Part shown: positions 1 through 64,000 of the stretch, piece by piece
Position numbering within the stretch: position 1 is the first letter of the stretch
Layout: every line of letters begins with the position of its first letter
Virus record (IMG/VR): IMGVR_UViG_3300033992_001111
Location: 34,586 to 98,585 of that record
Strand: one strand, 5' to 3'
Source of the DNA: a virus
DNA: 64,000 nt
Program-made: the position numbers and the translations under genes
Notes under the pieces: generated by a model
Told to the model about the DNA's origin: nothing
Seen by the model: only the letters and a program-made list of their open reading frames with translations
Database searches by the model: none

Positions 1-2
1 GC

Positions 3-1100
3 GGTGGTGTAGTTATTAGCACTACTGTTGATGTAATACCTGATTCTGCTTGGGTCGTATTAGGAGGGGATGAACAATATTCCATAACAATGAGTAAAGG
101 GGGATGTCCTCCGGTAATTCCATTACAAGTTAGTGTTAGTAAAACAAACAGTTCTTGTCAAGGAACCATAAATTGTAATGGTAGTATATCAATATTTGCT
201 CAGAATGGAACTTCACCTTATTCATATAGTATTAATGGAGGGATAACATCTAATTCAAATAATACTTTTACCAATTTATGTCCAAACACATATACCGTAG
301 TTGTTTATGATTCAGAAAATAATTCACAAACAACTACAGTGACAATTGGGTATGATTCGATACCTGTAACTTATCAATTGTCATTGGCGAATGTTGGTGT
401 TGCAACAACAACTTCAGTTCCAAATGTTTCTCAAACAGTTACTCAATTGATGACTTTAGTATCTAATCCACCTTTACCGGTTGGTGTTAGTGTGACTTTT
501 AATTTAATATCTACCGCATTAATAACGGTAAACGGTCCGGGTAGTGGTAATTCATCTGTGGTATTTAATGTGACCAAAAATGGATTACCTATAACCACAA
601 CCGTTGGTCCAACAACTCCGGTATCTCAAGGGACAAGGCCGTTTTGTTCTCCAAATACCCAAATTATTACTTCAATTCAATATAGTAATTCAATAACAAT
701 AACCAATGGAGATATAATACAAATAAATTCAACGACTGTGGACACAATTACTGATGGGCAAGTTGCATCTCAATCAAACTGTACGACAAATATTATAACT
801 CAAGTTTCTTCAGTGATATCAACACCAACAATTATTGGGGATAATTGTAGTTCTGTTATTGGAATCTCAAGACAAGTTCAAACAAATGATTTTATTTATG
901 TACCGACAAGTACGATACCTGTATGTTCAAGTTATCAAAGTGCACCTTATGACGAGTTTTTTGAAATAACATATATAGATTGTGATGGAGTTCAACAAAC
1001 AGACACAGAGTATTGCTTAAGCACTATATGTACATATAATGTATGTGCAAGAAGTATTGTTAGTAGTACCGAAATAATGAATGTTATAGGTTCTTGTTAG
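3..1100 (+). CDS. Partial virion/adhesin-like protein with SprB-type repeat (5' end outside window)
   Basis: The reading frame is open from base 3, so the start lies upstream; the first in-window ATG (90) is probably internal. Near residues 45-115 of the visible part there is a SprB-type repeat: a Cys before a GSISI strand, then a G..PYSYSINGG segment, then a NLCPNTYTVVVYD strand. That repeat is known from Bacteroidetes surface adhesins and gliding proteins. The rest is Thr/Ser/Val-rich beta sequence with scattered Cys, including a C-terminal cluster. In this position, upstream of another structural-type gene, a tail-fibre or decoration role is plausible but inferred. Confidence 0.7.
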   Translation, partial: GGVVISTTVDVIPDSAWVVLGGDEQYSITMSKGGCPPVIPLQVSVSKTNSSCQGTINCNGSISIFAQNGTSPYSYSINGGITSNSNNTFTNLCPNTYTVVVYDSENNSQTTTVTIGYDSIPVTYQLSLANVGVATTTSVPNVSQTVTQLMTLVSNPPLPVGVSVTFNLISTALITVNGPGSGNSSVVFNVTKNGLPITTTVGPTTPVSQGTRPFCSPNTQIITSIQYSNSITITNGDIIQINSTTVDTITDGQVASQSNCTTNIITQVSSVISTPTIIGDNCSSVIGISRQVQTNDFIYVPTSTIPVCSSYQSAPYDEFFEITYIDCDGVQQTDTEYCLSTICTYNVCARSIVSSTEIMNVIGSC

Positions 1101-1219
1101 ATATTGGAATGGTCGTAATCTCGGTACTCCAATAGGGTGTACTTAATTAGAATAGAGGTTGGGATTACCACAAATAATAAAAACCTATTTTAATAACTTA
1201 ATAAGAAAATAAAAAAAAA

Positions 1220-1227
1220 TATTTATA
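1220..1227 (+). promoter_or_regulatory. TATTTATA motif 4 nt before a start codon
   Basis: TATTTATA ends four bases before the ATG at 1232. The same octamer sits 3-4 bases before the starts at 28082, 55203 and (minus strand) 36889. It could be a phage-specific promoter element giving leaderless transcripts or a translation-related AT-rich signal; the function is not established. Confidence 0.35.
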
Positions 1228-1231
1228 GATA

Positions 1232-3460
1232 ATGTCATATATAATTAAAAATACTGCGGGATTGATTAACACAAGATTAACTGATGTGGGTAGAAGATAT
1301 CTATCACAAGGGAATTTTGATATTGCTTACTTTCAAATTGGTGATAGTGAGGTAAGTTATACTGCGGTTCCAAACTATAACCAAACAAATAATAACATTT
1401 TAATGCCGGCATTTAATGCTCAAAATGATACGGGTTCCCCTCAATCAAACAAACAGAATGTCAAGTATCCATATTATGTTCAAGGTAGTAATGGAGGCAC
1501 CTATGGTATTCCATACATGGACAGTGTAGTTCAACCAATTTATAATTCTGCGGGTAACAAAGGGTTTTTTATGACAGGAGGAACTCCCGGAAATTGGAAT
1601 GTTCAAATAAGTTCTGCGTATACTATGACATCAAACTATCAAGTTGATATGACTACTTTAGTTGGTCAAACAGTGATTGACATTACTTTAGATACATTAA
1701 TTTGTTCACCAACTACAGGAACACCATCAATTAATGATATCATTACAATTATTTACGATGGTAATGGTGGTTGTACTAATGTTGGAACATTTCCTGTTTT
1801 AACTTATAAAATACAAGATTTGAGCCCTACAACGGGGACTACGGGTACTACGACTTGGACATTGACTTTAGATAGGTCAGTTCCTGATTATACAGGAAAA
1901 GTTTTAGGTGGTGAAATGGCTCGTGTTTTAGTTTACCCATCGGGGATGACAGTAATTTATGATACAATAACTCCGGCACCTTATTGGGAAACAGACGCAT
2001 TTAATTTTGAAAGTCCTTGTGATGTATCACAAAGGGAAAATACTCCGATTTGGAATATGAATATTCCATGGACTGAAAGTCCTGCTGGGTTATTTAGTAA
2101 TATTTATGAAAATTACACTCAATATGGTTCTGTCAGCTACATTGGTACTAAAGAATACTTAGGGTATAATAATGCTAGTGGGCAAACTGATACGAGTTTC
2201 GTAGGTTACTATAATTCATATCAAGAACCAATAATTGTTCCACCATCAAATCAAAAGGCAATTGCTATCATCCATTATACAAATCAAGATATTGACAATG
2301 TGTACGGTGAAAAATTTGCAACAACACCATACGACCCTCAAAACCCAACAGATAATACAGGGTTGGCAAGACACTTTAAATTAACTATCCCTACTCTAAT
2401 GTGGCATAAATCCTCGGGTAGTTCAATAGGGCAAACATTTTGGATTGACCCACCAGGTAATTATGATTTATGTGTCCCTCAATATATCAAATCGACTAAA
2501 AATCTCGATATGAATGACCCGGGAATTAGATATTATCAATTATGGGATAACAATCCAAATACGAATGGTAAATTAAATCGGGTTGGTAAAGTTTTTCCTG
2601 ACCAAGAAATTATTGTTATTGACGACGAAGAAATTATTGCTGCAATGTCGTACAAGTCAAATAGAAATTGGACTTTACCGGCACCAAAATTATCATTATT
2701 AACACCAAATATATGTTCACCTGGTGACACCCCTACTCAACCTTTAGTAACGAACATTACTCAAAATGTTTGGGTGACATATCGATTCGATTCAACAGGG
2801 TTTACAGATTCATTACATTGTAATTATTATTCTAATATAAGGGCGGATAATACCGTAACTACTGACCCTAAAAATGTTGCAGTTAGATTTGGTTCAGAAT
2901 TTAAATTTTTAAATCAACCTTTGAATACATATACAAGTGCTGATTTGAGTGGATATTCGGCTAATTCAATGAAATTATTAGTTCAAGTGACAACAGGTGA
3001 CACTAGACCATTAACAACCGCTTGGAGAGAAATTGATGTGACATCTGATTTAACAGGTAGTTCAATTAATGGGTATATTACTATGAGTGGTATTACAAAT
3101 ACTACTTTCCAAATTGACCGGGTTATGTATGATTCGGCACCTATCTATAATTTGGCTAATTATATTGACCTTCCACAGAATGGGCAATCAAATAATTTAA
3201 ATTTTGGCGATGAGTATTATCTGTATGCGAATCTTGAAACCGATATATCTGCGACCATATATGAAATGAAATATCTTGTAAATTTAGGTAGGAATCAGTT
3301 TTCTAATACATCGAATCCAACTTGGATGTCAGGTACAACTTCATATGTAACGGAGATTGGGTTATATAATTCACAAAAAGACCTTATGGTTGTATCTAAA
3401 TTGCAATCACCTGAATTACGACAAGGAATCCAATCTTATGTGATAAAACTTGATTTTTAA
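1232..3460 (+). CDS. Large virion structural protein, probable tail/baseplate component
   Basis: 742 residues, Asn/Thr/Tyr/Gly-rich, no signal peptide or membrane segment. The N-terminus (about residues 10-45) has a 'LTDVGRRYLSQG...YFQIGDSEVSY' layout that I associate with N-termini of tail or baseplate proteins in large phages; this is resemblance, not a database match. The remainder looks beta-rich, suited to an extracellular fibre or wedge. It follows the SprB-repeat gene after a 131-base gap and is preceded by a TATTTATA motif. Start: first ATG after the gap. Confidence is high for a real gene and moderate for the structural role. Confidence 0.7.
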   Translation: MSYIIKNTAGLINTRLTDVGRRYLSQGNFDIAYFQIGDSEVSYTAVPNYNQTNNNILMPAFNAQNDTGSPQSNKQNVKYPYYVQGSNGGTYGIPYMDSVVQPIYNSAGNKGFFMTGGTPGNWNVQISSAYTMTSNYQVDMTTLVGQTVIDITLDTLICSPTTGTPSINDIITIIYDGNGGCTNVGTFPVLTYKIQDLSPTTGTTGTTTWTLTLDRSVPDYTGKVLGGEMARVLVYPSGMTVIYDTITPAPYWETDAFNFESPCDVSQRENTPIWNMNIPWTESPAGLFSNIYENYTQYGSVSYIGTKEYLGYNNASGQTDTSFVGYYNSYQEPIIVPPSNQKAIAIIHYTNQDIDNVYGEKFATTPYDPQNPTDNTGLARHFKLTIPTLMWHKSSGSSIGQTFWIDPPGNYDLCVPQYIKSTKNLDMNDPGIRYYQLWDNNPNTNGKLNRVGKVFPDQEIIVIDDEEIIAAMSYKSNRNWTLPAPKLSLLTPNICSPGDTPTQPLVTNITQNVWVTYRFDSTGFTDSLHCNYYSNIRADNTVTTDPKNVAVRFGSEFKFLNQPLNTYTSADLSGYSANSMKLLVQVTTGDTRPLTTAWREIDVTSDLTGSSINGYITMSGITNTTFQIDRVMYDSAPIYNLANYIDLPQNGQSNNLNFGDEYYLYANLETDISATIYEMKYLVNLGRNQFSNTSNPTWMSGTTSYVTEIGLYNSQKDLMVVSKLQSPELRQGIQSYVIKLDF

Positions 3461-3466
3461 TTTATT

Positions 3467-4267
3467 ATGGATACAAAAAAATGTAATAAATGCGCCTTTG
3501 AAAAAAATGTTGAATATTTTTTTAAGAATAGTCGTATGGAAGATGGGTATAATAATATTTGTAAAGAATGTAGAAAAAATGTTAGTAAAAAATATTATGA
3601 CAAAAATATTGAAAAAATAAAAAAATATCGAGAAAGTAAAAAAGATGTTACTAAGTTATATTTTAAAGATTATTATGTTAATAATTTAGAGGGTAGGAAA
3701 GAATATATAGAAAAAAATAAGGAAATTCTTTTAATAAAAAGGAAAGAGTATTATACTAAAAATAGGGAAATTCTTATTGAGAAGTCAAGACAAAGAAATA
3801 CGAATAATAAAGAAAAAAGGGGTGAATATAATAAAAATTATAGAAAAAATAATATTGAAAAAGAAACAAAAAGATGGAAAGAATATTACGATAAAAATAA
3901 AAAAGATTTAATTAATAAGTCGGTTACAAATTCGTTAAATAAACGAAAAAAATGTCCAATCGAAAGATTAAAACATAATCTTAGAAATAGGTTACTTTTT
4001 TATGTTAAATTAAAAGATGTAAGAAAAAATAATAAAAGTTTTAACATTATAGGTTGTTCTCCTGAATTTTTGAAAGAACATTTAGAACAAAAATTTAATG
4101 AAGGAATGTCATGGGATAATTACGGATATTATGGATGGCATATTGACCACAAAATACCATTATCAAGTGCCAAAACTGAGGAAGAACTTTACAATCTCTG
4201 TCATTTTACTAACTTACAACCAATGTGGGCTATCGACAATATAAAAAAAGGTAGTAAAATTATTTAA
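3467..4267 (+). CDS. HNH homing endonuclease with N-terminal zinc finger
   Basis: 266 residues. An N-terminal Cys4 finger (CNKC near residue 6, CKEC near 36) is followed by a long Lys/Asn/Tyr-rich linker. The C-terminal HNH core (about 220-262) shows MSWDNYG, WHIDHKIPLS and NLQPMWAIDN, with His-Asp-His as the probable catalytic/metal motif. Such free-standing nucleases nick DNA to spread their own gene. It starts 6 bases after the upstream virion gene and ends one base before the RuvC-like gene, as expected for an insertion between conserved genes. Its C-terminus is paralogous to the HNH gene at 5669. Confidence 0.88.
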   Translation: MDTKKCNKCAFEKNVEYFFKNSRMEDGYNNICKECRKNVSKKYYDKNIEKIKKYRESKKDVTKLYFKDYYVNNLEGRKEYIEKNKEILLIKRKEYYTKNREILIEKSRQRNTNNKEKRGEYNKNYRKNNIEKETKRWKEYYDKNKKDLINKSVTNSLNKRKKCPIERLKHNLRNRLLFYVKLKDVRKNNKSFNIIGCSPEFLKEHLEQKFNEGMSWDNYGYYGWHIDHKIPLSSAKTEEELYNLCHFTNLQPMWAIDNIKKGSKII

Positions 4268-4268
4268 T

Positions 4269-4871
4269 ATGACAAAAAACATTAAGAAAGATTCCCCAAA
4301 AGTCCTTGGATTAGATGTGTCAACCAAAACAGTTGGAGTTGCGTTATTTGATATTCAAAGTCAAGAATTATTAGAATTAACTCATGTTTCACCGGTCCCA
4401 AAACCAAAAGTTGAAAACAAGATTGAAGAGTTAATGCTTAAAAGTGATATCTTCAAACAAAAATTGGAGAGTTATGTTGGGATGGGTATTAAATATGTTG
4501 TTATTGAGGAACCTTTATTGAACTCAAATAATGTGTATACTGTTGGAACTTTATTGAGATTTAATACCTTAGTATGTAAAGAAGTTTACGATATTTTAGG
4601 TGTCGTACCTCAATTTATCTCAACATATAATTCAAGAAAATTTGCATTCCCGGAATTAGTTCAAGAGAATGATAAAAATAAGTTTGTTCTTTTCGGTGGA
4701 TTACCAAAAACTATTGACAAGAAACAAATTATATGGGACTTAGTTGCTAAAAAAGAACCTCAAATTAATTGGATATATACTAGAAATAGTACTCTCAAAA
4801 AAGAAAATTTTGATATGACAGATAGTTACACTTGTGCGTTAGGTTATATGAAAATGATGGGAATTTGGTAG
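4269..4871 (+). CDS. RuvC-like Holliday-junction resolvase (RNase H fold)
   Basis: 200 residues. The first strand carries LGLDVSTKTVGVALFD (Asp near 16, as in RuvC/RNase H-fold nucleases), the middle has VVIEEPLL (second acidic position), and the C-terminus has DMTDSYTCALGYMKM with Asp residues before the terminal helix. These are the metal-binding acidic positions of poxvirus/phage RuvC-type resolvases, which cut four-way junctions before packaging or during recombination. It sits with primase, SbcC/D and nuclease genes, consistent with replication-recombination. ATG is two bases after the HNH stop. Confidence 0.8.
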   Translation: MTKNIKKDSPKVLGLDVSTKTVGVALFDIQSQELLELTHVSPVPKPKVENKIEELMLKSDIFKQKLESYVGMGIKYVVIEEPLLNSNNVYTVGTLLRFNTLVCKEVYDILGVVPQFISTYNSRKFAFPELVQENDKNKFVLFGGLPKTIDKKQIIWDLVAKKEPQINWIYTRNSTLKKENFDMTDSYTCALGYMKMMGIW

Positions 4872-4895
4872 ATTGAAAAAAATGTTATATCTTTG
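4864..4895 (+). promoter_or_regulatory. Bacteroidetes-type promoter (TTTG-N20-TATCTTTG)
   Basis: TTTG at 4864-4867 and TATCTTTG at 4888-4895, spacing 20, match the Bacteroidetes -33/-7 consensus. The -33 box lies inside the end of the resolvase gene. It should drive the gene at 4915. Confidence 0.75.
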
Positions 4896-4914
4896 CCGAA
4901 CAAATTAATGTGAA

Positions 4915-5319
4915 GTGAATGATTTTGACAGAATGAATACAATTCGAAGAGATACTGAAACCAAAAATCTTAGAAAAACAATTTTAAAATATTCGAAAGA
5001 CATCCCTGTTGTTGGAAAACGATATAGGGGTGTCTTTTCCATTACGGGATATAGGGTTTATGATACAACACCTAATTCTTGTTATAATGAAATTGATGTA
5101 GTGTTTGATGGTGAATTAAATGTGGTGGTTGTAACTTCTGCAAATCAAAGTAAATGGTATAGGTCGGATATAAAAACAGATAAATCTCATAAGGTTTCAC
5201 CGATTAAACTTGGTATCTTTTTGAGAAATAGTTTATTAACGGACATTAATCAACATCTGGCTTATTTTGCGGTAAGTATTGATAATAATTGGAAAATAAA
5301 AACAATAAAATGGAAATAG
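4915..5319 (+). CDS. Hypothetical protein
   Basis: 134 residues, no recognised domain. It has a basic N-terminal helix, then a beta-rich region around residues 35-90 including DVVFDGELNVVVVTS. The GTG at 4915 is the first possible start downstream of the promoter at 4864-4895; ATG 4933 is an equally plausible start, giving 128 residues. The 3' end overlaps the next small membrane-protein gene by ten bases. Confidence 0.6.
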   Translation: MNDFDRMNTIRRDTETKNLRKTILKYSKDIPVVGKRYRGVFSITGYRVYDTTPNSCYNEIDVVFDGELNVVVVTSANQSKWYRSDIKTDKSHKVSPIKLGIFLRNSLLTDINQHLAYFAVSIDNNWKIKTIKWK

Positions 5320-5456
5320 TATTTTTTATAATTTGGTGTGTAATTGCGTTGTCATGGTTATTAATTTTTCCAATAGACAAACGGATTGAAAAACTTAATG
5401 ACAATAGTCGTTTAAAAAAATGGTGGAAGAAACACATTGTAGATTTGGAACCATAA
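5310..5456 (+). CDS. Small single-span membrane protein
   Basis: 48 residues: an N-terminal hydrophobic span (VFFIIWCVIALSWLLIF, about residues 4-20), then a basic amphipathic tail rich in Lys, Arg and Trp. The ATG overlaps the last codons of the upstream gene, suggesting coupled translation. No family recognised. Confidence 0.55.
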   Translation: MEIVFFIIWCVIALSWLLIFPIDKRIEKLNDNSRLKKWWKKHIVDLEP

Positions 5457-5526
5457 TTAGGGTAAATTAAATTAATTTTATTATAAAAAAAATGATACTT
5501 TAACAAAAAGTAATATATTTATTGAA

Positions 5527-5685
5527 ATGGGACGTAAACAAATAAAGTTAGAAGAAAAGAAAATTAGGATGTCTATCACTATAGACCCTAATATTGAAAA
5601 AATTGTTAGAGATAAATCTATTAATTTGTCGTCATTGGTTAATAAATTATTAATAAAGTATTTTAGTAATGAGAAAAATATGTAG
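5527..5685 (+). CDS. Small ribbon-helix-helix (CopG/Arc-type) protein
   Basis: 52 residues. A basic N-terminus with MGRK and LEEKK is followed by a short beta strand RMSITID, then two helices with NLSSLVNKLLIKYF at the end: the ribbon-helix-helix layout of small repressors. The stop codon lies 17 bases inside the following HNH gene (ATG 5669), so the two are translationally coupled. TATTTATT precedes the ATG by three bases. The same arrangement is seen at 28082 in front of a LAGLIDADG nuclease. Repression of the nuclease operon is inferred. Confidence 0.65.
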   Translation: MGRKQIKLEEKKIRMSITIDPNIEKIVRDKSINLSSLVNKLLIKYFSNEKNM

Positions 5686-6358
5686 TAAATGTTTAATTGA
5701 AAAAGATGTTTGTGAATTTCATTATCATATTAGGGAGAAAGATGGACGATATTATCAATGCAAAGAATGTCGTAAAATTATTAGTAAGAAGGAATATCAT
5801 ACAAATAGGAAAAATAAAAAGATTGTTATAAATAGTAAAACTTGTTCTATTTGTTTAATTGAAAAAGGTGTTGGTGAATTTCATAAACATATTAGTAGTA
5901 AAGATGGTTATAGGTCTGTCTGTAAAAAATGTCGTAGTGATAAATTTAAATATAATTATAATAATTTTTCAGGGTTTTCTGAGACACATAAAAAAAGAGT
6001 TAAAAACTATTCGAAAAATAATCATGAAAAACTTAACGAATACTACAAAAAAAGATATATTAGGTACCCTCACATATATGCTTGGAGAAGTATGTTAGGT
6101 TCGGTTATTAGACGACTTGGCAGTAAAAAAGAGTCATCTACCTACGATATTTTAGGATATTCAGCGGTAGAATTAAAAAATCATCTGGAAAATTTATTTA
6201 CTGAAGGAATGTCTTGGGATAATTGGGGTAAGTGGCATATTGACCATATAATCCCTGTTAGTAAGTTTGAAAAAGGTTCTGACCCTAAAATTGTGAATTC
6301 GTTAAATAATTTACAACCTTTATGGGCTACAGATAATATACGTAAAGGTAATGATTAA
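5669..6358 (+). CDS. HNH homing endonuclease with duplicated zinc finger
   Basis: 229 residues. Two tandem Cys4 modules at the N-terminus (CSKC...CKEC about residues 5-37, CSIC...CKKC about 56-87) share the pattern LIEK.V.EFH.HI..KDG and are clearly an internal duplication. The C-terminal HNH core has MSWDNWG, WHIDHIIPVS and NLQPLWATDN. It is paralogous to the HNH gene at 3467, which has one finger. It overlaps the upstream ribbon-helix-helix gene by 17 bases and lies just upstream of the primase. Confidence 0.87.
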   Translation: MRKICSKCLIEKDVCEFHYHIREKDGRYYQCKECRKIISKKEYHTNRKNKKIVINSKTCSICLIEKGVGEFHKHISSKDGYRSVCKKCRSDKFKYNYNNFSGFSETHKKRVKNYSKNNHEKLNEYYKKRYIRYPHIYAWRSMLGSVIRRLGSKKESSTYDILGYSAVELKNHLENLFTEGMSWDNWGKWHIDHIIPVSKFEKGSDPKIVNSLNNLQPLWATDNIRKGND

Positions 6359-6399
6359 ATTAATTTGGATAATGGTGTTTTATTCTTATAATTGTGTTT

Positions 6400-7296
6400 A
6401 TGGTAGATGATAAAGACATACTTTTAGATATTTTATGTGAAATTTTGGGAGACCCTGAAAAGACGTATGATTCAAAATTACAATATGGGTATAATTGTCC
6501 TGAATGTGGGGTTGGTCAAAAAAAAGGTAATTTGGAAATTTCATTAGAAAAACATTTATTTCATTGTTGGTCTTGTGATGATGAAAATAATATGCACGGA
6601 CCTCTGGGTAGATTATTTGATAGATATGGAACTAAAGAACAAAAAAAGATTTATAACTTAGTAAAACCCGAGGAATTAAAAATTAAAGAATCCAAAAAAA
6701 CTCAATTAAAACTTCCTGAGGGGTACACCCAATTCAAAGATTCCAACCCAAGATTCATTCCACACGCGGAGGCTTATAGATATTTAACTTCTCGAGGGAT
6801 TACGGATGAAATAATTGAGAAATATCAAATAGGTTATACAGTGAGTGGTGAATTTGCGTATAGAGTTATCGTGCCATCATTTGATAAAAATAATAAGTTA
6901 AATTATTTTGTTGCTCGTTCGTGGGTTAATGGTAGAATGAAATATAAAAATCCAACGGCTGAAAAAAATCAAATAATTTTTAATGAAAATCGTATTGATT
7001 GGTTTAAAGATGTTTATCTGGTTGAGGGAGCTTTTGATGGATTTTTCTTGGATAATTCAATAGTGATGTTAGGTAAGCAAATGAGTGATTTATTATTTGA
7101 AACTTTATATGAGAAGGCATTGGGTAAAATTATTATTTGTCTTGATGAAGACGCTTTTCAAGATGGATTAAAATTATATCACGAACTCAATGGCGGTCGA
7201 TTGTATAATAAAATAAAAATAATTAAACCACCTAAAGATATGGATGTTGCGGACTTAAGAGGTCAAATTGATGAATATTATTTTGAAATATTATAA
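6400..7296 (+). CDS. DnaG-type DNA primase (zinc-binding plus TOPRIM)
   Basis: About 298 residues from ATG 6400 (an in-frame GTG at 6394 is the alternative). A Cys4 zinc-binding domain (CPEC near residue 24, CWSC near 48) is followed by a region with YLTSRGITDEIIEKYQIGY, the primase/helicase linker pattern. The TOPRIM core follows: YLVEGAFDG (catalytic Glu) then IIICLDEDA. It is shorter than cellular DnaG (about 600 residues) because no helicase-binding domain follows, as is common in phages. It makes RNA primers for lagging-strand synthesis. Confidence 0.85.
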   Translation: MVDDKDILLDILCEILGDPEKTYDSKLQYGYNCPECGVGQKKGNLEISLEKHLFHCWSCDDENNMHGPLGRLFDRYGTKEQKKIYNLVKPEELKIKESKKTQLKLPEGYTQFKDSNPRFIPHAEAYRYLTSRGITDEIIEKYQIGYTVSGEFAYRVIVPSFDKNNKLNYFVARSWVNGRMKYKNPTAEKNQIIFNENRIDWFKDVYLVEGAFDGFFLDNSIVMLGKQMSDLLFETLYEKALGKIIICLDEDAFQDGLKLYHELNGGRLYNKIKIIKPPKDMDVADLRGQIDEYYFEIL

Positions 7297-7357
7297 GAAA
7301 TATTTGGAAGTATAAAAAAAATGTTGTTAATTTGTACCATAAATAATAAAAATAACT

Positions 7358-7522
7358 ATGTCAAATACACTTTCAGTTGATAAATCAACATTTTCAAGAT
7401 TAAAAAACGAGTATCAAAACGCCGTTAATACTTCAAAAGATACTTTCATGTTTGATGGTCACGAATTATTAACTAACTACGCAAAATATCTAATTGAGTA
7501 TTTTACACCAATGTTTAAATAA
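7358..7522 (+). CDS. Small hypothetical protein
   Basis: 54 residues, mostly helical and acidic/polar with an aromatic C-terminus. The gene fills the space between primase and nuclease. No domain recognised. Confidence 0.55.
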   Translation: MSNTLSVDKSTFSRLKNEYQNAVNTSKDTFMFDGHELLTNYAKYLIEYFTPMFK

Positions 7523-7528
7523 AAAAAT

Positions 7529-8374
7529 ATGATAGAATTAAAAACTATTGCACAAGAAATAAGAGAATTAGTCGCTCAAAGACAAAAATCATTGGGATTG
7601 ACGTTTGAGGAGGAAGAGCACATTTATACAATGAATGGTAAAACTGATTACCCTTCGGTGTCAAAAGTGTTAAAGAAGTTTTATACTGAGTTTCCTGTTG
7701 AGGAGGCGTCCTACACTAAAGCCAAGGGCGACCCACAAAAACAAAAAGAATTACTTGAGGAGTGGGCAGCAGCGGGACTCTATTCGACCAATATGGGTAG
7801 TAGAGTTCATTATGAACTTGAAAAAGAGCTCATCAATAGAAATGGCTCGTATAAAGAAGTCCGACAACCAATTTTTGAATGTGACAATGTCCAATTATTT
7901 AAAAGTGATAATATGATTGTTGCGGGAAAAAAGTTTCTTGATTTGATGGAAGAACGTGGTGCTGTCTTACTTGATACTGAGATGATATTGGGTGACCCGG
8001 AATTGGGGTACGTAGGTCAGCCTGATAAAGCGTGGTTAATTATGAATATTCATCAAAATGAATTTGGTTTAGTTATTACTGACTACAAGACTAACAAACC
8101 AAAAAACTTCCTTGAGACAAGATACACAAAAAGAATGTTGGAACCATATCAAAAACAACCTGACAATGCGTTGGGGCACTACTTTGTCCAATTACCATTA
8201 TATGGTAAATTACTAATCAAAATGTTGGAAGGTACTAAATACGAAAATATTAAGTTATATGGGTGTATTGTAACTCACTTAAAAGAAGATGCGGAATTTG
8301 ACGAATATCGGGTTCCGAAAGAAGTTATTACAACAACTTTGGAGATGGATACAAACAAATATTTGGGTAAGTAA
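7529..8374 (+). CDS. PD-(D/E)XK nuclease (RecB/Cas4-like exonuclease)
   Basis: 281 residues. It carries the ordered motifs of phage RecB-like nucleases: YPSVSKVLKKF near residue 35, a GSRVHYELEKEL helix near 90, GYVGQPDKAWLI near 160 (the GxxD position), and LVITDYKTNKP near 185 (the D-x-K core). A Gln/Tyr-containing helix with QLPLYGKLL follows. A role in DNA end processing or recombination next to primase and SbcC/D is likely. Confidence 0.8.
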   Translation: MIELKTIAQEIRELVAQRQKSLGLTFEEEEHIYTMNGKTDYPSVSKVLKKFYTEFPVEEASYTKAKGDPQKQKELLEEWAAAGLYSTNMGSRVHYELEKELINRNGSYKEVRQPIFECDNVQLFKSDNMIVAGKKFLDLMEERGAVLLDTEMILGDPELGYVGQPDKAWLIMNIHQNEFGLVITDYKTNKPKNFLETRYTKRMLEPYQKQPDNALGHYFVQLPLYGKLLIKMLEGTKYENIKLYGCIVTHLKEDAEFDEYRVPKEVITTTLEMDTNKYLGK

Positions 8375-8412
8375 AAAACTTATTTACCTTTATCTCCACT
8401 AAATAAATAAAC

Positions 8413-9300
8413 ATGTCAAAAATAGATGAATTAAAAGTTAAGTATTGGTCGTTAAAGATAGAAACTTTCAATAGATTAGTTAATGGTGATAAAACACCAA
8501 CAAGAAAATATACCGAATTTTTATTAAAATCTTGGACTCACCGAAATAGTAACGGGTGTGTTAGAACAATTGATATGTTAATTGATTTGGTTAATCGATT
8601 TGATGAGGTATTACCTTATATTCAAGACAAAGACATCTACGATAAAAAATATGGTCATATTCCTACTTTAAAAGAAATTGTGGATAAAGCAGAAACTGAT
8701 AAAGAATTAAAAGGGTTCTGTCGGGAAGAACATGCTGAAGTTTTATATGAAGACGATAAAGTTCTTTTTATTATTCCAAAAACACATAAAGGTTCATTAA
8801 AATATGGTGCGGGAACTAGATGGTGCACTGCATCAAAAAATGACATATCAACATTCAATAACTACTCAAAAAATGCTTTACTCGCTTATTTGATTGATAA
8901 AACTGATGATAAAACAATATCGTATAGAAAGATTGCTTTTTATATGAAATGGTCAGAGACAGGAATTAACAGTCCTGTCGTTATTTACAATGCTAGTGAC
9001 AATACTATTGATGATAAATCAATAATTAGATATGGTTGGGATGAAGAATTACTTTTTAAATTGATGACAATTTATCGAGTTAGATTTATAACTTATAAGA
9101 AAATTAAAGATTCTGTTGACGCTATTAATGCGTTTAGTCGTACATTGAAGAATTTAAATTTCGATTTGTTAAAAGATAGTTTGGAAAAACTTGAAGAATC
9201 GGTAGAACCTTCGTATATTTCTAATCTAAAGGAAAACATTGATGGTTTTCTTAAAAAACTTAATACAAAACAATATGGAATTACAACAACCGAAAATTAA
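8413..9300 (+). CDS. WCT-motif protein, paralogue 1
   Basis: 295 residues. The core (about residues 110-165) reads LYEDDKVLFIIP, then KYGAGTRWCTAS (W137-C138-T139), then a Tyr-containing stretch and LLAYLIDKT. The same pattern occurs in the genes at 29943, 37203 and 55706. I do not know the biochemical function of this family. A weak promoter-like TACCTTTA lies about 20 bases upstream of the ATG. The 3' end overlaps the zinc-ribbon gene by 26 bases. Confidence 0.75.
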   Translation: MSKIDELKVKYWSLKIETFNRLVNGDKTPTRKYTEFLLKSWTHRNSNGCVRTIDMLIDLVNRFDEVLPYIQDKDIYDKKYGHIPTLKEIVDKAETDKELKGFCREEHAEVLYEDDKVLFIIPKTHKGSLKYGAGTRWCTASKNDISTFNNYSKNALLAYLIDKTDDKTISYRKIAFYMKWSETGINSPVVIYNASDNTIDDKSIIRYGWDEELLFKLMTIYRVRFITYKKIKDSVDAINAFSRTLKNLNFDLLKDSLEKLEESVEPSYISNLKENIDGFLKKLNTKQYGITTTEN

Positions 9301-9511
9301 TTTAAAAGAGTGTCCAACGATAAAATGTGAGTCTTGTGATGGAATTTACTTTAGAGAGGTAATCTTCCTAAAGAGAGTCCCAAAACTAATGACAGGTTCA
9401 ACGGAAGACACTACAGTACCGTTCCCAATTTACAAATGTGATTCTTGTGGACATATAAACAAAGGGTTTAATCCATTTGAGGAAGAAGAAAAAATTTTAA
9501 TTAAAGAATAA
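9275..9511 (+). CDS. Zinc-ribbon protein
   Basis: 78 residues from ATG 9275 (an earlier in-frame start at 9239 would overlap the upstream gene further). Two knuckles, CESC near residue 18 and CDSC near 56, make a four-Cys zinc ribbon, with an acidic C-terminus. The last base overlaps the SbcD-like start. Function unknown. Confidence 0.65.
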   Translation: MELQQPKINLKECPTIKCESCDGIYFREVIFLKRVPKLMTGSTEDTTVPFPIYKCDSCGHINKGFNPFEEEEKILIKE

Positions 9512-10296
9512 TGATAAACAGAATTATACATTTCTCTGATTTACACCTCAAACTATTTAAAGACCACGATTTATACCGTGAAATTCTTCAATTAGCACTG
9601 AACGAGTGGAAAACATTACAACCGGACAGAATTACCTTCACCGGAGATTTACTACACTCAAAAAATCAACTAACGCCTGAAGTAATTGAGGTTGCGTCTT
9701 GGTTATTGACCGAATGTGCTAAGATTGCGAAAACTGTATTGATTGCGGGTAATCATGATGCTCTTATTAATAATAATGATAGATTGGATAGTTTAACCCC
9801 GATTATTTCTAACTTAAATAACCCTAATATTGTTTATTATAAAGATAGGGGGATTTATGAAGATGAGAATGTGTCTTGGTGTGTATATTCACAATTCCAA
9901 GGAAACATTCCTCCGGAAATTGATACTGCGACTGGATTTAAAATAGGGTTATTTCATGACCCGGTTGTAGGATTAACTACGGATTTAGGGTTTGACTTTG
10001 GTTCTCATGCATACGATATTGAAAAATTTAATGGGCTAGACCTTATTCTATGTGGAGATATTCACAAACGTGCGACCTTTAATATCCCAAATGGGAAAAG
10101 AGGTGTTATGATTGGGTCAACAATACAACAAAATTTTGGTGAGAGTGTTGGTAAACATGGATACGGAGTTTACGACATTGATACTGATAAGTACTCTTTT
10201 GTTGATTTACCTAACTCAAAACCATATCTTAAATTTTCGATAGACTCGTTTGACTGTATTGAAAAAGGAACTGAAAAACTTATGAATAATGGATAA
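9511..10296 (+). CDS. SbcD/Mre11-like exonuclease subunit (T4 gp47-like)
   Basis: 261 residues. Calcineurin-type phosphoesterase motifs occur in order: HFSDLHLK (D-x-H), TFTGDLLH (GD), LIAGNHDA (GNHD), a later SHAYD and ILCGDIHKR (GDxH). These bind the two metals of the nuclease site. The partner ATPase SbcC is encoded at 12486, with five small genes between. The complex processes DNA ends and supports recombination-dependent replication and host DNA degradation. Confidence 0.9.
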   Translation: MINRIIHFSDLHLKLFKDHDLYREILQLALNEWKTLQPDRITFTGDLLHSKNQLTPEVIEVASWLLTECAKIAKTVLIAGNHDALINNNDRLDSLTPIISNLNNPNIVYYKDRGIYEDENVSWCVYSQFQGNIPPEIDTATGFKIGLFHDPVVGLTTDLGFDFGSHAYDIEKFNGLDLILCGDIHKRATFNIPNGKRGVMIGSTIQQNFGESVGKHGYGVYDIDTDKYSFVDLPNSKPYLKFSIDSFDCIEKGTEKLMNNG

Positions 10297-10843
10297 CAAG
10301 ATTTACGAATACATAAGAAATGGTATTACAATTGGTGGTAATCCAACTGATGGGTATAAGGTTTTTACAATTCCAACTCAATGGTTTCATATTGATAGTT
10401 TACATCAATTAACTCCGGAAACTTTTGAAAGAGAAATTAAAAAACAAAAAGAACACGATGAATTAACTTCTGAGATATTCAAAGAAGTTCAAAAAGAAAT
10501 TGACCAAGAGATTCTAAATCAATTACGAGGTGGTGAACCGAATCCGGATATTATTCCGATGAATACAACAGATAGGTTATTTCACACATTTTTGGATACT
10601 CCTGACCCGGATGCTGACCCCGATTTAATTTGGGATAAATGGCAATTTATTGATAAATTATTATTTGACGATGACTTCTACCAAAAGTGGGGTGGGAATT
10701 GTTGTGAGGAATTGACTTACGAAGAAAGATATAGGAAATGGTTTGGTAATAACTATCAAACTGGGATGCAATATACACCAACTATCGAACCTGATTGGGA
10801 TAATGATTATTATGAGCCAACACCTAAAAGAAAATTAAAATGA
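10289..10843 (+). CDS. Hypothetical acidic protein
   Basis: 184 residues, rich in Asp/Glu, Trp and Pro, with an EREIKKQKEHDELTSEIF helix near residue 50. It overlaps the SbcD-like stop by eight bases and ends four bases into the next gene, so it is in the same operon. No domain recognised. Confidence 0.65.
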   Translation: MDNKIYEYIRNGITIGGNPTDGYKVFTIPTQWFHIDSLHQLTPETFEREIKKQKEHDELTSEIFKEVQKEIDQEILNQLRGGEPNPDIIPMNTTDRLFHTFLDTPDPDADPDLIWDKWQFIDKLLFDDDFYQKWGGNCCEELTYEERYRKWFGNNYQTGMQYTPTIEPDWDNDYYEPTPKRKLK

Positions 10844-11358
10844 ATATCAATCTTGAACTAACCTCCGGAGAACACAAGGACTTATTAAGTTATTGTAAAC
10901 TTAATAAGTTTAACCCTGAAGAGATTATTAAGAAATGTTATTCAGAAGGATTTTCAATTGAGAAGTACGGACTATTGTCAGGTTCGGGGAATGTTTTTGA
11001 AAAAGAAGTTATCAAAGAAGTTATCAAGTATGTTGAGGTTCCTGTGGTTGAAGAAAAAGAAGTTGTCAAGATTGAATATGTTGAGATTGAGAAACTTGTT
11101 GAAGTGATAAAAGAGGTTCCGATAGAAAAGATAGTTGAGGTAAATAAAGAAGTTATTGTTGAAAAAGAGACATCCGACAATAAATTAAAACTTAAATTAG
11201 ATGCTCTCCAAAACACAGTTGAAAAATTAAAACTTGATAATATTGAGAAGGACCGAACAATAAAAGAATATGAGAAAACAATTCAAGATATTCAAAAATA
11301 TAATGAAGGAACCAAAGCGATGTATTTGAAAGGTTCAAATTTAGATAATAAAATTTAA
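10840..11358 (+). CDS. Coiled-coil protein with Val/Glu/Lys repeats
   Basis: 172 residues. Residues about 50-110 are a low-complexity alternation of V, E, K and I (KEVIKEVIKYVEVP, then similar units), followed by a coiled coil to the C-terminus. ATG overlaps the upstream stop by four bases. Possibly a scaffold or complex-bridging protein; function unknown. Confidence 0.65.
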   Translation: MNINLELTSGEHKDLLSYCKLNKFNPEEIIKKCYSEGFSIEKYGLLSGSGNVFEKEVIKEVIKYVEVPVVEEKEVVKIEYVEIEKLVEVIKEVPIEKIVEVNKEVIVEKETSDNKLKLKLDALQNTVEKLKLDNIEKDRTIKEYEKTIQDIQKYNEGTKAMYLKGSNLDNKI

Positions 11359-11374
11359 AAAAAAAATAGAAAAT

Positions 11375-11719
11375 ATGACTAACATTTTAACTTGGTTCAT
11401 TTTAAGTTACGGGCTTATGAATATTATGGTATACGGGTCAATCTTTCAAGGGGTTAGGGACTTCTTTAAAAAATGGGGTGATAATATATACACACCACTC
11501 AATGGATTAGGACACTTCATCTCAGGTATATTAACCTGTCCAATGTGCTTTTCTTTTCACGGAGGTTGGTTCCTATCATTAACCGTATTCTCACCAACAT
11601 CTGTATTGTTTGGAACTCCACTATGGATTGGTTGGTTTTTTGACGGGATTCTATCATCAGGTGCGGTATGGGTGATAAACGCAATAGTAGAATGGTTTGA
11701 AGAGAACCGACCAAAATAA
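11375..11719 (+). CDS. DUF1360-like membrane protein
   Basis: 114 residues with about three hydrophobic spans (residues 3-22, 50-75, 80-105). The middle carries LTCPMCFSFHGGW, resembling the CPMC.GFW.G signature I associate with DUF1360 membrane proteins. Function not known. Confidence 0.62.
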   Translation: MTNILTWFILSYGLMNIMVYGSIFQGVRDFFKKWGDNIYTPLNGLGHFISGILTCPMCFSFHGGWFLSLTVFSPTSVLFGTPLWIGWFFDGILSSGAVWVINAIVEWFEENRPK

Positions 11720-11720
11720 G

Positions 11721-12248
11721 ATGGAAAAACTAAATGAATTTATTATAAAACAACTTAGCGATAGTAAAGTCCAAAGATGGATTATTAAAGCAACCGATTT
11801 GTTTGCTTTATGTAATAACATGGGAATTCTTGATGATGATGAACTTATGATTGACATTATCGAGTATTTGGAGAATAATGAAATTGATATTAATTTTATA
11901 GGTGGTGACCAATTTTACAAAGATTTTGTTCGACTTGAGAATAAAGTTAAGATGGGTCGAATGTTAAGAGGAAGTAAAACAGAAGTCCAACTGATGATTG
12001 AAAAAATAGATTCAATTAAAGTCCCGGAAAGACCGACATGGTTAAATAATTACATGGATGATGAAGAGGACCCTAATAAAAAGGCAACAATTAACGAGGA
12101 TAATAATCAGTATCAAAGAATTACTGATATGTTAACTCAAAGACTTCGAGACCAAGTTGAGAATGAACCGGGAATAACTTTAGAGGATTTACAACGAGAA
12201 ATTGATAATGAAATTAACACAGGTGATATAACCGGTGAAGGATTTTAA
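11721..12248 (+). CDS. Hypothetical protein
   Basis: 175 residues, acidic and helical; ATG 11721 is one base after the previous stop. No motif recognised. The C-terminal half is disordered-looking and rich in Asp, Glu, Asn. It belongs to the run of small genes between the SbcD and SbcC homologues. Confidence 0.6.
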   Translation: MEKLNEFIIKQLSDSKVQRWIIKATDLFALCNNMGILDDDELMIDIIEYLENNEIDINFIGGDQFYKDFVRLENKVKMGRMLRGSKTEVQLMIEKIDSIKVPERPTWLNNYMDDEEDPNKKATINEDNNQYQRITDMLTQRLRDQVENEPGITLEDLQREIDNEINTGDITGEGF

Positions 12249-12284
12249 CTTAGAAAAAATAAACATTAATAAATAAAAACAATT

Positions 12285-12479
12285 ATGGGAGTATCGAAAA
12301 AAAGAGGTGGAGTAAGGGCTCACGCAAAGAAAGTTCAAGAGAGAAATAATAGACTTAAAGGGGAATCAAAAGCATTTCAAACAATCATGAATCAACAAAT
12401 GGAAGAGTTGAAGAAGAAATATGCTGAAGCTCAAGCCCAAAGTGGAAACACTCAAAATGTTGAGTTAGTATCACAATAA
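12285..12479 (+). CDS. Small basic protein
   Basis: 64 residues. The N-terminal third is Lys/Arg/Gly-rich (KKRGGVRAHAKK), then a Gln/Glu/Lys helix. It lies six bases upstream of the SbcC-like gene. Nucleic-acid binding is possible from charge alone. Confidence 0.55.
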   Translation: MGVSKKRGGVRAHAKKVQERNNRLKGESKAFQTIMNQQMEELKKKYAEAQAQSGNTQNVELVSQ

Positions 12480-12485
12480 TAAACT

Positions 12486-14858
12486 ATGGATTTATTCAAT
12501 CCACCACCAATTTTTAATTTAAAAGAAATGCAACACAATTTAGATGTGGATACATTAGATAATCCATACATTCAGGTTGTTTGGGAAGATACACCGGAAA
12601 ACTTCACTCAAGAGAGAATTAAGTCGACAAAACAATACTTTACCAAAAAGTATAACTCAACCAATGTGAATGTAATTACGAAGGTTAAAACGACCGAGGA
12701 CACTCAACAAACGATTGATGTGTCTGTAAATATCCTGGATAAGAACTATCAAAAGGAACTTATCAAATCATTACTTGAAAGTAAGGGTCAAGAACAATAC
12801 TTGGACCAAGTAATGAGTATTGATAGTATGGTTGAAAACCGAATGGCAGCCAACGAAGTTGAGGTGACACCATTTAAAAAATGGTACATCAAGAAAATTG
12901 AGTTTAGTAATTTCTTATCTTATGGAGATAATCAAGTTATTGATTTTGATAAGTGTGAGGGAATTACGGTGGTGGAATCCGACCCCCCAAACTTTGGTGG
13001 TAAAACGGTTCTAACTGTGGATTTACTATTGTTCTTATTCTTTAACACAACAACTAAGACACAGAAAGCCGAAGAAATCTTCAACAGGTTTACCGACAAG
13101 AACAAAGTTAGTGTTCGTGGGGATATTCTTATCGATGGTGAGGAGTATATCATTGCTCGTCAAATTGAAAGAAAGATGTCCAAGGCTGGCGAATGGAATG
13201 TAAAGACGGAGTTAGAGTTCTTTAAAAAACTATCTGATGGTCAATTACAAAATTTCACTGGTGAGCAAAGGAGAGAGACGGAAGCGTTTATGAAAAGGTC
13301 TATTGGGACAATGGACGATTTCTTAATGACCATTCTAACCACGGCATCTAACTTGGAGGACTTATTGGAGTCAAAACCAACTGCGAGAGGTCAGGTATTA
13401 TCAAGATTCCTGGGACTTGAGTTCTTGAAAAAGAAAGAAGAAACCGGAAAAGAAATCTATTCAGAGTTCTCGAAAGGGATGATTTCCAATGTATATAACA
13501 CGGAGACCCTGAAACAAGATAATGAGACATCAACGACTGAAATCGAAAGATTAAAGGGTGAGATTACAACAGCAACCGAAAGTATTGGTGAAGTAGATAA
13601 TTCATTGAAAAAAGGTCAAGATTATAAAGATGGATTATTGAATTCAAAACATGCTGATTTGAGTCAGGAACTTATTATTTTGGACCCGGTTAAACTACAG
13701 ACAGAGATTACCACTTATGTTTCAAATAGTAAAACCATCCAACTACAAATTGATAATATTAAGGTTGTTGAACCAAGTGGGTATTACCATGAGGATAAAC
13801 ACGATGCGGTTAAAGAATTATTAACCAATCATAAGATTCAATTAGGAAATACAACACATAAGGTTGGTGAAATTGAAGACCTTGTTAAAAAGTTTGGTGA
13901 CGGTATTCAATGTGAGCATTGTGGGATTAAATTGATGGACGCTGAAATCACCAAAAAGAAGATTGGGGAACTTGACGGAAGAAAAGAAGAAGTTAAAATT
14001 CTTAATGGGTTGATTGAAGAATTGGATAAAGAAGAAAAGACTTATGTCCAACTTAAGAAAGAATTCGATGAGTATGAAAGAAACAAACTTATTAAAGAGA
14101 AACATGAAGTGTCTTTGGAGTCAAATAACTTGAAATTAGAGGCGATAAGGTTGAAACTAACAAGATACGAAGAAGTTCAGGATAAGATTAAACAGAACAA
14201 CGATATTGACTCCAAATTGATTAAGGCGAACCTTCGTATTGATGAGTTGATTAGTCAAAAGAGAGGGTATGAGAAAATTCAAAGTACCAATCAAAATCAA
14301 ATTGATAATCTCTTGTCTCGTATTGAAAAGAACCATGGTCTTGTGTTAAAGATTGCCGAAGAATTTGAAAAAGAAAAAATCTATAAAATCTATAATGAGA
14401 TTTTTGGAAAGAATGGTATAAGTAAGATTATTATGAAGACAATGATGCCAGTGATTAACGCTGAACTTCAGAGGTTACTTCAGGATTCTTGTTTATTCAA
14501 CTTAGAGATTCGAATTAACGATAAGAATGAGGTGGACTTTATTATGATTGATAACTCTACCGGAATTGAACGACCAATTACATCAGGTTCGGGTTATGAG
14601 AAGACGGTGGGGGCGTTGGCCATCCGGGCGGTGTTGTCCAAAGTCTGTTCTTTACCAAAACCACAATTATCGGTTTACGATGAGGTTTGGGGTAAGGTTG
14701 CGAATGATAATCTCGATATGGTTGGGGAATTTTTTGATAAATTAAAAACCTACTTTGAAAAGATATTTGTCATATCACATAACCCAATGATATCAAATTG
14801 GGCCAATACGGTCGTCAAGATTACAAAAACAGAAAATGTTTCAAAAGTCTCCCAATAA
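12486..14858 (+). CDS. SbcC/Rad50-like ATPase (T4 gp46-like)
   Basis: 790 residues. After a roughly 135-residue N-terminal extension, the SMC-type head begins (IEFSNFLSYGDN) with a Walker A NFGGKT near residue 175. Two coiled-coil arms flank a zinc hook CEHCG near residue 478. The C-terminal head has the signature ITSGSGYEKTVGAL and Walker B LSVYDEVWG, then a VISHNP switch. In Walker A the first Gly of GxNGxGKT is Pro. It partners the SbcD-like nuclease at 9511. A strong terminator overlaps its stop codon. Confidence 0.9.
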   Translation: MDLFNPPPIFNLKEMQHNLDVDTLDNPYIQVVWEDTPENFTQERIKSTKQYFTKKYNSTNVNVITKVKTTEDTQQTIDVSVNILDKNYQKELIKSLLESKGQEQYLDQVMSIDSMVENRMAANEVEVTPFKKWYIKKIEFSNFLSYGDNQVIDFDKCEGITVVESDPPNFGGKTVLTVDLLLFLFFNTTTKTQKAEEIFNRFTDKNKVSVRGDILIDGEEYIIARQIERKMSKAGEWNVKTELEFFKKLSDGQLQNFTGEQRRETEAFMKRSIGTMDDFLMTILTTASNLEDLLESKPTARGQVLSRFLGLEFLKKKEETGKEIYSEFSKGMISNVYNTETLKQDNETSTTEIERLKGEITTATESIGEVDNSLKKGQDYKDGLLNSKHADLSQELIILDPVKLQTEITTYVSNSKTIQLQIDNIKVVEPSGYYHEDKHDAVKELLTNHKIQLGNTTHKVGEIEDLVKKFGDGIQCEHCGIKLMDAEITKKKIGELDGRKEEVKILNGLIEELDKEEKTYVQLKKEFDEYERNKLIKEKHEVSLESNNLKLEAIRLKLTRYEEVQDKIKQNNDIDSKLIKANLRIDELISQKRGYEKIQSTNQNQIDNLLSRIEKNHGLVLKIAEEFEKEKIYKIYNEIFGKNGISKIIMKTMMPVINAELQRLLQDSCLFNLEIRINDKNEVDFIMIDNSTGIERPITSGSGYEKTVGALAIRAVLSKVCSLPKPQLSVYDEVWGKVANDNLDMVGEFFDKLKTYFEKIFVISHNPMISNWANTVVKITKTENVSKVSQ

Positions 14859-14874
14859 TGGGGGACTTTTTTTT
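14843..14874 (+). terminator. Intrinsic terminator after sbcC-like gene
   Basis: An 11-bp stem (AAAAGTCTCCC with GGGGGACTTTT, one G-U) closes a 6-base loop and is followed by a run of T. The stop codon of the SbcC-like gene is in the loop. Confidence 0.9.
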
Positions 14875-14984
14875 GTTTTATCAAAATATTTTTGTATTTT
14901 AGTATTTATAATTCATATAAAAATACAAATATAGTTGTATTTATCATGAATAATAACTATATTTATAGTATAAAATTAAAATTT

Positions 14985-17288
14985 ATGAGCGAAGCGAAAA
15001 CTGAAAGAATATTTGAAAGAATAGTTGATATTAATTTAACTAATGATGATTTGATTATTGAATATCAAACATCAAATTATGAAAGTATTAGAAATTTACT
15101 AAAAGGTGCGTCAAAAACAAATAAAGGTGGTACCGGAAAACCGGAACACATTATACAACATAAGCTAACACCCGATTTATTAATTATTACTGAAGGAAAA
15201 AAAAATAATTTAAAACATGAAAGTAATGAATTAAATTACCCTGTAGAATACGCGGTTGACGGAGTTATTCATTATTCATCATTTGTTTCTAAAGAATACG
15301 ATGTAATCTCAATTGCGTTTTCAGGAGATAAAGAAAGTAATTTAAAGATAAGTTATTTTTTTCAACCTAAAAATTGTAAAATAGAAAAAATTGAAACAAA
15401 TGTACCATTAACAATAGAAGAATTAATTCAAAATTATAAAAAAAGTGAGTATAAACTATCTCAAGATTATGATAAGTTATTAAAATATTTAGGTGAACTG
15501 AATAATCAACTACATGGTAAGAAAATCATGGAAATGCAGAGAAGTTTTTTAATTTCCGCCGTTTTAATTGCTTTGGACAATAAAGAATTTAGAGATAATT
15601 TTATATGTTATAACGAAAATCTTCCTGACCTTTTAATTCAATCTGTTGATTTAATATTAGGTAAATTAAAGATTAATGATTTTCAAAAACAAAAATTAAT
15701 ATCTCATCTTAATTTTATTAAAGATGATGGGTTATTTAATTATTCAATCTTAAAAGACATTATTATTGGTGTTGAAAAAAATATTAAAAGATATGTTGAA
15801 ACTTATAAATATAATGACATATTAATGGACTTTCATAATCAAACTCTACAATATGCTAATAATGAAAAAGGTCTTGGAATTGTTTTAACTCCTCATCATT
15901 ACACTGATTTTTTATGTGATATTCTTGATGTTAATGAAAATTCAATATTACTTGATGGATGTTGTGGAACTGCAGGATTTTTAATTAGTGGATTAAAAAA
16001 AATGAGGACTCAAAATCCAAATAAACCACTTGAAGAATTTAGTGAAAATTTTATTGGAATCGAGTATCAACCACATATATGGGCTTTATCTATGTTTAAT
16101 TTTATATTACATGGGGTTATATCACCATATATTTACAGTGGAGATACTTTCGATGAGGAAATCATAAAAAAAGTCTCAAAGATAAAACCAGACATTGGAT
16201 TCCTTAATCCTCCTTATAAATCAGATAAAAAAAATGATAGAGAGGAATTAGAATTTGTTATAAATCAATTAGAGGAAATGAGAAGTGGTGGTGTTGTTGC
16301 TGCGGTTTTACCTATGAGTAGTGCTTTAAATCCAAATGGAAAAATTACGGAGTTAAAAAAACGATTATTATCTAAACATAAACTGTTGGCTTGTTTTTCA
16401 AATCCGGATGAACTTTTCTATAATACAACTGCAACTGTTGTTACTTGTGTTATGATTTTTCAGGCTCACATTCCACATCCAAAAAATTACAAAACTTTCT
16501 TTGGGTATTTTAAAGATGATGGGTTTGAAAAAAGAAAAAATAAAGGAAGGATTGATGTTAATAAAAAATGGGAAAAAATAAAAGAATTTTGGGTTAGTAC
16601 TTATAGAAATAGAGAAGAGAAGTTAGGTATATCTGTTTTTAAAGAAATTTCGTTTGATGACGATTGGTGTGCTGAAGCTCACTTACCTACAGATATTTCT
16701 AAATTAAATAATAATATCTTTAGTCAAAGACTTCGCAATTACCTTTCTTTTTTAATTAAAGAAAATCATTTTGATTTGTTTGACAATATTGCTATAAGTT
16801 CACAATTGGATGAAATTTGTATTTCTGGAGTAAAATCTTGGAAAGAATTTAATTTATCTGATTTATTTGAGATTAATAAAGGAAAAAGGTTAACTAAATT
16901 TCAAATGAATCCTGGCAATAATTATTTTATAAGTTCTTCGGAATTTAACAATGGGTTGACAGGTAAAATTTCTGAAGAACCAATTTTCAGTGGTAATTGT
17001 TTGACTGTAAATTATGATGGTTCAGTTGCGGAGTCTTTTTACCAACCTTTCAATTTTTGGGCACTAGATAGTGTTAATGTGTTATACTCAAAATTTGAAT
17101 TAAATACTCTAAGAGGTATTTTTATTTCATCCATAATAACAAATGAAAAGTTTAGATTTAACTATGGTAGGAAATGGACAAGTGGGTTAATGAAAAAAAG
17201 TAAAATATTTCTTCCATCAACTAACGGAGATGTCGATTTTGAATTTATTGATGAGTTTATGAATAATTTAAATTATAGGAAAAGATGA
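14985..17288 (+). CDS. Type IIG-like restriction/methyltransferase fusion (N6-adenine)
   Basis: 768 residues from ATG 14985; upstream in-frame ATGs at 14946 and 14892 are possible. The N-terminal part has PDLLIITEGKK, a candidate D...ExK nuclease core. The methyltransferase centre has the SAM-binding LLDGCCGTAGFLISGL and catalytic IGFLNPPYKSD (NPPY, N6-adenine class). The last ~160 residues (WKEFNLSDLFEINKGKRLTK onward) resemble one target-recognition domain of type I S / BcgI-like proteins. Nuclease, methylase and specificity in one chain suggests self-modification of phage DNA and possibly cutting of competitor DNA. Nuclease activity is inferred. Confidence 0.78.
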   Translation: MSEAKTERIFERIVDINLTNDDLIIEYQTSNYESIRNLLKGASKTNKGGTGKPEHIIQHKLTPDLLIITEGKKNNLKHESNELNYPVEYAVDGVIHYSSFVSKEYDVISIAFSGDKESNLKISYFFQPKNCKIEKIETNVPLTIEELIQNYKKSEYKLSQDYDKLLKYLGELNNQLHGKKIMEMQRSFLISAVLIALDNKEFRDNFICYNENLPDLLIQSVDLILGKLKINDFQKQKLISHLNFIKDDGLFNYSILKDIIIGVEKNIKRYVETYKYNDILMDFHNQTLQYANNEKGLGIVLTPHHYTDFLCDILDVNENSILLDGCCGTAGFLISGLKKMRTQNPNKPLEEFSENFIGIEYQPHIWALSMFNFILHGVISPYIYSGDTFDEEIIKKVSKIKPDIGFLNPPYKSDKKNDREELEFVINQLEEMRSGGVVAAVLPMSSALNPNGKITELKKRLLSKHKLLACFSNPDELFYNTTATVVTCVMIFQAHIPHPKNYKTFFGYFKDDGFEKRKNKGRIDVNKKWEKIKEFWVSTYRNREEKLGISVFKEISFDDDWCAEAHLPTDISKLNNNIFSQRLRNYLSFLIKENHFDLFDNIAISSQLDEICISGVKSWKEFNLSDLFEINKGKRLTKFQMNPGNNYFISSSEFNNGLTGKISEEPIFSGNCLTVNYDGSVAESFYQPFNFWALDSVNVLYSKFELNTLRGIFISSIITNEKFRFNYGRKWTSGLMKKSKIFLPSTNGDVDFEFIDEFMNNLNYRKR

Positions 17289-17812
17289 AACAACTAACAT
17301 ATAATAGAAAAGGGGAGTCACATACTCCCCTCCTTTACTGGCAAACTGATGATAAAACAACAATTGCAATTTATCAAGGTGTTAGAGGTGAGAACCCGGA
17401 CCTTGATTTTATTGTAAAATACAAGGAGGAGGGTAAGAGATTAAGAACTCCATCCCACACTCATTGGATTGTCGATTTACTTGTTAAGTGTGAATATAAT
17501 AAGACGATTGTTTTAAATTATGTTAATGATTTGATTGAGTTGTACGATAATACCGTACCTGTGAGTTCTGTTCAAGAGAGGGATGAGTATGTTTTGAGAC
17601 ATCATACGGTTGCTAATGATAAGTATAACGTATTGAATCAACATGGGTATTATAGCGTTTCAACACTAACGGCTTTCATTGAATTATTTTCAATATGTGA
17701 AAAACAAACAACGGGAGCATTTATGTTCAGAGGATTACTAACATTAGTAAAAGAATACTGTGAAGGAAAGAAAGATTTTTACCAAATTGTTGGGTATTCC
17801 AAAAGAGTTTAA
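17285..17812 (+). CDS. Hypothetical protein coupled to the methyltransferase
   Basis: 175 residues; start overlaps the methyltransferase stop (ATGA), implying coupled expression. No recognised motif; there is a central helical stretch with many aromatic and His residues (residues 55-130). It ends just before a promoter-like site at 17790-17821. Confidence 0.65.
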   Translation: MKQLTYNRKGESHTPLLYWQTDDKTTIAIYQGVRGENPDLDFIVKYKEEGKRLRTPSHTHWIVDLLVKCEYNKTIVLNYVNDLIELYDNTVPVSSVQERDEYVLRHHTVANDKYNVLNQHGYYSVSTLTAFIELFSICEKQTTGAFMFRGLLTLVKEYCEGKKDFYQIVGYSKRV

Positions 17813-17821
17813 TTACCTTTG
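17790..17821 (+). promoter_or_regulatory. Bacteroidetes-type promoter (weak -33, TACCTTTG)
   Basis: TACCTTTG at 17814-17821 matches the -7 box TAnnTTTG; TTG at 17790-17792 is a partial -33 box 21 bases upstream. It rules out the TTG start at 17819 for the next gene and favours ATG 17846. Confidence 0.55.
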
Positions 17822-17845
17822 TCAAATAAAATTAATACAATAAAT

Positions 17846-18379
17846 ATGAATTACTACTTATTATCTGTCACCGATAATTTTGCGTCTGAAGAGATGTGTA
17901 AAGAAATTGCCTTATCGATTAGTCCAATTGTTGACTCACCGAATTTAAAGTTTCATTATACAAGAAACCAAATTATATTTTCGTTTGGAACTGAAACACC
18001 AAAAGACGAAATATTTGAATACATTAAGGGAATTCTACATGGTCTTGTTGAAATATTTATTTTAACTGAAGTTGTTGATGATTTTTCAATATCTTTACCT
18101 GATGACATTAAAGACCATCTTTTTGATTTAGAAAATGTCGGTGAAAACGTAACAATGAAATTAGATATGGAACGAATAAAGAAAAATTTAGATTTTTCTT
18201 TTGATGATGAAGACGATGATGAAGACGATGCTGCTGATATTATGTCATTAATCTTCAAAAATAAAACCACTGACCCCAACCCTACCTTAGACCAAATATT
18301 AGACAAGTTATACTCGGAGGGAATTGATTCCTTGAGTTCAAAAGAAAAAAATATATTAGAAACTTATAGTCAAAACTAA
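17846..18379 (+). CDS. Hypothetical acidic protein
   Basis: 177 residues. The C-terminal half contains a dense Asp/Glu run (FDDEDDDEDD near residue 125), then a helical segment ending with a SLSSKEKNILETYSQ motif. The first half looks like an alpha/beta domain. It lies three bases before the sigma-factor gene. A link to transcription (anti-sigma or co-factor) is speculative. Confidence 0.65.
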   Translation: MNYYLLSVTDNFASEEMCKEIALSISPIVDSPNLKFHYTRNQIIFSFGTETPKDEIFEYIKGILHGLVEIFILTEVVDDFSISLPDDIKDHLFDLENVGENVTMKLDMERIKKNLDFSFDDEDDDEDDAADIMSLIFKNKTTDPNPTLDQILDKLYSEGIDSLSSKEKNILETYSQN

Positions 18380-18382
18380 ATT

Positions 18383-19180
18383 ATGAAGGAAAAAGCAGGG
18401 ATGCCAATCAATCAGGAAGAAATTAGTCATTATCTTAAGGATATCCGTAAGATAAAGGTTATGACACCTGAAAGAGAACGACACTTATCCGAAAGAATAC
18501 TATCGGATAATATCACGGAAAGTGAAATAAAAAAAATCCATAAGGAGTTATTGGAGGGTAATTTGAGATTTGTTATTACCGTTGCAAAACAGTATCAAAA
18601 CCAAGGATTAGATTTTCCGGATTTAATTGCGGAAGGGAATCTTGGTCTTATGAAGGCAATTGAAAATTTTGATTGGTCTAAAAAATTAAGGTTTATCTCT
18701 TACGCTGTTTGGTGGGTGAGACAATCGATATTACAATCGTTAAATGAAAATGCCCGTACCATTCGTCTCCCGGTTAATGTGGTTCAAGAGTTACATAAAG
18801 CGAAAAAAGAGTTAGAGAGAGGTGGAATGGAATTACCTGATAAATTTGCGAATTTACCTTATACCATTAATTTGGATAACCCACTAAATGAGGAAGGTGA
18901 TACTTTGGTTGATATCTTGAATAATCCAAATGCTGAGGCTCCGGATGCGGGTCTATCAACAGAGGACACTTTAAAGGATAAATTATTGAATATGTTGGAT
19001 GTATTAGACGATAGAGAGAAGACAATCATACAAGATTATTTCGGGTTATCGGGTTCGACAAGAACATTAGAGGATATTGGTAATGATTTTAATTTAACAA
19101 AAGAGAGGGTACGACAGATAAAAGAGAAATCCCTTAGAAAATTAAGGAATGAGACTGCGGACTTATTTGAATACTTATAA
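18383..19180 (+). CDS. Phage sigma-70 family RNA polymerase sigma factor
   Basis: 265 residues. Region 1.2 (NQEEISHYLKDIRKI), region 2 (EGNLRFVITVAKQYQNQG, DLIAEGNLGLMKAIENFDW, RFISYAVWWVRQSI) and region 4 (DDREKTIIQDYFGL, TLEDIGNDFNLTKERVRQIK) are all present. Length and lack of region 1.1 resemble the primary sigma of Bacteroidetes. It probably redirects host RNA polymerase to phage promoters; the TATTTATA motif repeated in this window is a candidate target (inference). A terminator follows. Confidence 0.92.
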   Translation: MKEKAGMPINQEEISHYLKDIRKIKVMTPERERHLSERILSDNITESEIKKIHKELLEGNLRFVITVAKQYQNQGLDFPDLIAEGNLGLMKAIENFDWSKKLRFISYAVWWVRQSILQSLNENARTIRLPVNVVQELHKAKKELERGGMELPDKFANLPYTINLDNPLNEEGDTLVDILNNPNAEAPDAGLSTEDTLKDKLLNMLDVLDDREKTIIQDYFGLSGSTRTLEDIGNDFNLTKERVRQIKEKSLRKLRNETADLFEYL

Positions 19181-19188
19181 AATAAATT

Positions 19189-19218
19189 AAAGGGTGTATT
19201 TATATGATACACCTTTTA
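19189..19218 (+). terminator. Intrinsic terminator after sigma factor
   Basis: GGTGTAT / ATACACC stem with a 7-base loop, extended by A:T pairs and followed by TTTT. Confidence 0.85.
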
Positions 19219-19249
19219 TATTTAAAGATAAATAAAAAAAAACATACTT

Positions 19250-19534
19250 ATGAAAAATTTCATTCAAAAAAACTTCATTGTTATTGTGTTAGTAATTACA
19301 CTTCTAACCTTCTTTAAAGGATGTGGAGACTCAAGAGAATTATCTAAACTAAGAAAAGAAGTTGAAACTATTAATGATTCTACTTACACTAAAAAAGAAT
19401 TAAACATTGAATTAAAACTTATGGGATTAGAAGCTGAAAAGAGAATGATTCAAGCAACTGACCGAAAACTGCTGGACGTTCAAAGACAAACTCAAATCGA
19501 GGAAGAGATAAAAAAACTAAAAACAAACAAATAA
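19250..19534 (+). CDS. Membrane-anchored coiled-coil protein
   Basis: 94 residues: a hydrophobic span at about 8-23 (FIVIVLVITLLTFF) followed by GCG and a charged coiled coil. The Cys after the span could be a lipobox, but the preceding residues are Lys-Gly, so plain anchoring is likelier. Followed directly by a multi-span membrane protein, before the lysis genes. Confidence 0.65.
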   Translation: MKNFIQKNFIVIVLVITLLTFFKGCGDSRELSKLRKEVETINDSTYTKKELNIELKLMGLEAEKRMIQATDRKLLDVQRQTQIEEEIKKLKTNK

Positions 19535-20277
19535 TGAATTGGTTTCAAAAAAATTTTAAATCGATAATTTATGTTGCGTTCTTAGTACCGATACTAACAG
19601 TCGCATTCGTTTCAATATCACATGTTACTTCGTGGTATGGTTTATCGAACCCTTTTAGTTGGGCAATTTATTTATCTGTTGGTATTGAGATTGCTGCGTT
19701 GTCCGCTCTTGCAGCAATATCTGCACAGATGGGTAAAAAAGTTTATTTCCCATTTGGAATTGTGACCTTAATTCAATTTATTGGTAATATTTTCTTCGCT
19801 TATCAATATATTAATGTTGACTCTCAATCTTTTAAAGATTGGATGGATTTAGTTGACCCTATTGTAAGTTTCTTGGGTGTTGAATCAGGAGACCCTCTTG
19901 GTCATAAAAGATTCTTATCATTATTTTCCGGGGGAATGCTCCCAATAATCTCATTGTCTTTTTTACATATGTTAGTAAAATTTGAAGAAGAAGATAAAAA
20001 AAAAGAAGTTCACCCCCCAAAAGAAATTAATATTGAGGAGTTAAGTACTGTCATTGGTAAACAAGAGGCTGAGTTTGATAAAGAAAAATATACTCCAACC
20101 ATAGAAGAATTGGAGAAATTGGAAATTGAGTTAATAAAATTAAATGAACAAAAATTTGGAGTTCTTGAAGAAGGACCAATTGGGAATAATGATTCTGATA
20201 ATTCGTCTCTTTTTGAAGTAGGGGAGATTCCAACTAATGAAATTAAAAGATTAAGTTATTTAAGAAGGGATGCCTAA
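19534..20277 (+). CDS. Multi-span membrane protein
   Basis: 247 residues. About four hydrophobic segments (12-32, 42-65, 72-92, 125-145), then a charged cytoplasmic-type tail of about 95 residues rich in Glu/Lys. Start overlaps the previous stop by one base; end overlaps the amidase by eight. Placement before the endolysin makes a holin-type role conceivable, but it is long for a holin. Confidence 0.65.
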   Translation: MNWFQKNFKSIIYVAFLVPILTVAFVSISHVTSWYGLSNPFSWAIYLSVGIEIAALSALAAISAQMGKKVYFPFGIVTLIQFIGNIFFAYQYINVDSQSFKDWMDLVDPIVSFLGVESGDPLGHKRFLSLFSGGMLPIISLSFLHMLVKFEEEDKKKEVHPPKEINIEELSTVIGKQEAEFDKEKYTPTIEELEKLEIELIKLNEQKFGVLEEGPIGNNDSDNSSLFEVGEIPTNEIKRLSYLRRDA

Positions 20278-20875
20278 CATAATCCAATTTGGAAATTTTA
20301 TACCAAAAGGTAAACAAAAAAGGAAAAAACAAATAATCCTGTGTCATACTACGAGGGAGGTTCAAGAATATTTAACCTCCCTTAAACATAGGTATAATGG
20401 TCATTATGATAAAATACCGAATTATGTTTTAACTAGAAAGGGTGAGATACTACAACTATTACCCGACAATACCTATTCAAACTATACCAATAATGAACAA
20501 ATTAATAAGAACTCAATTATTATCTGTTTGGAAAATTTAGGTTGGTTAGAAAAGAAACCATTAACAAACTATTATATTAACTGGAAAGGAAGTATTTATA
20601 ATGAGAAAGCGTTTGAAAAAAAATGGAGAGATTTCTTTTTTTGGCAACCATATACACCGATTCAGATAGAAATGACTGCTGAGTTATGTAAACATTTGTC
20701 AGAATCCCTTAACATTGAAAAAAGATGTGTTGGTCACAATACCCGGTTCGAAGGGGTGTCTAACTACGAGGGAATTGTAAGTAAGAGTAATTATGACTCA
20801 ACCTATACGGATTTAAATCCATCATTCAATTTTGAAACCTTTATAAAACATTTAGAAAATGAGCAATTTAATTAA
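20270..20875 (+). CDS. N-acetylmuramoyl-L-alanine amidase (endolysin)
   Basis: 201 residues, Amidase_2/PGRP-like. LCHTTREVQEYL supplies the first zinc His, IIICLENLGW is the conserved core strand with Asn, and VGHNTR carries the late His. Acts on peptidoglycan stem peptides at lysis. No signal peptide is visible, so release needs a holin or another route. It overlaps both neighbours and precedes the spanin-like pair, forming a lysis cassette. Confidence 0.78.
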   Translation: MPNIIQFGNFIPKGKQKRKKQIILCHTTREVQEYLTSLKHRYNGHYDKIPNYVLTRKGEILQLLPDNTYSNYTNNEQINKNSIIICLENLGWLEKKPLTNYYINWKGSIYNEKAFEKKWRDFFFWQPYTPIQIEMTAELCKHLSESLNIEKRCVGHNTRFEGVSNYEGIVSKSNYDSTYTDLNPSFNFETFIKHLENEQFN

Positions 20876-21434
20876 CGAAAGATACGATGAAATGAAATCT
20901 CTGTTACAAAAATCAAGAATGATTATAGAACAGGGCGGACAAATAAATGTTGCGAAAGATGTGGAATCACGTCTTCAACAAGACCAAGAATATGAAACTG
21001 CGGACAATGGAGTTGAAATAGGTGATGAAATATCGTCACCAAGAGATAAACAACAGAAATATAGAATATCAGGAGGGATATTGGCTCTTCACGGGAAAGA
21101 CCGAAGTGAATTAGATATAACTACTGATGAGAAATTGGCGTTTCAAGAAACTATGGATGAATTTCTTGATGAAGTATCCGGACTTGTAGATTTTAATACT
21201 TTGAATGTTTATCCTATTAATGTTGAATGGTCCGGTAAATTAATTGATGAAGATATTGACTTTATTTTTACAATTGGTGAAGATAGTGGGGTGTATATTA
21301 ATGGTCAAATGATTAAATTAGATAAAGACTTCATAGATACAATTAATAAACTTCAACAATATTACCAAAAATTCAAATCTAAATGGGGTAGAGTTTTGTC
21401 TAATAGAAAGAAAACATCAGAATCACCTGAATAA
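20859..21434 (+). CDS. Hypothetical protein
   Basis: 191 residues. Helical N-terminus, a central region with ISGGILALHGK and acidic segments, and a C-terminal helix ending in a basic tail. Overlaps the amidase by 17 bases. No family recognised; possibly a virion protein. Confidence 0.6.
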   Translation: MSNLINERYDEMKSLLQKSRMIIEQGGQINVAKDVESRLQQDQEYETADNGVEIGDEISSPRDKQQKYRISGGILALHGKDRSELDITTDEKLAFQETMDEFLDEVSGLVDFNTLNVYPINVEWSGKLIDEDIDFIFTIGEDSGVYINGQMIKLDKDFIDTINKLQQYYQKFKSKWGRVLSNRKKTSESPE

Positions 21435-21781
21435 TGAAAGATATTGTAAGTAATAACAAGCAAAATATATTATTAATTATCGTTATTGTGTTGGCGGGAT
21501 GGAATATTTTGACAACTAATGGTGTTAAAACAGATGTTAAATTATACAAAAAACAGATTGAATCAATCCAAAAGGATGTTGATTCTGCTAAGGCGGTTAA
21601 TAAAGGAATTGATATTAAAATTGATTCGGTAAAAGGTAACGTGTTTAAAATTACAAAAGAAATTCACCAAATAGATAATAACATAACAATAATTAAAAAA
21701 CAAACGAATGAAAAAGTTAATAGTGTTGACACTCTTACTACTAACGAGCTTGAGCAGTTTTTCACAAACAGATACGACTAA
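21434..21781 (+). CDS. Inner-membrane spanin-like protein (N-terminal anchor, coiled coil)
   Basis: 115 residues: membrane span at about 11-29 (ILLIIVIVLAGWNILTT), then a periplasmic-type coiled coil (about 35-100). This is the Rz layout. Its 3' end overlaps the next gene by 74 bases in another frame, as Rz/Rz1 pairs do. Spanin identity is inferred from topology and context with the amidase. Confidence 0.55.
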   Translation: MKDIVSNNKQNILLIIVIVLAGWNILTTNGVKTDVKLYKKQIESIQKDVDSAKAVNKGIDIKIDSVKGNVFKITKEIHQIDNNITIIKKQTNEKVNSVDTLTTNELEQFFTNRYD

Positions 21782-22112
21782 GGTTAGGTTAAAAGTTCCG
21801 GTTGCTAAATTAGCAATAAAAGATATTATTAAAGGTGATGGATGTCAGTTGGAGTTGAAAGAAACTCAAAAAAAATTAATCAAAACGGAAGAAAGAGAAA
21901 AAGAAAAAGATTCTCATATTGTTTTTCTTGAAGAGAAAGATAAGAATAATAATTTTATGTTAGGTAAAAAAGACGAACAATTAAAAGTGTCTGAAGAATT
22001 AACAAATAGTTTACATAAAGAACTTAAAGGCCAGAGAAATAAAACTTTCTTATGGAAAGTTGGGACTTTTCTTGGAGTTATAACAACAACATATCTAATA
22101 ATAGTTAAATAA
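21708..22112 (+). CDS. Secreted coiled-coil protein with C-terminal span (spanin partner candidate)
   Basis: 134 residues: N-terminal signal peptide (LIVLTLLLLTSLSSFSQ), a long charged coiled coil (about 50-108), and a C-terminal hydrophobic span (VGTFLGVITTTYLIIV). No lipobox Cys is visible, so it is neither a classical Rz1 nor a clean unimolecular spanin. It starts inside the upstream gene in a different frame. Confidence 0.6.
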   Translation: MKKLIVLTLLLLTSLSSFSQTDTTKVRLKVPVAKLAIKDIIKGDGCQLELKETQKKLIKTEEREKEKDSHIVFLEEKDKNNNFMLGKKDEQLKVSEELTNSLHKELKGQRNKTFLWKVGTFLGVITTTYLIIVK

Positions 22113-22114
22113 TT

Positions 22115-22360
22115 ATGGCGTTAACAACCACGGATAAGAAAGAAATTGAGACAATGATTCGTAAAGAAATTAGAGACTTTATGGGTAATAGTACTTTAAA
22201 ACAATTTGAGGACAAATTGTTGGATAGAATTGGTCGAGAAATAAAACGAGGAAAGCTCGAAGGTGATGTTAAAGACATCACATTAAGAATGTTCCGTGAG
22301 TTCTATCAATTTATGTGGATGAATAGAAGTTATTGGGAACCAAGATTAAAAAATGCGTAA
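22115..22360 (+). CDS. Small helical protein
   Basis: 81 residues, charged helix-rich with an aromatic tail (FREFYQFMWMNRSYW). Overlaps the next gene by eight bases. Possibly a virion component; no family named. Confidence 0.6.
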   Translation: MALTTTDKKEIETMIRKEIRDFMGNSTLKQFEDKLLDRIGREIKRGKLEGDVKDITLRMFREFYQFMWMNRSYWEPRLKNA

Positions 22361-23414
22361 CATGGATTCATCAGCTAATTTATTTAAAAAAAGTTTGGAA
22401 AAGGCCTATACCAGTCCGGGGATGTCATTAAATAGTGATACAATGAAAGATATAACAAAATACAAACAATCATTCAAAGAGAATGACGATGAAGGAGAAA
22501 AAGAAACAAAATATTTAGACATTCAAGATATGATACCTTTATTAAGAAAACAACTCATGAAAGGTACTAAGGTTGACCAAGAACAAAAAAAAGAAAGGGC
22601 TAAATCTAAAGGGGAACCTAATGAAGCTACTGGCTCAGGCTCATCAGGGGCTTATTCAGCTCCAATGTTTTCTGGGGAAGAACCTAATTTAGATAAAGTT
22701 GAAACAAAGGAATCTCCAAATGGACGTATAAGCCCTATTGGGTTTTCTGATGAATATATTAAGAAAAGTAATTCTGAGAAAAAAGGAGTTACTGAGGACC
22801 TTGGGCGATGGTTTAAAGAAAAATGGGTTGATGTTAGTAAAAAAGTTGATGGTAAACATCCTCCTTGTGGGAGAAAAGATGCTGACGGTAAGTCATACCC
22901 TAAATGTAGACCATCTAAAAAAGTATCCAAAGATACTCCAAAAGTCGTATCATCCTATGATAAAGATGAGAAAGAAAAAATGACTCAACAAAAAAGAAGA
23001 GCGGAGAGAAAAAACCCAAAAATTGGTAAAGGTAACAAACCAACCATGACTCATTATGATGAGTCAATCAATGTTAAAGAACAAATTGAAAAGGTCGAAG
23101 CAACAGAAGCGACAGGTTCAGGTTCAAGTGGTGGTTATGAGAGTCCCGCTATGTGGGCAAAATCGACTAAGAAAAAAGATTGGGGACCAAGTAGAAAGAC
23201 TCAAATACCTGGTGGGGGTTTTGTTAAAGTTAAGAAAAAGTGTACTAAGTTCCCATATTGTAACCAAGGGGATATCAACGCACTTAAAATAACTAAAAAT
23301 GAATCAGTTAAAGAGGCTATCAAACAAGTTGCAAGTAAAATGGGGGTTAATGAAAACATTATTATAACTATTTTGGAACACGAATACGAAAAAGTTAATA
23401 AAAGACACAAATAA
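22353..23414 (+). CDS. Lys-rich protein with repeated GSGSSG-Y motifs, probable virion protein
   Basis: 353 residues, highly charged and mostly disordered. EATGSGSSGAYSAP (about residue 90) and EATGSGSSGGYESP (about 250) are an internal repeat. A central block WVDVSKKVDGKHPPCGR ... YPKCRPSKK (about 155-190) has paired Cys and resembles a short conserved block I associate with environmental phage proteins. The C-terminus is a helix. Role unknown. Confidence 0.6.
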   Translation: MRNMDSSANLFKKSLEKAYTSPGMSLNSDTMKDITKYKQSFKENDDEGEKETKYLDIQDMIPLLRKQLMKGTKVDQEQKKERAKSKGEPNEATGSGSSGAYSAPMFSGEEPNLDKVETKESPNGRISPIGFSDEYIKKSNSEKKGVTEDLGRWFKEKWVDVSKKVDGKHPPCGRKDADGKSYPKCRPSKKVSKDTPKVVSSYDKDEKEKMTQQKRRAERKNPKIGKGNKPTMTHYDESINVKEQIEKVEATEATGSGSSGGYESPAMWAKSTKKKDWGPSRKTQIPGGGFVKVKKKCTKFPYCNQGDINALKITKNESVKEAIKQVASKMGVNENIIITILEHEYEKVNKRHK

Positions 23415-23440
23415 AGATATTTATTAAATAAAATACACGA

Positions 23441-24568
23441 ATGGATAATTTTAAAAATCATATTGATAAGTTAGTTTCAAAAGTACTTAATGAGGAAATT
23501 GAAAGTAAAGTTAAACAAATCACCCAAGAGATGAGTGGGGAATGGACTGAAATTGAAATGGGAGAAGGTCTTAAAGGTGGTCAAAAGAAACTTGATGTTG
23601 CAAAACCAAAAGGTAAAATAACAGGGGCTGATTTTAAAAAACTTAGAAAAACTAAGGAATCTGAAGTTAGTAAGAAATATGGTGGTAAATACGGTATGGG
23701 AGAACAAGAAACAGAAGAAGGAAACGCTTTTTCAGGGGCTTTGGCAGATGCAAAGAAAAGCGGTAAAGATTCTTTTGAAGTTGACGGTAAAAAATATTCG
23801 GTTAAAGAAAATAAAGGGTCGTTGAAATTAACTGAAAATGAGTTAATAGATATGATTGAAAAAATAGTAATGGAACAGAAAGTTAAGGATATTGATGAGA
23901 AAGAAAATATTAGTAAAAAAACACCTCAAGGATTAAAAGACACTGATAGAGTTTTAACACAAAATAAAAAGGTAAATGATGACCACACAAAGGAAGTTGT
24001 TAAAAAGATGAAAGAATATCTTAAAGATATGACTAAAGCGGATTACAATGAGAATCCTGAAGATTTCCCACGAAGTAATTATGATATTGACAAAGATGAA
24101 AAGGTTATGAAATATAATCCATCGGATGCGGTTGAAGAATATATTGAAGCGTTTTCATATCCTGGTATGACAAATCTTGTTTATGATGAAATTAAACCGG
24201 ATGATGAAAAGATAGATAAATACCTTAAGGGTGACTCAACAACTGGAAACGCTGTAACAGATAAAGATGGTAAGGCTTTGGGTAATGTTACTAAAAGTAA
24301 AGTTGGGGATAGATTTAAAAAGAACTATGATGAAAACTTATATGGGGCGGAACAAATGAACGGTTCGTATAAAAGAGTGCCACAACCTGTAGATGTTGCT
24401 GGTGAAAAAACTGAAAGTGGTTCGTTAAGTTCAAAAAAAGGTTCAGTTGCTAAGGCTAATAGTATTTTAAACAAACTCGAATCAACTGAAAACAAAAAAG
24501 ACAAAATTGTTTCTGAAGAGATGGCTAAGATGAAAAACTTAATCGGGTACAATAGAAAAACACAATAA
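23441..24568 (+). CDS. Lys/Glu-rich disordered protein, probable virion-associated
   Basis: 375 residues, Lys/Asp/Glu-rich with amphipathic N-terminal helices (DKLVSKVLNEEI) and a C-terminal SEEMAKMKNLIGY segment. Similar terminal helices occur in neighbouring genes (43582). It follows the GSGSSG protein, and GATATTTATTAAATAAAA precedes it as it does the gene at 37203. Function unknown. Confidence 0.6.
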   Translation: MDNFKNHIDKLVSKVLNEEIESKVKQITQEMSGEWTEIEMGEGLKGGQKKLDVAKPKGKITGADFKKLRKTKESEVSKKYGGKYGMGEQETEEGNAFSGALADAKKSGKDSFEVDGKKYSVKENKGSLKLTENELIDMIEKIVMEQKVKDIDEKENISKKTPQGLKDTDRVLTQNKKVNDDHTKEVVKKMKEYLKDMTKADYNENPEDFPRSNYDIDKDEKVMKYNPSDAVEEYIEAFSYPGMTNLVYDEIKPDDEKIDKYLKGDSTTGNAVTDKDGKALGNVTKSKVGDRFKKNYDENLYGAEQMNGSYKRVPQPVDVAGEKTESGSLSSKKGSVAKANSILNKLESTENKKDKIVSEEMAKMKNLIGYNRKTQ

Positions 24569-24597
24569 AAATTCACATTTCGAATGATTATACTATA

Positions 24598-24631
24598 TTC
24601 TCCATAGATGACCTCTATGGAGAATTTTTTT
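24598..24631 (+). terminator. Intrinsic terminator
   Basis: Perfect 11-bp stem TTCTCCATAGA/TCTATGGAGAA, 5-base loop, then seven T. It closes the 22-24.6 kb operon and shows that earlier in-frame starts of the next gene (24608, 24617) are unlikely. Confidence 0.92.
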
Positions 24632-24637
24632 AATTAT

Positions 24638-25075
24638 ATGACCAAGACAATACCAAAAGACGAAATAATAATTTGGTTTAATATACATAATATGTATTAT
24701 GAAAAAATCGAATTATATGGTGACATATTTAAATCACTAAATTATATTATTGTTGGGACTTATATGGGAGATGAGCACCGTGAAACTAAAATTATCTTAA
24801 CTAAAGAAGATAATGAAAATCATTTTGCATGGTGTTGGATTAAAATGATTGATGATTTTCGTAAAGAAAATATTATAATTGATGAGTATGGTGAACATAG
24901 AGACTATTTTATATCTTTTTTCCATGACACTTTTTATAATCAATCAGATAAAAAAGTTCGAGAGTCTATTGATACTTTTTTAATAGATATTTTTAATGTT
25001 GATAAAACTTTTGTTAAACCTGATTTAGATATATTAACTGAATTTTATAAAATACTCCAAAGGTATGTTGATTAA
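24638..25075 (+). CDS. Hypothetical protein
   Basis: 145 residues from ATG 24638, the first start clear of the terminator. Aromatic and acidic, with no recognised motif. Gene-free bases 25076-25156 follow. Confidence 0.6.
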   Translation: MTKTIPKDEIIIWFNIHNMYYEKIELYGDIFKSLNYIIVGTYMGDEHRETKIILTKEDNENHFAWCWIKMIDDFRKENIIIDEYGEHRDYFISFFHDTFYNQSDKKVRESIDTFLIDIFNVDKTFVKPDLDILTEFYKILQRYVD

Positions 25076-25156
25076 AAAAAAACCTTATTGGTATTTACAC
25101 CAGAGTAAAAAAACTTAATATTCCTCTATAACAATAAACAAAATAACTTTTTAAAA

Positions 25157-25342
25157 ATGGAAACATTAGAAAAAATCAAAGCGTTGACAGAACAATTATC
25201 AGTAGACGCGACAAAATTCTATAACGGAAATAAAAGTGCTGGTACAAGAACTAGAAAATCCGCTCAAGAATTAAAAACCTTACTTCAAGAATTTAGAATT
25301 GAGATACTTGAACATAGTAAAAAAGGGGATGTGAATGCATAA
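25157..25342 (+). CDS. Histone H1-like protein (Hc1 family)
   Basis: 61 residues. An acidic/neutral helix (residues 1-20) is followed by DATKFYNGNKSAGTRTRKSAQELKTLL, very like the Bacteroidetes Hc1 histone-like pattern 'DA..F..GNKAAGTRARK'. These small proteins bind DNA and compact nucleoids. In a phage it could coat or organise genome or host DNA. Confidence 0.75.
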   Translation: METLEKIKALTEQLSVDATKFYNGNKSAGTRTRKSAQELKTLLQEFRIEILEHSKKGDVNA

Positions 25343-25520
25343 TATTGAAACAATATATCTTTTTATATTTGTGTTTACAATATTGGTGGTGTTAAAAAAC
25401 ATCACAAAGTTTATAAGAGCCCTGTTATCATCAGAACCAAAACTATTGGTTTATAATAATAGGGAACTTATTTTCCTTGGATTATCATTAAGTTATTTAA
25501 TTACATACATATTACAATGA
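25335..25520 (+). CDS. Small two-span membrane protein
   Basis: 61 residues: spans at about 4-22 and 42-58, with a short basic loop between. Overlaps the Hc1-like gene by eight bases and the next by four. Confidence 0.6.
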   Translation: MHNIETIYLFIFVFTILVVLKNITKFIRALLSSEPKLLVYNNRELIFLGLSLSYLITYILQ

Positions 25521-25975
25521 GTTTTTATAAAGAATTAGCGCCATTTGTGCAATACATACATTCAATAAGAAAATTAGAGAACTATTTGAGTTTCGACATG
25601 GTATTTCCAACTAAATGGTCATTACCTAAAAGTATAATTGAAGAGGGGCAATCAATTTCATTTAATGTTGAGAACCAAAATTCAAAAGGAATAACTTTTG
25701 TTTCTCAGATTAATGAGAATGATATTTCAACGATGTTGATTAAAATTGCTAAAATAATTAAATTGAACAAGGAAAGAGAGTTGAAAGAACAACTTTTTAA
25801 ACAGACAATTGACCAATTAAAACAAACATTTGAGAAAAATGATTTGGATAAATTACAAAATCTTTATTTTGATTTTGAAACGGATACCACACCAAATTTA
25901 GATTTAGATGAGCAAAACGGACAAGAGCCAACAACTATTGAATTGGTTGACGAGCGAGAAGAAGAAGGACGATAG
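25517..25975 (+). CDS. Hypothetical protein
   Basis: 152 residues with a helical C-terminal half and acidic tail. No motif recognised. Part of a run of overlapping small genes. Confidence 0.6.
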   Translation: MSFYKELAPFVQYIHSIRKLENYLSFDMVFPTKWSLPKSIIEEGQSISFNVENQNSKGITFVSQINENDISTMLIKIAKIIKLNKERELKEQLFKQTIDQLKQTFEKNDLDKLQNLYFDFETDTTPNLDLDEQNGQEPTTIELVDEREEEGR

Positions 25976-26102
25976 ACAACTTGAAAATAGTAAGAAACGA
26001 CTTATTTGGGAGATTAAAAATATAAAGAAAGAGGATATGTTTCCTCAACCTAAAAAAATAACATTATGGACGAAAATAAAAATATTGCTCTTGGGGAGTT
26101 AG
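25908..26102 (+). CDS. Small basic protein, overlapping frames
   Basis: 64 residues, basic, ending in a hydrophobic stretch (WTKIKILLLG). It overlaps the upstream gene by 68 bases and the downstream one by 37. Kept because it fills the 90-base gap in a compact operon, but the long overlaps lower confidence. Confidence 0.4.
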   Translation: MSKTDKSQQLLNWLTSEKKKDDRQLENSKKRLIWEIKNIKKEDMFPQPKKITLWTKIKILLLGS

Positions 26103-26296
26103 AAAAATTGGCGTTAATTGCTGAGTCATGTCAATCTATTTTTAGTGGGAAAGGGACGATAGTCTTTGAATTACCAATCGGTGAGTACACTAGCGTAATT
26201 AATCATTTTAGAGAAATAGATAGGCATCACAAACAATTTTCCTTAGACATTTCCGGAACCGAATTCCATTTTATTTTGACTGAAGTGGAGAAGTAA
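26066..26296 (+). CDS. Hypothetical protein
   Basis: 76 residues, alpha/beta-looking with FELPIGEYTSVINHF in the middle. Its 3' end overlaps the convergent gene on the minus strand by 26 bases. Confidence 0.55.
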   Translation: MDENKNIALGELEKLALIAESCQSIFSGKGTIVFELPIGEYTSVINHFREIDRHHKQFSLDISGTEFHFILTEVEK

Positions 26297-26915
26297 ATTT
26301 TCGATATAATATTTTCTTATCAATACCATAAGATTCTAACACACTAAAAAGGTATTTTCTTTGAGCGGAGGAGTGGTCTTTAACAAAAAGACAATCTCCT
26401 CTTTTTATTTTAAAAAAGTACGATGAAAGACTATCGATAAATCTTAACGATTCGAATTCCGATTTTAAAGTGAAAAGGTTAATTTTCTCATCCTCTTGGA
26501 TAATAATTTTATTATTGAGACTTGATATCATTTTTAACCCATCTCCTTTTAAATAAGTTTTAATTAGTTGTTGAGTAGTTATTTTTTTGTTTTTAGTTAA
26601 GTCATAAACCCTTTCTTCTTTTTTATAATACCCAATATTAAATAATGTCATCCCATCCTCTTCAAGTTTAACTTTAGAACTTCTACCATATTCGTCAGTC
26701 ATATATACAGGGATAAATTGATTATCGCTCAACTCAATTAAACCTAATTCATATCTGGTGTCCATACCATTTTCAATTTCAACATTAAAAATGACATCAT
26801 TTGATTCTTTTAATAATTTGTCGTAATATTGTTTAGCTCGTGAAAAGGTTACGAACTTATTTATTATTTTTTTACGTTTCTTATTTTTAAACAAGACAAC
26901 AACATAGTTTACCAT
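26271..26915 (-). CDS. Hypothetical protein (minus strand)
   Basis: About 214 residues from the ATG at 26915; an in-frame ATG at 26963 lies inside dnaJ and is less likely. Basic N-terminus (KNKKRKK), otherwise mixed alpha/beta. It is an isolated minus-strand gene whose start codon is only two bases from the divergent dnaJ start. Confidence 0.6.
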   Translation of the reverse strand: MVNYVVVLFKNKKRKKIINKFVTFSRAKQYYDKLLKESNDVIFNVEIENGMDTRYELGLIELSDNQFIPVYMTDEYGRSSKVKLEEDGMTLFNIGYYKKEERVYDLTKNKKITTQQLIKTYLKGDGLKMISSLNNKIIIQEDEKINLFTLKSEFESLRFIDSLSSYFFKIKRGDCLFVKDHSSAQRKYLFSVLESYGIDKKILYRKFTSPLQSK

Positions 26916-26917
26916 AT

Positions 26918-27841
26918 ATGAAAGATTACTACAAAATTTTAGAAGTTGAAGAGAAAGCTTCACAACAAGATATAAAAAAGAGTTATCGTACTCTATCTAA
27001 GAAATATCACCCGGATATAAATCCTGAGGGTGGAGAACAATTTAAAGATATTGCTGAAGCTTATGATATAATAGGTGATGTGCAAAAACGGGCGCAATAT
27101 GACCAAACTAAGAATAATCCATTTGCAAATACCGGAGGTCATACATTTGAAGACATATTTAATCAAATGTTTAATCGAGGTAACGCTCAAAGAACTCGAA
27201 GAAAATCTGTACCTGATAAACTAGTTAAAGTGTTTATAGACCCCATTGAATCATATCAAGGGATTGAAAAGAAAATACAATATTTGAAGGATATCCAATG
27301 TGGGGGATGTAGTGGTAATGGTGGACAACAACAAACTTGTACCGGATGTAACGGTGCCGGATTTCAAATTAAAACATTTGGAACCGGATTTATGGTTCAA
27401 CAAATAAGACAATCATGTACGAGTTGTGGTGGTCGAGGTTATACTTTAGTCCATAAATGTCAAACTTGTAATGGACATGGAACTAAGAGTGAAATGAGTA
27501 CCGTTAATTTTAAATTACCTAAAGGGGTTGATAGTGGTCAATTTTTAAAATTAGAAAACTTTGGGGATTTTAAAAATGGAGAAATTGGTGACTTAGTTAT
27601 TCAAATAGAATTAATTGAAAAAGATGGGTTTGAAAAAATGAATAATGACTTAATTTATAGTCTATTTCTTGACTTAGAAGGAATAAAAGACGATAAATTA
27701 AAAGTACCTCACCCGGATGGTGAATTAATGATAGGTCAACCTAAAATATTTGATACGTCAAAACCATTAAGACTGAAAGGTAAGGGATATAATGGCGGTG
27801 ATATGTATGTTAAACTAAATGTGAAATTTGAAAGAAATTAA
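26918..27841 (+). CDS. dnaJ: DnaJ-type co-chaperone
   Basis: 307 residues. J domain (1-65) with the HPD tripeptide in KKYHPDINPEGG; a Gly/Phe-poor linker; Cys-rich zinc domain (about 125-190) with CxxCxGxG-like repeats (CGGCSGNG, CTGCNGAG, CTSCGGRG, CQTCNGHG); and C-terminal substrate-binding beta domains. Slightly shorter than cellular DnaJ (about 375). It would recruit host DnaK, perhaps for virion folding or replication-complex remodelling. Confidence 0.92.
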   Translation: MKDYYKILEVEEKASQQDIKKSYRTLSKKYHPDINPEGGEQFKDIAEAYDIIGDVQKRAQYDQTKNNPFANTGGHTFEDIFNQMFNRGNAQRTRRKSVPDKLVKVFIDPIESYQGIEKKIQYLKDIQCGGCSGNGGQQQTCTGCNGAGFQIKTFGTGFMVQQIRQSCTSCGGRGYTLVHKCQTCNGHGTKSEMSTVNFKLPKGVDSGQFLKLENFGDFKNGEIGDLVIQIELIEKDGFEKMNNDLIYSLFLDLEGIKDDKLKVPHPDGELMIGQPKIFDTSKPLRLKGKGYNGGDMYVKLNVKFERN

Positions 27842-27842
27842 T

Positions 27843-28034
27843 ATGGAAACAGTTGAAGGAAAAATTATTGAAGAGAACGAAGTTAATCGAGATGGTGGAG
27901 GATGTTCATCTTGTAAACAAAAAGGTATTAAAAAGGGGCAAATGGGGTCAGTTATTTTAGGAATTTATATTATGGGTGCTGCGGTTTATGGTACTATTGT
28001 GATGATAAAAAATTTATTATCGTTGTTTAATTAA
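27843..28034 (+). CDS. Small membrane protein with N-terminal Cys pair
   Basis: 63 residues: acidic N-terminus, GGGCSSCKQKG, then one span (SVILGIYIMGAAVYGTIVMI). ATG 27843 directly follows the dnaJ stop. The Gly/Cys/Lys segment recalls the small protein at 36954. Confidence 0.6.
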   Translation: METVEGKIIEENEVNRDGGGCSSCKQKGIKKGQMGSVILGIYIMGAAVYGTIVMIKNLLSLFN

Positions 28035-28069
28035 TTTACTTTTTAACGCACTTTTACTATACTTTGTGA

Positions 28070-28077
28070 TATTTATA
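28070..28077 (+). promoter_or_regulatory. TATTTATA motif 4 nt before a start codon
   Basis: The octamer ends four bases before the ATG of the ribbon-helix-helix gene at 28082, identical spacing to 1220 and 55191. Confidence 0.35.
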
Positions 28078-28081
28078 ATAT

Positions 28082-28243
28082 ATGGGAAAGATAGGACGAC
28101 CTAATAAAGAAGACAAAGATAAAAAAGTTAAATATGGGATAAGTATTGACCGATATCTTTTCGATAAAATGAAAAACGAGGGGGGTAGTATCTCCAAGTT
28201 TATTCAAAAATTAGTTAAAGAGTATTATGAGAAAATTGACTGA
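28082..28243 (+). CDS. Small ribbon-helix-helix protein
   Basis: 53 residues: N-terminal GKIGRPNKEDKDKK, beta strand KYGISID, then helices with SISKFIQKLVKEYY. The pattern matches the protein at 5527. Its stop lies 17 bases inside the following LAGLIDADG gene, exactly the overlap seen in the 5527/5669 pair. Autoregulation of the nuclease operon is likely but inferred. Confidence 0.68.
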   Translation: MGKIGRPNKEDKDKKVKYGISIDRYLFDKMKNEGGSISKFIQKLVKEYYEKID

Positions 28244-29006
28244 AATTGATTGTAGTCGTATTTGTGATGATTATTTGTTAGGTTTGTCCTATAATTTATT
28301 ATCAGAAAAATATAATATTTGTACTTGGAGTATTGGTAATGTTTTAAGAAAAAATAATATTAAAAGTCGAATCCGTAAACATAGTTGTAATGAAAATTAT
28401 TTTGAAAAAATAAATAGTAATGAGAAGGCGTATTGGTTAGGTTTGTTATTTGCGGACGGGTGTGTTAGAAAACGAAAACAATTTAATGGGAAACACAAAC
28501 AAGGTGGAATTGTTGGGATATCATTAAAAAATGGGGATGAATATTTGTTAGAGAAATTAATTATTGACTTGGAGTCAACATATAAACTCACTAAACAAAT
28601 TAAAGATGAATTTTTAAGTTATAAGTTAGAAGTTAATAGCTCAAAAATGACCGATGATTTGATTAATTTAGGTTGTGTCCCAAATAAAAGTTTAGTATTA
28701 TTACCCCCTAATTTAACTGATGATTTTATCCCTCATTTTATTAGAGGTTATTTTGACGGTGACGGGTCTATTGGTAGATACAATGGAAGACTTAAATTTA
28801 GTTTATTGGGGACAAATGATTTGTTAAGTTGGATTTTAAATTTTTTTAAAAATAAAGGAATGAAAACAACCCCCAAAATTAGTAAAAATAAAAATATCCA
28901 TTCAATTCAAGTAAATTCAAAATCGGATATTGAACTAATTCAAAATATTTTATATACTTCATCTAATGATTATTACCTAAAAAGAAAAAAAGAAAAATTT
29001 AAATAA
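28227..29006 (+). CDS. LAGLIDADG homing endonuclease
   Basis: 259 residues. An N-terminal helix-turn-helix-like segment (about 1-45) precedes two LAGLIDADG-type helices: AYWLGLLFADGCV (about residue 70) and FIRGYFDGDGSIG (about 170), each ending in the catalytic acidic residue. Monomeric two-motif type. Overlaps the ribbon-helix-helix gene and ends one base before the Dam-like gene, so it is a free-standing insertion between functional genes. Confidence 0.9.
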   Translation: MRKLTEIDCSRICDDYLLGLSYNLLSEKYNICTWSIGNVLRKNNIKSRIRKHSCNENYFEKINSNEKAYWLGLLFADGCVRKRKQFNGKHKQGGIVGISLKNGDEYLLEKLIIDLESTYKLTKQIKDEFLSYKLEVNSSKMTDDLINLGCVPNKSLVLLPPNLTDDFIPHFIRGYFDGDGSIGRYNGRLKFSLLGTNDLLSWILNFFKNKGMKTTPKISKNKNIHSIQVNSKSDIELIQNILYTSSNDYYLKRKKEKFK

Positions 29007-29007
29007 T

Positions 29008-29859
29008 ATGTGTGTATCTTATGTCGGGGGTAAATCTAAAATCGCCCCACAATTAATAATCCCAAATATTCCAAAAGATATTGAAATATTTGTTGAACCT
29101 TTTAGTGGTCAATTTTGGACATTTTTTAAAATGAAATTAGAAGATTATCCAAATCTTAAAACAGTAGTTTATAATGATTTTAATCCATTAAATTATAATA
29201 TGTATCAATGTTTACAAAACCATCAAAGATTGTTAGAAGAATGTGAAAAACTAATAGTTCAAGAAAAAGATGTATTCCCAACAAATCCAATCTGTGAGGA
29301 GACGTTTATTAGGTTTCAGTCTGAAATATTTGATGAAAATTTTAAAGTACATCCTTACGATTACGTTGTTGCTGCAAAATATGTTTATGTTTTAACCCAA
29401 GTATTTTCAGGTGCTAACCCATCTAAATCAAAATTTATTGATTTAAAAGGTAAGTATCACTCAAAATTTACTTCATTTAAAAACAAATTAAAAAAACCGG
29501 AATGGCAAAAAATGTTTGAAAGAATTACTTTTGTGGAAAATATGGATTTTCAGGAAGTGATTAAAAAATATGATGGTCCAACAACTTATTTTTATGTTGA
29601 CCCACCCTACCACATCGTAGGGGAAGGTAGTTATTATTCAAATCACGATTTTGGAAGACAAGACCATGTAAGATTAGCAAATTGTCTAAAAGGTGTCCAA
29701 GGTAAGTTCTCACTATCATATTATGACTTTCCCCAACTACATGAGTGGTTTCCTGAAGATGAATTTAGATGGGAGAGAAAAGAATTTTCTAAAGCCGCTG
29801 GGGCAAAAAAAGGCCAAAGTCAAACTAAAGGTGAAGAACTTTTAATTATGAATTATTAA
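29008..29859 (+). CDS. Dam-type N6-adenine DNA methyltransferase (D12 class)
   Basis: 283 residues. SAM-binding motif YVGGKSKIAPQLI at the N-terminus, VEPFSGQFWTFF (motif I), and catalytic YFYVDPPYH (DPPY) near residue 198. Homologous in layout to T4 Dam. Expected to methylate adenine in short sites, protecting phage DNA from host restriction. The stop is followed by A-rich sequence and a promoter for the next gene. Confidence 0.88.
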   Translation: MCVSYVGGKSKIAPQLIIPNIPKDIEIFVEPFSGQFWTFFKMKLEDYPNLKTVVYNDFNPLNYNMYQCLQNHQRLLEECEKLIVQEKDVFPTNPICEETFIRFQSEIFDENFKVHPYDYVVAAKYVYVLTQVFSGANPSKSKFIDLKGKYHSKFTSFKNKLKKPEWQKMFERITFVENMDFQEVIKKYDGPTTYFYVDPPYHIVGEGSYYSNHDFGRQDHVRLANCLKGVQGKFSLSYYDFPQLHEWFPEDEFRWERKEFSKAAGAKKGQSQTKGEELLIMNY

Positions 29860-29879
29860 AAAAAAAAAGAAGTAAACGA

Positions 29880-29909
29880 TTGTAGGTAATAAATTATTGA
29901 TTATATTTG
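29880..29909 (+). promoter_or_regulatory. Bacteroidetes-type promoter (TTG-N19-TATATTTG)
   Basis: TTG at 29880-29882 and TATATTTG at 29902-29909. A TATTTATA octamer (29919-29926) lies between this site and the ATG at 29943. Confidence 0.6.
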
Positions 29910-29942
29910 CATTCGATATATTTATAATTAAATTAAAATAAC

Positions 29943-31271
29943 ATGAAATTCACACCGATATTAAAGTCAATTATTTTAGAACAATCAAAAAAAACAAGAT
30001 TTGAAATACTATATGACGCCCTTACTCAACCTTCACTTGATAAGCAAGGTAAAAAACAAAAACCAAAATTAACAAAAAAAGAATTAAACGATTTAGTTTT
30101 AGCTGACCCAACAACAAGATTAAATGATGTTGAGTTGGATAGTATGTCTAAAGAAGATTTTAATAAAATCAAGGCGGGTAAATATGTCGAATGGTTAATT
30201 AGACAATATTTGACTCTTAAAACTGAAAGACAACCGGGAGAAAACGGATATGACCGTGAACTTGCAAACGTGAGAGAAACTTTCATGGAAGACCTTTATA
30301 AAGTTACGGATGACTTGAAGAAATTTGAAAGATTTAAAAATAGAATCCAAGGGGAGAAAGATATTAATAAATTAACTGTGGACCAATTATATGATGCGGT
30401 TAAAGATTTTGATTTAACATTAGCGTCAACAACTAAGTCGGAGAGAAAGTCTGCGGATGTTCATCCTGGGTCTAAGTTAGTCTACGATGGGTCTGATTGG
30501 AGAGTTATTGAAATTGAAGATAAAGGACCGGTAGGTAAAGAGGCAGCTTGTTTCTATGGAGGTAATAACGTAGAAACTAGGTGGTGTACCTCAACTCCGG
30601 GAACTGACCAATGGTTTAATAGATATATTAAAGATGGTCCATTATATGTTATTTATAATCCTAATGATACTGACATCTCAACAACAACAGGTTTACCTAA
30701 AAATAGATATCAGTTTCACTTTCCATCAAATCAGTTTATGGATAAGGATGACCGTCAACAAGATTTAGTTCAGTTATTGACTGGTCCTATGTCTGAATTG
30801 AAAGACTTCTTCAAACCCGAGTTCGCTAAAGGGCTTACAGTCGGTGGTGAGAAATTAGTTATTGATAGTTTCACTCACGGTGCTGTTGGTAAATTCATCG
30901 CACTTTATGGATTAGAAGATTTAATTGGTAATTTACCTGCAACTTTGAAAGAATTCCAAATCCAAAATAAAGATGCTAATAATAATATTGTTATCACTAT
31001 TCCCGAAGATATTGGAAGATTTAAAGATTTAAATATGATTATGTTGGATAATTGTGTTGATAGTATTCCGGATTCTGTTTGTAACTTACCAAAACTTAAG
31101 TTTTTAGCTTTGATTAATAATAAACAACTTAAATCAATTCCTGAATGTGTTTCAAACTTACCAGCATTATTATTCCTTAACTTGAAAGGTAGTCCAAATG
31201 TTGATGTACCTCAAGCTATTAGAGAAAAAGGAACCGACATGGGCGGTGGTATGTGGGATTTACAAGACTAA
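29943..31271 (+). CDS. WCT-motif protein fused to leucine-rich repeats (paralogue 2)
   Basis: 442 residues. The WCT core (about 185-245) reads LVYDGSDWRVIEIE ... ETRWCTSTPG (W214) ... RYIKDGPLYVIY. The C-terminal ~110 residues are leucine-rich repeats (IPEDIGRFKDLNMIMLDN, then two more units with LPKLKFLAL and LPALLFLNL). It is the only one of the four WCT paralogues carrying repeats, suggesting a target-binding module on a common enzymatic or binding core. Function unknown. Confidence 0.75.
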   Translation: MKFTPILKSIILEQSKKTRFEILYDALTQPSLDKQGKKQKPKLTKKELNDLVLADPTTRLNDVELDSMSKEDFNKIKAGKYVEWLIRQYLTLKTERQPGENGYDRELANVRETFMEDLYKVTDDLKKFERFKNRIQGEKDINKLTVDQLYDAVKDFDLTLASTTKSERKSADVHPGSKLVYDGSDWRVIEIEDKGPVGKEAACFYGGNNVETRWCTSTPGTDQWFNRYIKDGPLYVIYNPNDTDISTTTGLPKNRYQFHFPSNQFMDKDDRQQDLVQLLTGPMSELKDFFKPEFAKGLTVGGEKLVIDSFTHGAVGKFIALYGLEDLIGNLPATLKEFQIQNKDANNNIVITIPEDIGRFKDLNMIMLDNCVDSIPDSVCNLPKLKFLALINNKQLKSIPECVSNLPALLFLNLKGSPNVDVPQAIREKGTDMGGGMWDLQD

Positions 31272-31284
31272 TTAAGAAAAAAAT

Positions 31285-31632
31285 ATGAATGTAGATATTG
31301 AAGTATATTTAAGTGGATTAATTAAATTCTTTAAGGATAATCCAAAGGATTTACTCAGTTTAGTTCCTAAAGATAAAGAAAGTGATTTTTACTCTATGTT
31401 GAGAAAATTCTCATGTGACAATCATGATAAAGGACACGACTATGTTTTAACCCGGAATCAAATACTTGAAATATGTGTCCAGTTAAGTGATTCGAAAAAT
31501 ATTTTAGTTTTTCCTAAATTAATTGATGAGAATGAGTTGGATGAATTAAAGTTAATACTTGATAAAGAACTCAATGATGAAAATTATGAAGAGGCTGCGA
31601 AAATTAGGGATAAAATAAAAGAAATATCATAA
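31285..31632 (+). CDS. Small protein ending in a UVR motif
   Basis: 115 residues. The C-terminal 30 residues (LDKELNDENYEEAAKIRDKI) match the UVR motif of UvrB/UvrC and McsA, a helical hairpin for protein-protein contact. Two more genes here end the same way (58129, 59067). The N-terminal part is unassigned. A strong terminator follows. Confidence 0.7.
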   Translation: MNVDIEVYLSGLIKFFKDNPKDLLSLVPKDKESDFYSMLRKFSCDNHDKGHDYVLTRNQILEICVQLSDSKNILVFPKLIDENELDELKLILDKELNDENYEEAAKIRDKIKEIS

Positions 31633-31640
31633 AATAATAA

Positions 31641-31673
31641 AAAAAAAGGAGAACAAATTTGTTCTCCTTTTTT
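31641..31673 (+). terminator. Intrinsic terminator
   Basis: Perfect inverted repeat around AGGAGAACAAATTTGTTCTCCT flanked by A and T runs. The TTTG of the next promoter (31658-31661) lies inside it. Confidence 0.9.
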
Positions 31674-31690
31674 ATTTTTTACTATCTTTG
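31658..31690 (+). promoter_or_regulatory. Bacteroidetes-type promoter embedded in terminator (TTTG-N21-TATCTTTG)
   Basis: The -33 TTTG is part of the terminator hairpin; TATCTTTG is at 31683-31690. The ATG at 31696 is only six bases downstream, so the transcript would be leaderless or nearly so. Confidence 0.8.
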
Positions 31691-31695
31691 CTCTT

Positions 31696-33387
31696 ATGAA
31701 ACAAGAGATAATAAAATTTCAGCATGAAGAGTACCATACTATTATTCATAAGAGTTCAAACCCTATTGATTATAAGGAACCTCGAACAATTCCTACCGAT
31801 ATTTGGTTGGATGAGGATGATTTATTTGGTTGCAATAATAAACCTGAAGAAAAACCGGATTCAAGATATTCGGCCAAGAAACCATTATATATTGTAGACA
31901 AAATTAATAACGATGAACAAGTCTATGTTGAAAATTACGGTAATCCAATTTGCACTGTTAGGAAGGATTATGTTATGGTTGTTATTGAAAGGGATGAGGA
32001 TAAGATTGCGATGAAGTTATTTTATGGAGGTAAAGTAAGAACCAAAGGGACCAAATACTTTAAAGTTAATAAAAATGTTGAATATATTACCGTTAATGTA
32101 AAGACTGGTGATGTGTATAGTGGATACTTGAAAGGATTCCAAAAGAAGAGAAATTATAGTAAAAAAATTCGTCGAAATTATTTTATGGAATCTTCGTTGG
32201 ATTGGATGAAAAGTAAAATACGGAACTATTTAAATTTATATAAAATTGAAAACTCGACCAGTATTGCAACTGACCTTGTCAATAGATTTATAGATGAAAT
32301 AGATAAAAACCGATATGAAGATTTGACTATTGATGATAGACTATTCAAATTTTATTTGGATAAGAGAGGTATTAAATATCCTAATAATTTTGGGTCTTAT
32401 ATGAATCATTTAATTGGACCATCAATTAGAAAAAAATTAAAAAAGAACGGGGGTAAACTAGTTGACGCCTTCATGGATGAATTTAAATTACAAGGTAAAG
32501 TTTTAAAAAAATCATTACATGAATGTAAAAGATTAAATCTTGAAACATATAATTACGCTAAAGATATGTTTGGTGATGATAGATTAAATCAAGACCCCGG
32601 AGTAATAGTTTCATTACTAGAAACAACTAATCATGTTAATAACCAACAATCGGGAACCTCATTAAAAGAACTAATGATGAATAGTGAGTTGGATAAATAC
32701 TATAAGGCGTTTAAAGAAGTATTTGTAAATTTAAATATGGACACTTATACTTTGGCAGACCATGTTAGAATGTATTTGGAATTACGAAGATATGGTTTGG
32801 ATGTAAAATGGATGACAGATGGAACAGATAGAGATGCTTTCCATAATGAACATCTTGATTGGACGGATAAACTATCTCATTATAAAAATGGTACTTATAC
32901 TAGAATTTATCCGGAAATACTCCATAAGTTATTAACTGAAAAGATTGGAGATTGTGTACCAGTATTATTAACGACATCTGAAGAATATAATGAAGAAAGT
33001 TTAACACAATCAAATTGTGTTAAAGGATATGTGGGAAGACCCGAATCAATTATTGTTTCATTAAGAAATGGTGATGAGCGTGCGACTATCGAATACCAAG
33101 TTAAATTAATTGATGAAAAAATTACAATTAATCGAGTTCAATCTTTAGGTAAGCGTAATCAAACCTTAACTACTGATTGGGATGATGTTATGTTGAGTTT
33201 AGATAAAATAATGTTATCATTCATTAAAGATAAAAATTTTGAATTGGTTAAGGTTATTAAAGAAAATGGTATGGGGATGAAGATTAGTTCTGATTCTAAA
33301 TGGGTGTTGACTAGTTGGGGGTCAACTCAATTAGAATGGGAAAATCCAAGAATATCTAATAATGATAGTTTTTTATGGTTTATTTAA
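31696..33387 (+). CDS. PcfJ-like protein
   Basis: 563 residues. The C-terminal region has SLTQSNCVKGYVGRPESIIV (Cys near 441), then IEYQ and a beta segment: the 'xCVxxY ... I.S.R' pattern of PcfJ-like proteins found in plasmids and phages. The rest is charged and helical. The layout (Cys, Tyr, then hydrophobic strands) resembles that of the WCT proteins, so a distant relation is possible. Function unknown. Confidence 0.62.
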   Translation: MKQEIIKFQHEEYHTIIHKSSNPIDYKEPRTIPTDIWLDEDDLFGCNNKPEEKPDSRYSAKKPLYIVDKINNDEQVYVENYGNPICTVRKDYVMVVIERDEDKIAMKLFYGGKVRTKGTKYFKVNKNVEYITVNVKTGDVYSGYLKGFQKKRNYSKKIRRNYFMESSLDWMKSKIRNYLNLYKIENSTSIATDLVNRFIDEIDKNRYEDLTIDDRLFKFYLDKRGIKYPNNFGSYMNHLIGPSIRKKLKKNGGKLVDAFMDEFKLQGKVLKKSLHECKRLNLETYNYAKDMFGDDRLNQDPGVIVSLLETTNHVNNQQSGTSLKELMMNSELDKYYKAFKEVFVNLNMDTYTLADHVRMYLELRRYGLDVKWMTDGTDRDAFHNEHLDWTDKLSHYKNGTYTRIYPEILHKLLTEKIGDCVPVLLTTSEEYNEESLTQSNCVKGYVGRPESIIVSLRNGDERATIEYQVKLIDEKITINRVQSLGKRNQTLTTDWDDVMLSLDKIMLSFIKDKNFELVKVIKENGMGMKISSDSKWVLTSWGSTQLEWENPRISNNDSFLWFI

Positions 33388-33392
33388 TTGAT

Positions 33393-33716
33393 ATGAAGAA
33401 GTCGAATTACATTGAAAGAATTGAGGTAGATGAAGGAAATAATTTTTCAGTCATGAATTTACCGTGTGCTAATATTGAGTTTGAAAAATTTATTGATGGT
33501 AAATTTGAATTAGTTCATAGTATTTCAGATATTGGACAAAATTTTAAAATCACCTTCAAAGAGAAACTTTATAAAACAAAACAAGAATTTTATTTATATT
33601 TAATAATAACTGAGAATGACAGTATTCAAAGTGTAGTCTATTATAAACAGAAACAATTAGACGAACTTAGATTAATCGTCGGACAAATTTTAAAACAAAC
33701 AAATTTATGGAAATGA
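33393..33716 (+). CDS. Hypothetical protein
   Basis: 107 residues from ATG 33393, five bases after the upstream stop (an earlier in-frame ATG at 33375 overlaps it). Mostly beta in the first 80 residues, then a helix. No motif recognised. Confidence 0.55.
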   Translation: MKKSNYIERIEVDEGNNFSVMNLPCANIEFEKFIDGKFELVHSISDIGQNFKITFKEKLYKTKQEFYLYLIITENDSIQSVVYYKQKQLDELRLIVGQILKQTNLWK

Positions 33717-33757
33717 TTTTTTGGGTTACTTGGTGATATTTATAATAAAAGACACCA

Positions 33758-34426
33758 ATGAGCGTAGAAAAAGGGAGAATATATAAAATAACAAATAAAG
33801 AAAATGGTTTAATTTATATAGGTTGTACTATATCGTCATTAGATAAAAGGTTTAAGGAACATTTATCAAGATGTTTTACCTCAAATTATAAATCAAAGTT
33901 ATATAACTCAATGAAAAAATATGGTCAAGAAAATTTTACCATAGAATTGATTGAAGAATGTGATTTTAATTTTATTTACGAAACAGAAAAAAAATATATA
34001 GACCAATATAATTCATATAATAATGGGTTAAACGCTACAATAGGTGGTGAAGGTTGTTTAGGGTATGTTCACTCTCCGGAAATGAGGGTTAAAATATCTG
34101 AGGCAGTTAAAAATGGTAATTCTCATAAAGGTAAAACATATGAGGAACTATATGGTGATAAAGCAGATGAACAACGAGAAAAACGACGATTATCAGTTAA
34201 AAAAGGTTGGGTGTCAATTTCTGATGATGAAAAAGAAAAACGAGTTAATAAAGGAAAAGAAACTAAACAAAAAAACTCTAAGTATGGTGTTGAATTAGTT
34301 AAAGAGATTAAACAAAAAATAAATGAAGGGTTAAAAGTTAAGCAATTAAAAGAACTTTACCCTCAAGTCAGAGAAAATTTTTTCTATGAATTAAAAAATG
34401 GTAGAAGTTGGTCTAATATAAATTAA
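33758..34426 (+). CDS. GIY-YIG homing endonuclease
   Basis: 222 residues. GRIYKITNKENGLIYIGCT carries the GIY-YIG-type pair near residues 5-22, followed by a helix with conserved Arg (LDKRFKEHLS) and a Glu-containing segment (ETEKKYIDQYN). The C-terminal half is basic and would bind DNA (NUMOD-like region around GYVHSPEMRVKISEAV, then a terminal helix-turn-helix). Placed before thioredoxin. TATTTATA at 33737-33744 lies 13 bases upstream. Confidence 0.9.
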   Translation: MSVEKGRIYKITNKENGLIYIGCTISSLDKRFKEHLSRCFTSNYKSKLYNSMKKYGQENFTIELIEECDFNFIYETEKKYIDQYNSYNNGLNATIGGEGCLGYVHSPEMRVKISEAVKNGNSHKGKTYEELYGDKADEQREKRRLSVKKGWVSISDDEKEKRVNKGKETKQKNSKYGVELVKEIKQKINEGLKVKQLKELYPQVRENFFYELKNGRSWSNIN

Positions 34427-34430
34427 AACT

Positions 34431-34751
34431 ATGGAAATTACACAAGAAGAATTAAAACAAAAAATTAAAAATGGGGATAAACTTATTATTGACTTTTGGG
34501 CAAAATTTTGCGGACCGTGCAAAGTTATGAAACCGGCTTTTGATAAAGTATCTGAGGAACTAAGAGAAGGTAACTCGGAAGTTCAGTTATATACCTTAGA
34601 TGTGGAAGAGAATCGAGATTTAGCAGTAGAATTAGGTGTTAGAGCCGTACCAACATTAAAATCTTTTTCAAACGGGAAAGAAGTCTATTCTCAACCGGGA
34701 ATGAAAATGGAATCTCAAATTAAACAATTAGTTGAAGATTTGTTGAATTAA
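34431..34751 (+). CDS. Thioredoxin
   Basis: 106 residues, typical length. Active site WAKFCGPCKVMKP (CGPC), then VQLYTLDVEENRDLAVELGVRAVPTLKSF with the cis-Pro after Val. Probably reduces phage or host disulfide enzymes such as ribonucleotide reductase; no reductase is in this window. Followed after two bases by a glutaredoxin. Confidence 0.93.
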   Translation: MEITQEELKQKIKNGDKLIIDFWAKFCGPCKVMKPAFDKVSEELREGNSEVQLYTLDVEENRDLAVELGVRAVPTLKSFSNGKEVYSQPGMKMESQIKQLVEDLLN

Positions 34752-34753
34752 TC

Positions 34754-35053
34754 ATGAAAGATTTAAATGTTATAGTCTACACAATGAAGGGATGTCCTTT
34801 CTGTGTAGATTTCAAAAAAATACTAACCAAGGAAGGTATAGAATTTTTTGACCGGGATATTGATAAATACAAAGATGAGTATGATACTTTCACTCAAATA
34901 ACAGAAAATGATATGATTCCAGCCTTACTGATTATTGAGGGGGATGATACCAACTACGAATCGTTCTTGTATACTCCGGAGAGAAACTATAACGAATTAA
35001 CTGAAGCGGTTGATATTATTAATCAACATAGAAAGAAAATTGGTATAATTTAA
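34754..35053 (+). CDS. Glutaredoxin
   Basis: 99 residues. YTMKGCPFCVDFKKIL contains the CPFC dithiol site. The middle (FTQITENDMIPALLI) has the Ile-Pro strand before the C-terminal helix. Overlaps the convergent minus-strand gene by four bases. Forms a redox pair with the upstream thioredoxin. Confidence 0.85.
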   Translation: MKDLNVIVYTMKGCPFCVDFKKILTKEGIEFFDRDIDKYKDEYDTFTQITENDMIPALLIIEGDDTNYESFLYTPERNYNELTEAVDIINQHRKKIGII

Positions 35054-35811
35054 AGTATTACTAAATTTTTATTAATTTTTTTAATAAAATCATAATCATC
35101 AAGTGGATTGAGTAGTTCAAAGCTCCAATCCACTTTTTTTATTTCTTTTTCTAACCAAGCCATATCAAAATCAAACACATCAAGTATTGATGAGGTTAGA
35201 GTTTTATCTAATGAAGGTATGTATGTATCGGTTTTCTTTACTGAAAATATTGGTTCACCATCTTCAGTTTTATTTTTAGACATATTGAAAATAAGGGTGT
35301 TTACGGGATAGTTTGGTGGAATACTATAAAAGATATGTTTACCATAATAATAATGTAACCTGCCTTGTCCTAATGAATAACCATGAGGAAACTCAGAAAC
35401 GGAAACCATCTCATCATCAGTTATTTCTGTAATGATATGATTATAGTCGTATGATGACTTTTTATTTTGATATGATTCTATTTGAAAATGACTATAAGAA
35501 CAATTAGAAGTGTCGTGATAAACAAATTCAAAATCAATGGGTTTGGACATTTTGACTTCATATTCAATTAAGTCTACAGTATGTGAAAGTTTGACTTTAC
35601 CGATAAGGTCTTCATATTTTTTGAGGAATTCCTCTAATATTATTGGTAAATCCAATACTTGGTTATAACTTGTTTTCCCTTTAATTACGAAGAAATTTTT
35701 ACAATCAACTACTTTGATTATTGTCTCTTCATTATGTGGTATTTTTGATATTATGAAATCGGCAAATAAATTGGTAATTAATATTCTACTACCTATATTT
35801 TTTAAAACCAT
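35050..35811 (-). CDS. Hypothetical protein (minus strand)
   Basis: 253 residues, mixed alpha/beta, no recognised motif. The C-terminus has DVFDFDMAWLEKEIKKVDWS. It faces glutaredoxin tail to tail. Confidence 0.6.
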   Translation of the reverse strand: MVLKNIGSRILITNLFADFIISKIPHNEETIIKVVDCKNFFVIKGKTSYNQVLDLPIILEEFLKKYEDLIGKVKLSHTVDLIEYEVKMSKPIDFEFVYHDTSNCSYSHFQIESYQNKKSSYDYNHIITEITDDEMVSVSEFPHGYSLGQGRLHYYYGKHIFYSIPPNYPVNTLIFNMSKNKTEDGEPIFSVKKTDTYIPSLDKTLTSSILDVFDFDMAWLEKEIKKVDWSFELLNPLDDYDFIKKINKNLVIL

Positions 35812-35876
35812 GTTAAATTATGATAAATGTTTAATGTTTTGGGAATTATAAACAATTCTAAAAAATAAAGAAATAG

Positions 35877-35907
35877 AAAAGGGATTCGTTTTGAATCCCT
35901 TTTTTTT
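35877..35907. terminator. Bidirectional terminator-like hairpin
   Basis: AAAAGGGATTC/GAATCCCTTTT stem with a 5-base loop and T run on the + strand. It lies at the 3' end of the minus-strand gene ending at 35906. Confidence 0.8.
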
Positions 35908-36889
35908 ATATGTAATCACCAAATATTTCGTTGATGTTCTTTTTTATCTCAGTCCAACTTGGATAGTCAGGAGCCCAATAAGATAAACAATCACCATTAT
36001 CATCAAGAATATTAATAAAGTCTCCAAAATATTCTAAAGTTTGACTACTTCCTTTACTATTATATAAATAATCTTCGATTGGAGTGTAAAAATCCCTAAT
36101 AGGCATCTCAAGTACTTCAATCTGAGTGTCTTTTTTATATGGATGTTGTTGATATTCGTATTTACGGTTTTCAACATCAAATAAATTATCAAGTTTATCC
36201 CATACTCCTTTATACACATCGGATTCATAAGCACTGTTATATGCATTTGAATGGATTGAAGTTAATTCGCTATCTAAATCGGGTAAATCGTGGTCTAATA
36301 AATAACCCATTGTCTCTGAGTCATTAACAACTGATGCAACATTTTCCATATTAATGGTCGCATAATCGGTATTTTGTTGAGATGAAATATCCTGAAGTAA
36401 ATCAGTTTGAACATCTATTTCAATACCGTCCAAATTTGTAACAATATAATTGTATAAATGTTTTAAATTTTCTTCATTGAGTTCTTCAATAACATCTCTA
36501 TAAACATCATCGGTCGTGTCCCAATATCTATCAAAATCAGATTCACCTGAAAGAATTTCACCAATTGTGTCTTGACTAATATCATTTCTACCACCGTCAC
36601 AAAAAAGTTTTTTTAAGTCAGTTGAATCTCTCAAGATTAAAACAGGTGGTTTACCTTCTTCAAATCTAACATCACTAATTTGTCTTGCAACCTCTTCTCT
36701 AAATTTCTCAGTGTTAGTTTCTGATAAATAAAGAAGGTAATCATTTTTCATATAATTGTTTTCCAAATTAAGTTCGTCTAAGCGACCTCTTTTATCCATT
36801 ATTTTAAAAAATGTTTCGGAGTCATTAAAATATTTCTCAATATCTAAATCACCATCATTGTATAATTCTATTATTTCATCTATATCCAT
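35906..36889 (-). CDS. Acidic hypothetical protein (minus strand)
   Basis: 327 residues, strongly acidic and Asp-rich throughout, helical. No domain recognised. The start is preceded by TATTTATA (36893-36900, minus strand) at three bases. The acidic composition could suggest a DNA mimic or inhibitor, but nothing else supports that. Confidence 0.65.
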   Translation of the reverse strand: MDIDEIIELYNDGDLDIEKYFNDSETFFKIMDKRGRLDELNLENNYMKNDYLLYLSETNTEKFREEVARQISDVRFEEGKPPVLILRDSTDLKKLFCDGGRNDISQDTIGEILSGESDFDRYWDTTDDVYRDVIEELNEENLKHLYNYIVTNLDGIEIDVQTDLLQDISSQQNTDYATINMENVASVVNDSETMGYLLDHDLPDLDSELTSIHSNAYNSAYESDVYKGVWDKLDNLFDVENRKYEYQQHPYKKDTQIEVLEMPIRDFYTPIEDYLYNSKGSSQTLEYFGDFINILDDNGDCLSYWAPDYPSWTEIKKNINEIFGDYI

Positions 36890-36892
36890 ATC

Positions 36893-36900
36893 TATAAATA
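36893..36900 (-). promoter_or_regulatory. TATTTATA motif (minus strand) 3 nt before a start codon
   Basis: Read on the minus strand the octamer is followed by GAT and the ATG of the acidic gene. This shows the motif follows gene orientation. Confidence 0.35.
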
Positions 36901-36901
36901 T

Positions 36902-36934
36902 AAAAAAAGGAACAAATTTAATGTTCCTTTTTTA
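36902..36934 (-). terminator. Intrinsic terminator (minus strand)
   Basis: GGAACA/TGTTCC stem extended by A6/T6 pairs, 7-base loop. Lies just after the stop of the small minus-strand gene at 36954-37115. Confidence 0.8.
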
Positions 36935-36953
36935 TTTTTTAACTCCTTGAAGA

Positions 36954-37115
36954 TTAATTTGAGGTTTTATTCACATTGTAATACTTCTCAACCGTCTTCT
37001 TAATTGCAGCTTTTACACTCTCTGTTTGTTGTTGTTTAACAGCTTGTGCTTGTTGAATTTGAACGACTTGTTGTTCTGGTGTTTGATTTTGTTTACCCTT
37101 GCATCCACAACCCAT
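36954..37115 (-). CDS. Small Cys/Gln-rich protein (minus strand)
   Basis: 53 residues beginning MGCGCKGKQN, then a Gln/Val/Ala-rich helix and a basic C-terminal helix. The Cys-Gly-Cys head resembles GGGCSSCKQKG in the protein at 27843. Own terminator downstream; TATTTATA about 28 bases upstream. Function unknown. Confidence 0.6.
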   Translation of the reverse strand: MGCGCKGKQNQTPEQQVVQIQQAQAVKQQQTESVKAAIKKTVEKYYNVNKTSN

Positions 37116-37202
37116 CTTGATAATTTTTAATTGTTTATTACTATAAATAGTGATTATGGTTTAATTATAATATAAAAACGATATTTATTAAATAAAAGAT
37201 TT

Positions 37203-38963
37203 ATGCAATTTTCAGAATTAATTATAGAAAGTAGAGAAGATGACTTCAAAAAGAAGTATTCGAAGAAATTTTCACCACAAAACTTAGAAAAAATTACAAA
37301 AGATGTCGCCCCAAAATACCTAGATTGGGTTGGAAAGGTTATTGACGAAATAAATTTTGATGAAACATTTTCAAAATTGGTTCCTACCGTAAACAGATTT
37401 CAAAATATCTCAACAAATCTACCTCAAACGGATATTAACCAATACAAAAGTTTTGATGAGTTATATGATTCCATTACAAGTTATGATAGTCGTATTAGAA
37501 GAGAAGTAAAACAAGTTAAAGGTGGTAATGTAGTTTACGATGATGGAGTTTACTTTGTTGTTAATCCGCTAAACTATGAATCATCTTGTTATTATGGTAA
37601 AGGGACAAAATGGTGTACTGCTGCTGAAACAGACTCTCATTTTAAAAGATATAATGAGGATGGTAAATTATTTTATATTATAGACCGAACAAAGGCGAGT
37701 AACGACCCAAATTATAAAGTTGCGTTATTAAAGAAATTCGATGGTGACATATCGTTTTGGGATGCGAAGGATGATAGAGTTATAAATGTCGAAAGTATTT
37801 TTGGAGAAAAAAAATATAATGAAATTATGTCATCTGTAGACCAATTCTTGGGGGAGGTATACCCAGAACAAGTTAAACTATATGCTGATAAAGCCGCGGC
37901 TAAAAAAGAAAAAGAACGACTTGAAAGATTAAGAATTGAGAGAGAAACACGAGAAAAGAGAGAACAGGCCCAAGATAGGAGAGAAGAAGGTGAATGGGGT
38001 GGAACATATGAAAATATGGATGAGGAAGGATTAAAAGCTCATGCTTTATTAGATTGGTTGGTAAACAATAGTGATGTTGAGGCAATAACCAATGAAGATA
38101 GGGTTGAAATTACAAGATTGGAGAATGAGATTGAACGATTAGACCAAGAATATGATAATAGCGAAGACCCAAGACCGGAGTTACTTGACCAAAAATTTGA
38201 ATTAGAGGATGAGTTAGAAGAATTAAGAAACAAGATTGATGTTTATAATATTATACCAACAGGTAATTTTTGGCATTGTAGCGAATTTGAGGTTATTGAT
38301 GCTGGGTTAGACGACAGAAGATATGCGGTTGGGGATGAAGATGATATGAGTAGAAGTGCTTATGAAAGTGTTGAAAATTTAATTGATGATATAGGGTATG
38401 AAGGATTTAATAAATCATTCGCAATGAATTATTTAGACACAGAAGCTATTGTTGATTATGCTGAAGAACTGTTTAATTATGATATTAATGATTCTCCGGA
38501 AAGTTATTTTGATGATGACCAACGAGAATTATCGGATAGACAAGAAGAGGATATTAAAGTTGCTAGACTTTTTATTGAGAGAGCGGAAAATCAAATATCC
38601 ATGATGGAAGACCAAATGGATGGAGATAATGATGACGAGATTCAAGAAAAAATTGATGAGTTAAAAGAATCTATTGAAACCTATGAAGAAGAAATTACGG
38701 AAATTGAGGAAAATCCTGAAGGTGATTTCCCCGATGACTTAATTGAAAATATGGTTCATGACAGAGTTAGAGAGGTTAGAGATGACCCTGAAGAATTTTT
38801 AAATGAATATGGATTGGAATGGGATAACTATATTGATAAAGATGATTTTATTGAAGGTGTTGTAAATGAAGATGGATATGGGACCACACTCAATCATTAT
38901 GATGGAAATGTCGACGAAATTAAAGTTGGAGACCAATGGTTTTATGTAATGAGGATTGATTAA
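37203..38963 (+). CDS. WCT-motif protein with acidic coiled coil (paralogue 3)
   Basis: 586 residues. The WCT core (about 110-165) has VYDDGVYFVVNPLNYE ... YGKGTKWCTAAE (W137) ... RYNEDGKLFYIIDR. It is the clearest copy. Residues 225-580 are a long acidic region with coiled-coil stretches (Arg/Glu helix near 240, DRVEITRLENEIERLD near 300, and a third near 470-500). Preceded by GATATTTATTAAATAAAA, the same 18-mer as before 23441. Confidence 0.75.
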   Translation: MQFSELIIESREDDFKKKYSKKFSPQNLEKITKDVAPKYLDWVGKVIDEINFDETFSKLVPTVNRFQNISTNLPQTDINQYKSFDELYDSITSYDSRIRREVKQVKGGNVVYDDGVYFVVNPLNYESSCYYGKGTKWCTAAETDSHFKRYNEDGKLFYIIDRTKASNDPNYKVALLKKFDGDISFWDAKDDRVINVESIFGEKKYNEIMSSVDQFLGEVYPEQVKLYADKAAAKKEKERLERLRIERETREKREQAQDRREEGEWGGTYENMDEEGLKAHALLDWLVNNSDVEAITNEDRVEITRLENEIERLDQEYDNSEDPRPELLDQKFELEDELEELRNKIDVYNIIPTGNFWHCSEFEVIDAGLDDRRYAVGDEDDMSRSAYESVENLIDDIGYEGFNKSFAMNYLDTEAIVDYAEELFNYDINDSPESYFDDDQRELSDRQEEDIKVARLFIERAENQISMMEDQMDGDNDDEIQEKIDELKESIETYEEEITEIEENPEGDFPDDLIENMVHDRVREVRDDPEEFLNEYGLEWDNYIDKDDFIEGVVNEDGYGTTLNHYDGNVDEIKVGDQWFYVMRID

Positions 38964-38989
38964 TTTTTTTTAGTTTATATATTAGTCTT

Positions 38990-39769
38990 ATGGGTAGAAA
39001 AAAGAAATTGTCCTTCAAATTAAATCCTGAGTGGATGTTGAAGGAACCATTAGATTTTGAATATAACAAATATACTTTGTTAGATTATATTCAAAAATGT
39101 GAAAAAGGATTTGACAAGTTGGAGATTTATCCTGACTTTGTTGAAATTTCATTGCACTTAGCAAATTTACAATCATTAGTTAAAGAAAATACATTATTAT
39201 TAACAAATAAGAAATTTGAATCTTGTGATGATGAAATTTTAGTTAAGGAACTTACACCGAAAAAACCAAGGGATTTAACGAAAGAAGAAGAAGAGGAACT
39301 AGTAAAAACTTTAAAGTTCTCGAATTCAAGATTATTTGATGCATTTAATATTGCAAAATCAATATGGAATTTGGCTTACGACAATATTGACTTGTATATC
39401 AAGAAGAATAGAAAATCAATTGCAACTGGACATGGTTATGTTTTTTATCATAATAAATTAGATACAAAAATATTCGTATGGGAATATGAAATTAAAAAAT
39501 CTAAAGAAGACAGACATAGCCATAAAACATATGTTACTTCGATTTATAGTGGTTCTTCAGAAGATTTACTAGTCCCTGAAATAATCGAAGCCTTTTCAAC
39601 TTGGAATCAAACGGATTATTTTAAAGACCTCCCAATATTTGAAATACAATCTTCACAAAATTTTCCAATGGAACAAACTTTAGTTCCTATCATGAAGAGA
39701 AAACTTACTTCATATATTTATCAAATTGTTAATTCAGAAAAGTTAAATAACTTTGACTTTGAAAAATAA
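38990..39769 (+). CDS. Hypothetical protein
   Basis: 259 residues, basic N-terminus, helical, with an acidic-basic stretch TPKKPRDLTKEEEEELVKTL near 100. No family recognised. Confidence 0.65.
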   Translation: MGRKKKLSFKLNPEWMLKEPLDFEYNKYTLLDYIQKCEKGFDKLEIYPDFVEISLHLANLQSLVKENTLLLTNKKFESCDDEILVKELTPKKPRDLTKEEEEELVKTLKFSNSRLFDAFNIAKSIWNLAYDNIDLYIKKNRKSIATGHGYVFYHNKLDTKIFVWEYEIKKSKEDRHSHKTYVTSIYSGSSEDLLVPEIIEAFSTWNQTDYFKDLPIFEIQSSQNFPMEQTLVPIMKRKLTSYIYQIVNSEKLNNFDFEK

Positions 39770-39787
39770 TTTGATTATTATTCCCTT

Positions 39788-39997
39788 GTGGGATTTAACA
39801 AAAGATATATAACAAAACAATCATCTTTAGAGGCTCTCAACTGTAATGGATTAAAACTCTATTATGGTCGGGCCGATACGATGATATTTGAAGATGACCT
39901 TAGTGAAATCATTTATGACTTATACTTGTCCGGGAAACCCGAACAGGAAATACTAAACATTATTAATTTAAACACGGAAAAAGATGAAGTGCATTAA
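39788..39997 (+). CDS. Small hypothetical protein (GTG start)
   Basis: 69 residues starting at GTG 39788; no upstream in-frame ATG fits. Acidic in the C-terminal half. Overlaps the next gene by 14 bases. Confidence 0.5.
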   Translation: MGFNKRYITKQSSLEALNCNGLKLYYGRADTMIFEDDLSEIIYDLYLSGKPEQEILNIINLNTEKDEVH

Positions 39998-40214
39998 AAC
40001 AATTAAAAAAACCAACTCAAGAGAGATTGGAGAAGTAATCAGAACTGAAGAAAAAGATGCTGACATAAGAGTGAGTACAGGTGTTTGGGCGTATTGTCCA
40101 AAGAGTGAATGGAAAGCGTTAACAAGGAGAGTTAAACCTGTTATTAAGAAAGAAACTGAAGAAGGTTCTGAGGATAAACCTATTACCAAAAGAGGTAAGA
40201 ATAATATTCAGTAA
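39984..40214 (+). CDS. Small basic hypothetical protein
   Basis: 76 residues, Lys/Glu-rich; a short beta domain with VSTGVWAYCPKSEWKAL and a disordered tail. Next to the DUF3310 gene. Confidence 0.55.
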   Translation: MKCIKTIKKTNSREIGEVIRTEEKDADIRVSTGVWAYCPKSEWKALTRRVKPVIKKETEEGSEDKPITKRGKNNIQ

Positions 40215-40219
40215 TTATT

Positions 40220-40438
40220 ATGACTAAAGAAATGGTGAACAACCCTGACCATTATGGGGGCGTAGATAACCCATATGAGGCTATTAAGGTGATAGAAAAT
40301 TGGTCTTTAGATTTTCATTTGGGTAATACTGTAAAGTATATCTCAAGGGCCGGTAAAAAAAATCCTGATAAAGAAATTGAAGATTTGAAAAAAGCGATGT
40401 TTTATTTGGATAGAAAGATAAAAAATTTAGAAAAATGA
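40220..40438 (+). CDS. DUF3310 protein
   Basis: 72 residues matching the phage DUF3310 pattern: N-terminal NNPDHYGG, EAIKVIENW, HLGNTVKYISRAGKK and LKKAMFYLDRKI. Common next to nucleotide metabolism genes in phages; biochemical role unclear. Overlaps the kinase gene by four bases. Confidence 0.85.
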   Translation: MTKEMVNNPDHYGGVDNPYEAIKVIENWSLDFHLGNTVKYISRAGKKNPDKEIEDLKKAMFYLDRKIKNLEK

Positions 40439-40881
40439 TATATTATTTAGTCGGACAACCTCACGCTGGTAAGACCACATTGTCCAAATTATTAAAAGAC
40501 CATTTATCCTCGCAAAACATTATTCAAATAGATGGGGATGATATCAGAGACATCTTTCAAAATAAAGATTACTCTGAAGAAGGTAGAAGAAAAAATATTC
40601 AAAGAGCTCAAGACATTGCAACGTTTTTAAATGTTAAGGGGTTTAATGTCATAATATCATTAGTTTCACCTTATAAAGATTTGAGGGATGAATTAAAAGA
40701 AAAAAGTGAAGTAGTTGAAATTTATATTCATACAACGGATATCCGAGGTAGAGAAAATTTTCATGTTGAGAATTATGAAAAACCAACTGAAAATTATATA
40801 GACATTGACACCACAGGTATTTCTGAATTCGATTCAATTGGTGAATTAATAGATAAAATTGACGAACATATTAGTAAGTAA
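40435..40881 (+). CDS. P-loop kinase, adenylylsulfate kinase (CysC)-like
   Basis: 148 residues. Walker A GQPHAGKTTLSKLL, then IQIDGDDIRDIF, GRRKNIQRAQDIA and VIISLVSPYKDLRDEL follow the order of APS kinase (DGDNVR, R.NI.R, SPYR..R). Substrate may differ from APS: the Walker A is atypical (PHA for SGS). It overlaps the nucleotidyltransferase gene, suggesting consecutive steps on one metabolite. Confidence 0.75.
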   Translation: MIYYLVGQPHAGKTTLSKLLKDHLSSQNIIQIDGDDIRDIFQNKDYSEEGRRKNIQRAQDIATFLNVKGFNVIISLVSPYKDLRDELKEKSEVVEIYIHTTDIRGRENFHVENYEKPTENYIDIDTTGISEFDSIGELIDKIDEHISK

Positions 40882-41291
40882 TGGAAAATTGGGAAAGAAA
40901 AAAACACGTACAAGCTGCGTTTGCTTCATCATCAACAAATAAAAAATATTCAATGTTTGTTGGAAGATGGCAACCATGGCACCATGGACACAGAGCCTTG
41001 ATTGACCAACAACTTAATTTAGACAAAAATGTATTACTTTGTGTAAGAGATGTTGAGATTGACGATAAAAACCCATTTTCGACTGAATGGGTTGTGAATA
41101 ATTTAAACAATGAATTAAAAGAATTAATTGAAGAAGGTCGATTGGTAATTCAAGTCATTCCGGACATTGATAGTATTAATATTGGTCGAGGTGTTGGATA
41201 TGATGTAATTGAACATTTCCCACCGGATGAGATTAAGAATATTTCTGCAACCAAAATTAGGGAACAGATGAAAAAGGATGGTAAGTTATGA
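40881..41291 (+). CDS. NMN-adenylyltransferase-like nucleotidyltransferase
   Basis: 136 residues. MFVGRWQPWHHGHRALI gives the nucleotidyltransferase site (HHGH for HxGH); NPFSTEW and a C-terminal ISATKIREQM match the NadM/NMNAT signatures. It would transfer AMP to a nucleotide such as NMN. With the kinase just upstream it forms a two-gene nucleotide-modification module; whether it serves NAD supply or another cofactor is undecided. Confidence 0.75.
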   Translation: MENWERKKHVQAAFASSSTNKKYSMFVGRWQPWHHGHRALIDQQLNLDKNVLLCVRDVEIDDKNPFSTEWVVNNLNNELKELIEEGRLVIQVIPDIDSINIGRGVGYDVIEHFPPDEIKNISATKIREQMKKDGKL

Positions 41292-41584
41292 CAGTAGATA
41301 TTGACCAATACGCGGAAGGTGCGGTTTTATTAGATGGGTTAGAGGACGCAATTATTGGGATTGTTGAGGATTTTGGTTCTCCGGGAAGAAAAATGTTATA
41401 TTCTAAACCAAGAATATTACACATCCTACAAGAAAGAGATTTAATGACTTATGGTGAAGCTGAAGAGTTTTATGATTATAATATATTAGGTTTATATGCG
41501 GGCGAATTAACACCAGTATTTTTAGATTTAGAGATTACACCAATAAAAAAAGAAGATGGTTGGGAATACCAATTAATAGAATAG
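41288..41584 (+). CDS. Hypothetical protein
   Basis: 98 residues, acidic. It has a helix-strand layout with YSKPRILHILQERDLMTYGEA in the middle. Overlaps the upstream gene by four bases. No domain assigned. Confidence 0.6.
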   Translation: MTVDIDQYAEGAVLLDGLEDAIIGIVEDFGSPGRKMLYSKPRILHILQERDLMTYGEAEEFYDYNILGLYAGELTPVFLDLEITPIKKEDGWEYQLIE

Positions 41585-41585
41585 T

Positions 41586-42437
41586 ATGATAGAAACAGGA
41601 AAGATTATAAATGGTGAGTGTGTTGAGGTTATGGGAACATTTCCTGAAGGTTGTGTGGATTTAGTGGTGACTAGTCCTCCATATTCAGTTAACATCAAAT
41701 ACGATGTCTATAACGATAGTATTCCAATGGATGAATATTGGGATTTTACAACAAAATGGTTAACTGAAGCGTATAGAGTATTAAAGGATGACGGAAGAAT
41801 TGCTATCAATGTTCCAATAGAAGTGAATGTTCAAGAAAGAGGTGGGAGAATACTATTCAACGCTGAATTTTGGATGAAGATGAAGGAAGTCGGGTTTAAG
41901 TTCTACGGGATGGTTGATTTAACTGAAGATTCACCACATAGAGTGAGACAAACCGCTTGGGGTTCGTGGATGTCAGCATCCAGTCCCTATATCTATAACC
42001 CAAAAGAATGTATTATATTGGCTTATAAGAAGACAAGTAAAAAATTAACCAAAGGTGAATCTCAATGGACGGGAAACCCAACTAAAGTAATTCAAGAAGA
42101 CGGAACCATTAAAAATAAAATGGTTTATAAAGATGAGGATAAGAAAGAGTTTATGAACTTGGTTTTTGGAAGGTGGGAATACTTTGCAGATACTAAATCA
42201 TTAACCAAGGCAACATTTAGTTTAGACATTCCGAGCAAAGCGATTAAGATATTATCTTATAAGAACGATATTGTTCTTGACCCCTTCATGGGTAGCGGGA
42301 CTTCGGCGGTCAGTGCTGAAACGTTGGGCCGCAGATGGATTGGAATTGAAGTATCTCCGGGTTATTGTGAGGTCGCAAGAAATAGAATTAAAAATTTTAT
42401 TAGAGAACGAGAACAAATTGAATTAGAATTAAAATAG
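41586..42437 (+). CDS. DNA methyltransferase, beta-class (N4-cytosine/N6-adenine)
   Basis: 283 residues. Catalytic VTSPPYSVN (SPPY) near residue 30 precedes the SAM motif LDPFMGSGTSAVSAETLGRR near 235, the order of beta-class methylases such as CcrM and RsrI. Third methyltransferase in the window, with those at 14985 and 29008. A terminator follows immediately. Confidence 0.87.
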   Translation: MIETGKIINGECVEVMGTFPEGCVDLVVTSPPYSVNIKYDVYNDSIPMDEYWDFTTKWLTEAYRVLKDDGRIAINVPIEVNVQERGGRILFNAEFWMKMKEVGFKFYGMVDLTEDSPHRVRQTAWGSWMSASSPYIYNPKECIILAYKKTSKKLTKGESQWTGNPTKVIQEDGTIKNKMVYKDEDKKEFMNLVFGRWEYFADTKSLTKATFSLDIPSKAIKILSYKNDIVLDPFMGSGTSAVSAETLGRRWIGIEVSPGYCEVARNRIKNFIREREQIELELK

Positions 42438-42462
42438 AAAAGGGTCGTAAGACCCTTTTTTT
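42438..42462 (+). terminator. Intrinsic terminator
   Basis: AAAAGGGTC-GTAA-GACCCTTTT hairpin (9 bp, GTAA tetraloop) followed by T run. Confidence 0.92.
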
Positions 42463-42494
42463 GTTTGTATTGATATTTATAATTAAAATAAAAA

Positions 42495-43553
42495 ATGAAG
42501 AATATCATTATAACAGAATCTCATTTGAAATCCATCCAAGAAAGATATATCGGTGGGGAATCATTATATGATGAAAACACCCAAATGTTAAACGAAGAAT
42601 GGTGGAACACTCTTGGAGATGTTGTGGGTATTTTCGACCCAACAGGAGTTGTTGATTTGGTTAATGGTCTTGATTATATTCGTCAAGGGGAATATTTATT
42701 TGGGTTTTTGTCTATGATAGCAATTGTTCCTTATGTTGGAGATGTAATTGCCAAACCACTTATGGGGGTATCGAAAGGTAGTAAAGCTATGAGAGGTGTA
42801 AATGAGGCGATGGGTATTGTAAAAAATGGGGGTAATGTTGCAGACGCTAGTAAAATATTATCTGATGCAGGAAAGGCTTCACCACTATTTAGTAAATTGT
42901 TAAACACTTCAATTAGTTGGGGAGGTAAATTAAGACAAATTATTGATAGAATCCCTGGCGGAAAATTAACTGCGGGGTTAAGAAAAACATTAATAGATTG
43001 GATTGACCTTTTTACTGGTGTAGCTAGACAAAGAAAAAATGTTACTAAAGTAACTGCAAATTTTGCTAAAAGAATTAAAGCGGCTGACCCGGCAACTGCA
43101 ACTGCATTGGTAAAACAATTAAAAACACAGTTAGGTAAAAGTAGTAGGACATTAAGAGATTATAAAATGACTGACCCTTCATTTATGGCTAAATATGTTT
43201 GGCCTGGAGTTTCACTTAGAAATAGAGAATTAACCGGATTAATGAGAAAAACTAAATTCTATGCGGGATTGCTTGATTATTTGGGTGTTGGAAACTTTGT
43301 TGGACCTGAAGAATTATCTGAAAAGATGGGAGAAGAGAATGTAAAACAAAAAATGATTGAATATTCAAAAACTCAGGAAGGTCAGAAAAATTGGGGTGAA
43401 GATATGAGTGGAGTGTCACAAGAAACAACTACACCAACACCTCCTGCACCTCCCACACAACCAAGTTCGGATAATGGTATTAAAGACGACCCATTTAATC
43501 AAATGTTGAAAGGGATTCTTATGGGTAAATTAAACCCAATACCGGGAATGTAA
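42495..43553 (+). CDS. Virion-type protein with pre-toxin-like hydrophobic segment
   Basis: 352 residues. N-terminal helix (IIITESHLKSIQERY), then residues 40-90 with FDPTGVVDLVNGLDYIRQG and FLSMIAIVPYVGDVI, like pre-toxin TG or polymorphic-toxin linker regions ('IGFIPVVGD'). Basic helical body and a Pro/Thr-rich C-terminal tail. TATTTATA lies 13 bases upstream. An injected or membrane-active virion protein is possible; no toxin domain is seen. Confidence 0.55.
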   Translation: MKNIIITESHLKSIQERYIGGESLYDENTQMLNEEWWNTLGDVVGIFDPTGVVDLVNGLDYIRQGEYLFGFLSMIAIVPYVGDVIAKPLMGVSKGSKAMRGVNEAMGIVKNGGNVADASKILSDAGKASPLFSKLLNTSISWGGKLRQIIDRIPGGKLTAGLRKTLIDWIDLFTGVARQRKNVTKVTANFAKRIKAADPATATALVKQLKTQLGKSSRTLRDYKMTDPSFMAKYVWPGVSLRNRELTGLMRKTKFYAGLLDYLGVGNFVGPEELSEKMGEENVKQKMIEYSKTQEGQKNWGEDMSGVSQETTTPTPPAPPTQPSSDNGIKDDPFNQMLKGILMGKLNPIPGM

Positions 43554-43581
43554 TATATAAATAATAATAAAAAAAATACAC

Positions 43582-43929
43582 ATGACAAAGATTATAAGAT
43601 TAACTGAATCAGATTTAACAAATATTGTTAGAAGAGTTATTGAAGAACAAATGAATACTCAATCACCGATTGATATTCAAATGACTAAAATTAAACCTGA
43701 AATGGGTGGAAAATATTGTTTTGGGAACCCACAACGAATGAAATCAACTTACGGAAATAATGTTGTATTACATAAAGTTAGAACTGGTGATACATTAAGT
43801 GGTATTGCATCGAAATATCCTGGTGTTAGTAGTGTTGACGAAATAATTGCAACTAATAAAAGTTGTCAATTATCAAAAGGGTTAAAAGGTGGGGATGTGA
43901 TTGCTATTATAATGACACCTTCAGTGTGA
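43582..43929 (+). CDS. LysM-domain protein
   Basis: 115 residues. N-terminal amphipathic helix (LTESDLTNIVRRVIEEQ) and a C-terminal LysM domain: HKVRTGDTLSGIASKYPG ... ATNKSCQLSKGLKGGDVI. LysM binds peptidoglycan glycans, so this may be a virion or baseplate cell-wall-binding protein. Adjacent to the pre-toxin-like gene. Confidence 0.82.
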   Translation: MTKIIRLTESDLTNIVRRVIEEQMNTQSPIDIQMTKIKPEMGGKYCFGNPQRMKSTYGNNVVLHKVRTGDTLSGIASKYPGVSSVDEIIATNKSCQLSKGLKGGDVIAIIMTPSV

Positions 43930-44208
43930 TATGAAAAAAAGTGAATAACGTTAAATCAGAACGATTAAAGAAAAATGTTTAAGATTATAAAGTATCGATG
44001 TAGGGGTTTCCATATATCGGCAACAACATTATCTTTCAATACAATTGAGGTAGTATGTTCAAACATAGGTCTTATGGTAGATATACCCCATTTAGAAATA
44101 ATCCTGATGAGGGTTTTTTTATTATGTCGTAGCCATTGGGTTTTGTTCAAGTATCTTGTAATCTTTTCAAGAAGGGGAAGAAATACAAGAACACCTGAGG
44201 GGCAAAAA
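43930..44208. other. Intergenic stretch with no convincing gene
   Basis: Open frames exist on both strands (43975-44217 + and 43965-44150 -) but neither has recognisable motifs or upstream signals, and the minus frame has only a TTG start. It may be an eroded gene. No repeats or terminator seen. Confidence 0.4.
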
Positions 44209-44556
44209 TTAGAGTAAGTATTCTATAACATCACCCGCTTCGATATTTAAATATTCACAGGTTCCACCTTCAAGTTCTAGTACGATATTACCGTTACCAC
44301 AATAACTTGAACATTCTTCACCTTCACATGGAGGACAGTTGTGGTGGATATTTACAATAACATTATTACGGATGATTATGATATCCAAATTGGTTATACA
44401 ATTCTTCATCCAAAAACATTGTTTGTTACCTCCCATTAGGAATAACAAACCTTCAAAAGATTTGTCAAATGTTTTTCCCATCATGCCAATCGCTTGAGAT
44501 TTCTTATCAATTAGGGTTTTGACTTTGAAGATATTTTGATTAATTTTTACATTCAT
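44209..44556 (-). CDS. DUF192 family protein (minus strand)
   Basis: 115 residues. GMMGKTFDKSFEGLLFLM, CFWMKNCITNLDIIII and the C-terminal GDVIEYLL match DUF192 ('RGLM...PMLFVF...FWMKNT..PLDiiFi...G.i'). A Cys-rich insertion (CPPCEGEECSSYC) is unusual for the family. It is divergent from the NUDIX gene, with start codons about 12 bases apart. Confidence 0.8.
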   Translation of the reverse strand: MNVKINQNIFKVKTLIDKKSQAIGMMGKTFDKSFEGLLFLMGGNKQCFWMKNCITNLDIIIIRNNVIVNIHHNCPPCEGEECSSYCGNGNIVLELEGGTCEYLNIEAGDVIEYLL

Positions 44557-44568
44557 AACAATAAATAT

Positions 44569-44991
44569 ATGGAAATTACAAGGTATGCTGGTGTTTTAGT
44601 AAAATGTGGTGATAAAGTTTTACTATGTAAGAGAAACGCCAAAGGATTATATCCCGGAATGTGGTCATTACCCGGAGGTCATCTTGAAGATGGGGAGACA
44701 ACAATGGATTGTGCAAAAAGAGAACATTTCGAAGAAACGGATATTGATATTGACGATTACGATTTAACCTTTATCGGTGTTGTACCAAGGACAAATCGTG
44801 ACGGTACGAAAATCAGGGGTATAATGTATGTTTATCAATTGGATACTGATAAAGAATTAAAGCCTGATTTTGATAATGCTATGTCAGGTGATGAACATAG
44901 CAATTGGGAATACTTCACACTCAATCAAATCAAACCGGAACAGACCGGAGTGAACTTACACAAACTTATTTCGATAGTAATGAAAAAATAA
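44569..44991 (+). CDS. NUDIX hydrolase
   Basis: 140 residues from ATG 44569. NUDIX box: GGHLEDGETTMDCAKREHFEET, i.e. G-x5-E-x7-R-E-x2-E-E. Preceded by PGMWSLP. Hydrolyses a nucleoside diphosphate linked to X; the substrate cannot be read from sequence. The preceding in-frame ATG at 44536 lies inside the divergent gene. Confidence 0.88.
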   Translation: MEITRYAGVLVKCGDKVLLCKRNAKGLYPGMWSLPGGHLEDGETTMDCAKREHFEETDIDIDDYDLTFIGVVPRTNRDGTKIRGIMYVYQLDTDKELKPDFDNAMSGDEHSNWEYFTLNQIKPEQTGVNLHKLISIVMKK

Positions 44992-45002
44992 TTCATTTTT
45001 TA

Positions 45003-45033
45003 TTTGGAGGTACCAAAATTAATAGTATCTTTG
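45003..45033 (+). promoter_or_regulatory. Bacteroidetes-type promoter (TTTG-N19-TATCTTTG)
   Basis: Canonical boxes at 45003-45006 and 45026-45033. The 5' leader TACTCACAAAACGA...AAGATATG is nearly identical to that at 50370-50391. Confidence 0.85.
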
Positions 45034-45054
45034 TACTCACAAAACGATAAAGAT

Positions 45055-45309
45055 ATGGCTAAAGAGAAATTGTATAGAAGTGTTAACGGAGAGTATTTGT
45101 ACTTATTCAATTGGATAGGTGGAGGATTTAATGATGTGTGGGCTTCAAGTAAAAGGGAGGCTTATGCTAAGGTGATGAGAGAAAGAAGAGAAAGTGCGAA
45201 GAAATATCCAACACATGTTAAGTTGACTCCGGACTACAATTCAATGAGGAAATGTACCTACACTGAGTATCAAGCGCAAAACCGAATGGGATGGATGATG
45301 TCAATGTAA
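45055..45309 (+). CDS. Small hypothetical protein
   Basis: 84 residues from ATG 45055, placed by the promoter (the in-frame start at 45004 lies inside the promoter). Basic and aromatic, with a GEYLYLFNWIGGGF strand region and a Lys/Arg helix. No family recognised. Confidence 0.6.
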   Translation: MAKEKLYRSVNGEYLYLFNWIGGGFNDVWASSKREAYAKVMRERRESAKKYPTHVKLTPDYNSMRKCTYTEYQAQNRMGWMMSM

Positions 45310-45758
45310 ATGAGTTAAGTGGGCAAGGTCCTATAACGGCTTACAATAAATTCTTTAATGGTAAGATATACGACGGATACAAAAATGTAAATGGACTTCC
45401 CTTTATAGTTTCTTTCCGGGTGAGAACAATAACATTAGATTATGGCGGTGGATATCGAATTCGGTGTGATATATTATCTTTACAGTATGATGGTGAGAAT
45501 AAGATTAACACTTCTAAAATGAATCTTTTACAGTCCTACATTAAGAGAGAACTGAAGAGTGATTTGAATTTGTGTTCGATAGATAATGAAGATATTGTTA
45601 TATCAAACCGAAATAAGTTTGAATATGAACTTCCTAACAAAAATATTTTACTTGGAGGTGATTATAGTCTTTATGAGAAAAGTATTAGTAAGTATTCTTA
45701 TACTTCACCTAAAGATGAGATTAGTAGACTAACAGGTTACAAATTAAAAATTTATTAA
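45291..45758 (+). CDS. Hypothetical protein
   Basis: 155 residues, beta-rich first half (FIVSFRVRTITLDYGGGYRI), otherwise unassigned. Overlaps the upstream gene by 19 bases. Confidence 0.6.
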   Translation: MDDVNVNELSGQGPITAYNKFFNGKIYDGYKNVNGLPFIVSFRVRTITLDYGGGYRIRCDILSLQYDGENKINTSKMNLLQSYIKRELKSDLNLCSIDNEDIVISNRNKFEYELPNKNILLGGDYSLYEKSISKYSYTSPKDEISRLTGYKLKIY

Positions 45759-45761
45759 GAT

Positions 45762-45863
45762 ATGACGGAATTAGGGGACGCATTCTTTACGGGAGTTATT
45801 GTGGGAATTGTTTTAGGAGTTGTGTTAATGGTTGGATTAGTGTCCAATAATAAAGAGAAATAA
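45762..45863 (+). CDS. Tiny single-span membrane protein
   Basis: 33 residues almost entirely one span (GVIVGIVLGVVLMVGLV) with a short charged tail. Last ORF before the RNA-rich region. Confidence 0.5.
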   Translation: MTELGDAFFTGVIVGIVLGVVLMVGLVSNNKEK

Positions 45864-46014
45864 AAACTACTTGAGTAAGTGGGAGTGGTCAATCAACAAC
45901 CCAAAGAAGTTTCAGGTAAAACTATATATAAACGGGATGGCTGCGCCCATATAGGTAATAAGGAAGTTAATGGTTTTTAGGGGGATTGGACTAGTTTTTA
46001 ACATTAACGAAAAT
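45864..46014 (+). ncRNA. Structured non-coding stretch before the first tRNA-like gene
   Basis: No ORF. Hand-paired helices: CTATAT (45922-45927) with ATATAG (45949-45954) enclosing a GC-rich hairpin, and GTTAATG (45966-45972) with CATTAAC (46002-46008), 7 bp. Probably a 5' part of the tRNA-like transcript; identity unknown. Confidence 0.4.
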
Positions 46015-46107
46015 AGTCAGGTTGGATACAAGGTCGGTTCGAGTCCGATGGAAGGTTATGGATGACGGGTAGCTCCCTGTAGAGAGGTTCGATTCCTCTC
46101 CTGACTA
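46015..46107 (+). tRNA. tRNA-like RNA with abnormal body
   Basis: Acceptor AGTCAGG (46015-46021) pairs with CCTGACT (46100-46106), discriminator A, no encoded CCA. T-arm AGAGG-TTCGATT-CCTCT is canonical. The interior is 61 bases instead of about 43, with no clear D or anticodon arm. It contains a second T-arm-like hairpin (GTCGG-TTCGAGT-CCGAT). Amino-acid identity cannot be assigned. Confidence 0.5.
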
Positions 46108-46122
46108 CAAAGATTAAATTAA

Positions 46123-46404
46123 ATGGAATTACCAACGGATTACACAAAACTAGCGCCTAAACAAAGAAGAGAGGTTAGGATACAATACATAAAGGAACAG
46201 AACAATCTGTGTATGTATTGCGGGGAGACTTTAGATGAGGTTGCACCCAATAGAATAACAGGTAAACCGATTAATTGGAAGTTGTTCCCGGAGGGATTTT
46301 TACAACATCCGATACATCTTCAACATTGTCATAAAACAAATATGACCGAAGGTGCGGTACACGCTTATTGTAATGCTGTTTTATGGCAATATGAGGGAAG
46401 ATAA
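46123..46404 (+). CDS. Endonuclease VII / HNH-like small nuclease
   Basis: 93 residues. CMYCGETL forms one zinc knuckle; the C-terminal HLQHCHKTNMTEGAVHAYCNAVLWQ has the His-Cys-His core and second CxxCN-like knuckle of Endo VII-type proteins ('DHDH.TG.vRG.lC..CN'). Shorter than T4 gp49 (157 residues). Sits within the RNA cluster between tRNA-like genes, so it could also be a mobile HNH. Confidence 0.65.
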   Translation: MELPTDYTKLAPKQRREVRIQYIKEQNNLCMYCGETLDEVAPNRITGKPINWKLFPEGFLQHPIHLQHCHKTNMTEGAVHAYCNAVLWQYEGR

Positions 46405-46422
46405 AAAAAAACAAGAATTTAG

Positions 46423-46451
46423 TTGTTATATTAAAAAAAGTATTATCTTTG
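46423..46451 (+). promoter_or_regulatory. Bacteroidetes-type promoter (TATCTTTG at 46444-46451)
   Basis: Good -7 box, partial -33 (TTG at 46423). Drives the gene at 46476. Confidence 0.6.
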
Positions 46452-46475
46452 TGCCATAAAAATAAATAAAAAATT

Positions 46476-46991
46476 ATGATTTCAGAAGAACAATTTTTGT
46501 TAGGTTTGATGATTACATTATCAATTGGTTTAGTGGTTTTATTCAAAAAGTTAGATACAGATGATGAATTTCCATCATTCTTACGTTGGTCTTGTGCGAT
46601 TGTTAGTTCATTGTTATTAATAATTGCCATCTTCCCGATTGTTAGATGGATTGATTCTGATAGTACTGAGTATTACTCACGTAGAGTTAACATCCAATCA
46701 ATTAAGAATAGTGATGAGGTTGGAGGACATTTTATGTTGGGTTGTGGTAATATAGAACAGACAGAGTATTACTACTACTATTACAAATCAGTGGAAGGTT
46801 ATGTTAGAGGTAAGAAACCGGTTGATGAGACTTTTATTGTTGAAACAACAAATGATAAACCACACGTTGAGGTTAAGATAACTCATTATGAATCAAAGTC
46901 GGGGTTATTTAGATATTTGGATGTGGAAAATAGTAAATATAAAATAATTGTACCCAAAGGTACTGTTGTTAATAGATTTGAGGTATACTAA
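46476..46991 (+). CDS. Two-span membrane protein
   Basis: 171 residues. Spans at about 7-23 (FLLGLMITLSIGLVVLF) and 36-57 (WSCAIVSSLLLIIAIFPIV), then a ~110-residue soluble beta-type domain probably outside the membrane. No known family. Confidence 0.65.
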   Translation: MISEEQFLLGLMITLSIGLVVLFKKLDTDDEFPSFLRWSCAIVSSLLLIIAIFPIVRWIDSDSTEYYSRRVNIQSIKNSDEVGGHFMLGCGNIEQTEYYYYYYKSVEGYVRGKKPVDETFIVETTNDKPHVEVKITHYESKSGLFRYLDVENSKYKIIVPKGTVVNRFEVY

Positions 46992-46999
46992 ACTCAGAT

Positions 47000-47074
47000 A
47001 GTCATGATTATAAGGTCGAGCTCTTTTAGAGTGGATGGGACTTATGTCTGTGGGTTCGAGTCCCACCATGACTA
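47000..47074 (+). tRNA. tRNA-like RNA, normal length but non-canonical core
   Basis: Acceptor AGTCATG/CATGACT and T-arm GTGGG-TTCGAGT-CCCAC are perfect; 75 nt, no encoded CCA. In the core, ATAAG and CTTAT pair around a short GCTC-TTTTA-GAG hairpin instead of separate D and anticodon arms. No confident anticodon. Confidence 0.5.
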
Positions 47075-47076
47075 CA

Positions 47077-47158
47077 AGGGGTGTTGGTAGCTCCTGACGG
47101 GTTTAGACGTGTAACTTTCCCTCCAACAACCAACCTTGTAATTATTTACACGCAATTG
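47077..47158 (+). ncRNA. Hairpin RNA downstream of tRNA-like gene
   Basis: AAGG...TGTTGG (47077-47088) pairs with CCAACA...CCTT (47122-47136) with an internal loop; a GGTAGCTCC segment recalls tRNA D-arms but no T-arm follows. TGTAA/TTTACA forms a second small hairpin. Identity unknown. Confidence 0.35.
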
Positions 47159-47210
47159 GATTAATATAGAAACAACTCTTCGTAAGGTTATCAGATTAAA
47201 CGTTACAAAC

Positions 47211-47354
47211 AGTCAGGTGGCGGAAAGCTTATAATGTGAGAAATCCTGTTATAACGAGGTAGACGCTCACAGGTTGGTATTGTAAAAGAGGGTTTAACCT
47301 CCATCTCCACGTTTTAGTGGTTATACCTTACAGGTTCGAGTCCTGTCCTGACTA
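47211..47354 (+). tRNA. tRNA-Leu-like gene with insertions in D-loop and anticodon/variable region
   Basis: 144 nt. Acceptor AGTCAGG/CCTGACT, T-arm ACAGG-TTCGAGT-CCTGT and D-stem ends TGGCGGAA...GGTAGACGC are those of a tRNA-Leu. The D-loop holds about 30 extra bases with a TTATAA/TTATAA helix. The anticodon/variable part is also enlarged, with GGTAT/ATACC around two hairpins (GAGG-GTTTAA-CCTC and CCAC-GTTTTA-GTGG). Either an intron-bearing/decorated tRNA or a tRNA-derived RNA. Confidence 0.5.
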
Positions 47355-47368
47355 CTAAACAAAACAAT

Positions 47369-47605
47369 ATGCCACACACAGAAACATTTTTTGTATCGAC
47401 AAAGAGTAATAAAGTTAAACCTGTTAATGAAAACCCAACTTCATACTTTAATCCCGATTCGAAAAGTAAAAATTTAGGAAAAGCGAAGTATATTATTGAG
47501 GTATTTGGTTATAATCATCAAAAAGTTGCTGAGGAAATCCGTGATGTTATTGATGAAAAACGATTAAGTGATAAATTATTTCGTATAAGAGTAGAAACAA
47601 GATAA
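47369..47605 (+). CDS. Small hypothetical protein
   Basis: 78 residues, basic, with KAKYIIEVFGYNHQKVAEEI forming a strand-helix unit. Lies between two tRNA-Leu-like genes. No family recognised. Confidence 0.55.
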   Translation: MPHTETFFVSTKSNKVKPVNENPTSYFNPDSKSKNLGKAKYIIEVFGYNHQKVAEEIRDVIDEKRLSDKLFRIRVETR

Positions 47606-47610
47606 ACAAT

Positions 47611-47697
47611 AGTCAGGTGGCGGAATTGGAGAGACGCAACTCTATTAAGGAGTGGAGATGAAATAAACTCATACAGGTTCGAATCCTGTCCTGACTA
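47611..47697 (+). tRNA. tRNA-Leu (long variable arm), probable UAA anticodon
   Basis: 87 nt. Acceptor AGTCAGG/CCTGACT, D-arm GCGGAATTGGAGAGACGC, long variable region and T-arm ACAGG-TTCGAAT-CCTGT fit class II tRNA-Leu. With the usual numbering the anticodon would be TAA (loop ATTAAGG) but that stem has two mismatches. The better-paired register gives loop TATTAAG with TTA. CCA is not encoded. Confidence 0.65.
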
Positions 47698-47727
47698 CGA
47701 ATTAAAAAAAAAAATAACAAAGGTATT

Positions 47728-47798
47728 GACTTTTGGTGATGTTATGAGATATTTATTATCTCACGGTTCGAGAGAACCAAAACACCCCAACAAAAGTT
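47728..47798 (+). ncRNA. Small multibranched RNA element
   Basis: Closing helix GACTTTTG/CAAAAGTT (8 bp, one G-U) surrounds hairpins TGAGAT-ATTTATT-ATCTCA and GGTTC-GAGA-GAACC (GNRA loop). No ORF. The GTTCGAGAGAA segment recurs in the sRNA at 47846. Confidence 0.45.
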
Positions 47799-47808
47799 TC
47801 ATAAAAAA

Positions 47809-47840
47809 TTTGATAGTAACAAAACTATTACTTACCTTTG
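47809..47840 (+). promoter_or_regulatory. Bacteroidetes-type promoter of a tiny sRNA (TTTG-N20-TACCTTTG)
   Basis: TTTG 47809-47812 and TACCTTTG 47833-47840. The only downstream element before the next promoter is a hairpin with T10. Confidence 0.75.
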
Positions 47841-47845
47841 TGAAA

Positions 47846-47900
47846 CATATATCCCACAGATGTATGTTCGAGAGAATTTATGTATGTGGGTTTTTTTTTT
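47846..47900 (+). ncRNA. Tiny hairpin sRNA with own promoter and terminator
   Basis: From the expected start (~47846) the transcript is about 55 nt. CCCACA (47853-47858) pairs with TGTGGG (47885-47890), the helix continues with G-U pairs to a GTTC-GAGA-GAAT tip, and ten T follow. The hairpin is also the terminator. No ORF. Confidence 0.6.
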
Positions 47901-47919
47901 GAAAAAAGTTTGATTGGTG

Positions 47920-47950
47920 TTTGGATATTAAAAATAAAGTATTATCTTTG
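47920..47950 (+). promoter_or_regulatory. Bacteroidetes-type promoter (TTTG-N19-TATCTTTG)
   Basis: Boxes at 47920-47923 and 47943-47950; drives the lipoprotein gene at 47973. Confidence 0.8.
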
Positions 47951-47972
47951 TACTCGAATTAAAACAAAAAAC

Positions 47973-48323
47973 ATGAAAGACATATTATTGGTAATTGTAT
48001 TGAGATTATTCTTTTTCACTGTAATAGTATCTTTAGTAAGTTGTAGTCCTGACTATATTCCATCATCTGATGAGGTACAACACACCATTCATATATCAAA
48101 TGAAGGTAAACCTTTTGAGTATTGGTTGAATAAAGTTCACTACGATAGTGAGGGACAAGAGATAAAAGTAATAGTGGATTCAGGTACTCAAATTACTCTC
48201 AGTGCTATAGTTCCGGTTATTAACGGAGTTTCAATTAGTCCTAACTTTCAAGTATACCAAGATAGTAGGATTGTGGAGTTAAAAAAAGTTACAATAGGGT
48301 TCTTTTGGTATAAAGTAAAATAA
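47973..48323 (+). CDS. Lipoprotein
   Basis: 116 residues from ATG 47973 (earlier in-frame ATG at 47880 lies in the sRNA terminator). Signal peptide with lipobox: hydrophobic core then SLVSCSPDY, Cys near residue 24. The remainder is a beta-rich soluble domain. A phage-encoded lipoprotein could act in superinfection exclusion; this is inference. Confidence 0.75.
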   Translation: MKDILLVIVLRLFFFTVIVSLVSCSPDYIPSSDEVQHTIHISNEGKPFEYWLNKVHYDSEGQEIKVIVDSGTQITLSAIVPVINGVSISPNFQVYQDSRIVELKKVTIGFFWYKVK

Positions 48324-48347
48324 TTAAAAAAAAAAAGTGTTAAAGTT

Positions 48348-48379
48348 TTTGACAAATCAAAATAAAAGTTTTACCTTTG
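48348..48379 (+). promoter_or_regulatory. Bacteroidetes-type promoter of RNA operon (TTTG-N20-TACCTTTG)
   Basis: TTTG 48348-48351 and TACCTTTG 48372-48379. Downstream to 48900 there is no protein gene, only structured RNAs and a tRNA. Confidence 0.78.
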
Positions 48380-48414
48380 TCGAAGAAATAAAGTTCTTAA
48401 AAATATTGAAAGAT

Positions 48415-48493
48415 TAGTGTGGGTGTTGTGTCGAGGTTTCAAGTCCCTCCGGATTCATCCGTAGCTCAGATGGTAGAGCATACACCCACATTA
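48415..48493 (+). ncRNA. Circularly permuted tRNA-like RNA
   Basis: A four-way junction in permuted order: T-arm GAGG-TTTCAAGTC-CCTC (48433-48449), stub acceptor hairpin CGGA-TTCA-TCCG (48450-48461), TA, then a consensus D-arm GCTC-AGATGGTA-GAGC (48464-48479). The two ends form a 12-bp helix (48415-48426 with 48482-48493) in place of the anticodon stem. Consensus tRNA residues (T8, A14, GG18-19, TTC of the T-loop) are kept, but position 53-61 is T-C instead of G-C. Function unknown. Confidence 0.6.
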
Positions 48494-48500
48494 TAATATA

Positions 48501-48646
48501 TTCTAATTACAAGTTTAGGTCCGTAGGGCTGTAATGGTATGTGAGGAAAATGACTACGGGACAAACATACAACTGTACGAAATAAAGCAGAAGTCCTTCG
48601 CATTCAAAGTATTACTGTAAAATGTAATCGCCATTACAAGTTAGAA
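48501..48646 (+). ncRNA. Pseudoknot-rich RNA
   Basis: Closing helix TTCTAA (48501-48506)/TTAGAA (48641-48646); TGTAATGG (48530-48537)/CCATTACA (48631-48638); CCGTAG (48521-48526)/CTACGG (48554-48559); GTATGT (48537-48542)/ACATAC (48565-48570); ATTAC/GTAAT hairpin. The CCGTAG helix crosses two others, i.e. pseudoknots. No ORF. Confidence 0.5.
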
Positions 48647-48653
48647 TTAAATT

Positions 48654-48744
48654 GGTATTGTAGCTCAGTGGGGGATTTATCTTCCTTGGTAGAGCAGGAG
48701 TCTCGAAAGTCTCTGTGTCGCAGGTTCGAACCCCGCCGATACCA
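48654..48744 (+). tRNA. tRNA with a hairpin inserted in the D-loop
   Basis: 91 nt. Acceptor GGTATTG/CGATACC (one G-U), TA, D-stem GCTC/GAGC, T-arm GCAGG-TTCGAAC-CCCGC (one A-C mismatch), discriminator A. The D-loop contains an extra 6-bp hairpin GGGGGA-TTTA-TCTTCC, about 17 extra bases. The 7-base anticodon loop CTCGAAA would give CGA, but the stem is mostly G-U with one A-C mismatch, so identity is uncertain (short variable loop argues against Ser). Confidence 0.6.
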
Positions 48745-48750
48745 CAAATA

Positions 48751-48875
48751 GTTTACTCTGTGATAAGATAGCAGATAGACCTATTACAGCAGACTATCCC
48801 ATTAGGGAGTGCGAGTTTTAGGTAGTACAGAATGGGTGACCTACGAATGAGTAAATCTTAAGGTCTTATCACAGA
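48751..48875 (+). ncRNA. Double-pseudoknot RNA
   Basis: A perfect 12-bp helix TCTGTGATAAGA (48757-48768)/TCTTATCACAGA (48864-48875) encloses CCCATT (48798-48803)/AATGGG (48831-48836), which crosses TAGGT (48819-48823)/ACCTA (48839-48843). GTTTAC (48751-48756) also pairs with GTAAAT (48851-48856), crossing the outer helix. Poly-A follows. No ORF. Confidence 0.55.
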
Positions 48876-48902
48876 TTAAAAAAAAAAAGTTTTAGAAAGT
48901 AC

Positions 48903-48930
48903 TTGACAAGCGAAAAAAGTATGTTATACT
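48903..48930 (+). promoter_or_regulatory. Consensus-like sigma-70 promoter (TTGACA-N16-TATACT)
   Basis: TTGACA 48903-48908 and TATACT 48925-48930. Unlike the other promoters here it fits the general -35/-10 type, suggesting a different or very strong recognition for the giant RNA. Confidence 0.65.
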
Positions 48931-48937
48931 TATAAAA

Positions 48938-49861
48938 CATTTAAGGGAAACCTTAAAGACGTTCTTAGAAATTTTAGATTATCCTTTACCCACTTCGGTG
49001 GAGTAAAAAACGATAATGGGTGGTATATCATCCTTAAATAAATTGATGAAAATCAATATAAACCGAACTTAGTTGTGTTATTAAGTTTGGGGCTTCTGAA
49101 AGGGAGCTCGAGTATACAAGTGAGATATCAGTGAGCCTGTAGTACCGAGGATAACTTCGTAGGGAAATGGATTACTGACCGGGAGATGTGGGTCTTTCGG
49201 TTGAGGGGGGAACCCCAAATTAAGAATAACTCATAGGAATTATGTGAGAAGTAAGGTCATCCAACCTTATAATTGCGAGTTCCAAAATTAAAGGAATCTT
49301 AACGCCGAAAGGCAAGATTAAGTAACAGGTGGTGCTGACTTTGTCCTTATCAAACATCTACCAAGATGTTGATTTGAAGAATTCTTGAAATTTGGAGATA
49401 GGGATATCTCATCGAGAAGTTTAGTATTTTGTGTCTCAAAAGGATACGAAGCTTATGGTAGACTACTTCTTGAATACATCCACAACACAATTACTATTTT
49501 CAATATGGTGAAAAACTAAAAGAAACATAGCAAAAATGTCTACCCGATGTCATTGACAAGTTGCCTACTTAGTTATGGGATGTCCATAGCACACAAAGAC
49601 CGCAAGTCTGAATGTATTCTTACCAAAAACCTCTACGGAGTCGAATCCGGAGTCAGGTCGCAAGCTTGAAGAGAGTTGAATAATGAGAGAGTAGATGATA
49701 TCGTAAGAAGTGATTGGTCTAACCAATCGGCAATGAGGATTACATCCCAAAAGGGTGTGGAAAAGAAGTCAAACAATAAAACTTCCAAAGATTCTCAATA
49801 AGACGAGTATTCTCATCGTATTAAGCCAAAAAGGTGTTACAGAAATGTGACACCTTTTTTT
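48938..49861 (+). ncRNA. Giant structured non-coding RNA (about 0.92 kb)
   Basis: No protein gene. Dense hairpins with stable loops: TTTAAGG-GAAA-CCTTAAA (48940), TTTACCCAC-TTCG-GTGGAGTAAA (48985), ATTGAT-GAAA-ATCAAT (49042), GGGG-GGAA-CCCC (49205), GCC-GAAA-GGC inside AATCTT/AAGATT (49295), AACATC/GATGTT (49353), GAGATA-GGGA-TATCTC (49395), GATTGG/CCAATC (49712). A promoter precedes and a strong terminator ends it, just upstream of smpB. Size, tRNA neighbourhood and phage setting recall GOLLD and ROOL ornate RNAs; class not confirmed. Confidence 0.7.
49828..49861 (+). terminator. Intrinsic terminator of the giant RNA
   Basis: GGTGTTACA-GAAA-TGTGACACC (9 bp, one G-U) flanked by A5 and T7. 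The -33 box of the smpB promoter starts in its T tract. Confidence 0.93.
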
Positions 49862-49889
49862 GTTTATATCAATTTTTATATTATCTTTG
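49859..49889 (+). promoter_or_regulatory. Bacteroidetes-type promoter of smpB (TTTG-N19-TATCTTTG)
   Basis: Boxes at 49859-49862 and 49882-49889. ATG of smpB is four bases after the -7 box, so a leaderless mRNA is expected. Confidence 0.85.
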
Positions 49890-49893
49890 CCTT

Positions 49894-50334
49894 ATGAAGA
49901 AGTCGATAAACATAATTAATAAGAAAGCCAGGTTTGAATATGAATTCCTCCAAACAGATATTGTGGGAATTTCACTATTTGGTAGCGAGGTCAAATCCAT
50001 CCGTCAGGGAAAAGTTTCTATCTCCGAAGGGTACTGTTACTTCAAGGACGGTGAGTTATTTGTTAAGGGGATGAATATCTCCGACTATGGGTTTGGTTCA
50101 TTCCATGAGACTGTCAGGGACCGTAAACTACTATTGAAAAGAAAAGAGTTGAATAGTTTGGAGTCAAAACTTATGAATGGTTTAACCATCGTTCCTTACC
50201 GGGTCTTCATCAATGAGAAGGGATTGATTAAAATGGAGATTGCTCTTGCCAAAGGTAAAAAGATTCATGATAAGAAAAATTCAATAAAAGAGAGAGATAT
50301 TGACCGGGATATAAAAAGAGAAATAAATCGATAA
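49894..50334 (+). CDS. smpB: SmpB, tmRNA-binding protein
   Basis: 146 residues from ATG 49894; the longer frame from 49834 starts inside a terminator. Family motifs in order: NKKARFEYEF, GSEVKSIRQGKVSISEGY, RDRKLLLKRKEL, and C-terminal AKGKKIHDKKNSIKERD. SmpB delivers tmRNA to stalled ribosomes in trans-translation. No tmRNA was recognised in the window, so it may act on host tmRNA or on one of the structured RNAs next door. A phage smpB right behind a tRNA-like/giant RNA cluster is striking. Confidence 0.95.
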   Translation: MKKSINIINKKARFEYEFLQTDIVGISLFGSEVKSIRQGKVSISEGYCYFKDGELFVKGMNISDYGFGSFHETVRDRKLLLKRKELNSLESKLMNGLTIVPYRVFINEKGLIKMEIALAKGKKIHDKKNSIKERDIDRDIKREINR

Positions 50335-50338
50335 AATG

Positions 50339-50369
50339 TTTGGTAGAATGAAAATAATAACTATCTTTG
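50339..50369 (+). promoter_or_regulatory. Bacteroidetes-type promoter (TTTG-N19-TATCTTTG)
   Basis: Boxes at 50339-50342 and 50362-50369; leader nearly identical to that of the gene at 45055. Confidence 0.85.
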
Positions 50370-50388
50370 TACTCACAAAACGAAAGAT

Positions 50389-50664
50389 ATGAACCTACCT
50401 CAACACAATATTAAGATTCAACACGAAAAATTTGGTGTATTAGTAAATGAAACATTCATGAACGCCACTCAATTCAAGATATTTTTGAGTATGATTCAAG
50501 GATGTATTGAACTTAAGAATGATTTAACATTCTTTAATGGTTCCGACTTTTTAGTTCATATTCCTCACAAACATCTGGTTGAGTCGATTATTACAACTAA
50601 TGTGGATGCGTCATTAACATTGGCAGAACATTTAATACAAAAATCAAAATTAGAAACAGCGTAA
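50389..50664 (+). CDS. Small hypothetical protein
   Basis: 91 residues, alpha/beta, with FGVLVNETFMNATQFKIFL and an acidic-neutral C-terminal helix. ATG placed by the promoter. Function unknown. Confidence 0.62.
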   Translation: MNLPQHNIKIQHEKFGVLVNETFMNATQFKIFLSMIQGCIELKNDLTFFNGSDFLVHIPHKHLVESIITTNVDASLTLAEHLIQKSKLETA

Positions 50665-50667
50665 TAT

Positions 50668-50916
50668 ATGGGAAATTTTTTAAGCAATTTACTTAAGGTT
50701 GCAATTGTGGGTGGTGTCGCTTACGGAGCGTACAAGTTTGGAGAACACGAGGGTGAAGATAAAGGTCGAAGAAGCGTGATGAGTGATGCTGATAAAGAAG
50801 AAATTGACCATCTAAAAGACCTGATTGATGAGTTAAAACAAAAGAAAAACAAAACAAAAAAAGATGAATATAACTTAATGTTATTGGAATCAAAACTTGT
50901 GGATTTGGAATACTAA
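50668..50916 (+). CDS. Small membrane-anchored protein
   Basis: 82 residues: N-terminal hydrophobic/glycine segment (LLKVAIVGGVAYGAYKFG), then a charged helix. Same operon as 50389, followed by hairpins and a terminator. Confidence 0.6.
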   Translation: MGNFLSNLLKVAIVGGVAYGAYKFGEHEGEDKGRRSVMSDADKEEIDHLKDLIDELKQKKNKTKKDEYNLMLLESKLVDLEY

Positions 50917-50922
50917 GGATTT

Positions 50923-51003
50923 CCAAGTTAGATTAAACTTGGTGGTGGAGTCGGTACAAACTAGTACAGACCTAAAAGAGGGACATCGTGTCCCTCTTTT
51001 TTT
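50923..51003 (+). terminator. 3' hairpin plus intrinsic terminator
   Basis: CCAAGTT-AGATTA-AACTTGG (50923-50942) is followed by a GTAC/GTAC helix and the terminator GAGGGACA-TCG-TGTCCCTC with A4/T7 (50974-51003). The terminator also serves the convergent minus-strand gene. Confidence 0.8.
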
Positions 51004-51508
51004 ATTGTTCATAGTCAAACCAAATACCAAAACCACAATTATCTCTAATGTGTTCATATGCAGAATCTTTAAAAGAATCAATCATCTCATCCCACTCACC
51101 CCATTCTCCCATTCCAACATCATCATATATTTGAGACAGTGTTTTATAATTGTCATCACCATTTTCATCTTGAGATAATAACTTACTTTCCCCCCAACCC
51201 CAATTAATAAGAACTTGAGTATCTGTTTCATATAAATCAATTCTTGATTCATAGATTTCGAGGTATATGTATTCAGAGCCATCCTCTTGTAATAATATTT
51301 TAATACCTTTACCTCCTTCACTTAACTTTTCTAATGCTTTTTCAGTAAATTCTTCTGCTCTTTCTTCGCCTACCTCATCAACTAAATCAGGTAAAAATTC
51401 ATCTAAATTATACTCCATTGACCGGGCAATTGATTTAGTGTTTGGGTTTGGGTAACCCATCTTATTCATTACTTTTAAAAATTTGTTTAGCTCGCTCATA
51501 TTATTCAT
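51002..51508 (-). CDS. Acidic hypothetical protein (minus strand)
   Basis: 168 residues (165 if the ATG at 51499 is used). Acidic, with SIARSMEYNLDEFLPDLV near the N-terminus and a Trp-rich GWGESK/GEWGEWDE region. Start overlaps the upstream minus-strand gene's stop, so the two are co-expressed. No family recognised. Confidence 0.62.
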   Translation of the reverse strand: MNNMSELNKFLKVMNKMGYPNPNTKSIARSMEYNLDEFLPDLVDEVGEERAEEFTEKALEKLSEGGKGIKILLQEDGSEYIYLEIYESRIDLYETDTQVLINWGWGESKLLSQDENGDDNYKTLSQIYDDVGMGEWGEWDEMIDSFKDSAYEHIRDNCGFGIWFDYEQ

Positions 51509-52355
51509 AATGTTTTAAATTTCTCCAAGGTGTGTCAACATCTATCGACTTTCTCTGAGTTGATAGTAATACCGTAGGATTATCATCATGTCCAAAACAA
51601 TAAGTTTCATCTGCCCTAAACCCTTTTTTAAATTCCATATAAGCATCACCATAAAAATTAAGTAGAATGTAGTTTTTATAAAAATTATTAAAATCAGACG
51701 TTTCCATTATTGGGACCAAAGTATTTTCATGTTCTATTGAAGTTGAGATTAGTTTTGGGTCCCAAGTTAGAATTGTCTCAATGTTGTAATCCCAGTCATC
51801 AGTTTCGACTTCACCGGTGTCGTGACAAGCTGGACATGTTTCTAATTTACTCCCATAACATTCGGGACAAGTTTCAACAGTACTACCATCACATTGGGGG
51901 CAAGTTAGATTACCGGCACCATTGCAATCCCAACAGGATTCTTCTTCGTTGTAAGGGTCAACTCCACTTCCATTACAAGTATCGCAAGTAATCTCTCCAG
52001 ATTCATAACATTCACTACAAGGGACTTCACCTTCTCCATCACATTCTTGACAATCAATTTGACCTTCACCACCACATTCTTGACAAATTTTACGATGATT
52101 ATTACCTTTACTGGAGAGTGTGAATAAAAACATTGAATCATTCAACATTTGTTCACCTAATTCAAAACTACTAGTTCGTTTATATGAATAAATTAAAAAT
52201 GTTAATTTTATTATATTTTCAGCACCAATCATTTCGAAATAATCTTTTTGTTTTGTTGCCAACTCAAGTAATTCATCATATACTTGTTGAGGAATATCGT
52301 AATACTCTACGTAGTCCTCTAATTTTAATGCAAGTCTTTTTAATTTTTCGTTCAT
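51501..52355 (-). CDS. Cys-rich DnaJ-type zinc-finger protein without J domain (minus strand)
   Basis: 284 residues. Residues about 88-180 contain eight CxxC units of the CxxCxGxG type (CQECGGEG, CQECDGEG, CSECYESG, CDTCNGSG, CWDCNGAG, CPQCDGST, CPECYGSK, CPACHDTG), i.e. a double-length DnaJ zinc domain. There is no HPD J domain. N- and C-terminal parts are unassigned. Zinc-dependent protein binding is likely. Confidence 0.78.
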   Translation of the reverse strand: MNEKLKRLALKLEDYVEYYDIPQQVYDELLELATKQKDYFEMIGAENIIKLTFLIYSYKRTSSFELGEQMLNDSMFLFTLSSKGNNHRKICQECGGEGQIDCQECDGEGEVPCSECYESGEITCDTCNGSGVDPYNEEESCWDCNGAGNLTCPQCDGSTVETCPECYGSKLETCPACHDTGEVETDDWDYNIETILTWDPKLISTSIEHENTLVPIMETSDFNNFYKNYILLNFYGDAYMEFKKGFRADETYCFGHDDNPTVLLSTQRKSIDVDTPWRNLKHYE

Positions 52356-52405
52356 ACTTTATATAAAATAATACCAAGGGTATTGTTATAAATAGATTTA
52401 TTTAC

Positions 52406-52413
52406 TAAATTTG
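52406..52413 (+). promoter_or_regulatory. Bacteroidetes-type -7 box (TAAATTTG)
   Basis: TAAATTTG matches TAnnTTTG 19 bases before ATG 52432; no clear -33 box. Confidence 0.5.
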
Positions 52414-52431
52414 CCTAATAAATTAATCACT

Positions 52432-52722
52432 ATGGGAATTAAAATTAAAATAACTGAAGAAGAAATTTTATCGATGACAAACGATATTCAATTAGGTTCG
52501 TATATTAGAAAAAAATATATGATTCAAAAAGAAACAATGAATAGAGATATTGATATGTTATCTCTGGGTCAAATCCCGGACGATGAACCTGAGGTGTGCT
52601 TGGTTTGTGGTAAATTAACCCCTTATAGTAAGTCGACTCATATTGATTTAAGAGTTGGGTATGTTCGTGGTGCGGGTCAAGGATGTTTCTCTCCTGAAAA
52701 ATGTTTGAAAAAAAATAAATAA
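52432..52722 (+). CDS. Small protein with zinc knuckle
   Basis: 96 residues from ATG 52432. Helical N-terminus, then CLVCGKL and a C-terminal GCFSPEKC: two Cys pairs for a probable zinc site. Function unknown. Confidence 0.6.
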   Translation: MGIKIKITEEEILSMTNDIQLGSYIRKKYMIQKETMNRDIDMLSLGQIPDDEPEVCLVCGKLTPYSKSTHIDLRVGYVRGAGQGCFSPEKCLKKNK

Positions 52723-52726
52723 AATA

Positions 52727-52757
52727 GTTGTAGGAATGAAATAATGTATTATCTTTG
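52727..52757 (+). promoter_or_regulatory. Bacteroidetes-type promoter (GTTG-N19-TATCTTTG)
   Basis: TATCTTTG at 52750-52757 with a partial -33 box; drives the DUF6011-type gene. Confidence 0.75.
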
Positions 52758-52780
52758 TACCCAACAAAAACCCATACCTT

Positions 52781-53515
52781 ATGTCACAAAGTACAATCTT
52801 TAAAGTTCGTAATTACCAAGGAACAAATTCATTCGTAAACAAAATGAAATCAGTTGTAAATCAATATGGTTCATTAACAATCAAACAAGTGGAAGCGGTC
52901 GAAAAATGTTTAAAATCATCAACAGTTGTTGTGTCTAAAGAATTACCTGAAGACGTTAAAAGAATTGTTGATTACACCGGAGAGAACTCTTTTGTTAAAG
53001 AGATAGGTTCTAAGTTCAAACAATACGGTACATTAAGTGAAAAACAAGTTAGTGCTGCTATTAACCAAATCCAAAAGGAAGAGGATAAAGAAAAAACAAT
53101 TCGTATGAATTGGCCAACCGAAGGGGAGACGATTAAAATCACTCGTAAAGTTGGTGAGGAATTGAAAAAGACTTATGGTCTTCAATTCAACCCTATCTTA
53201 CTTGACATTACAAGATTGAAAGCGGTTAGTCCAAAGGCTGTTCAATTCGCAGGGAAGATGACAATCAAACGAGGAAAAGTTTGTACTTGTTGTGGAAGAA
53301 CATTAACTGATGAGTTCTCAATGTTGACCGGAATTGGTAAGTTATGTGCTAAACACATCAGAGTTCCTTACATCACCGACAAGAGTCAAGCAGAGAGATT
53401 CCGTAACGAATACCTTGAAAGAGTTGAGGAGATTGGAGAAATGGTGTTTTGGATACCAAAGTCACAAATTGTGAAATGGGATGGGATGACAGAGACGATA
53501 TTAAGAACAATGTAA
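52781..53515 (+). CDS. DUF6011-type zinc-finger protein with N-terminal repeats
   Basis: 244 residues. Two N-terminal ~45-residue repeats (NSFVNKMKSVVNQYGSLT and NSFVKEIGSKFKQYGTLS, each followed by .KQV.A). Then a zinc finger CTCCGRTLTDEFSMLTGIGKLC, the layout I associate with DUF6011 (C..CGr.L.d..S...GiG..C). Function unknown; the finger may bind RNA, DNA or protein. Confidence 0.7.
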   Translation: MSQSTIFKVRNYQGTNSFVNKMKSVVNQYGSLTIKQVEAVEKCLKSSTVVVSKELPEDVKRIVDYTGENSFVKEIGSKFKQYGTLSEKQVSAAINQIQKEEDKEKTIRMNWPTEGETIKITRKVGEELKKTYGLQFNPILLDITRLKAVSPKAVQFAGKMTIKRGKVCTCCGRTLTDEFSMLTGIGKLCAKHIRVPYITDKSQAERFRNEYLERVEEIGEMVFWIPKSQIVKWDGMTETILRTM

Positions 53516-53525
53516 ATTATAAATT

Positions 53526-53852
53526 ATGAGTGGAGGAGCATTTGATTACAACCAATATAAGATTGGTTACATCGCAGACCAAATAGAAGAAACAGTTATC
53601 AAGAACGGGGTCGAGAAGACCCCGGAAGAGATAAAAGATGACTGGCATAATGATGATTGGTATAAAAAATACCCTGAGGATAAATTTCATTACAAATATC
53701 CGGATGAGGTTATTGAGAAGATGAAAGAAGCAATTAAGGCTCTTAAGATTGCTCAGGTATATGCTCAAAGGGTTGATTGGTTATTATCAGGTGATGATGG
53801 TGAGGAATCATTTTTGAGTAGATTAGATGATGAATTAAAAAAACTTGAATAG
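53526..53852 (+). CDS. Conserved-type phage hypothetical protein
   Basis: 108 residues starting MSGGAFDYNQYKIGYIADQI, a beginning I recognise from phage hypothetical proteins, with an acidic helical C-terminus (QRVDWLLSGDDGEESF). Function unknown. Confidence 0.7.
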   Translation: MSGGAFDYNQYKIGYIADQIEETVIKNGVEKTPEEIKDDWHNDDWYKKYPEDKFHYKYPDEVIEKMKEAIKALKIAQVYAQRVDWLLSGDDGEESFLSRLDDELKKLE

Positions 53853-53854
53853 AT

Positions 53855-54082
53855 ATGGGGAATAATTCAACAGTAAGTGGGTCAACAACTACAACTAATT
53901 CAGGGTCAACTTTTTTAGTTGGAGTGATGTTAGGGTTTATTCTATGTGCGATTTTTACACTTGCAACACTTTTTGATAGAATAATGATTATTGAATCTTA
54001 TAAAAGAATTGAACCGGAGAAACGATTAACAACAGATGGAAAGGTAGTAGATACTTTATTCATTTATAAACAAGAAAGATAA
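53855..54082 (+). CDS. Small single-span membrane protein
   Basis: 75 residues: Ser/Thr-rich N-terminus, one span (FLVGVMLGFILCAIFTLATLF), charged tail. Two bases after the upstream gene. Confidence 0.6.
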   Translation: MGNNSTVSGSTTTTNSGSTFLVGVMLGFILCAIFTLATLFDRIMIIESYKRIEPEKRLTTDGKVVDTLFIYKQER

Positions 54083-54085
54083 GTT

Positions 54086-54313
54086 ATGGGAAAAATGGAT
54101 AAAGTAGAATTAGAATTTTATTTCTTTATGAAAGGTCAAGCAGGTTCGTTTACTACAAACCTCTTCAAGACAATTATGTCTGCTGACTTTGGTAATCAAT
54201 ATAAGTTGTCATTTGGATTCCCGGATGAGGTGAGTGTTGTTCAAAAGTATAAAAATGAAGACGGGTATTGGGAAAATTTATTAAATAAATTTGACAATCC
54301 CGAATCAGTTTAG
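54086..54313 (+). CDS. Small hypothetical protein
   Basis: 75 residues, alpha/beta, no motif recognised; contiguous with neighbours. Confidence 0.58.
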   Translation: MGKMDKVELEFYFFMKGQAGSFTTNLFKTIMSADFGNQYKLSFGFPDEVSVVQKYKNEDGYWENLLNKFDNPESV

Positions 54314-54337
54314 TATAATTAAATAAAAACATAAGAA

Positions 54338-54775
54338 ATGACTATAAAACAAGCGTTAAAGAAGAAGAACCAATTGGTTAAAGAGATTCAGGATTTACAC
54401 GGTAGAGTGGCAACATATAACTCAGTTGAAGTTGGAAATGTTAGACCATACTCGGCTAAGGAATCGATGGAGAAAATCAATCAGTTGAGTAATGAGTTGG
54501 TGGAACTTAAAACAAACATCCACAAAGCAAACGCTCCAATCTATCATCACATTTTTAGATTGTCTGAGTTGAAATCTACAATTGCAAGAATCAAAAACTT
54601 GGATTGTAATGAAGGTATTGTTCAGGATTACTATTCAAGAAATCGTGAGACACCTGCAGTGAAAGTGACGGAAATCTCAATTATTGAAAGAGATGAGATG
54701 GTTAAACACATGGAAGGTCAAATTGAAGAAATTCAGGATATTTTGGACAACCATAATCAAATCACTCAAATATAA
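54338..54775 (+). CDS. Coiled-coil hypothetical protein
   Basis: 145 residues, helical throughout with two coiled-coil stretches (about 3-55 and 105-140). Basic. Function unknown. Confidence 0.62.
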   Translation: MTIKQALKKKNQLVKEIQDLHGRVATYNSVEVGNVRPYSAKESMEKINQLSNELVELKTNIHKANAPIYHHIFRLSELKSTIARIKNLDCNEGIVQDYYSRNRETPAVKVTEISIIERDEMVKHMEGQIEEIQDILDNHNQITQI

Positions 54776-54776
54776 T

Positions 54777-54965
54777 ATGAGTGGTGATGTTGAGTTTGAT
54801 AAATGTGATTTTTGCCATGTCGAAAAACCGGTTGGGAGAACTTATTTAAGACCAACCAAATATGTTAAGCCGGAAAACCCTGAGGAATATTTAAAGTTAT
54901 ATAATGAAGGTGGATACTTTATTATTGTGAAGACTTGTAATGAATGTGGGGAACCAAAAATATAG
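54777..54965 (+). CDS. Small zinc-ribbon protein
   Basis: 62 residues from ATG 54777. CDFCHVEKPVGR and a C-terminal CNECGEPK form a four-Cys ribbon. Confidence 0.62.
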   Translation: MSGDVEFDKCDFCHVEKPVGRTYLRPTKYVKPENPEEYLKLYNEGGYFIIVKTCNECGEPKI

Positions 54966-55155
54966 TTCAGTGTCCGGGAGGGATTTAATGTAATGTAATA
55001 TTGGCTATCAATATTCTACATACAAACTATTAACAGAGTCCTCGATGTTTTGATGATGATTAAGTATTCAAATCTCAACACACAGCAGTTCAAAATTAAT
55101 TTGTCAAAACTTAAAACTCTTTTTAACTTACTTATTGAACTTCCAACCTGACTAT
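54964..55155 (+). ncRNA. Structured RNA with tRNA-like terminal helix
   Basis: Starts at the stop of the previous gene. AGT(T)CAG (54964-54970) pairs with CTGACT (55148-55153); the 3' CCTGACTA is the same as the 3' end of the tRNA-like genes at 46-47.7 kb. Hairpin ATGTAATATTG-GCTAT-CAATAT(TC)TACAT at 54993-55021. No T-arm or ORF. Followed by a strong terminator. Confidence 0.45.
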
Positions 55156-55160
55156 AACCT

Positions 55161-55187
55161 AACCCTCTAAGAAATTAGAGGGTTTTT
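55161..55187 (+). terminator. Intrinsic terminator
   Basis: AACCCTCTAA-GAAA-TTAGAGGGTT, 10 bp with GNRA loop, then T run. Confidence 0.92.
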
Positions 55188-55190
55188 GAC

Positions 55191-55198
55191 TATTTATA
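55191..55198 (+). promoter_or_regulatory. TATTTATA motif 4 nt before a start codon
   Basis: Same octamer and same 4-base spacing to ATG as at 1220 and 28070; it directly follows a terminator, so it may be the only promoter signal for the gene at 55203. Confidence 0.4.
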
Positions 55199-55202
55199 TG
55201 TT

Positions 55203-55607
55203 ATGAGAGTATGTTTAAAAGGTATGAAAAACTTTCCTATTGAGGGAGGAAAAGAATTAGTTAAAAGTTTTTGTGAATTTTTACAATCACAATCACCTTT
55301 AAACAATGATATTACCGTGGAATTTTTAGATACGAGACAAGGTAATATGACTACCGGTGTTAGATATCCGGGTAATAAAATTCAGGTCTTATCTGCCGGT
55401 AGATTACCAATAGATATTTTGAGAACTTTATCTCATGAATGGATACATGAATTCCAAACTCAAAAACTTGGAGTTGATGATTCAAAACCAATTCAAAACA
55501 TTGGTGGTCCTGAAGAGAATATGTGCAATGTATTGTCCGGGATATTCGTCAAACAATTTGAGAAAGACCATCCTGAGTTTGACGATTTACTTTACGGGAA
55601 AAATTAA
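55203..55607 (+). CDS. HExxH putative metalloprotease-like protein
   Basis: 134 residues. RTLSHEWIHEFQTQ contains HEWIH, a zinc-binding HExxH helix, and a downstream acidic segment PEENMCN could give the third ligand. Small for a full protease. Role unknown; possibly cleavage of a phage or host protein. Confidence 0.65.
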   Translation: MRVCLKGMKNFPIEGGKELVKSFCEFLQSQSPLNNDITVEFLDTRQGNMTTGVRYPGNKIQVLSAGRLPIDILRTLSHEWIHEFQTQKLGVDDSKPIQNIGGPEENMCNVLSGIFVKQFEKDHPEFDDLLYGKN

Positions 55608-55654
55608 TTTTTACACTTTGGTAAACTGATTTATAAATATAACTCAATGGAGTA

Positions 55655-55685
55655 TTGGTAAATCAAAATTTTATTCATATCTTTG
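55655..55685 (+). promoter_or_regulatory. Bacteroidetes-type promoter (TTG-N20-TATCTTTG)
   Basis: TATCTTTG at 55678-55685; drives the WCT gene at 55706. Confidence 0.75.
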
Positions 55686-55705
55686 CTTTCATTAATAACT
55701 CAAAT

Positions 55706-56545
55706 ATGTCAAGATTAGATAGATTAAAAGAACAACACCCGGAACTTAATACGTCCGTAATGGACGTTATCGCCAAATTAGACCCAACAAATACTTACAA
55801 ATACACGGAATTCTTGGTTAAAAAATTCAAGGAATTTTATGGAGACTATGATGATTGGACGATTGGGTTAGGTATGGAAATGATGGGTAGTGAAAATATG
55901 GAAATACTCAACGAGTTTGAAATTCATACAAAAGCAAATAGAATTGTCAATCCGGATATTAGTCAATATGATGATTTTAACCAACTTGAAAATTCTGTTA
56001 AAGAAGCGAAAGAGAAAGTTAAAATGAAAGAACTCGAGAAACAAGTCATTAAACTTTATGATAATGATGAGTGGTCTGTTGTAATTCCATTGAGTTATGA
56101 GGCATCTAAAACATATGGTACCAATACCAAATGGTGTACAACTCAAGAAAGATATTGGGAGGATTATTATAAGACATATAAGTTAATCTATATTCAAAAT
56201 AAAAAGACGAATGAGAAATATGCGGTTTCAAGACATCGGGAAGACAATAAAAAAGTTCAAGCTTGGATGTCGAATGATGATGAATCGAGTCCAATGTTAC
56301 TCCCACTACCAATTGAGGTTATGAGTGTTATTCTTTGTGAGGTTAATAAAACAGATACTATATTTGAACTTCAATCTAAACATGGAATTAATGTTCCGGT
56401 GGTTAACAAAAAAGAAAAAATATTATCAAGTTTACCATCATATGGAGGATTTCAAGGGTCAAGTAATCCTTACGGTAGAGAATGGGTTATAGATACTGAC
56501 TCTCAGTCGCATATTACAGATATAATGAGAAGATTGGGAATGTGA
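55706..56545 (+). CDS. WCT-motif protein, paralogue 4
   Basis: 279 residues from ATG 55706. Core: LYDNDEWSVVIPLSYEA ... YGTNTKWCTTQE (W143) ... YKTYKLIYIQNKK. N-terminal helical domain with Lys/Glu coiled coil (about 95-115). It has no repeats or long extension and may approximate the minimal form of the family with the gene at 8413. Confidence 0.75.
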   Translation: MSRLDRLKEQHPELNTSVMDVIAKLDPTNTYKYTEFLVKKFKEFYGDYDDWTIGLGMEMMGSENMEILNEFEIHTKANRIVNPDISQYDDFNQLENSVKEAKEKVKMKELEKQVIKLYDNDEWSVVIPLSYEASKTYGTNTKWCTTQERYWEDYYKTYKLIYIQNKKTNEKYAVSRHREDNKKVQAWMSNDDESSPMLLPLPIEVMSVILCEVNKTDTIFELQSKHGINVPVVNKKEKILSSLPSYGGFQGSSNPYGREWVIDTDSQSHITDIMRRLGM

Positions 56546-56571
56546 TAATTAATGAAAAAAAAAAGAAAATT

Positions 56572-57165
56572 ATGGGGGCGGACATCCATTTATTTAGTGA
56601 AAAGAAAAAAACTATAAACGATAAAGAAATATGGGTAAATGCGGATTATTGGACAATAAATCCTTATTTTGGGACTGATGAAGATGAACGAGAATTAGAA
56701 ATTGTTTCAATATATGACGACAGGAATTATGACCTATTCAATGTTCTTGCCGAAGTAAGAGGTAGTGGTCCTTCTATATCCCCACCAAGAGGATTACCGG
56801 AGGATGTTTCATCTATTGTAAAAAAAGAATCGGACCGATGGGATGGTGATGGACATAGTCATAGTTATTTTACACTCGACGAGTTGAAAAATTATTTTAA
56901 AAATAATTCACACACATCTCACAATGGATTTTTAAGTAAACAACAAATCAAAGAATTAGACGAAGATAACCATACACCATATATTTGGAGTGAATGGTCT
57001 CATCCTGATTTAGAATACCGAGAATGGAAAAAGGTATCATCATTAAAAAAAATAGTTGATAAAGTAGACACCAGAATGAGGAAAGAATTTTGGGTTAGGG
57101 AAGATGATGAAGATACTTCAAAGTTTGATAAAAAGTTTAGAATCGTATTTTGGTTTGACAATTAA
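56572..57165 (+). CDS. Conserved-type phage hypothetical protein
   Basis: 197 residues from ATG 56572. Starts MGADIHLFSEKKK and contains RNYDLFNVLAEVRG with SISPPRGLPEDVS: a pattern I recognise from phage proteins of unknown function. His-containing segments (GHSHSYFTLDEL) may bind metal. Confidence 0.7.
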   Translation: MGADIHLFSEKKKTINDKEIWVNADYWTINPYFGTDEDERELEIVSIYDDRNYDLFNVLAEVRGSGPSISPPRGLPEDVSSIVKKESDRWDGDGHSHSYFTLDELKNYFKNNSHTSHNGFLSKQQIKELDEDNHTPYIWSEWSHPDLEYREWKKVSSLKKIVDKVDTRMRKEFWVREDDEDTSKFDKKFRIVFWFDN

Positions 57166-57166
57166 G

Positions 57167-57313
57167 ATGAATAAAGGAATACCAACATTGGAGGGTGAAG
57201 AAGCGGAGAAGTTTGAAAAGAAAGCTCAGGAGAATTTAGATAAAAAACATACAGTGGATTTCGTGAAAGAGAGTGAGATGGCCCGTAAAATATTAAGGAA
57301 AGGAAAATTATAA
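57167..57313 (+). CDS. Small charged protein
   Basis: 48 residues, Glu/Lys-rich helix. ATG 57167 follows the previous stop by one base. Confidence 0.5.
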   Translation: MNKGIPTLEGEEAEKFEKKAQENLDKKHTVDFVKESEMARKILRKGKL

Positions 57314-57323
57314 AAATATAATA

Positions 57324-57352
57324 AAAAGTTTGGTGTAAGTCAAACTTTTTTT
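57324..57352 (+). terminator. Intrinsic terminator overlapping a promoter
   Basis: AAAAGTTTG/CAAACTTTT stem, 8-base loop, T run. The TTTG of the stem is also the -33 box of the next promoter. Confidence 0.82.
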
Positions 57353-57361
57353 ATATCTTTG
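57329..57361 (+). promoter_or_regulatory. Bacteroidetes-type promoter inside terminator (TTTG-N21-TATCTTTG)
   Basis: TTTG 57329-57332, TATCTTTG 57354-57361; ATG at 57378. Confidence 0.8.
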
Positions 57362-57377
57362 TAAAAAATTAATAGAG

Positions 57378-57749
57378 ATGGAAAAAGAATTTATACCTTA
57401 CGAACAAGCATTAGCTTTAAAAGAATTAGGATTTGATGAACATTGTTTAAAGATTTGGGAAAAAACAATGCTTTTTACAACATTAGTAAATCCTGAAGAA
57501 TTTAAAAGAGTTGTCTCCGAAAGATATACTAAGGCACCAACATTCTCACAAGCATTTAGATTTTTTAGAGAGAAGTATGGAATATATGGTTATCCTTTTT
57601 CTCAAAGCAGCCAAACAAATTATTGGTTTAAGTATTTTATTCAACAAGATTGGAAAGAACAAATTACATCAGACAGTTTTAGTACTTCCGAAGAAGCAGA
57701 ACTTGAATGTTTGATTAAATTAATAGAAATAGTTAAAGAAAAGAAATAA
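57378..57749 (+). CDS. Tandem paralogue A, hypothetical
   Basis: 123 residues. N-terminus EFIPYEQALALKELGFDEHC and the FRFFREKYGI ... EEAELECLIKLIEIVK end are shared with the next gene. These recur in phages as a family of unknown function. Confidence 0.68.
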   Translation: MEKEFIPYEQALALKELGFDEHCLKIWEKTMLFTTLVNPEEFKRVVSERYTKAPTFSQAFRFFREKYGIYGYPFSQSSQTNYWFKYFIQQDWKEQITSDSFSTSEEAELECLIKLIEIVKEKK

Positions 57750-58132
57750 TGAACAAAGAATTTATAAATTACACAGAAGCATTAGCTTTAAAAGAATTAG
57801 GATTTGATGAGTCTTGTTTTGGTTATTATGTTGGTCTTGGTGATAGTAAAGACGACCCATTTAAACTTGTACAAATACAATCAGAAAAAGAACAATTTCA
57901 ATGGACAGACAATGTTTATCATGCACCACTTTACCAACAATGCTTCCGATGGTTTAGAGAGAAGTATCAAATTGATAGTTGGATATATCCAAATTTGAAT
58001 GGTTTATATTCGGTATCTAATATAAGGAGAGGTGTAGGTTTAGGTAAAGTTTCTGAATATCAAACCTACGAAGAAGCAGAACTTGAATGTCTAAAAAAAT
58101 TAATAGAAATTGTTAAAAGAAAAGTAGTATGA
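57749..58132 (+). CDS. Tandem paralogue B, hypothetical
   Basis: 127 residues, N-terminus EFINYTEALALKELGFDESC, middle FRWFREKYQI and end EEAELECLKKLIEIVK. Clear duplicate of the preceding gene, overlapping by one base. A more distant copy is at 58628. Confidence 0.68.
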   Translation: MNKEFINYTEALALKELGFDESCFGYYVGLGDSKDDPFKLVQIQSEKEQFQWTDNVYHAPLYQQCFRWFREKYQIDSWIYPNLNGLYSVSNIRRGVGLGKVSEYQTYEEAELECLKKLIEIVKRKVV

Positions 58133-58626
58133 TAATTTTATTGGGGGTTATTTTAGTGATACTGATGATAATTGGTATTTGTGGTTCTGTCAAAGATAAG
58201 AATAGAAAGAAAACTTGTAAAAATTGGAAAGTTGGAGATAAACTATCTTTAATTAGAGGTGATTATCACAGAATTTTGGAACAAAATAGTAAAGAGTTTG
58301 CAACCCTTGAAGGTTGGGATTTGAATAATCTTTATATTAGTTGTGGTAATAATATGACATATCAAGTAAATTGGAATGTTATGAATTTCAATAAGTCTGC
58401 GACTTGGAGACAGAACTATGATGATGCTAAAAAAGTAATGGGTTGTGAACCCGGATTCACAGGTGGTGTAGGAGAAAGTAGTAAATCTACTGGTAAAAAA
58501 GTTGATGGTAAACCCGTGGACTTAATGAATGAAATTGAATGTGAAGTTTATTTGAAACGTGCAATTGAGAATGAGGATTTTGATACCGCGGAGTTAATTA
58601 AAAAAAGAATGGAAAAATTTAGATAA
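58129..58626 (+). CDS. Membrane-anchored protein with C-terminal UVR-like motif
   Basis: 165 residues: N-terminal span (ILLGVILVILMIIGICG), soluble middle, and C-terminal ECEVYLKRAIENEDFDTAEL, a UVR-type helical hairpin as in the genes at 31285 and 59067. Confidence 0.65.
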   Translation: MIILLGVILVILMIIGICGSVKDKNRKKTCKNWKVGDKLSLIRGDYHRILEQNSKEFATLEGWDLNNLYISCGNNMTYQVNWNVMNFNKSATWRQNYDDAKKVMGCEPGFTGGVGESSKSTGKKVDGKPVDLMNEIECEVYLKRAIENEDFDTAELIKKRMEKFR

Positions 58627-58627
58627 G

Positions 58628-59083
58628 ATGGAAGAACAATTGATAATATTTGATACAGCTAAAATAGCTAAAGAAAAAGGTTTTGATTTAGAACTTTGTA
58701 ATGTAGGTTGGCACGGTGATTTTGGTGATTTGAAGGGTGATAGTTATCCATTTTTAGGGACTTACTCATTTTACAAAAGTATATACTGTAACAACAAAGA
58801 TGAGCATCAAATACAAAGACCGACACAATCACTTCTTCAAAAATGGTTAAGAGACGTTCATAATATATTTGTTGAGGTAAACACTGATTGTACATCGGCA
58901 CCTAAATTTAGTTTTGATATAAAACAATTTGTAGGTAACCCAAAAGATTTAAGTGATAAGGAATGGGATTGGGTTTTTCCGATACAAAATGAAAATTGGG
59001 GTTTAGATAGAACCTATGAAATTTCATTAGAAGCAGGATTACAAGAAGGATTAAAATTAGTTAAATATGAAATGGTTAAATAA
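58628..59083 (+). CDS. Hypothetical protein, distant paralogue of 57378/57749
   Basis: 151 residues. N-terminus IIFDTAKIAKEKGFDLELC and a middle SLLQKWLRDVHNIFVEV echo the two tandem paralogues upstream. Overlaps the next gene by 17 bases. Confidence 0.62.
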   Translation: MEEQLIIFDTAKIAKEKGFDLELCNVGWHGDFGDLKGDSYPFLGTYSFYKSIYCNNKDEHQIQRPTQSLLQKWLRDVHNIFVEVNTDCTSAPKFSFDIKQFVGNPKDLSDKEWDWVFPIQNENWGLDRTYEISLEAGLQEGLKLVKYEMVK

Positions 59084-59498
59084 ATTATTGGGAATCAAAC
59101 CTAAAGGTGAGTTTGAGGTTGTTTATAGTAAATCCGGAACTTGGAATATTAGCTATGGGAGTGGTGATAAAACATATAATGAATATTGTCATTTTGATAT
59201 TCTTTATAATGATGCGACCAAAAAATATAAATTAAATCATCGTGGATATAAACCTGATAGTCACACATTATATCCGGAACTCTTCAAATATATGAGAATG
59301 TTAAATGAAGGTTTAGCTTATCATAAAGGAGGTGAATTATTTACATATAGTGAGACTGACAATGGTAAAACAAATGGTAAAGATATTAGTTCAATGAATG
59401 AAACGGAATGTCAGGCTTATTTGAATAAGGCAATCGAAGATGAGGATTATGAATTGGCGGATAAGATTAGAAAACAATTAGAAAAATTTAGAGAGTAA
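59067..59498 (+). CDS. Protein with C-terminal UVR-like motif
   Basis: 143 residues. N-terminal beta-type domain, then ECQAYLNKAIEDEDYELADK at the C-terminus, a UVR motif. The C-terminal halves of this and 58129 (including NGK...SMNETECQAYLNKAI versus VDLMNEIECEVYLKRAI) are related. Confidence 0.65.
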   Translation: MKWLNKLLGIKPKGEFEVVYSKSGTWNISYGSGDKTYNEYCHFDILYNDATKKYKLNHRGYKPDSHTLYPELFKYMRMLNEGLAYHKGGELFTYSETDNGKTNGKDISSMNETECQAYLNKAIEDEDYELADKIRKQLEKFRE

Positions 59499-59755
59499 TG
59501 AGAAGAAATGGTATAATAGGTTTTATGGTGATAATTTTATTACTTATCGTAACCTCTGTTGGTTATAAAGTATATTTGATTAGTGGGATTAAAAAGGGGA
59601 GTCATTTATATGAAATCTCCATCCCGGGTAATAAACGACAAGAGACAAGTTTCTATACTGAAAAATATGTGGAGAAAGATGGATGTATAACATTCAAAGA
59701 TGAGTTTAGTAGGTCACATAGAATATGTGGTATGTATAACATTACAGAGTATTAA
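59498..59755 (+). CDS. Small membrane-anchored protein
   Basis: 85 residues: N-terminal span (IIGFMVIILLLIVTSVGYKV), then a soluble beta-type domain with two Cys. Function unknown. Confidence 0.6.
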   Translation: MRRNGIIGFMVIILLLIVTSVGYKVYLISGIKKGSHLYEISIPGNKRQETSFYTEKYVEKDGCITFKDEFSRSHRICGMYNITEY

Positions 59756-59756
59756 G

Positions 59757-59987
59757 ATGGAGAAAACATTCGGAGAACAAATTAATGAGACTGTTGATAG
59801 AATATGTGAGAAACATAATTTGAAACAACCAATTACGGTTCCTTCCGCTGGTAAGATGATTATGGAGTATGAAGGGTTGGATAGAGCAATTGAATTATTT
59901 GAGGGTGCGGTTGAAGAAACTACTGATATTTTTAAAAAATCAGCATATCGAGCGACATTGGAGATTATTTTACTACCAATGAAGTAG
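59757..59987 (+). CDS. Small hypothetical protein
   Basis: 76 residues from ATG 59757, helical, no motif recognised. Last gene before a terminator. Confidence 0.58.
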   Translation: MEKTFGEQINETVDRICEKHNLKQPITVPSAGKMIMEYEGLDRAIELFEGAVEETTDIFKKSAYRATLEIILLPMK

Positions 59988-59992
59988 ATGAC

Positions 59993-60026
59993 AAAAAAAA
60001 CCTTCGGTGATAAAGGTTTTTTTTTT
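59993..60026 (+). terminator. Intrinsic terminator
   Basis: A8-CCTT/AAGG-T8 stem with loop CGGTGATA; also suitable for the convergent minus-strand gene. Confidence 0.85.
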
Positions 60027-60047
60027 TGTTTGAATATTGAGGTTTAA

Positions 60048-60383
60048 TTAAAAATTACCTCCTGGAACATTAATTGTCTCAAGTATTGAAACATTTAATT
60101 TAGTGGCAATTAACTCTAATAAATCCTCATCGTTGGCCCCCCAATCACTTAATTCTTCACTTGTCATGGTTATTTGACTACTTGTTTCGTTATTAAACCT
60201 CACGATTACCTCGTTTTCATTTAATACTATTGAACCAAATTGAATTTGGAAGTTTGTTGATGGAGAGTTTAAGATATATGGTCTTGCAATTGCAGTCATA
60301 TAATCTAAATTTTTAGTTGTTGAACTAAAAGGAGTTGTCTCAACAATTTTAATTGCCGGTGGATTGATTTTTGCTATTAACAT
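60048..60383 (-). CDS. Hypothetical protein (minus strand), possible virion-type
   Basis: 111 residues, beta-rich first half, helical acidic C-terminus (LSDWGANDEDLLELIATKLN). No family recognised. Confidence 0.6.
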   Translation of the reverse strand: MLIAKINPPAIKIVETTPFSSTTKNLDYMTAIARPYILNSPSTNFQIQFGSIVLNENEVIVRFNNETSSQITMTSEELSDWGANDEDLLELIATKLNVSILETINVPGGNF

Positions 60384-60450
60384 AATATTTGTGTTTTTTG
60401 TTTAAATATCGTTATTATCGATATAATATAAATACTTCGTCTTAACTTAA

Positions 60451-60482
60451 TTTGTAATTTAAATTAATTTTTTATACTTTTG
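60451..60482 (+). promoter_or_regulatory. Bacteroidetes-type promoter before the cassette array (TTTG-N20-TACTTTTG)
   Basis: TTTG 60451-60454 and TACTTTTG 60475-60482, 15 bases before ATG 60497. It could transcribe the whole cassette-like array. Confidence 0.75.
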
Positions 60483-60496
60483 TAAAAAAAAATATT

Positions 60497-60715
60497 ATGG
60501 AAGAAATGTCAAAAAATATGATGAAATATGCGGAGATTGTTTCAGTTTTAGAACAGAACAATATTTCGTGGAATGGATTGGTTGATGGTTTGGTAGAAAC
60601 TTATCACAATGATAATCCAGAGTATAAACTGAAACAAAATCCAGATTGGTGGAATATTGGAAGTAAAGAAGAAGTTATTGATAGTGTTATATCAACATTC
60701 TCAAAACAAAAATAA
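60497..60715 (+). CDS. Cassette-like ORF 1, hypothetical
   Basis: 72 residues, acidic, with NISWNGLVDGLVETYHNDNP. Followed within five bases by the first attC-like element. Its 5' flank (AAAAAAAAATATTATGGAAGAA) is repeated before the ORF at 61575. Confidence 0.6.
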   Translation: MEEMSKNMMKYAEIVSVLEQNNISWNGLVDGLVETYHNDNPEYKLKQNPDWWNIGSKEEVIDSVISTFSKQK

Positions 60716-60719
60716 TATT

Positions 60720-60777
60720 ACTTATAACGGTTGCAAATAAAACATCGTTTTAATGTGTTTTATTTGTTGTTATAAGT
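60720..60777 (+). repeat. attC-like element 1
   Basis: Outer arms ACTTATAAC/GTTATAAGT (9 bp), spacers GGTTG and TT, inner arms of 11 bp (60734-60744 with 60756-60766, perfect), loop TCGTTTTAATG. The preceding 15+ bases are the same as before element 2. Confidence 0.7.
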
Positions 60778-60814
60778 ATGTATTATTTTTTAAAAAAATT
60801 TAATGAAGTAAAAA

Positions 60815-61159
60815 ATGGAAACAATAATAGAAGAAGGTATTTGGGACATTAAACAAAAACTACCATTAAGAAGGGTTGTATTTACTTGTGATGGAAAAAA
60901 AATCACACGAAATTTGTTTATTTTAGGTGATTCAGAGAATCGAAACTCTAAAGTAGATATTATTGATTTAGAGAAAGTGGAAATTGAAATTAGTTTAACT
61001 AAAATAAATAAATTATCAACAACTGAAATAGGTGAATATTTAAAAAAGAAAGCGGAGGTTTTTGAACCAATTACTTGTTTTGAACGGAATATCAGTAATG
61101 AAATTCCATTTTTTACTTCACCTATAATAACAAAAAATAATATTACTTATAACGACTGA
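60815..61159 (+). CDS. Cassette-like ORF 2, hypothetical
   Basis: 114 residues, alpha/beta with VVFTCDGKKITRNLFIL. The last five codons and stop lie inside attC-like element 2, as is common in integron cassettes. No family recognised. Confidence 0.6.
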   Translation: METIIEEGIWDIKQKLPLRRVVFTCDGKKITRNLFILGDSENRNSKVDIIDLEKVEIEISLTKINKLSTTEIGEYLKKKAEVFEPITCFERNISNEIPFFTSPIITKNNITYND

Positions 61160-61199
61160 GAATATGTGTTCGTTTTAATGACACATATTCTTTGTTATA
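61145..61199 (+). repeat. attC-like element 2
   Basis: TATAAC (61148-61153)/GTTATA (61194-61199), spacers GACTG and TT, inner arms of 11 bp (61159-61169 with 61181-61191, perfect), loop TCGTTTTAATG (61170-61180). Confidence 0.7.
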
Positions 61200-61223
61200 T
61201 TTAGTATCAAAAATTTTATACAA

Positions 61224-61466
61224 ATGAAAAAATGTAAATGTATTAAAGAATCTTCTTGGTTTTTAATTGATGATTCCTTTGACGAAAATTCTAAATTAAA
61301 TGGTGGTAGATTTTCTTTTCAAATGGGTAGTGAATATGATTATTTTGAAGAGGTAACTCCATTTGGAAATGGTATGTCAGTTATACATCCTAAACACGGA
61401 AAAGAAAATCCTACTGGTTTTGATGAAAGAAGATTCTACGAACACTTTGAAATAATAAACTCATAA
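61224..61466 (+). CDS. Cassette-like ORF 3, hypothetical
   Basis: 80 residues beginning MKKCKCIKESSWFLID, with a compact beta-type domain (FEEVTPFGNGMSVIHPKHG). Function unknown. The third attC-like element begins 16 bases after the stop. Confidence 0.6.
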   Translation: MKKCKCIKESSWFLIDDSFDENSKLNGGRFSFQMGSEYDYFEEVTPFGNGMSVIHPKHGKENPTGFDERRFYEHFEIINS

Positions 61467-61482
61467 AATTTTTGATATTGAA

Positions 61483-61534
61483 TATAACGTCCGATGATAA
61501 ACAATCGTTTTAATGTTGTTTATCATTTGTTAGG
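61483..61534 (+). repeat. attC-like element 3
   Basis: TATAAC (61483-61488), spacer GTCCG, inner arms of 11 bp (61494-61504 with 61516-61526, perfect), loop TCGTTTTAATG (61505-61515), spacer TT, then GTTAGG (61529-61534). Outer arms match over TAAC/GTTA only, as expected after cassette joining. Confidence 0.7.
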
Positions 61535-61574
61535 TTTTGTCATTAATTTGTTTTACCTTATAAAAAAAAATATT

Positions 61575-62126
61575 ATGGAAGAATGGTGTATTGAACAACA
61601 TAGAAGTACGAATCACATGTATTCGGAGTGTCGGGTTGTTAAAATATTCAACGAATTAATTCGACATAAATTATCACCGGTTTTTGGTGATAATTTATTA
61701 GATTGTAAATTAATTGAGCGTGGATATGAATATCGATATGATTTACTATTCATTTTCCGAGGAGTCTATAATAATCCGACAATACAATTGGAAAGTGTTT
61801 TAGAAACCTGTGATATGTTGTTTGATTGGGTTGACTTAAGAGACATGGTTAATCTTAGTATTGTTATTATAACTAATGGAAGAAATCAACATTTTAGTTA
61901 TTTTGAGATAATGGATGGAATAGGTGAGAGTGGTAGGGGTTATCAGCATCATATGATAATTAGACATCCAAAATACCGTCAGTATCGGGAATGGAAAACT
62001 AATAGAGAAATAGAGGAAGGAATGAAACGAGCTTGGGAGATGGAGATAGATAGAGTTACAAGAAATGTTAATATACAACAATCAAGAATTACGGAATCAA
62101 GAAAGAAGAAGTTTTTATTTTGGTAA
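61575..62126 (+). CDS. Hypothetical protein downstream of the cassette-like array
   Basis: 183 residues from ATG 61575 (the in-frame start at 61494 lies inside attC-like element 3). Tyr/Arg-rich, with a helical basic C-terminus. Shares its 22-base 5' flank and first residues (MEE) with ORF 1. No fourth attC-like element follows. Confidence 0.6.
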   Translation: MEEWCIEQHRSTNHMYSECRVVKIFNELIRHKLSPVFGDNLLDCKLIERGYEYRYDLLFIFRGVYNNPTIQLESVLETCDMLFDWVDLRDMVNLSIVIITNGRNQHFSYFEIMDGIGESGRGYQHHMIIRHPKYRQYREWKTNREIEEGMKRAWEMEIDRVTRNVNIQQSRITESRKKKFLFW

Positions 62127-62149
62127 ATCAAAATAAAAGATTATCTTTG
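62119..62149 (+). promoter_or_regulatory. Bacteroidetes-type promoter (TTTG-N19-TATCTTTG)
   Basis: Boxes at 62119-62122 and 62142-62149; drives the CCA-adding enzyme gene. Confidence 0.85.
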
Positions 62150-62165
62150 CTCAAAATAAATTGAT

Positions 62166-62885
62166 ATGAGGACATATAAAGAATATTTAGTTGGAGGTGC
62201 GGTTAGAGATGAGATTTTAGGGATAAGTAGTAAAGATTTAGATTATGTTTTTGTTTTTGATAACCTAAATGATGACCAAACTGCCGCGGAATGTTTTGAT
62301 GATATGACTAAGGTTATTCAAGAAAGAGGTGAAATATTCCTATCAACACCAAGCTGTTATACTATCAGATATAAAGATAGAGAAACCAAAGAGGTTAAAG
62401 ACGTGGTAATGGCCCGTAAAGAGATTGGTTACATTCCGGGAACAAGAACTCCAATCGTTAAGCCAGGGACTCTATACGATGATTTGGAAAGACGTGACTT
62501 TACCTTGAATGCTCTTGCTAAAGATGAGGATGGAACAATCATTGACTATTTCAATGGACTTAATGATTTGAGTGATAAAATTTTGAGAACACCATTACCG
62601 ACGGAGACAACATTTAATGATGACCCACTTAGAATTTTGAGATGTTTGCGTTTTTCTATTACAAAAGGATTTACCATTCCGGGAACAATGGCAATCACAA
62701 TGATGGTTTACAATTACGATGAGAAGATGAGTGTGGTGTCAACTGAAAGAATTAGAGAGGAATTATTCAAATGTTTTAAACACGATACTTTGAAAACATT
62801 AAGAGTTCTTGATGAATTCCCATTACTCAAAAATTACATCTTCAAGGATAGTGGATTATGGTTAAAACCAACTATGGAACAATAA
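62166..62885 (+). CDS. cca: CCA-adding enzyme / tRNA nucleotidyltransferase-like (short)
   Basis: 239 residues. YLVGGAVRDEILGISSKDLDYVF gives the GG...DxD catalytic motif; LERRDFTLNALAKD and DPLRILRCLRFSI are class II CCA-adding signatures (RRDxTxNA and R.LRA.RF). Cellular enzymes are about 400 residues, so the C-terminal body/tail is mostly missing. None of the tRNA-like genes in the window encodes CCA, so phage-directed CCA addition fits. Confidence 0.85.
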   Translation: MRTYKEYLVGGAVRDEILGISSKDLDYVFVFDNLNDDQTAAECFDDMTKVIQERGEIFLSTPSCYTIRYKDRETKEVKDVVMARKEIGYIPGTRTPIVKPGTLYDDLERRDFTLNALAKDEDGTIIDYFNGLNDLSDKILRTPLPTETTFNDDPLRILRCLRFSITKGFTIPGTMAITMMVYNYDEKMSVVSTERIREELFKCFKHDTLKTLRVLDEFPLLKNYIFKDSGLWLKPTMEQ

Positions 62886-62896
62886 ACTAATTAAAT

Positions 62897-63232
62897 ATGA
62901 AAAAGTTACTATTAAATATTAAAGAGAATTGGAGAAAAACTCCAAACAGTGTAAAATTTTGGAACGGATTACTTTTACTTGGGTTAATTGTTGTCAGCAT
63001 TATGAGTTTGGAACTACTGACGACTATGTCGGTGATAATGTCAATTTTCTCTATAGTTGTGTTACTTAATGGCTCGGGTGATGATGGTAAGAGTTTAGAT
63101 AAACACATATGGATGTGGTTCACACCGTTAGTTTGGTTTATGGTGATTATTTATGGAATCATCTACGGATGTATGAAATTTTATGAAAATACTATTAGTG
63201 GATTTAATAATTGGTTAGATAAAGAAAAATGA
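62897..63232 (+). CDS. Three-span membrane protein
   Basis: 111 residues with spans at about 22-40, 43-60 and 74-94, and charged ends. No family recognised. Confidence 0.65.
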   Translation: MKKLLLNIKENWRKTPNSVKFWNGLLLLGLIVVSIMSLELLTTMSVIMSIFSIVVLLNGSGDDGKSLDKHIWMWFTPLVWFMVIIYGIIYGCMKFYENTISGFNNWLDKEK

Positions 63233-63567
63233 TGGAAAAGAAATTAGGAAAAATTGAGGAAGTTCGTTTTGGTCTTGGTGGATATCAAGGGGCAATGTTA
63301 GGTCTTCACGTTACATTAGGTGATGGAGGTTGGGGTGTCGGTGATTCAAGGGCCAATTGGGATGCCGAGATGATTGATAGTAATGGGCGCTCTACTTGGT
63401 CTGAGTCAGACAGAGATGGTTGGTATGCAGAAATTATGAGATATGTTTCAAAATTATTGAAAGAGGCAAAAGTTGACTCAGTTGACAAATTAAAAGGAAA
63501 ACCCGTTGAGGTGACCTTTGAAGGGAATACACTGAAGAGTTGGAGAATTTTAACTGAGGTGTTGTAA
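63229..63567 (+). CDS. Hypothetical protein
   Basis: 112 residues. Gly/Trp-rich N-terminal half (LGLHVTLGDGGWGVGD), then a helix and a strand-rich end. Overlaps its neighbour by four bases. Function unknown. Confidence 0.62.
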   Translation: MMEKKLGKIEEVRFGLGGYQGAMLGLHVTLGDGGWGVGDSRANWDAEMIDSNGRSTWSESDRDGWYAEIMRYVSKLLKEAKVDSVDKLKGKPVEVTFEGNTLKSWRILTEVL

Positions 63568-63568
63568 T

Positions 63569-64000
63569 ATGAAAAGAATTTTTATAGATATGGATGGTGT
63601 CTTGGTCGATTTAGGGGCGGAGTTTGACAAATGGTTTGAAGAACATCCAAATTTAATTCACAAATACAAACATTGTCCTGACCATATACCGGGAATTTTT
63701 AGAGACCCTAAACCATACGATGGGGCAATTGATGCAATTAACAAATTGGTTGAGAGTGGGGAATATGAATTATTGATTGCTACGGCAGCGCCTTGGGGAA
63801 ACCCTTACGCTTCTACGGATAAAAGATATTGGATTGAGAAGTATTTTGGTAAGTTATTTCATAAGAAAATGGTTATTACTCACCGAAAAGATTTATTACT
63901 TGGTGATTATTTGATTGATGATAGAACGGCAAATGGCGCTGGAGATTTCACCGGAGAATTAATTCATTTTGGGTGGAATTATGAGAAAAAAGTTTGGAAT
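63569..64000 (+). CDS. 5'(3')-deoxyribonucleotidase-like HAD phosphatase (3' end outside window)
   Basis: 144 codons visible. FIDMDGVLVDLGAEF is HAD motif I of the NT5C/YorS-type nucleotidases; LLIATAAPWGNP is motif II; DYLIDDRTANGAG is the late acidic motif. Dephosphorylates deoxynucleotides, part of phage nucleotide-pool control. Runs off the window end. Confidence 0.85.
   Translation, partial: MKRIFIDMDGVLVDLGAEFDKWFEEHPNLIHKYKHCPDHIPGIFRDPKPYDGAIDAINKLVESGEYELLIATAAPWGNPYASTDKRYWIEKYFGKLFHKKMVITHRKDLLLGDYLIDDRTANGAGDFTGELIHFGWNYEKKVWN

What the first reader, a model, noticed from the sequence alone, without database searches (positions are those of the whole stretch)
48415..48493. A circularly permuted tRNA-like cloverleaf
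T-arm, capped mini-acceptor (CGGA-TTCA-TCCG) and a consensus D-arm occur in permuted order, and the two termini pair in a perfect 12-bp helix exactly where the anticodon stem would be. Permuted tRNA genes are known in some algae and archaea; I know of none established in phages. Here the acceptor is closed and the anticodon end open, so it might be a structural mimic, a precursor, or a regulator acting on tRNA-binding enzymes.
Basis: partly seen in the sequence, partly recalled or inferred. Interest (0 to 1): 0.88.

Follow-up and report, generated by a model that had tools for sequence, protein, structure and literature searches.

The report
Phage Y-RNA-like tRNA mimic near GOLLD
The odd "inside-out tRNA" in this giant phage is a real, conserved RNA structure of a known kind, a bacterial Y RNA that mimics tRNA, but of a short variant that has lost the usual Ro60 partner gene and sits in a cluster of other tRNA-like RNAs beside a GOLLD RNA.

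Summary
48415-48493 folds exactly as described, and relatives keep the fold through compensatory changes (17 of 24 pairs; 0 of 500 shuffles as good). It is not a circularly permuted tRNA gene. It matches, full length, the tRNA-like fold of bacterial Y RNA (YrlA, Rfam RF02553): permuted T-arm, closed mini-acceptor, D-arm and a long terminal helix. A model built only from the phage family finds a genuine Pseudomonas YrlA.

The Rfam score (40.4 bits) is below the gathering cut-off, and tandem tRNA junctions reach 38 bits, so the case rests on the 4-nt acceptor loop, the lack of flanking tRNA halves, covariation and a dedicated Bacteroidetes-type promoter.

New: this clade of large phages (contigs to 322 kb) lacks Ro60 (0 of 11 records, against 15 of 20 viral records with ordinary YrlA) and lacks the UACUUC landmark of Ro60-phage YrlA. 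Its Y-like RNA heads a cluster with an apparently anticodon-less tRNA-like RNA, often a second Y-like RNA, then GOLLD and SmpB. The likeliest role, inferred and untested, is an uncharged tRNA-elbow decoy for tRNA-binding or tRNA-cleaving enzymes. Verdict: new variant of a known kind.

The parts
48348..48379 (+). Bacteroidetes-type promoter TTTGAC...TACCTTTG ahead of the element
   Evidence: Pattern TTTG/TTGA-N17-24-TAnnTTTG at the same distance from the T-loop in nearly all relatives examined; absent in L084 and L033/L044. Consensus match, not an experiment.
48415..48493 (+). Y-RNA-like (YrlA-type) tRNA mimic, 'Y1'
   Evidence: Fold; Rfam YrlA 40.4 bits, E 7e-7, model 1-114; family model R1 and covariation
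48415..48426 (+). 5' strand of the terminal 12-bp helix (anticodon-stem position)
   Evidence: 10 of 12 pairs show changes on both sides across 20 distinct Y1/Y2 sequences
48482..48493 (+). 3' strand of the terminal helix
48433..48449 (+). T-arm (GAGGTTTCAAGTCCCTC)
   Evidence: T-loop TTCRA kept in all but L130
48450..48461 (+). closed 4-bp mini-acceptor CGGA-TTCA-TCCG
   Evidence: all 4 pairs show compensatory changes across the family
48464..48479 (+). D-arm GCTCAGATGGTAGAGC
48654..48744 (+). tRNA-like RNA without a recognisable anticodon (8-nt NNYGAAAR-type loop, hairpin inserted in the D-loop), 3' of Y1; ARAGORN calls it tRNA-Pro(tgg)
   Evidence: conserved 3' of Y1 in relatives
49412..49819 (+). 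GOLLD RNA (conserved 3' part)
   Evidence: Rfam RF02032, 284.7 bits; downstream of Y1 in relatives with enough flank
49894..50334 (+). SmpB gene of the same neighbourhood
   Evidence: Pfam PF01668, E 2e-47

Best explanation
48415-48493 is the tRNA-like module of a bacterial Y RNA (YrlA type) in a short, Ro60-free phage version. Shown: it is conserved, its four helices covary, and it keeps the nucleotides that build the tRNA elbow (T-loop TTCRA; D-arm with A14, G15, G18, G19). Inferred: it is transcribed from its own promoter, folds into a tRNA-shaped elbow whose acceptor end is a closed hairpin and whose anticodon end is a long helix, and so can be bound and perhaps modified as a tRNA but cannot be charged, translated or cut in an anticodon loop. 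Most likely mechanism (about 0.4 on its own): in infected cells it competes for tRNA-elbow-binding proteins, such as host tRNA nucleases, tRNA-modifying enzymes or PNPase, together with the tRNA-like RNA and often a second Y-like RNA encoded next to it.
For: Fold and z-score. Full-length Rfam YrlA match, in the score range of YrlA in other viral contigs, 36-47.5 bits. R1, built from the phage family alone, hits a bona fide Pseudomonas YrlA at 55 bits (Rfam 74.7) and YrlA of Ro60-carrying phages at 27-50 bits. Covariation: 92.6% of cells paired, 17 of 24 pairs with double-sided changes, 0 of 500 shuffles; sliding partners gives 27-56%. L130 changes G19 to U and C56 to A together, as expected if the elbow pair forms. 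Conserved promoter and position. No TROVE/Ro60 in its own record or 11 family records, against 15 of 20 other YrlA-bearing viral records (Fisher p 7e-5); UACUUC-type motif 0 of 15 in the family against 12 of 15 with Ro60. Published: YrlA mimics tRNA and is a substrate of DusA and TruB (PMC8394870); YrlA was proposed as a competitive inhibitor of an anticodon nuclease (PMC7790460).
Against: Score below Rfam's gathering cut-off (40.4 against 69). Junctions of tandem identical tRNAs score 34-38 bits in the same model, so the score alone does not prove membership. The A2 alignment was fitted to the structure, and much covariation separates a few lineages and Y1 from Y2. Most records are fragments, so absence of Ro60 is not proven; a host Ro60 could serve. 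No expression or binding data, and no target protein identified.
Confidence: 0.7

Rival explanations
1. It is an ordinary Y RNA that works with a host Ro60 (Rsr) protein as tether to PNPase (RYPER-like).
For: Same tRNA-like module as YrlA; other viral YrlA records usually carry Ro60; PNPase tethering is published for Deinococcus (PMC7790460, PMC8394870).
Against: No TROVE in 11 family records or in its own record; the UACUUC landmark and internal loop of Ro60-phage YrlA are missing and the helix is continuous.
Confidence: 0.15
2. The element is mainly structural: a 5' cap or processing boundary that protects or releases the co-transcribed tRNA-like RNA and second Y-like RNA, or marks them as cargo of the GOLLD cage.
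For: It precedes the tRNA-like RNA, and GOLLD follows, in relatives with enough flank; tRNAs occur in GOLLD linkers and a cargo role was proposed (PMC12286853).
Against: GOLLD has its own promoter-like sequence in most relatives; GOLLD-SmpB phages such as L154, L157 and L161 lack the element.
Confidence: 0.2
3. It competes with tmRNA for SmpB or regulates the phage's own trans-translation system.
For: SmpB gene in the same neighbourhood in the relatives found through SmpB, tmRNA in several; the long helix in the anticodon position resembles the tRNA-like domain of tmRNA (general knowledge).
Against: Phages with SmpB, tmRNA and GOLLD but no Y-like element exist (L154, L157, L161); proximity only.
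Confidence: 0.1
4. A genuine circularly permuted tRNA gene or precursor.
For: Gene order 3' half, intervening loop, 5' half, as in algal and archaeal permuted tRNAs (PMC3978253).
Against: 4-bp acceptor with a 4-8-nt cap and no CCA; continuous 12-bp helix where the anticodon loop should form; Rfam tRNA and ARAGORN do not call it.
Confidence: 0.02
5. A chance or degenerate junction of two adjacent tRNA genes, or a tRNA-derived attachment site.
For: Tandem identical tRNAs can mimic the pattern (L182, L185).
Against: No tRNA halves flank it, the acceptor loop is too short to hold two tRNA ends, and all helices covary.
Confidence: 0.02

Closest known systems
YrlA / bacterial Y RNA (Rfam RF02553; Salmonella YrlA, PDB 6CU1 cited in PMC8394870)
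   Same: Order T-arm, closed acceptor hairpin, D-arm, long terminal helix; conserved elbow nucleotides
   Different: Shorter; continuous helix without the internal loop; no UACUUC landmark; no Ro60 gene; below Rfam gathering score
YrlA in Ro60-carrying phages (e.g. L041, L054, L117, L050)
   Same: Same tRNA-like module, also phage-borne; R1 detects them
   Different: Those records encode TROVE/Ro60 and usually carry the UACUUC motif 18-31 nt before the T-loop
Circularly permuted tRNA genes of algae and archaea (PMC3978253)
   Same: 3' half precedes 5' half
   Different: No usable acceptor, anticodon or intervening sequence for maturation
tmRNA tRNA-like domain
   Same: T-arm with a long helix in place of the anticodon stem (general knowledge)
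   Different: No open acceptor/CCA, no coding region; a separate tmRNA gene exists in relatives

Membership tests
YrlA (bacterial Y RNA) | Permuted tRNA-like module: T-arm, closed acceptor hairpin, D-arm | tested here: met
YrlA (bacterial Y RNA) | Long stem formed by the RNA's two ends | tested here: met
   12 bp, covarying
YrlA (bacterial Y RNA) | Rfam gathering score (69 bits) | tested here: not met
   40.4 bits; Ro60-phage YrlA also fail it at 36-47.5 bits
YrlA (bacterial Y RNA) | Ro60/Rsr gene in the same genome | tested here: not met
   No PF05731 in the own record or 11 family records; records may be incomplete, and the host was not tested
YrlA (bacterial Y RNA) | Ro60-binding helix (proxy: UACUUC-type motif and internal loop seen in Ro60-phage YrlA) | tested here: not met
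   0 of 15 against 12 of 15; the proxy is inferred here, not from a structure
YrlA (bacterial Y RNA) | Binding to Ro60 and PNPase; tRNA-type modification | not testable with these tools
   needs biochemistry
Circularly permuted tRNA gene | Normal acceptor stem and anticodon arm after circularisation | tested here: not met
   4-bp capped acceptor; ends form a continuous helix
Circularly permuted tRNA gene | Circular RNA intermediate | not testable with these tools
   needs RNA-seq
tRNA | Rfam/ARAGORN tRNA call | tested here: not met

The most novel reading that the evidence does not exclude
A Ro60-free lineage of Y RNAs has become part of a phage array of tRNA mimics (Y-like RNA, anticodon-less tRNA-like RNA, second Y-like RNA) that acts with the neighbouring GOLLD RNA cage and SmpB/tmRNA to capture or divert host tRNA-binding or tRNA-cleaving enzymes during infection.
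Probability: 0.2. Interest if true: 0.8.

Novelty: new variant of a known kind. Interest (0 to 1): 0.5.

Why it matters
It separates the tRNA-mimic half of Y RNA from Ro60, suggesting that the mimic has a function of its own, and it places tRNA mimics beside GOLLD, whose function and cargo are unknown. An isolated phage with such a compact array would make both questions testable by deletion and pull-down.

Tried and rejected
A search with Pfam PF18897 was a mistaken accession and says nothing. DNA similarity to phage records gave only short fragments. The family pattern in 84,980 bacterial and archaeal genomes gave six loci: two classic YrlA (Brevibacillus, Pseudomonas), three tandem tRNA sets, one other; none of this family. 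RtcB absent in six family records; an RNA-ligase-like match in four, over the cut-off in one, not pursued. No tmRNA near the window's SmpB or elsewhere in its 98.6-kb record above cut-off, though the 309-kb relative G002 has one. R1 found nothing in Lak-phage and most other distant SmpB loci. Chen 2014 and the Wolin reviews were not held, so the exact published Ro60-binding motif could not be checked. The host was not identified; Bacteroidota is inferred from promoters only.

Full report
Observation. The region 48415-48493 is intergenic (the nearest ORF on the + strand ends at 48323 and the next clear gene, SmpB, starts at 49894). The permuted pattern is unique in the window and never arises in shuffles. 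The T-stem has 4 pairs plus one mismatch, and the 12-bp helix includes one G.U pair; otherwise the description holds.

What it is. Rfam's YrlA model (bacterial Y RNA, a tRNA mimic) matches 48410-48508 over its whole length at 40.4 bits, E 7e-7, below the gathering score of 69; the next best YrlA match in the 98.6-kb record has 10.9 bits. YrlA is described as a tRNA-like domain with D, T and acceptor arms on a long stem formed by the two ends (PMC8394870). Elements of the same architecture are common in IMG/VR; those examined with Rfam score 36-47.5 bits, also below gathering.

Control on the score. Junctions of tandem identical tRNAs in Paenibacillus reach 34-38 bits in the same model because the neighbouring anticodon strands can pair. 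The window element differs: its acceptor loop is 4 nt (4-8 nt in close relatives), no D-arm precedes and no T-arm directly follows, it has its own promoter-like sequence, and its helices covary.

Family and covariation. Patterns and SmpB-guided searches gave about 30 contigs with the element. The terminal helix changes from GTGGGTGT/ACACCCAC to GTGGACGT/ACGTCCAC. Among 20 distinct Y1 and Y2 sequences, 92.6% of cells pair, 17 of 24 pairs have double-sided changes and no shuffle of 500 does as well; sliding the partner by 1-3 columns gives 27-56%. The alignment is model-fitted and the lineages are few, so the counts are not independent events. In L130 the D-loop G19 becomes U while T-loop C56 becomes A, the change expected if the tertiary elbow pair forms (one case). 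R1, built only from this family, finds the Pseudomonas YrlA at 55 bits.

What differs from other Y RNAs. TROVE/Ro60 was found in 15 of 20 viral records with ordinary YrlA but in 0 of 11 family records, four of them over 300 kb, and not in the window's own record (Fisher p 7e-5, or 9e-4 after a rough collapse of near-identical records). Elements from Ro60-carrying records usually have a UACUUC-type motif before the T-loop (12 of 15); the family has none (0 of 15). The Rfam alignment shows the internal loop between the two YrlA helices deleted. So the tRNA-like module is kept while the probable Ro60 part is lost.

Neighbourhood. The order is: promoter-like TTTGAC-N-TANCTTTG, Y1, in some phages a conserved insert X, a tRNA-like RNA, in some phages a second Y-like RNA, in some a conserved module Z, a separate promoter-like sequence in most relatives, GOLLD, terminator, SmpB. 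tmRNA lies on the opposite strand beyond SmpB in many relatives. The tRNA-like RNA has good acceptor and T-arms but an 8-nt NNYGAAAR-type loop without U33 and a hairpin in the D-loop, so decoding looks unlikely. GOLLD-SmpB phages with more divergent SmpB lack Y1, so it is an accessory of one clade.

Mechanism. Shown: a conserved RNA fold of YrlA type in a Ro60-poor setting. Inferred: expression as a small RNA, elbow recognition by tRNA-binding proteins, no charging or decoding. YrlA is modified by DusA and TruB (PMC8394870), and a role as competitive inhibitor of an anticodon nuclease has been suggested for Salmonella YrlA, which is not cut by it (PMC7790460). A decoy is therefore my first choice, at about 0.4; a cargo or processing role with GOLLD, host Ro60 tethering, and SmpB competition follow.

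Verdict. The finding is real and interesting, but it belongs to a known kind and phage Y RNAs are already reported. The Ro60-free form and its array with GOLLD are the new parts.

Noticed in passing
48654-48744: tRNA-like RNA with an 8-nt NNYGAAAR-type anticodon-arm loop, no U33 and a hairpin inserted in the D-loop; conserved in relatives (in L099 a GGAA-capped stem). ARAGORN's tRNA-Pro call is probably wrong.
   Followed up: partly
L132:4890-4988, L133:4669-4764, L135:4041-4136 and others: Second Y-like element 3' of the tRNA-like RNA in many relatives, with a larger acceptor loop; its scores overlap those of tandem tRNA junctions.
   Followed up: partly
48750-48880: Module Z: conserved apparently structured segment bounded by CTGTGATAAGA/TCTTATCACAG, found in 20 viral contigs and with no Rfam match.
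   Followed up: partly
48500-48650: Module X: segment with conserved ATGGTATGTGAGGAAAATGA between Y1 and the tRNA-like RNA in 7 viral contigs, no Rfam match.
   Followed up: partly
46015-46108 and 47611-47698: Two more odd tRNA-like genes with the same acceptor sequence AGTCAGG/CCTGACT; the first contains a second T-arm-like hairpin, the second has a long variable arm and an unclear anticodon loop.
   Followed up: no
49894-50334: Phage-encoded SmpB; relatives also encode a tmRNA on the opposite strand, not found in the window's record.
   Followed up: partly
62166-62885: PolyA_pol/CCA-adding-type nucleotidyltransferase domain, possibly relevant to the tRNA-like RNAs.
   Followed up: no
G005:268256-268669, G007:70474-70887 and similar: RNA-ligase-like match in four of six family records, over the cut-off in one.
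   Followed up: no

What the first reader, a model, noticed from the sequence alone, without database searches (positions are those of the whole stretch)
60490..61540. Integron-like attC sites and gene cassettes inside a phage genome
Three elements share one architecture: TATAAC, 5-base spacer ending in G, 11-bp inner arm, constant loop TCGTTTTAATG, complementary arm, TT, GTTA. The arms differ completely in sequence yet each is perfectly complementary. Each element follows a small unrelated ORF, and one ORF ends inside its element. This is how integron cassettes (R''...R' boxes) look. No integron integrase is visible here.
Basis: partly seen in the sequence, partly recalled or inferred. Interest (0 to 1): 0.9.

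Follow-up and report, generated by a model that had tools for sequence, protein, structure and literature searches.

The report
Integron gene cassettes in large phages
The three odd hairpins are recombination sites of an integron, a gene-swapping system best known from antibiotic-resistant bacteria, and related phages carry the whole system (enzyme, insertion site and interchangeable gene cassettes), apparently using it to trade small genes with each other.

Summary
Three 50-bp hairpin elements (60723-60772, 61148-61197, 61483-61532) share an invariant frame and loop and have unrelated but perfectly complementary arms; 0 of 100 shuffles give one. They are attC sites in a cassette array without an integrase. 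A cassette is therefore an element plus the ORF after it.

The same elements occur in >100 other viral contigs. Many of these encode a tyrosine recombinase nearest in fold to the integron integrase VchIntIA, yet lacking the IntI-specific insert. In 80 loci chosen by that protein alone, 180 attC elements lie upstream on its strand, 2 downstream, 0 on the other strand and 0 in reversed controls. An attI-like site sits about 55 bp before intI. Identical cassettes abut attC in one phage and attI in another, diverging at TAAC. The window's own cassette 61153-61487 recurs in an intI-bearing phage.

Phage integrons are known (Qi et al. 2023). This divergent lineage, in phages up to 465 kb and with cassette ORFs inverted relative to attC, I did not find described.

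The parts
60723..60772 (+). attC site 1 (arm CAAATAAAACA); exchange point between 60727 and 60728
61148..61197 (+). attC site 2 (arm AGAATATGTGT); exchange point between 61152 and 61153
61483..61532 (+). attC site 3 (arm ATGATAAACAA, the commonest type); exchange point between 61487 and 61488
60728..61152 (+). cassette A, 425 bp (attC 1 plus following ORF)
   Evidence: borders; same length in relatives
60815..61159 (+). ORF of cassette A, 114 aa, unknown function; its stop codon lies in attC 2
61153..61487 (+). cassette B, 335 bp; recurs with both borders in L221 (94.4%), a phage with intI, and in part in L072 (83%)
61224..61466 (+). ORF of cassette B, 80 aa, unknown function
61575..62126 (+). 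ORF following attC 3 (183 aa as read from ATG 61575); cassette C begins at 61488, its right end is not determined
60497..60715 (+). ORF before attC 1, 72 aa, with a cassette-type tail (ATTACTTATAA); its own attC is missing

Best explanation
The window holds a three-site cassette array (CALIN) of a phage-borne integron. In phages of this kind a tyrosine recombinase related to IntI most likely cuts at TAA|C (G|TTATA) within attC hairpins and at an attI about 55 bp upstream of its own gene. It most likely acts on the folded coding strand, which is the classical attC bottom strand and would become single-stranded during phage DNA replication. Single-gene cassettes (attC plus the ORF after it, usually with its own leader) are thereby excised, inserted and reordered. 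The window's phage has the sites and cassettes but no integrase in the sequence held, so its array is either a remnant or is served in trans by the integrase of a co-infecting phage or the host. Shown by sequence: elements, covariation, intI linkage, attI-like site, cassette sharing and breakpoints. Inferred: strand used, catalytic activity, timing, benefit.
For: Pattern absent from 100 shuffles, present in 113 viral stretches with 35 distinct sequences. Arms covary. In 80 loci picked by integrase alone: 180 attC upstream on the same strand, 2 downstream, 0 opposite, 0 reversed controls; 53 of 65 loci with at least 900 bp upstream have at least one. attI-like motif in 47 of 64 distinct loci, nearly all 46-64 bp from the integrase match start, against 46 of 1145 control windows. 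21 pairs of loci share sequence up to TAAC or its box and then diverge, several as attC versus attI (L096/L080 99.9% over 960 bp, L245/L247 100%, L081/L110 97.5%). Cassette orders 59-60-61-8-9-131-attI (L080), 10-8-9-131-attI (L227/L094), 10-131-59-60-61-132-attI (L096). The window's cassette B recurs in L221. Integrase: catalytic R, K, HxxR, H and Y present, best fold hit VchIntIA 2A3V. Polaribacter phage P12002L attC sites have the same polarity, and one of them recombines with IntI1 in the published assay (PMC9892861).
Against: No recombination was observed; all is comparative. No integrase in the window's record or in its 309-kb relative. The integrase lacks the IntI-specific insert and scores under the TIGR02249 cut-off. 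The common arm type (ATGATAAACAA) could also recombine by homology, which the breakpoints exclude only where the arms differ or attI is involved. 12 of 65 integrase loci have no detected attC. Some of the 21 breakpoint pairs diverge into sequence that is neither a recognised attC nor attI.
Confidence: 0.93

Rival explanations
1. Phage modular shuffling by homologous recombination: the elements are just conserved joints between genes, like the promoter-stem-loop joints of T4-type phages, and the phage's general recombinase swaps modules there.
For: Most elements carry the same arm, and conserved leaders follow GTTA, so short homology exists. A secondary peak of similarity ends lies at the GTTA end of the element.
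Against: Breakpoints occur between attC and attI, or between attCs of different arms and lengths, that share only TAAC(G). Strict one-sided polarity and linkage to a tyrosine recombinase. Spacer bases stay with the downstream gene (15 of 18 pairs) and less often with the upstream gene (4 of 15). Homologous recombination would not need covarying arms.
Confidence: 0.04
2. The hairpins are RNA-level signals (terminators or processing sites) between small phage genes and have nothing to do with recombination.
For: They sit between codirectional ORFs, mostly just after stop codons.
Against: No run of T after the hairpin; no Rfam match; similarity between phages stops at the outer box; an integrase and an attI-like site lie beside the arrays; the same elements are attC sites of Bacteroidota chromosomal arrays where genes run the other way.
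Confidence: 0.01
3. The array was captured passively from a bacterial host integron and has no role in phage biology (the mechanism would still be that of an integron).
For: Bacteroidota chromosomes carry attC with the same loop and related integrases without the insert; the window's own phage lacks intI.
Against: In phages the cassette ORFs run opposite to attC compared with bacteria. Phage integrases group apart, 14 of 16 in one supported clade. Cassettes are shared and reordered among phages.
Confidence: 0.1

Closest known systems
Integrons and CALINs in phages (Qi et al. 2023, PMC9892861), including Polaribacter phage P12002L
   Same: attC cassettes without an integrase in virulent phages; the P12002L attC sites read the same way relative to genes and have a similar loop (TCGTTTGACGATAGGAAAATG); P12002L_attC2 recombines with attI1 through IntI1
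   Different: They report integrons or their parts in 21 phages. Here there is an integrase lineage of phages that lacks the IntI insert, with an attI-like site, arrays of up to about 8 detected sites, a common cassette pool, a fixed 50-bp attC class, and phage contigs of up to 465 kb
Class 1 and chromosomal integrons (IntI1, VchIntIA)
   Same: intI, attI, attC hairpins with a TAACG...TTGTTA bottom strand, one-ORF cassettes, exchange at G|TT
   Different: Integrase lacks the stretch between positions 181 and 238 of TIGR02249; attC stems show one 3-nt bulge and no further bulged base; cassette ORFs run opposite to the usual direction, so that genes point toward intI
IntI-like recombinases without the insert, with attC sites, in Bacteroidota chromosomes (Rufibacter L177, Flavobacteriales L176, found here)
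   Same: same attC loop CGTTTTAATG, related integrase without the insert
   Different: intI is codirectional with the cassettes and the array lies 3' of it; ORFs in the usual orientation
PeSL modules of T4-type phages
   Same: stem-loops at joints of shuffled small genes
   Different: no site-specific recombinase, no attI, no fixed exchange point (from own knowledge; the source paper was not read)

Membership tests
Integron (phage lineage as a whole) | attC sites: TAAC/GTTA outer boxes, single-strand hairpin, conserved in structure rather than sequence | tested here: met
Integron (phage lineage as a whole) | tyrosine recombinase with the catalytic R, K, H, R, H, Y encoded next to the array | tested here: met
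Integron (phage lineage as a whole) | integrase carries the IntI-specific extra region (I2) | tested here: not met
   positions 181-238 of TIGR02249 and about 48 residues of 2A3V have no counterpart; 151-161 bits against a cut-off of 265
Integron (phage lineage as a whole) | attI site beside intI where cassettes enter | tested here: met
   (sequence motif and junctions; not assayed)
Integron (phage lineage as a whole) | cassettes of one ORF plus attC, exchanged at G|TT | tested here: met
   (exchange point localised to TAAC, not to the base)
Integron (phage lineage as a whole) | recombination demonstrated | not testable with these tools
   no experiment; P12002L_attC2 with IntI1 is the nearest published assay (PMC9892861)
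Integron (phage lineage as a whole) | recognition by standard attC covariance models (IntegronFinder/HattCI) | not testable with these tools
   models not available here
CALIN (the window itself) | at least two attC sites, no integrase nearby | tested here: met
   three attC, no PF00589 in 98.6 kb nor in the 309-kb relative
PeSL-like homologous joints | exchange anywhere within shared homology, no dedicated recombinase | tested here: not met
   divergence at TAAC; recombinase linked to the arrays

The most novel reading that the evidence does not exclude
A virus-dedicated integron lineage: large phages, probably of Bacteroidota hosts, encode their own integrase without the IntI-specific insert, an attI and inverted single-gene cassettes, and exchange small genes (including DNA methyltransferases) from a shared viral cassette pool independently of bacterial integrons.
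Probability: 0.8. Interest if true: 0.9.

Novelty: new variant of a known kind. Interest (0 to 1): 0.86.

Why it matters
Integrons are studied almost only as bacterial systems, and their known phage cases look like borrowed bacterial pieces. Here large phages seem to run a system of their own, which would give a concrete mechanism for the rapid turnover of small orphan genes in big phage genomes. An integrase that handles attC hairpins without the IntI-specific insert would also test the accepted view of how folded attC is recognised, and it suggests that standard integron searches miss a class in Bacteroidota and their phages.

Tried and rejected
Looked for intI or attI in the window and its record: none. 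Gathering-level Rfam gives no match for the elements. The nearest integrases in cultured phages (Freya, Ingeline; about 37-38% identity) have no attC-like elements around them and are probably ordinary integrases. The tet(X3)-linked recombinase lead gave no clear attC. Cargo of the window's own cassettes stays unknown.

Full report
OBSERVATION. The window (part of a 98,585-bp virus record) holds three 50-bp elements at 60723-60772, 61148-61197 and 61483-61532, all on the + strand. Each reads TATAAC-GNNNG-arm(11)-TCGTTTTAATG-arm'(11)-TT-GTTA, with perfect arms of unrelated sequence. The pattern occurs in none of 100 shuffled windows and nowhere else in the record. As single-stranded DNA the coding strand forms one long hairpin whose only asymmetry is a 3-nt bulge, the NNN of the spacer.

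DISTRIBUTION. A scan of IMG/VR with a loose pattern (arm lengths free) finds 113 stretches with 35 distinct elements, nearly all exactly 50 bp. On 18 distinct elements, 10 of 12 pairs of the arm helix change on both sides while 99% of cells stay paired; loop and outer boxes are nearly invariant. Bacteroidota chromosomes and MAGs carry the same frame. In Rufibacter immobilis (L177) it lies in a small array with an IntI-like recombinase (481 aa), and a Flavobacteriales MAG (L176) has the same pairing.

POLARITY. Classical attC top strands read TAACAA...CNNNCGTTA, and their bottom strands TAACGNNNG...TTGTTA (own knowledge, e.g. attCaadA7). Bacterial loci have genes mainly in the classical sense. 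In phages both neighbouring ORFs run the other way in 128 cases, with only a handful of exceptions. So in the window the coding strand is the attC bottom strand, and R' is the TATAAC box. In line with this, pairs of loci that share the downstream gene but not the upstream one keep the spacer in 15 of 18 cases, whereas pairs sharing only the upstream gene keep it in 4 of 15. The unit is an element plus the following ORF.

THE MISSING INTEGRASE. About twenty viral loci found only by the element also encode one family of tyrosine recombinase beside it. In the reverse test, 80 loci picked by that protein alone hold 180 elements upstream on its strand, 2 downstream, none on the other strand and none in reversed sequence; 53 of 65 loci with at least 900 bp upstream have at least one. 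A few of these loci had also been found by the element scan. Element lengths fall into classes of 48, 78-91 and 113-128 bp, counted from TAAC. The proteins (about 265-300 aa) keep the catalytic R, K, HxxR, H and Y. Their best fold match by E-value is VchIntIA 2A3V, with archaeal XerA close behind (model of moderate confidence, pLDDT 76). They lack the IntI-specific stretch: TIGR02249 matches on both sides of positions 181-238 for most of them and scores 151-161 against a cut-off of 265, and in 2A3V about 80 residues face about 32. Fourteen of sixteen phage proteins form one supported clade, apart from XerC/D; deeper branches are unresolved. Contigs with intI or the array are phages as far as tested: 13 of 29 carry a terminase above cut-off, among them the 465-, 362-, 349-, 310- and 309-kb contigs; the window's own record holds none of that family.

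attI. About 55 bp before intI most loci have NNTAA|CTATnATATAT. A strict motif hits 47 of 64 distinct loci, almost all 46-64 bp from the start of the integrase match, and 4% of control windows. To the left of the bar stand the same tails that precede attC sites.

CASSETTE EXCHANGE. Similarity between phages starts and stops at TAAC far more often than expected (left borders: 196 of 2236 against about 0.7% by chance). Twenty-one pairs share sequence up to the TAAC box and then diverge. In several the same cassette is followed by attC in one phage and by attI in the other: L096/L080 (99.9% over 960 bp), L245/L247 (100%), L081/L110 (97.5%), L094/L250 (93.4%). Orders differ by whole cassettes: L080 59-60-61-8-9-131-attI, L227/L094 10-8-9-131-attI, L096 10-131-59-60-61-132-attI. 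The window's cassette B (61153-61487, 80-aa ORF) recurs at 94.4% in L221:2148-2487, a phage with intI, with borders at TAAC on both sides. Among 324 cassettes the median length is 505 bp, and the longest ORF is on the + strand in 316. Most products are unknown; among six examined are three DNA methyltransferases, an RNA ligase and an exoribonuclease-like protein.

THE WINDOW ITSELF. No recombinase is found in its record, nor in the 309-kb relative that is 100% identical over the array. It is a CALIN: a remnant, or served in trans. No close relative differs in its array, so activity in this very phage is not shown.

MECHANISM. Shown by sequence: sites, linkage, attI-like motif, exchange in TAAC, shared and reordered cassettes. 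Inferred: catalysis, use of the coding strand (the classical bottom strand), exposure as single strand during phage replication, and that cassettes bring their own leader, since some 25-45 bp usually separate GTTA from the next ATG.

KNOWN AND NEW. Qi et al. 2023 (PMC9892861) described integrons and CALINs in 21 phages and showed that phage attCs, including Polaribacter P12002L_attC2, recombine with IntI1. I find two P12002L sites in the present polarity. IntegronFinder 2.0 reports a complete integron in one Bacteroidetes species, Salinibacter ruber. I found no paper on a phage integron lineage whose integrase lacks the insert, within an open-access library without preprints. Hence: a new variant of a known kind.

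Noticed in passing
window 49412-49819 (+): GOLLD RNA (284.7 bits), near tRNA genes at 46015, 47611 and 48654; one tRNA call has a four-base anticodon (aagg).
   Followed up: no
L074:2850-4258 (464,605-bp phage contig, G034): The phage intI is split into a 178-aa piece and a short C-terminal piece with about 0.8 kb between them; no Rfam match. Truncated copies also in L035 and L063.
   Followed up: partly
L205, L223, L251 just left of attI; upstream flank of elements in L010, L023, L041, L087 and L097: A second small hairpin, e.g. GTTATAAAA-TCGTTTTAATG-TTTTATAAC, with the same loop but boxes in the opposite order, directly against the exchange point.
   Followed up: no
L306:4043-4708 and L305:2967-3632 (Acinetobacter plasmids): The tyrosine recombinase next to tet(X3) is about 49% identical to a phage integrase over 222 aa, so it may belong to the same family; a palindrome followed by GTTATGTG lies between it and tet(X3), but no clear attC was found.
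   Followed up: partly
viral integrase loci (L203-L279): attC lengths cluster at 48, 78-91 and 113-128 bp, in steps of about 40 bp.
   Followed up: no
L097:2205-2332 and 2596-2723: The loop of two long attC sites contains stretches like tRNA T-arms (GGTTCGATTCC, GGGTTCGACTCCC) although ARAGORN calls no tRNA.
   Followed up: partly
phage cassette tails, last 8-10 bases before TATAAC: Before the exchange point a T stands eight bases ahead of AAC in all 47 aligned attI junctions, usually as AT(T/G)(G/A)NN; role unknown.
   Followed up: no
window 12486-17288: SbcC-like endonuclease subunit followed by a large DNA methyltransferase-like protein (PHROG hits).
   Followed up: no
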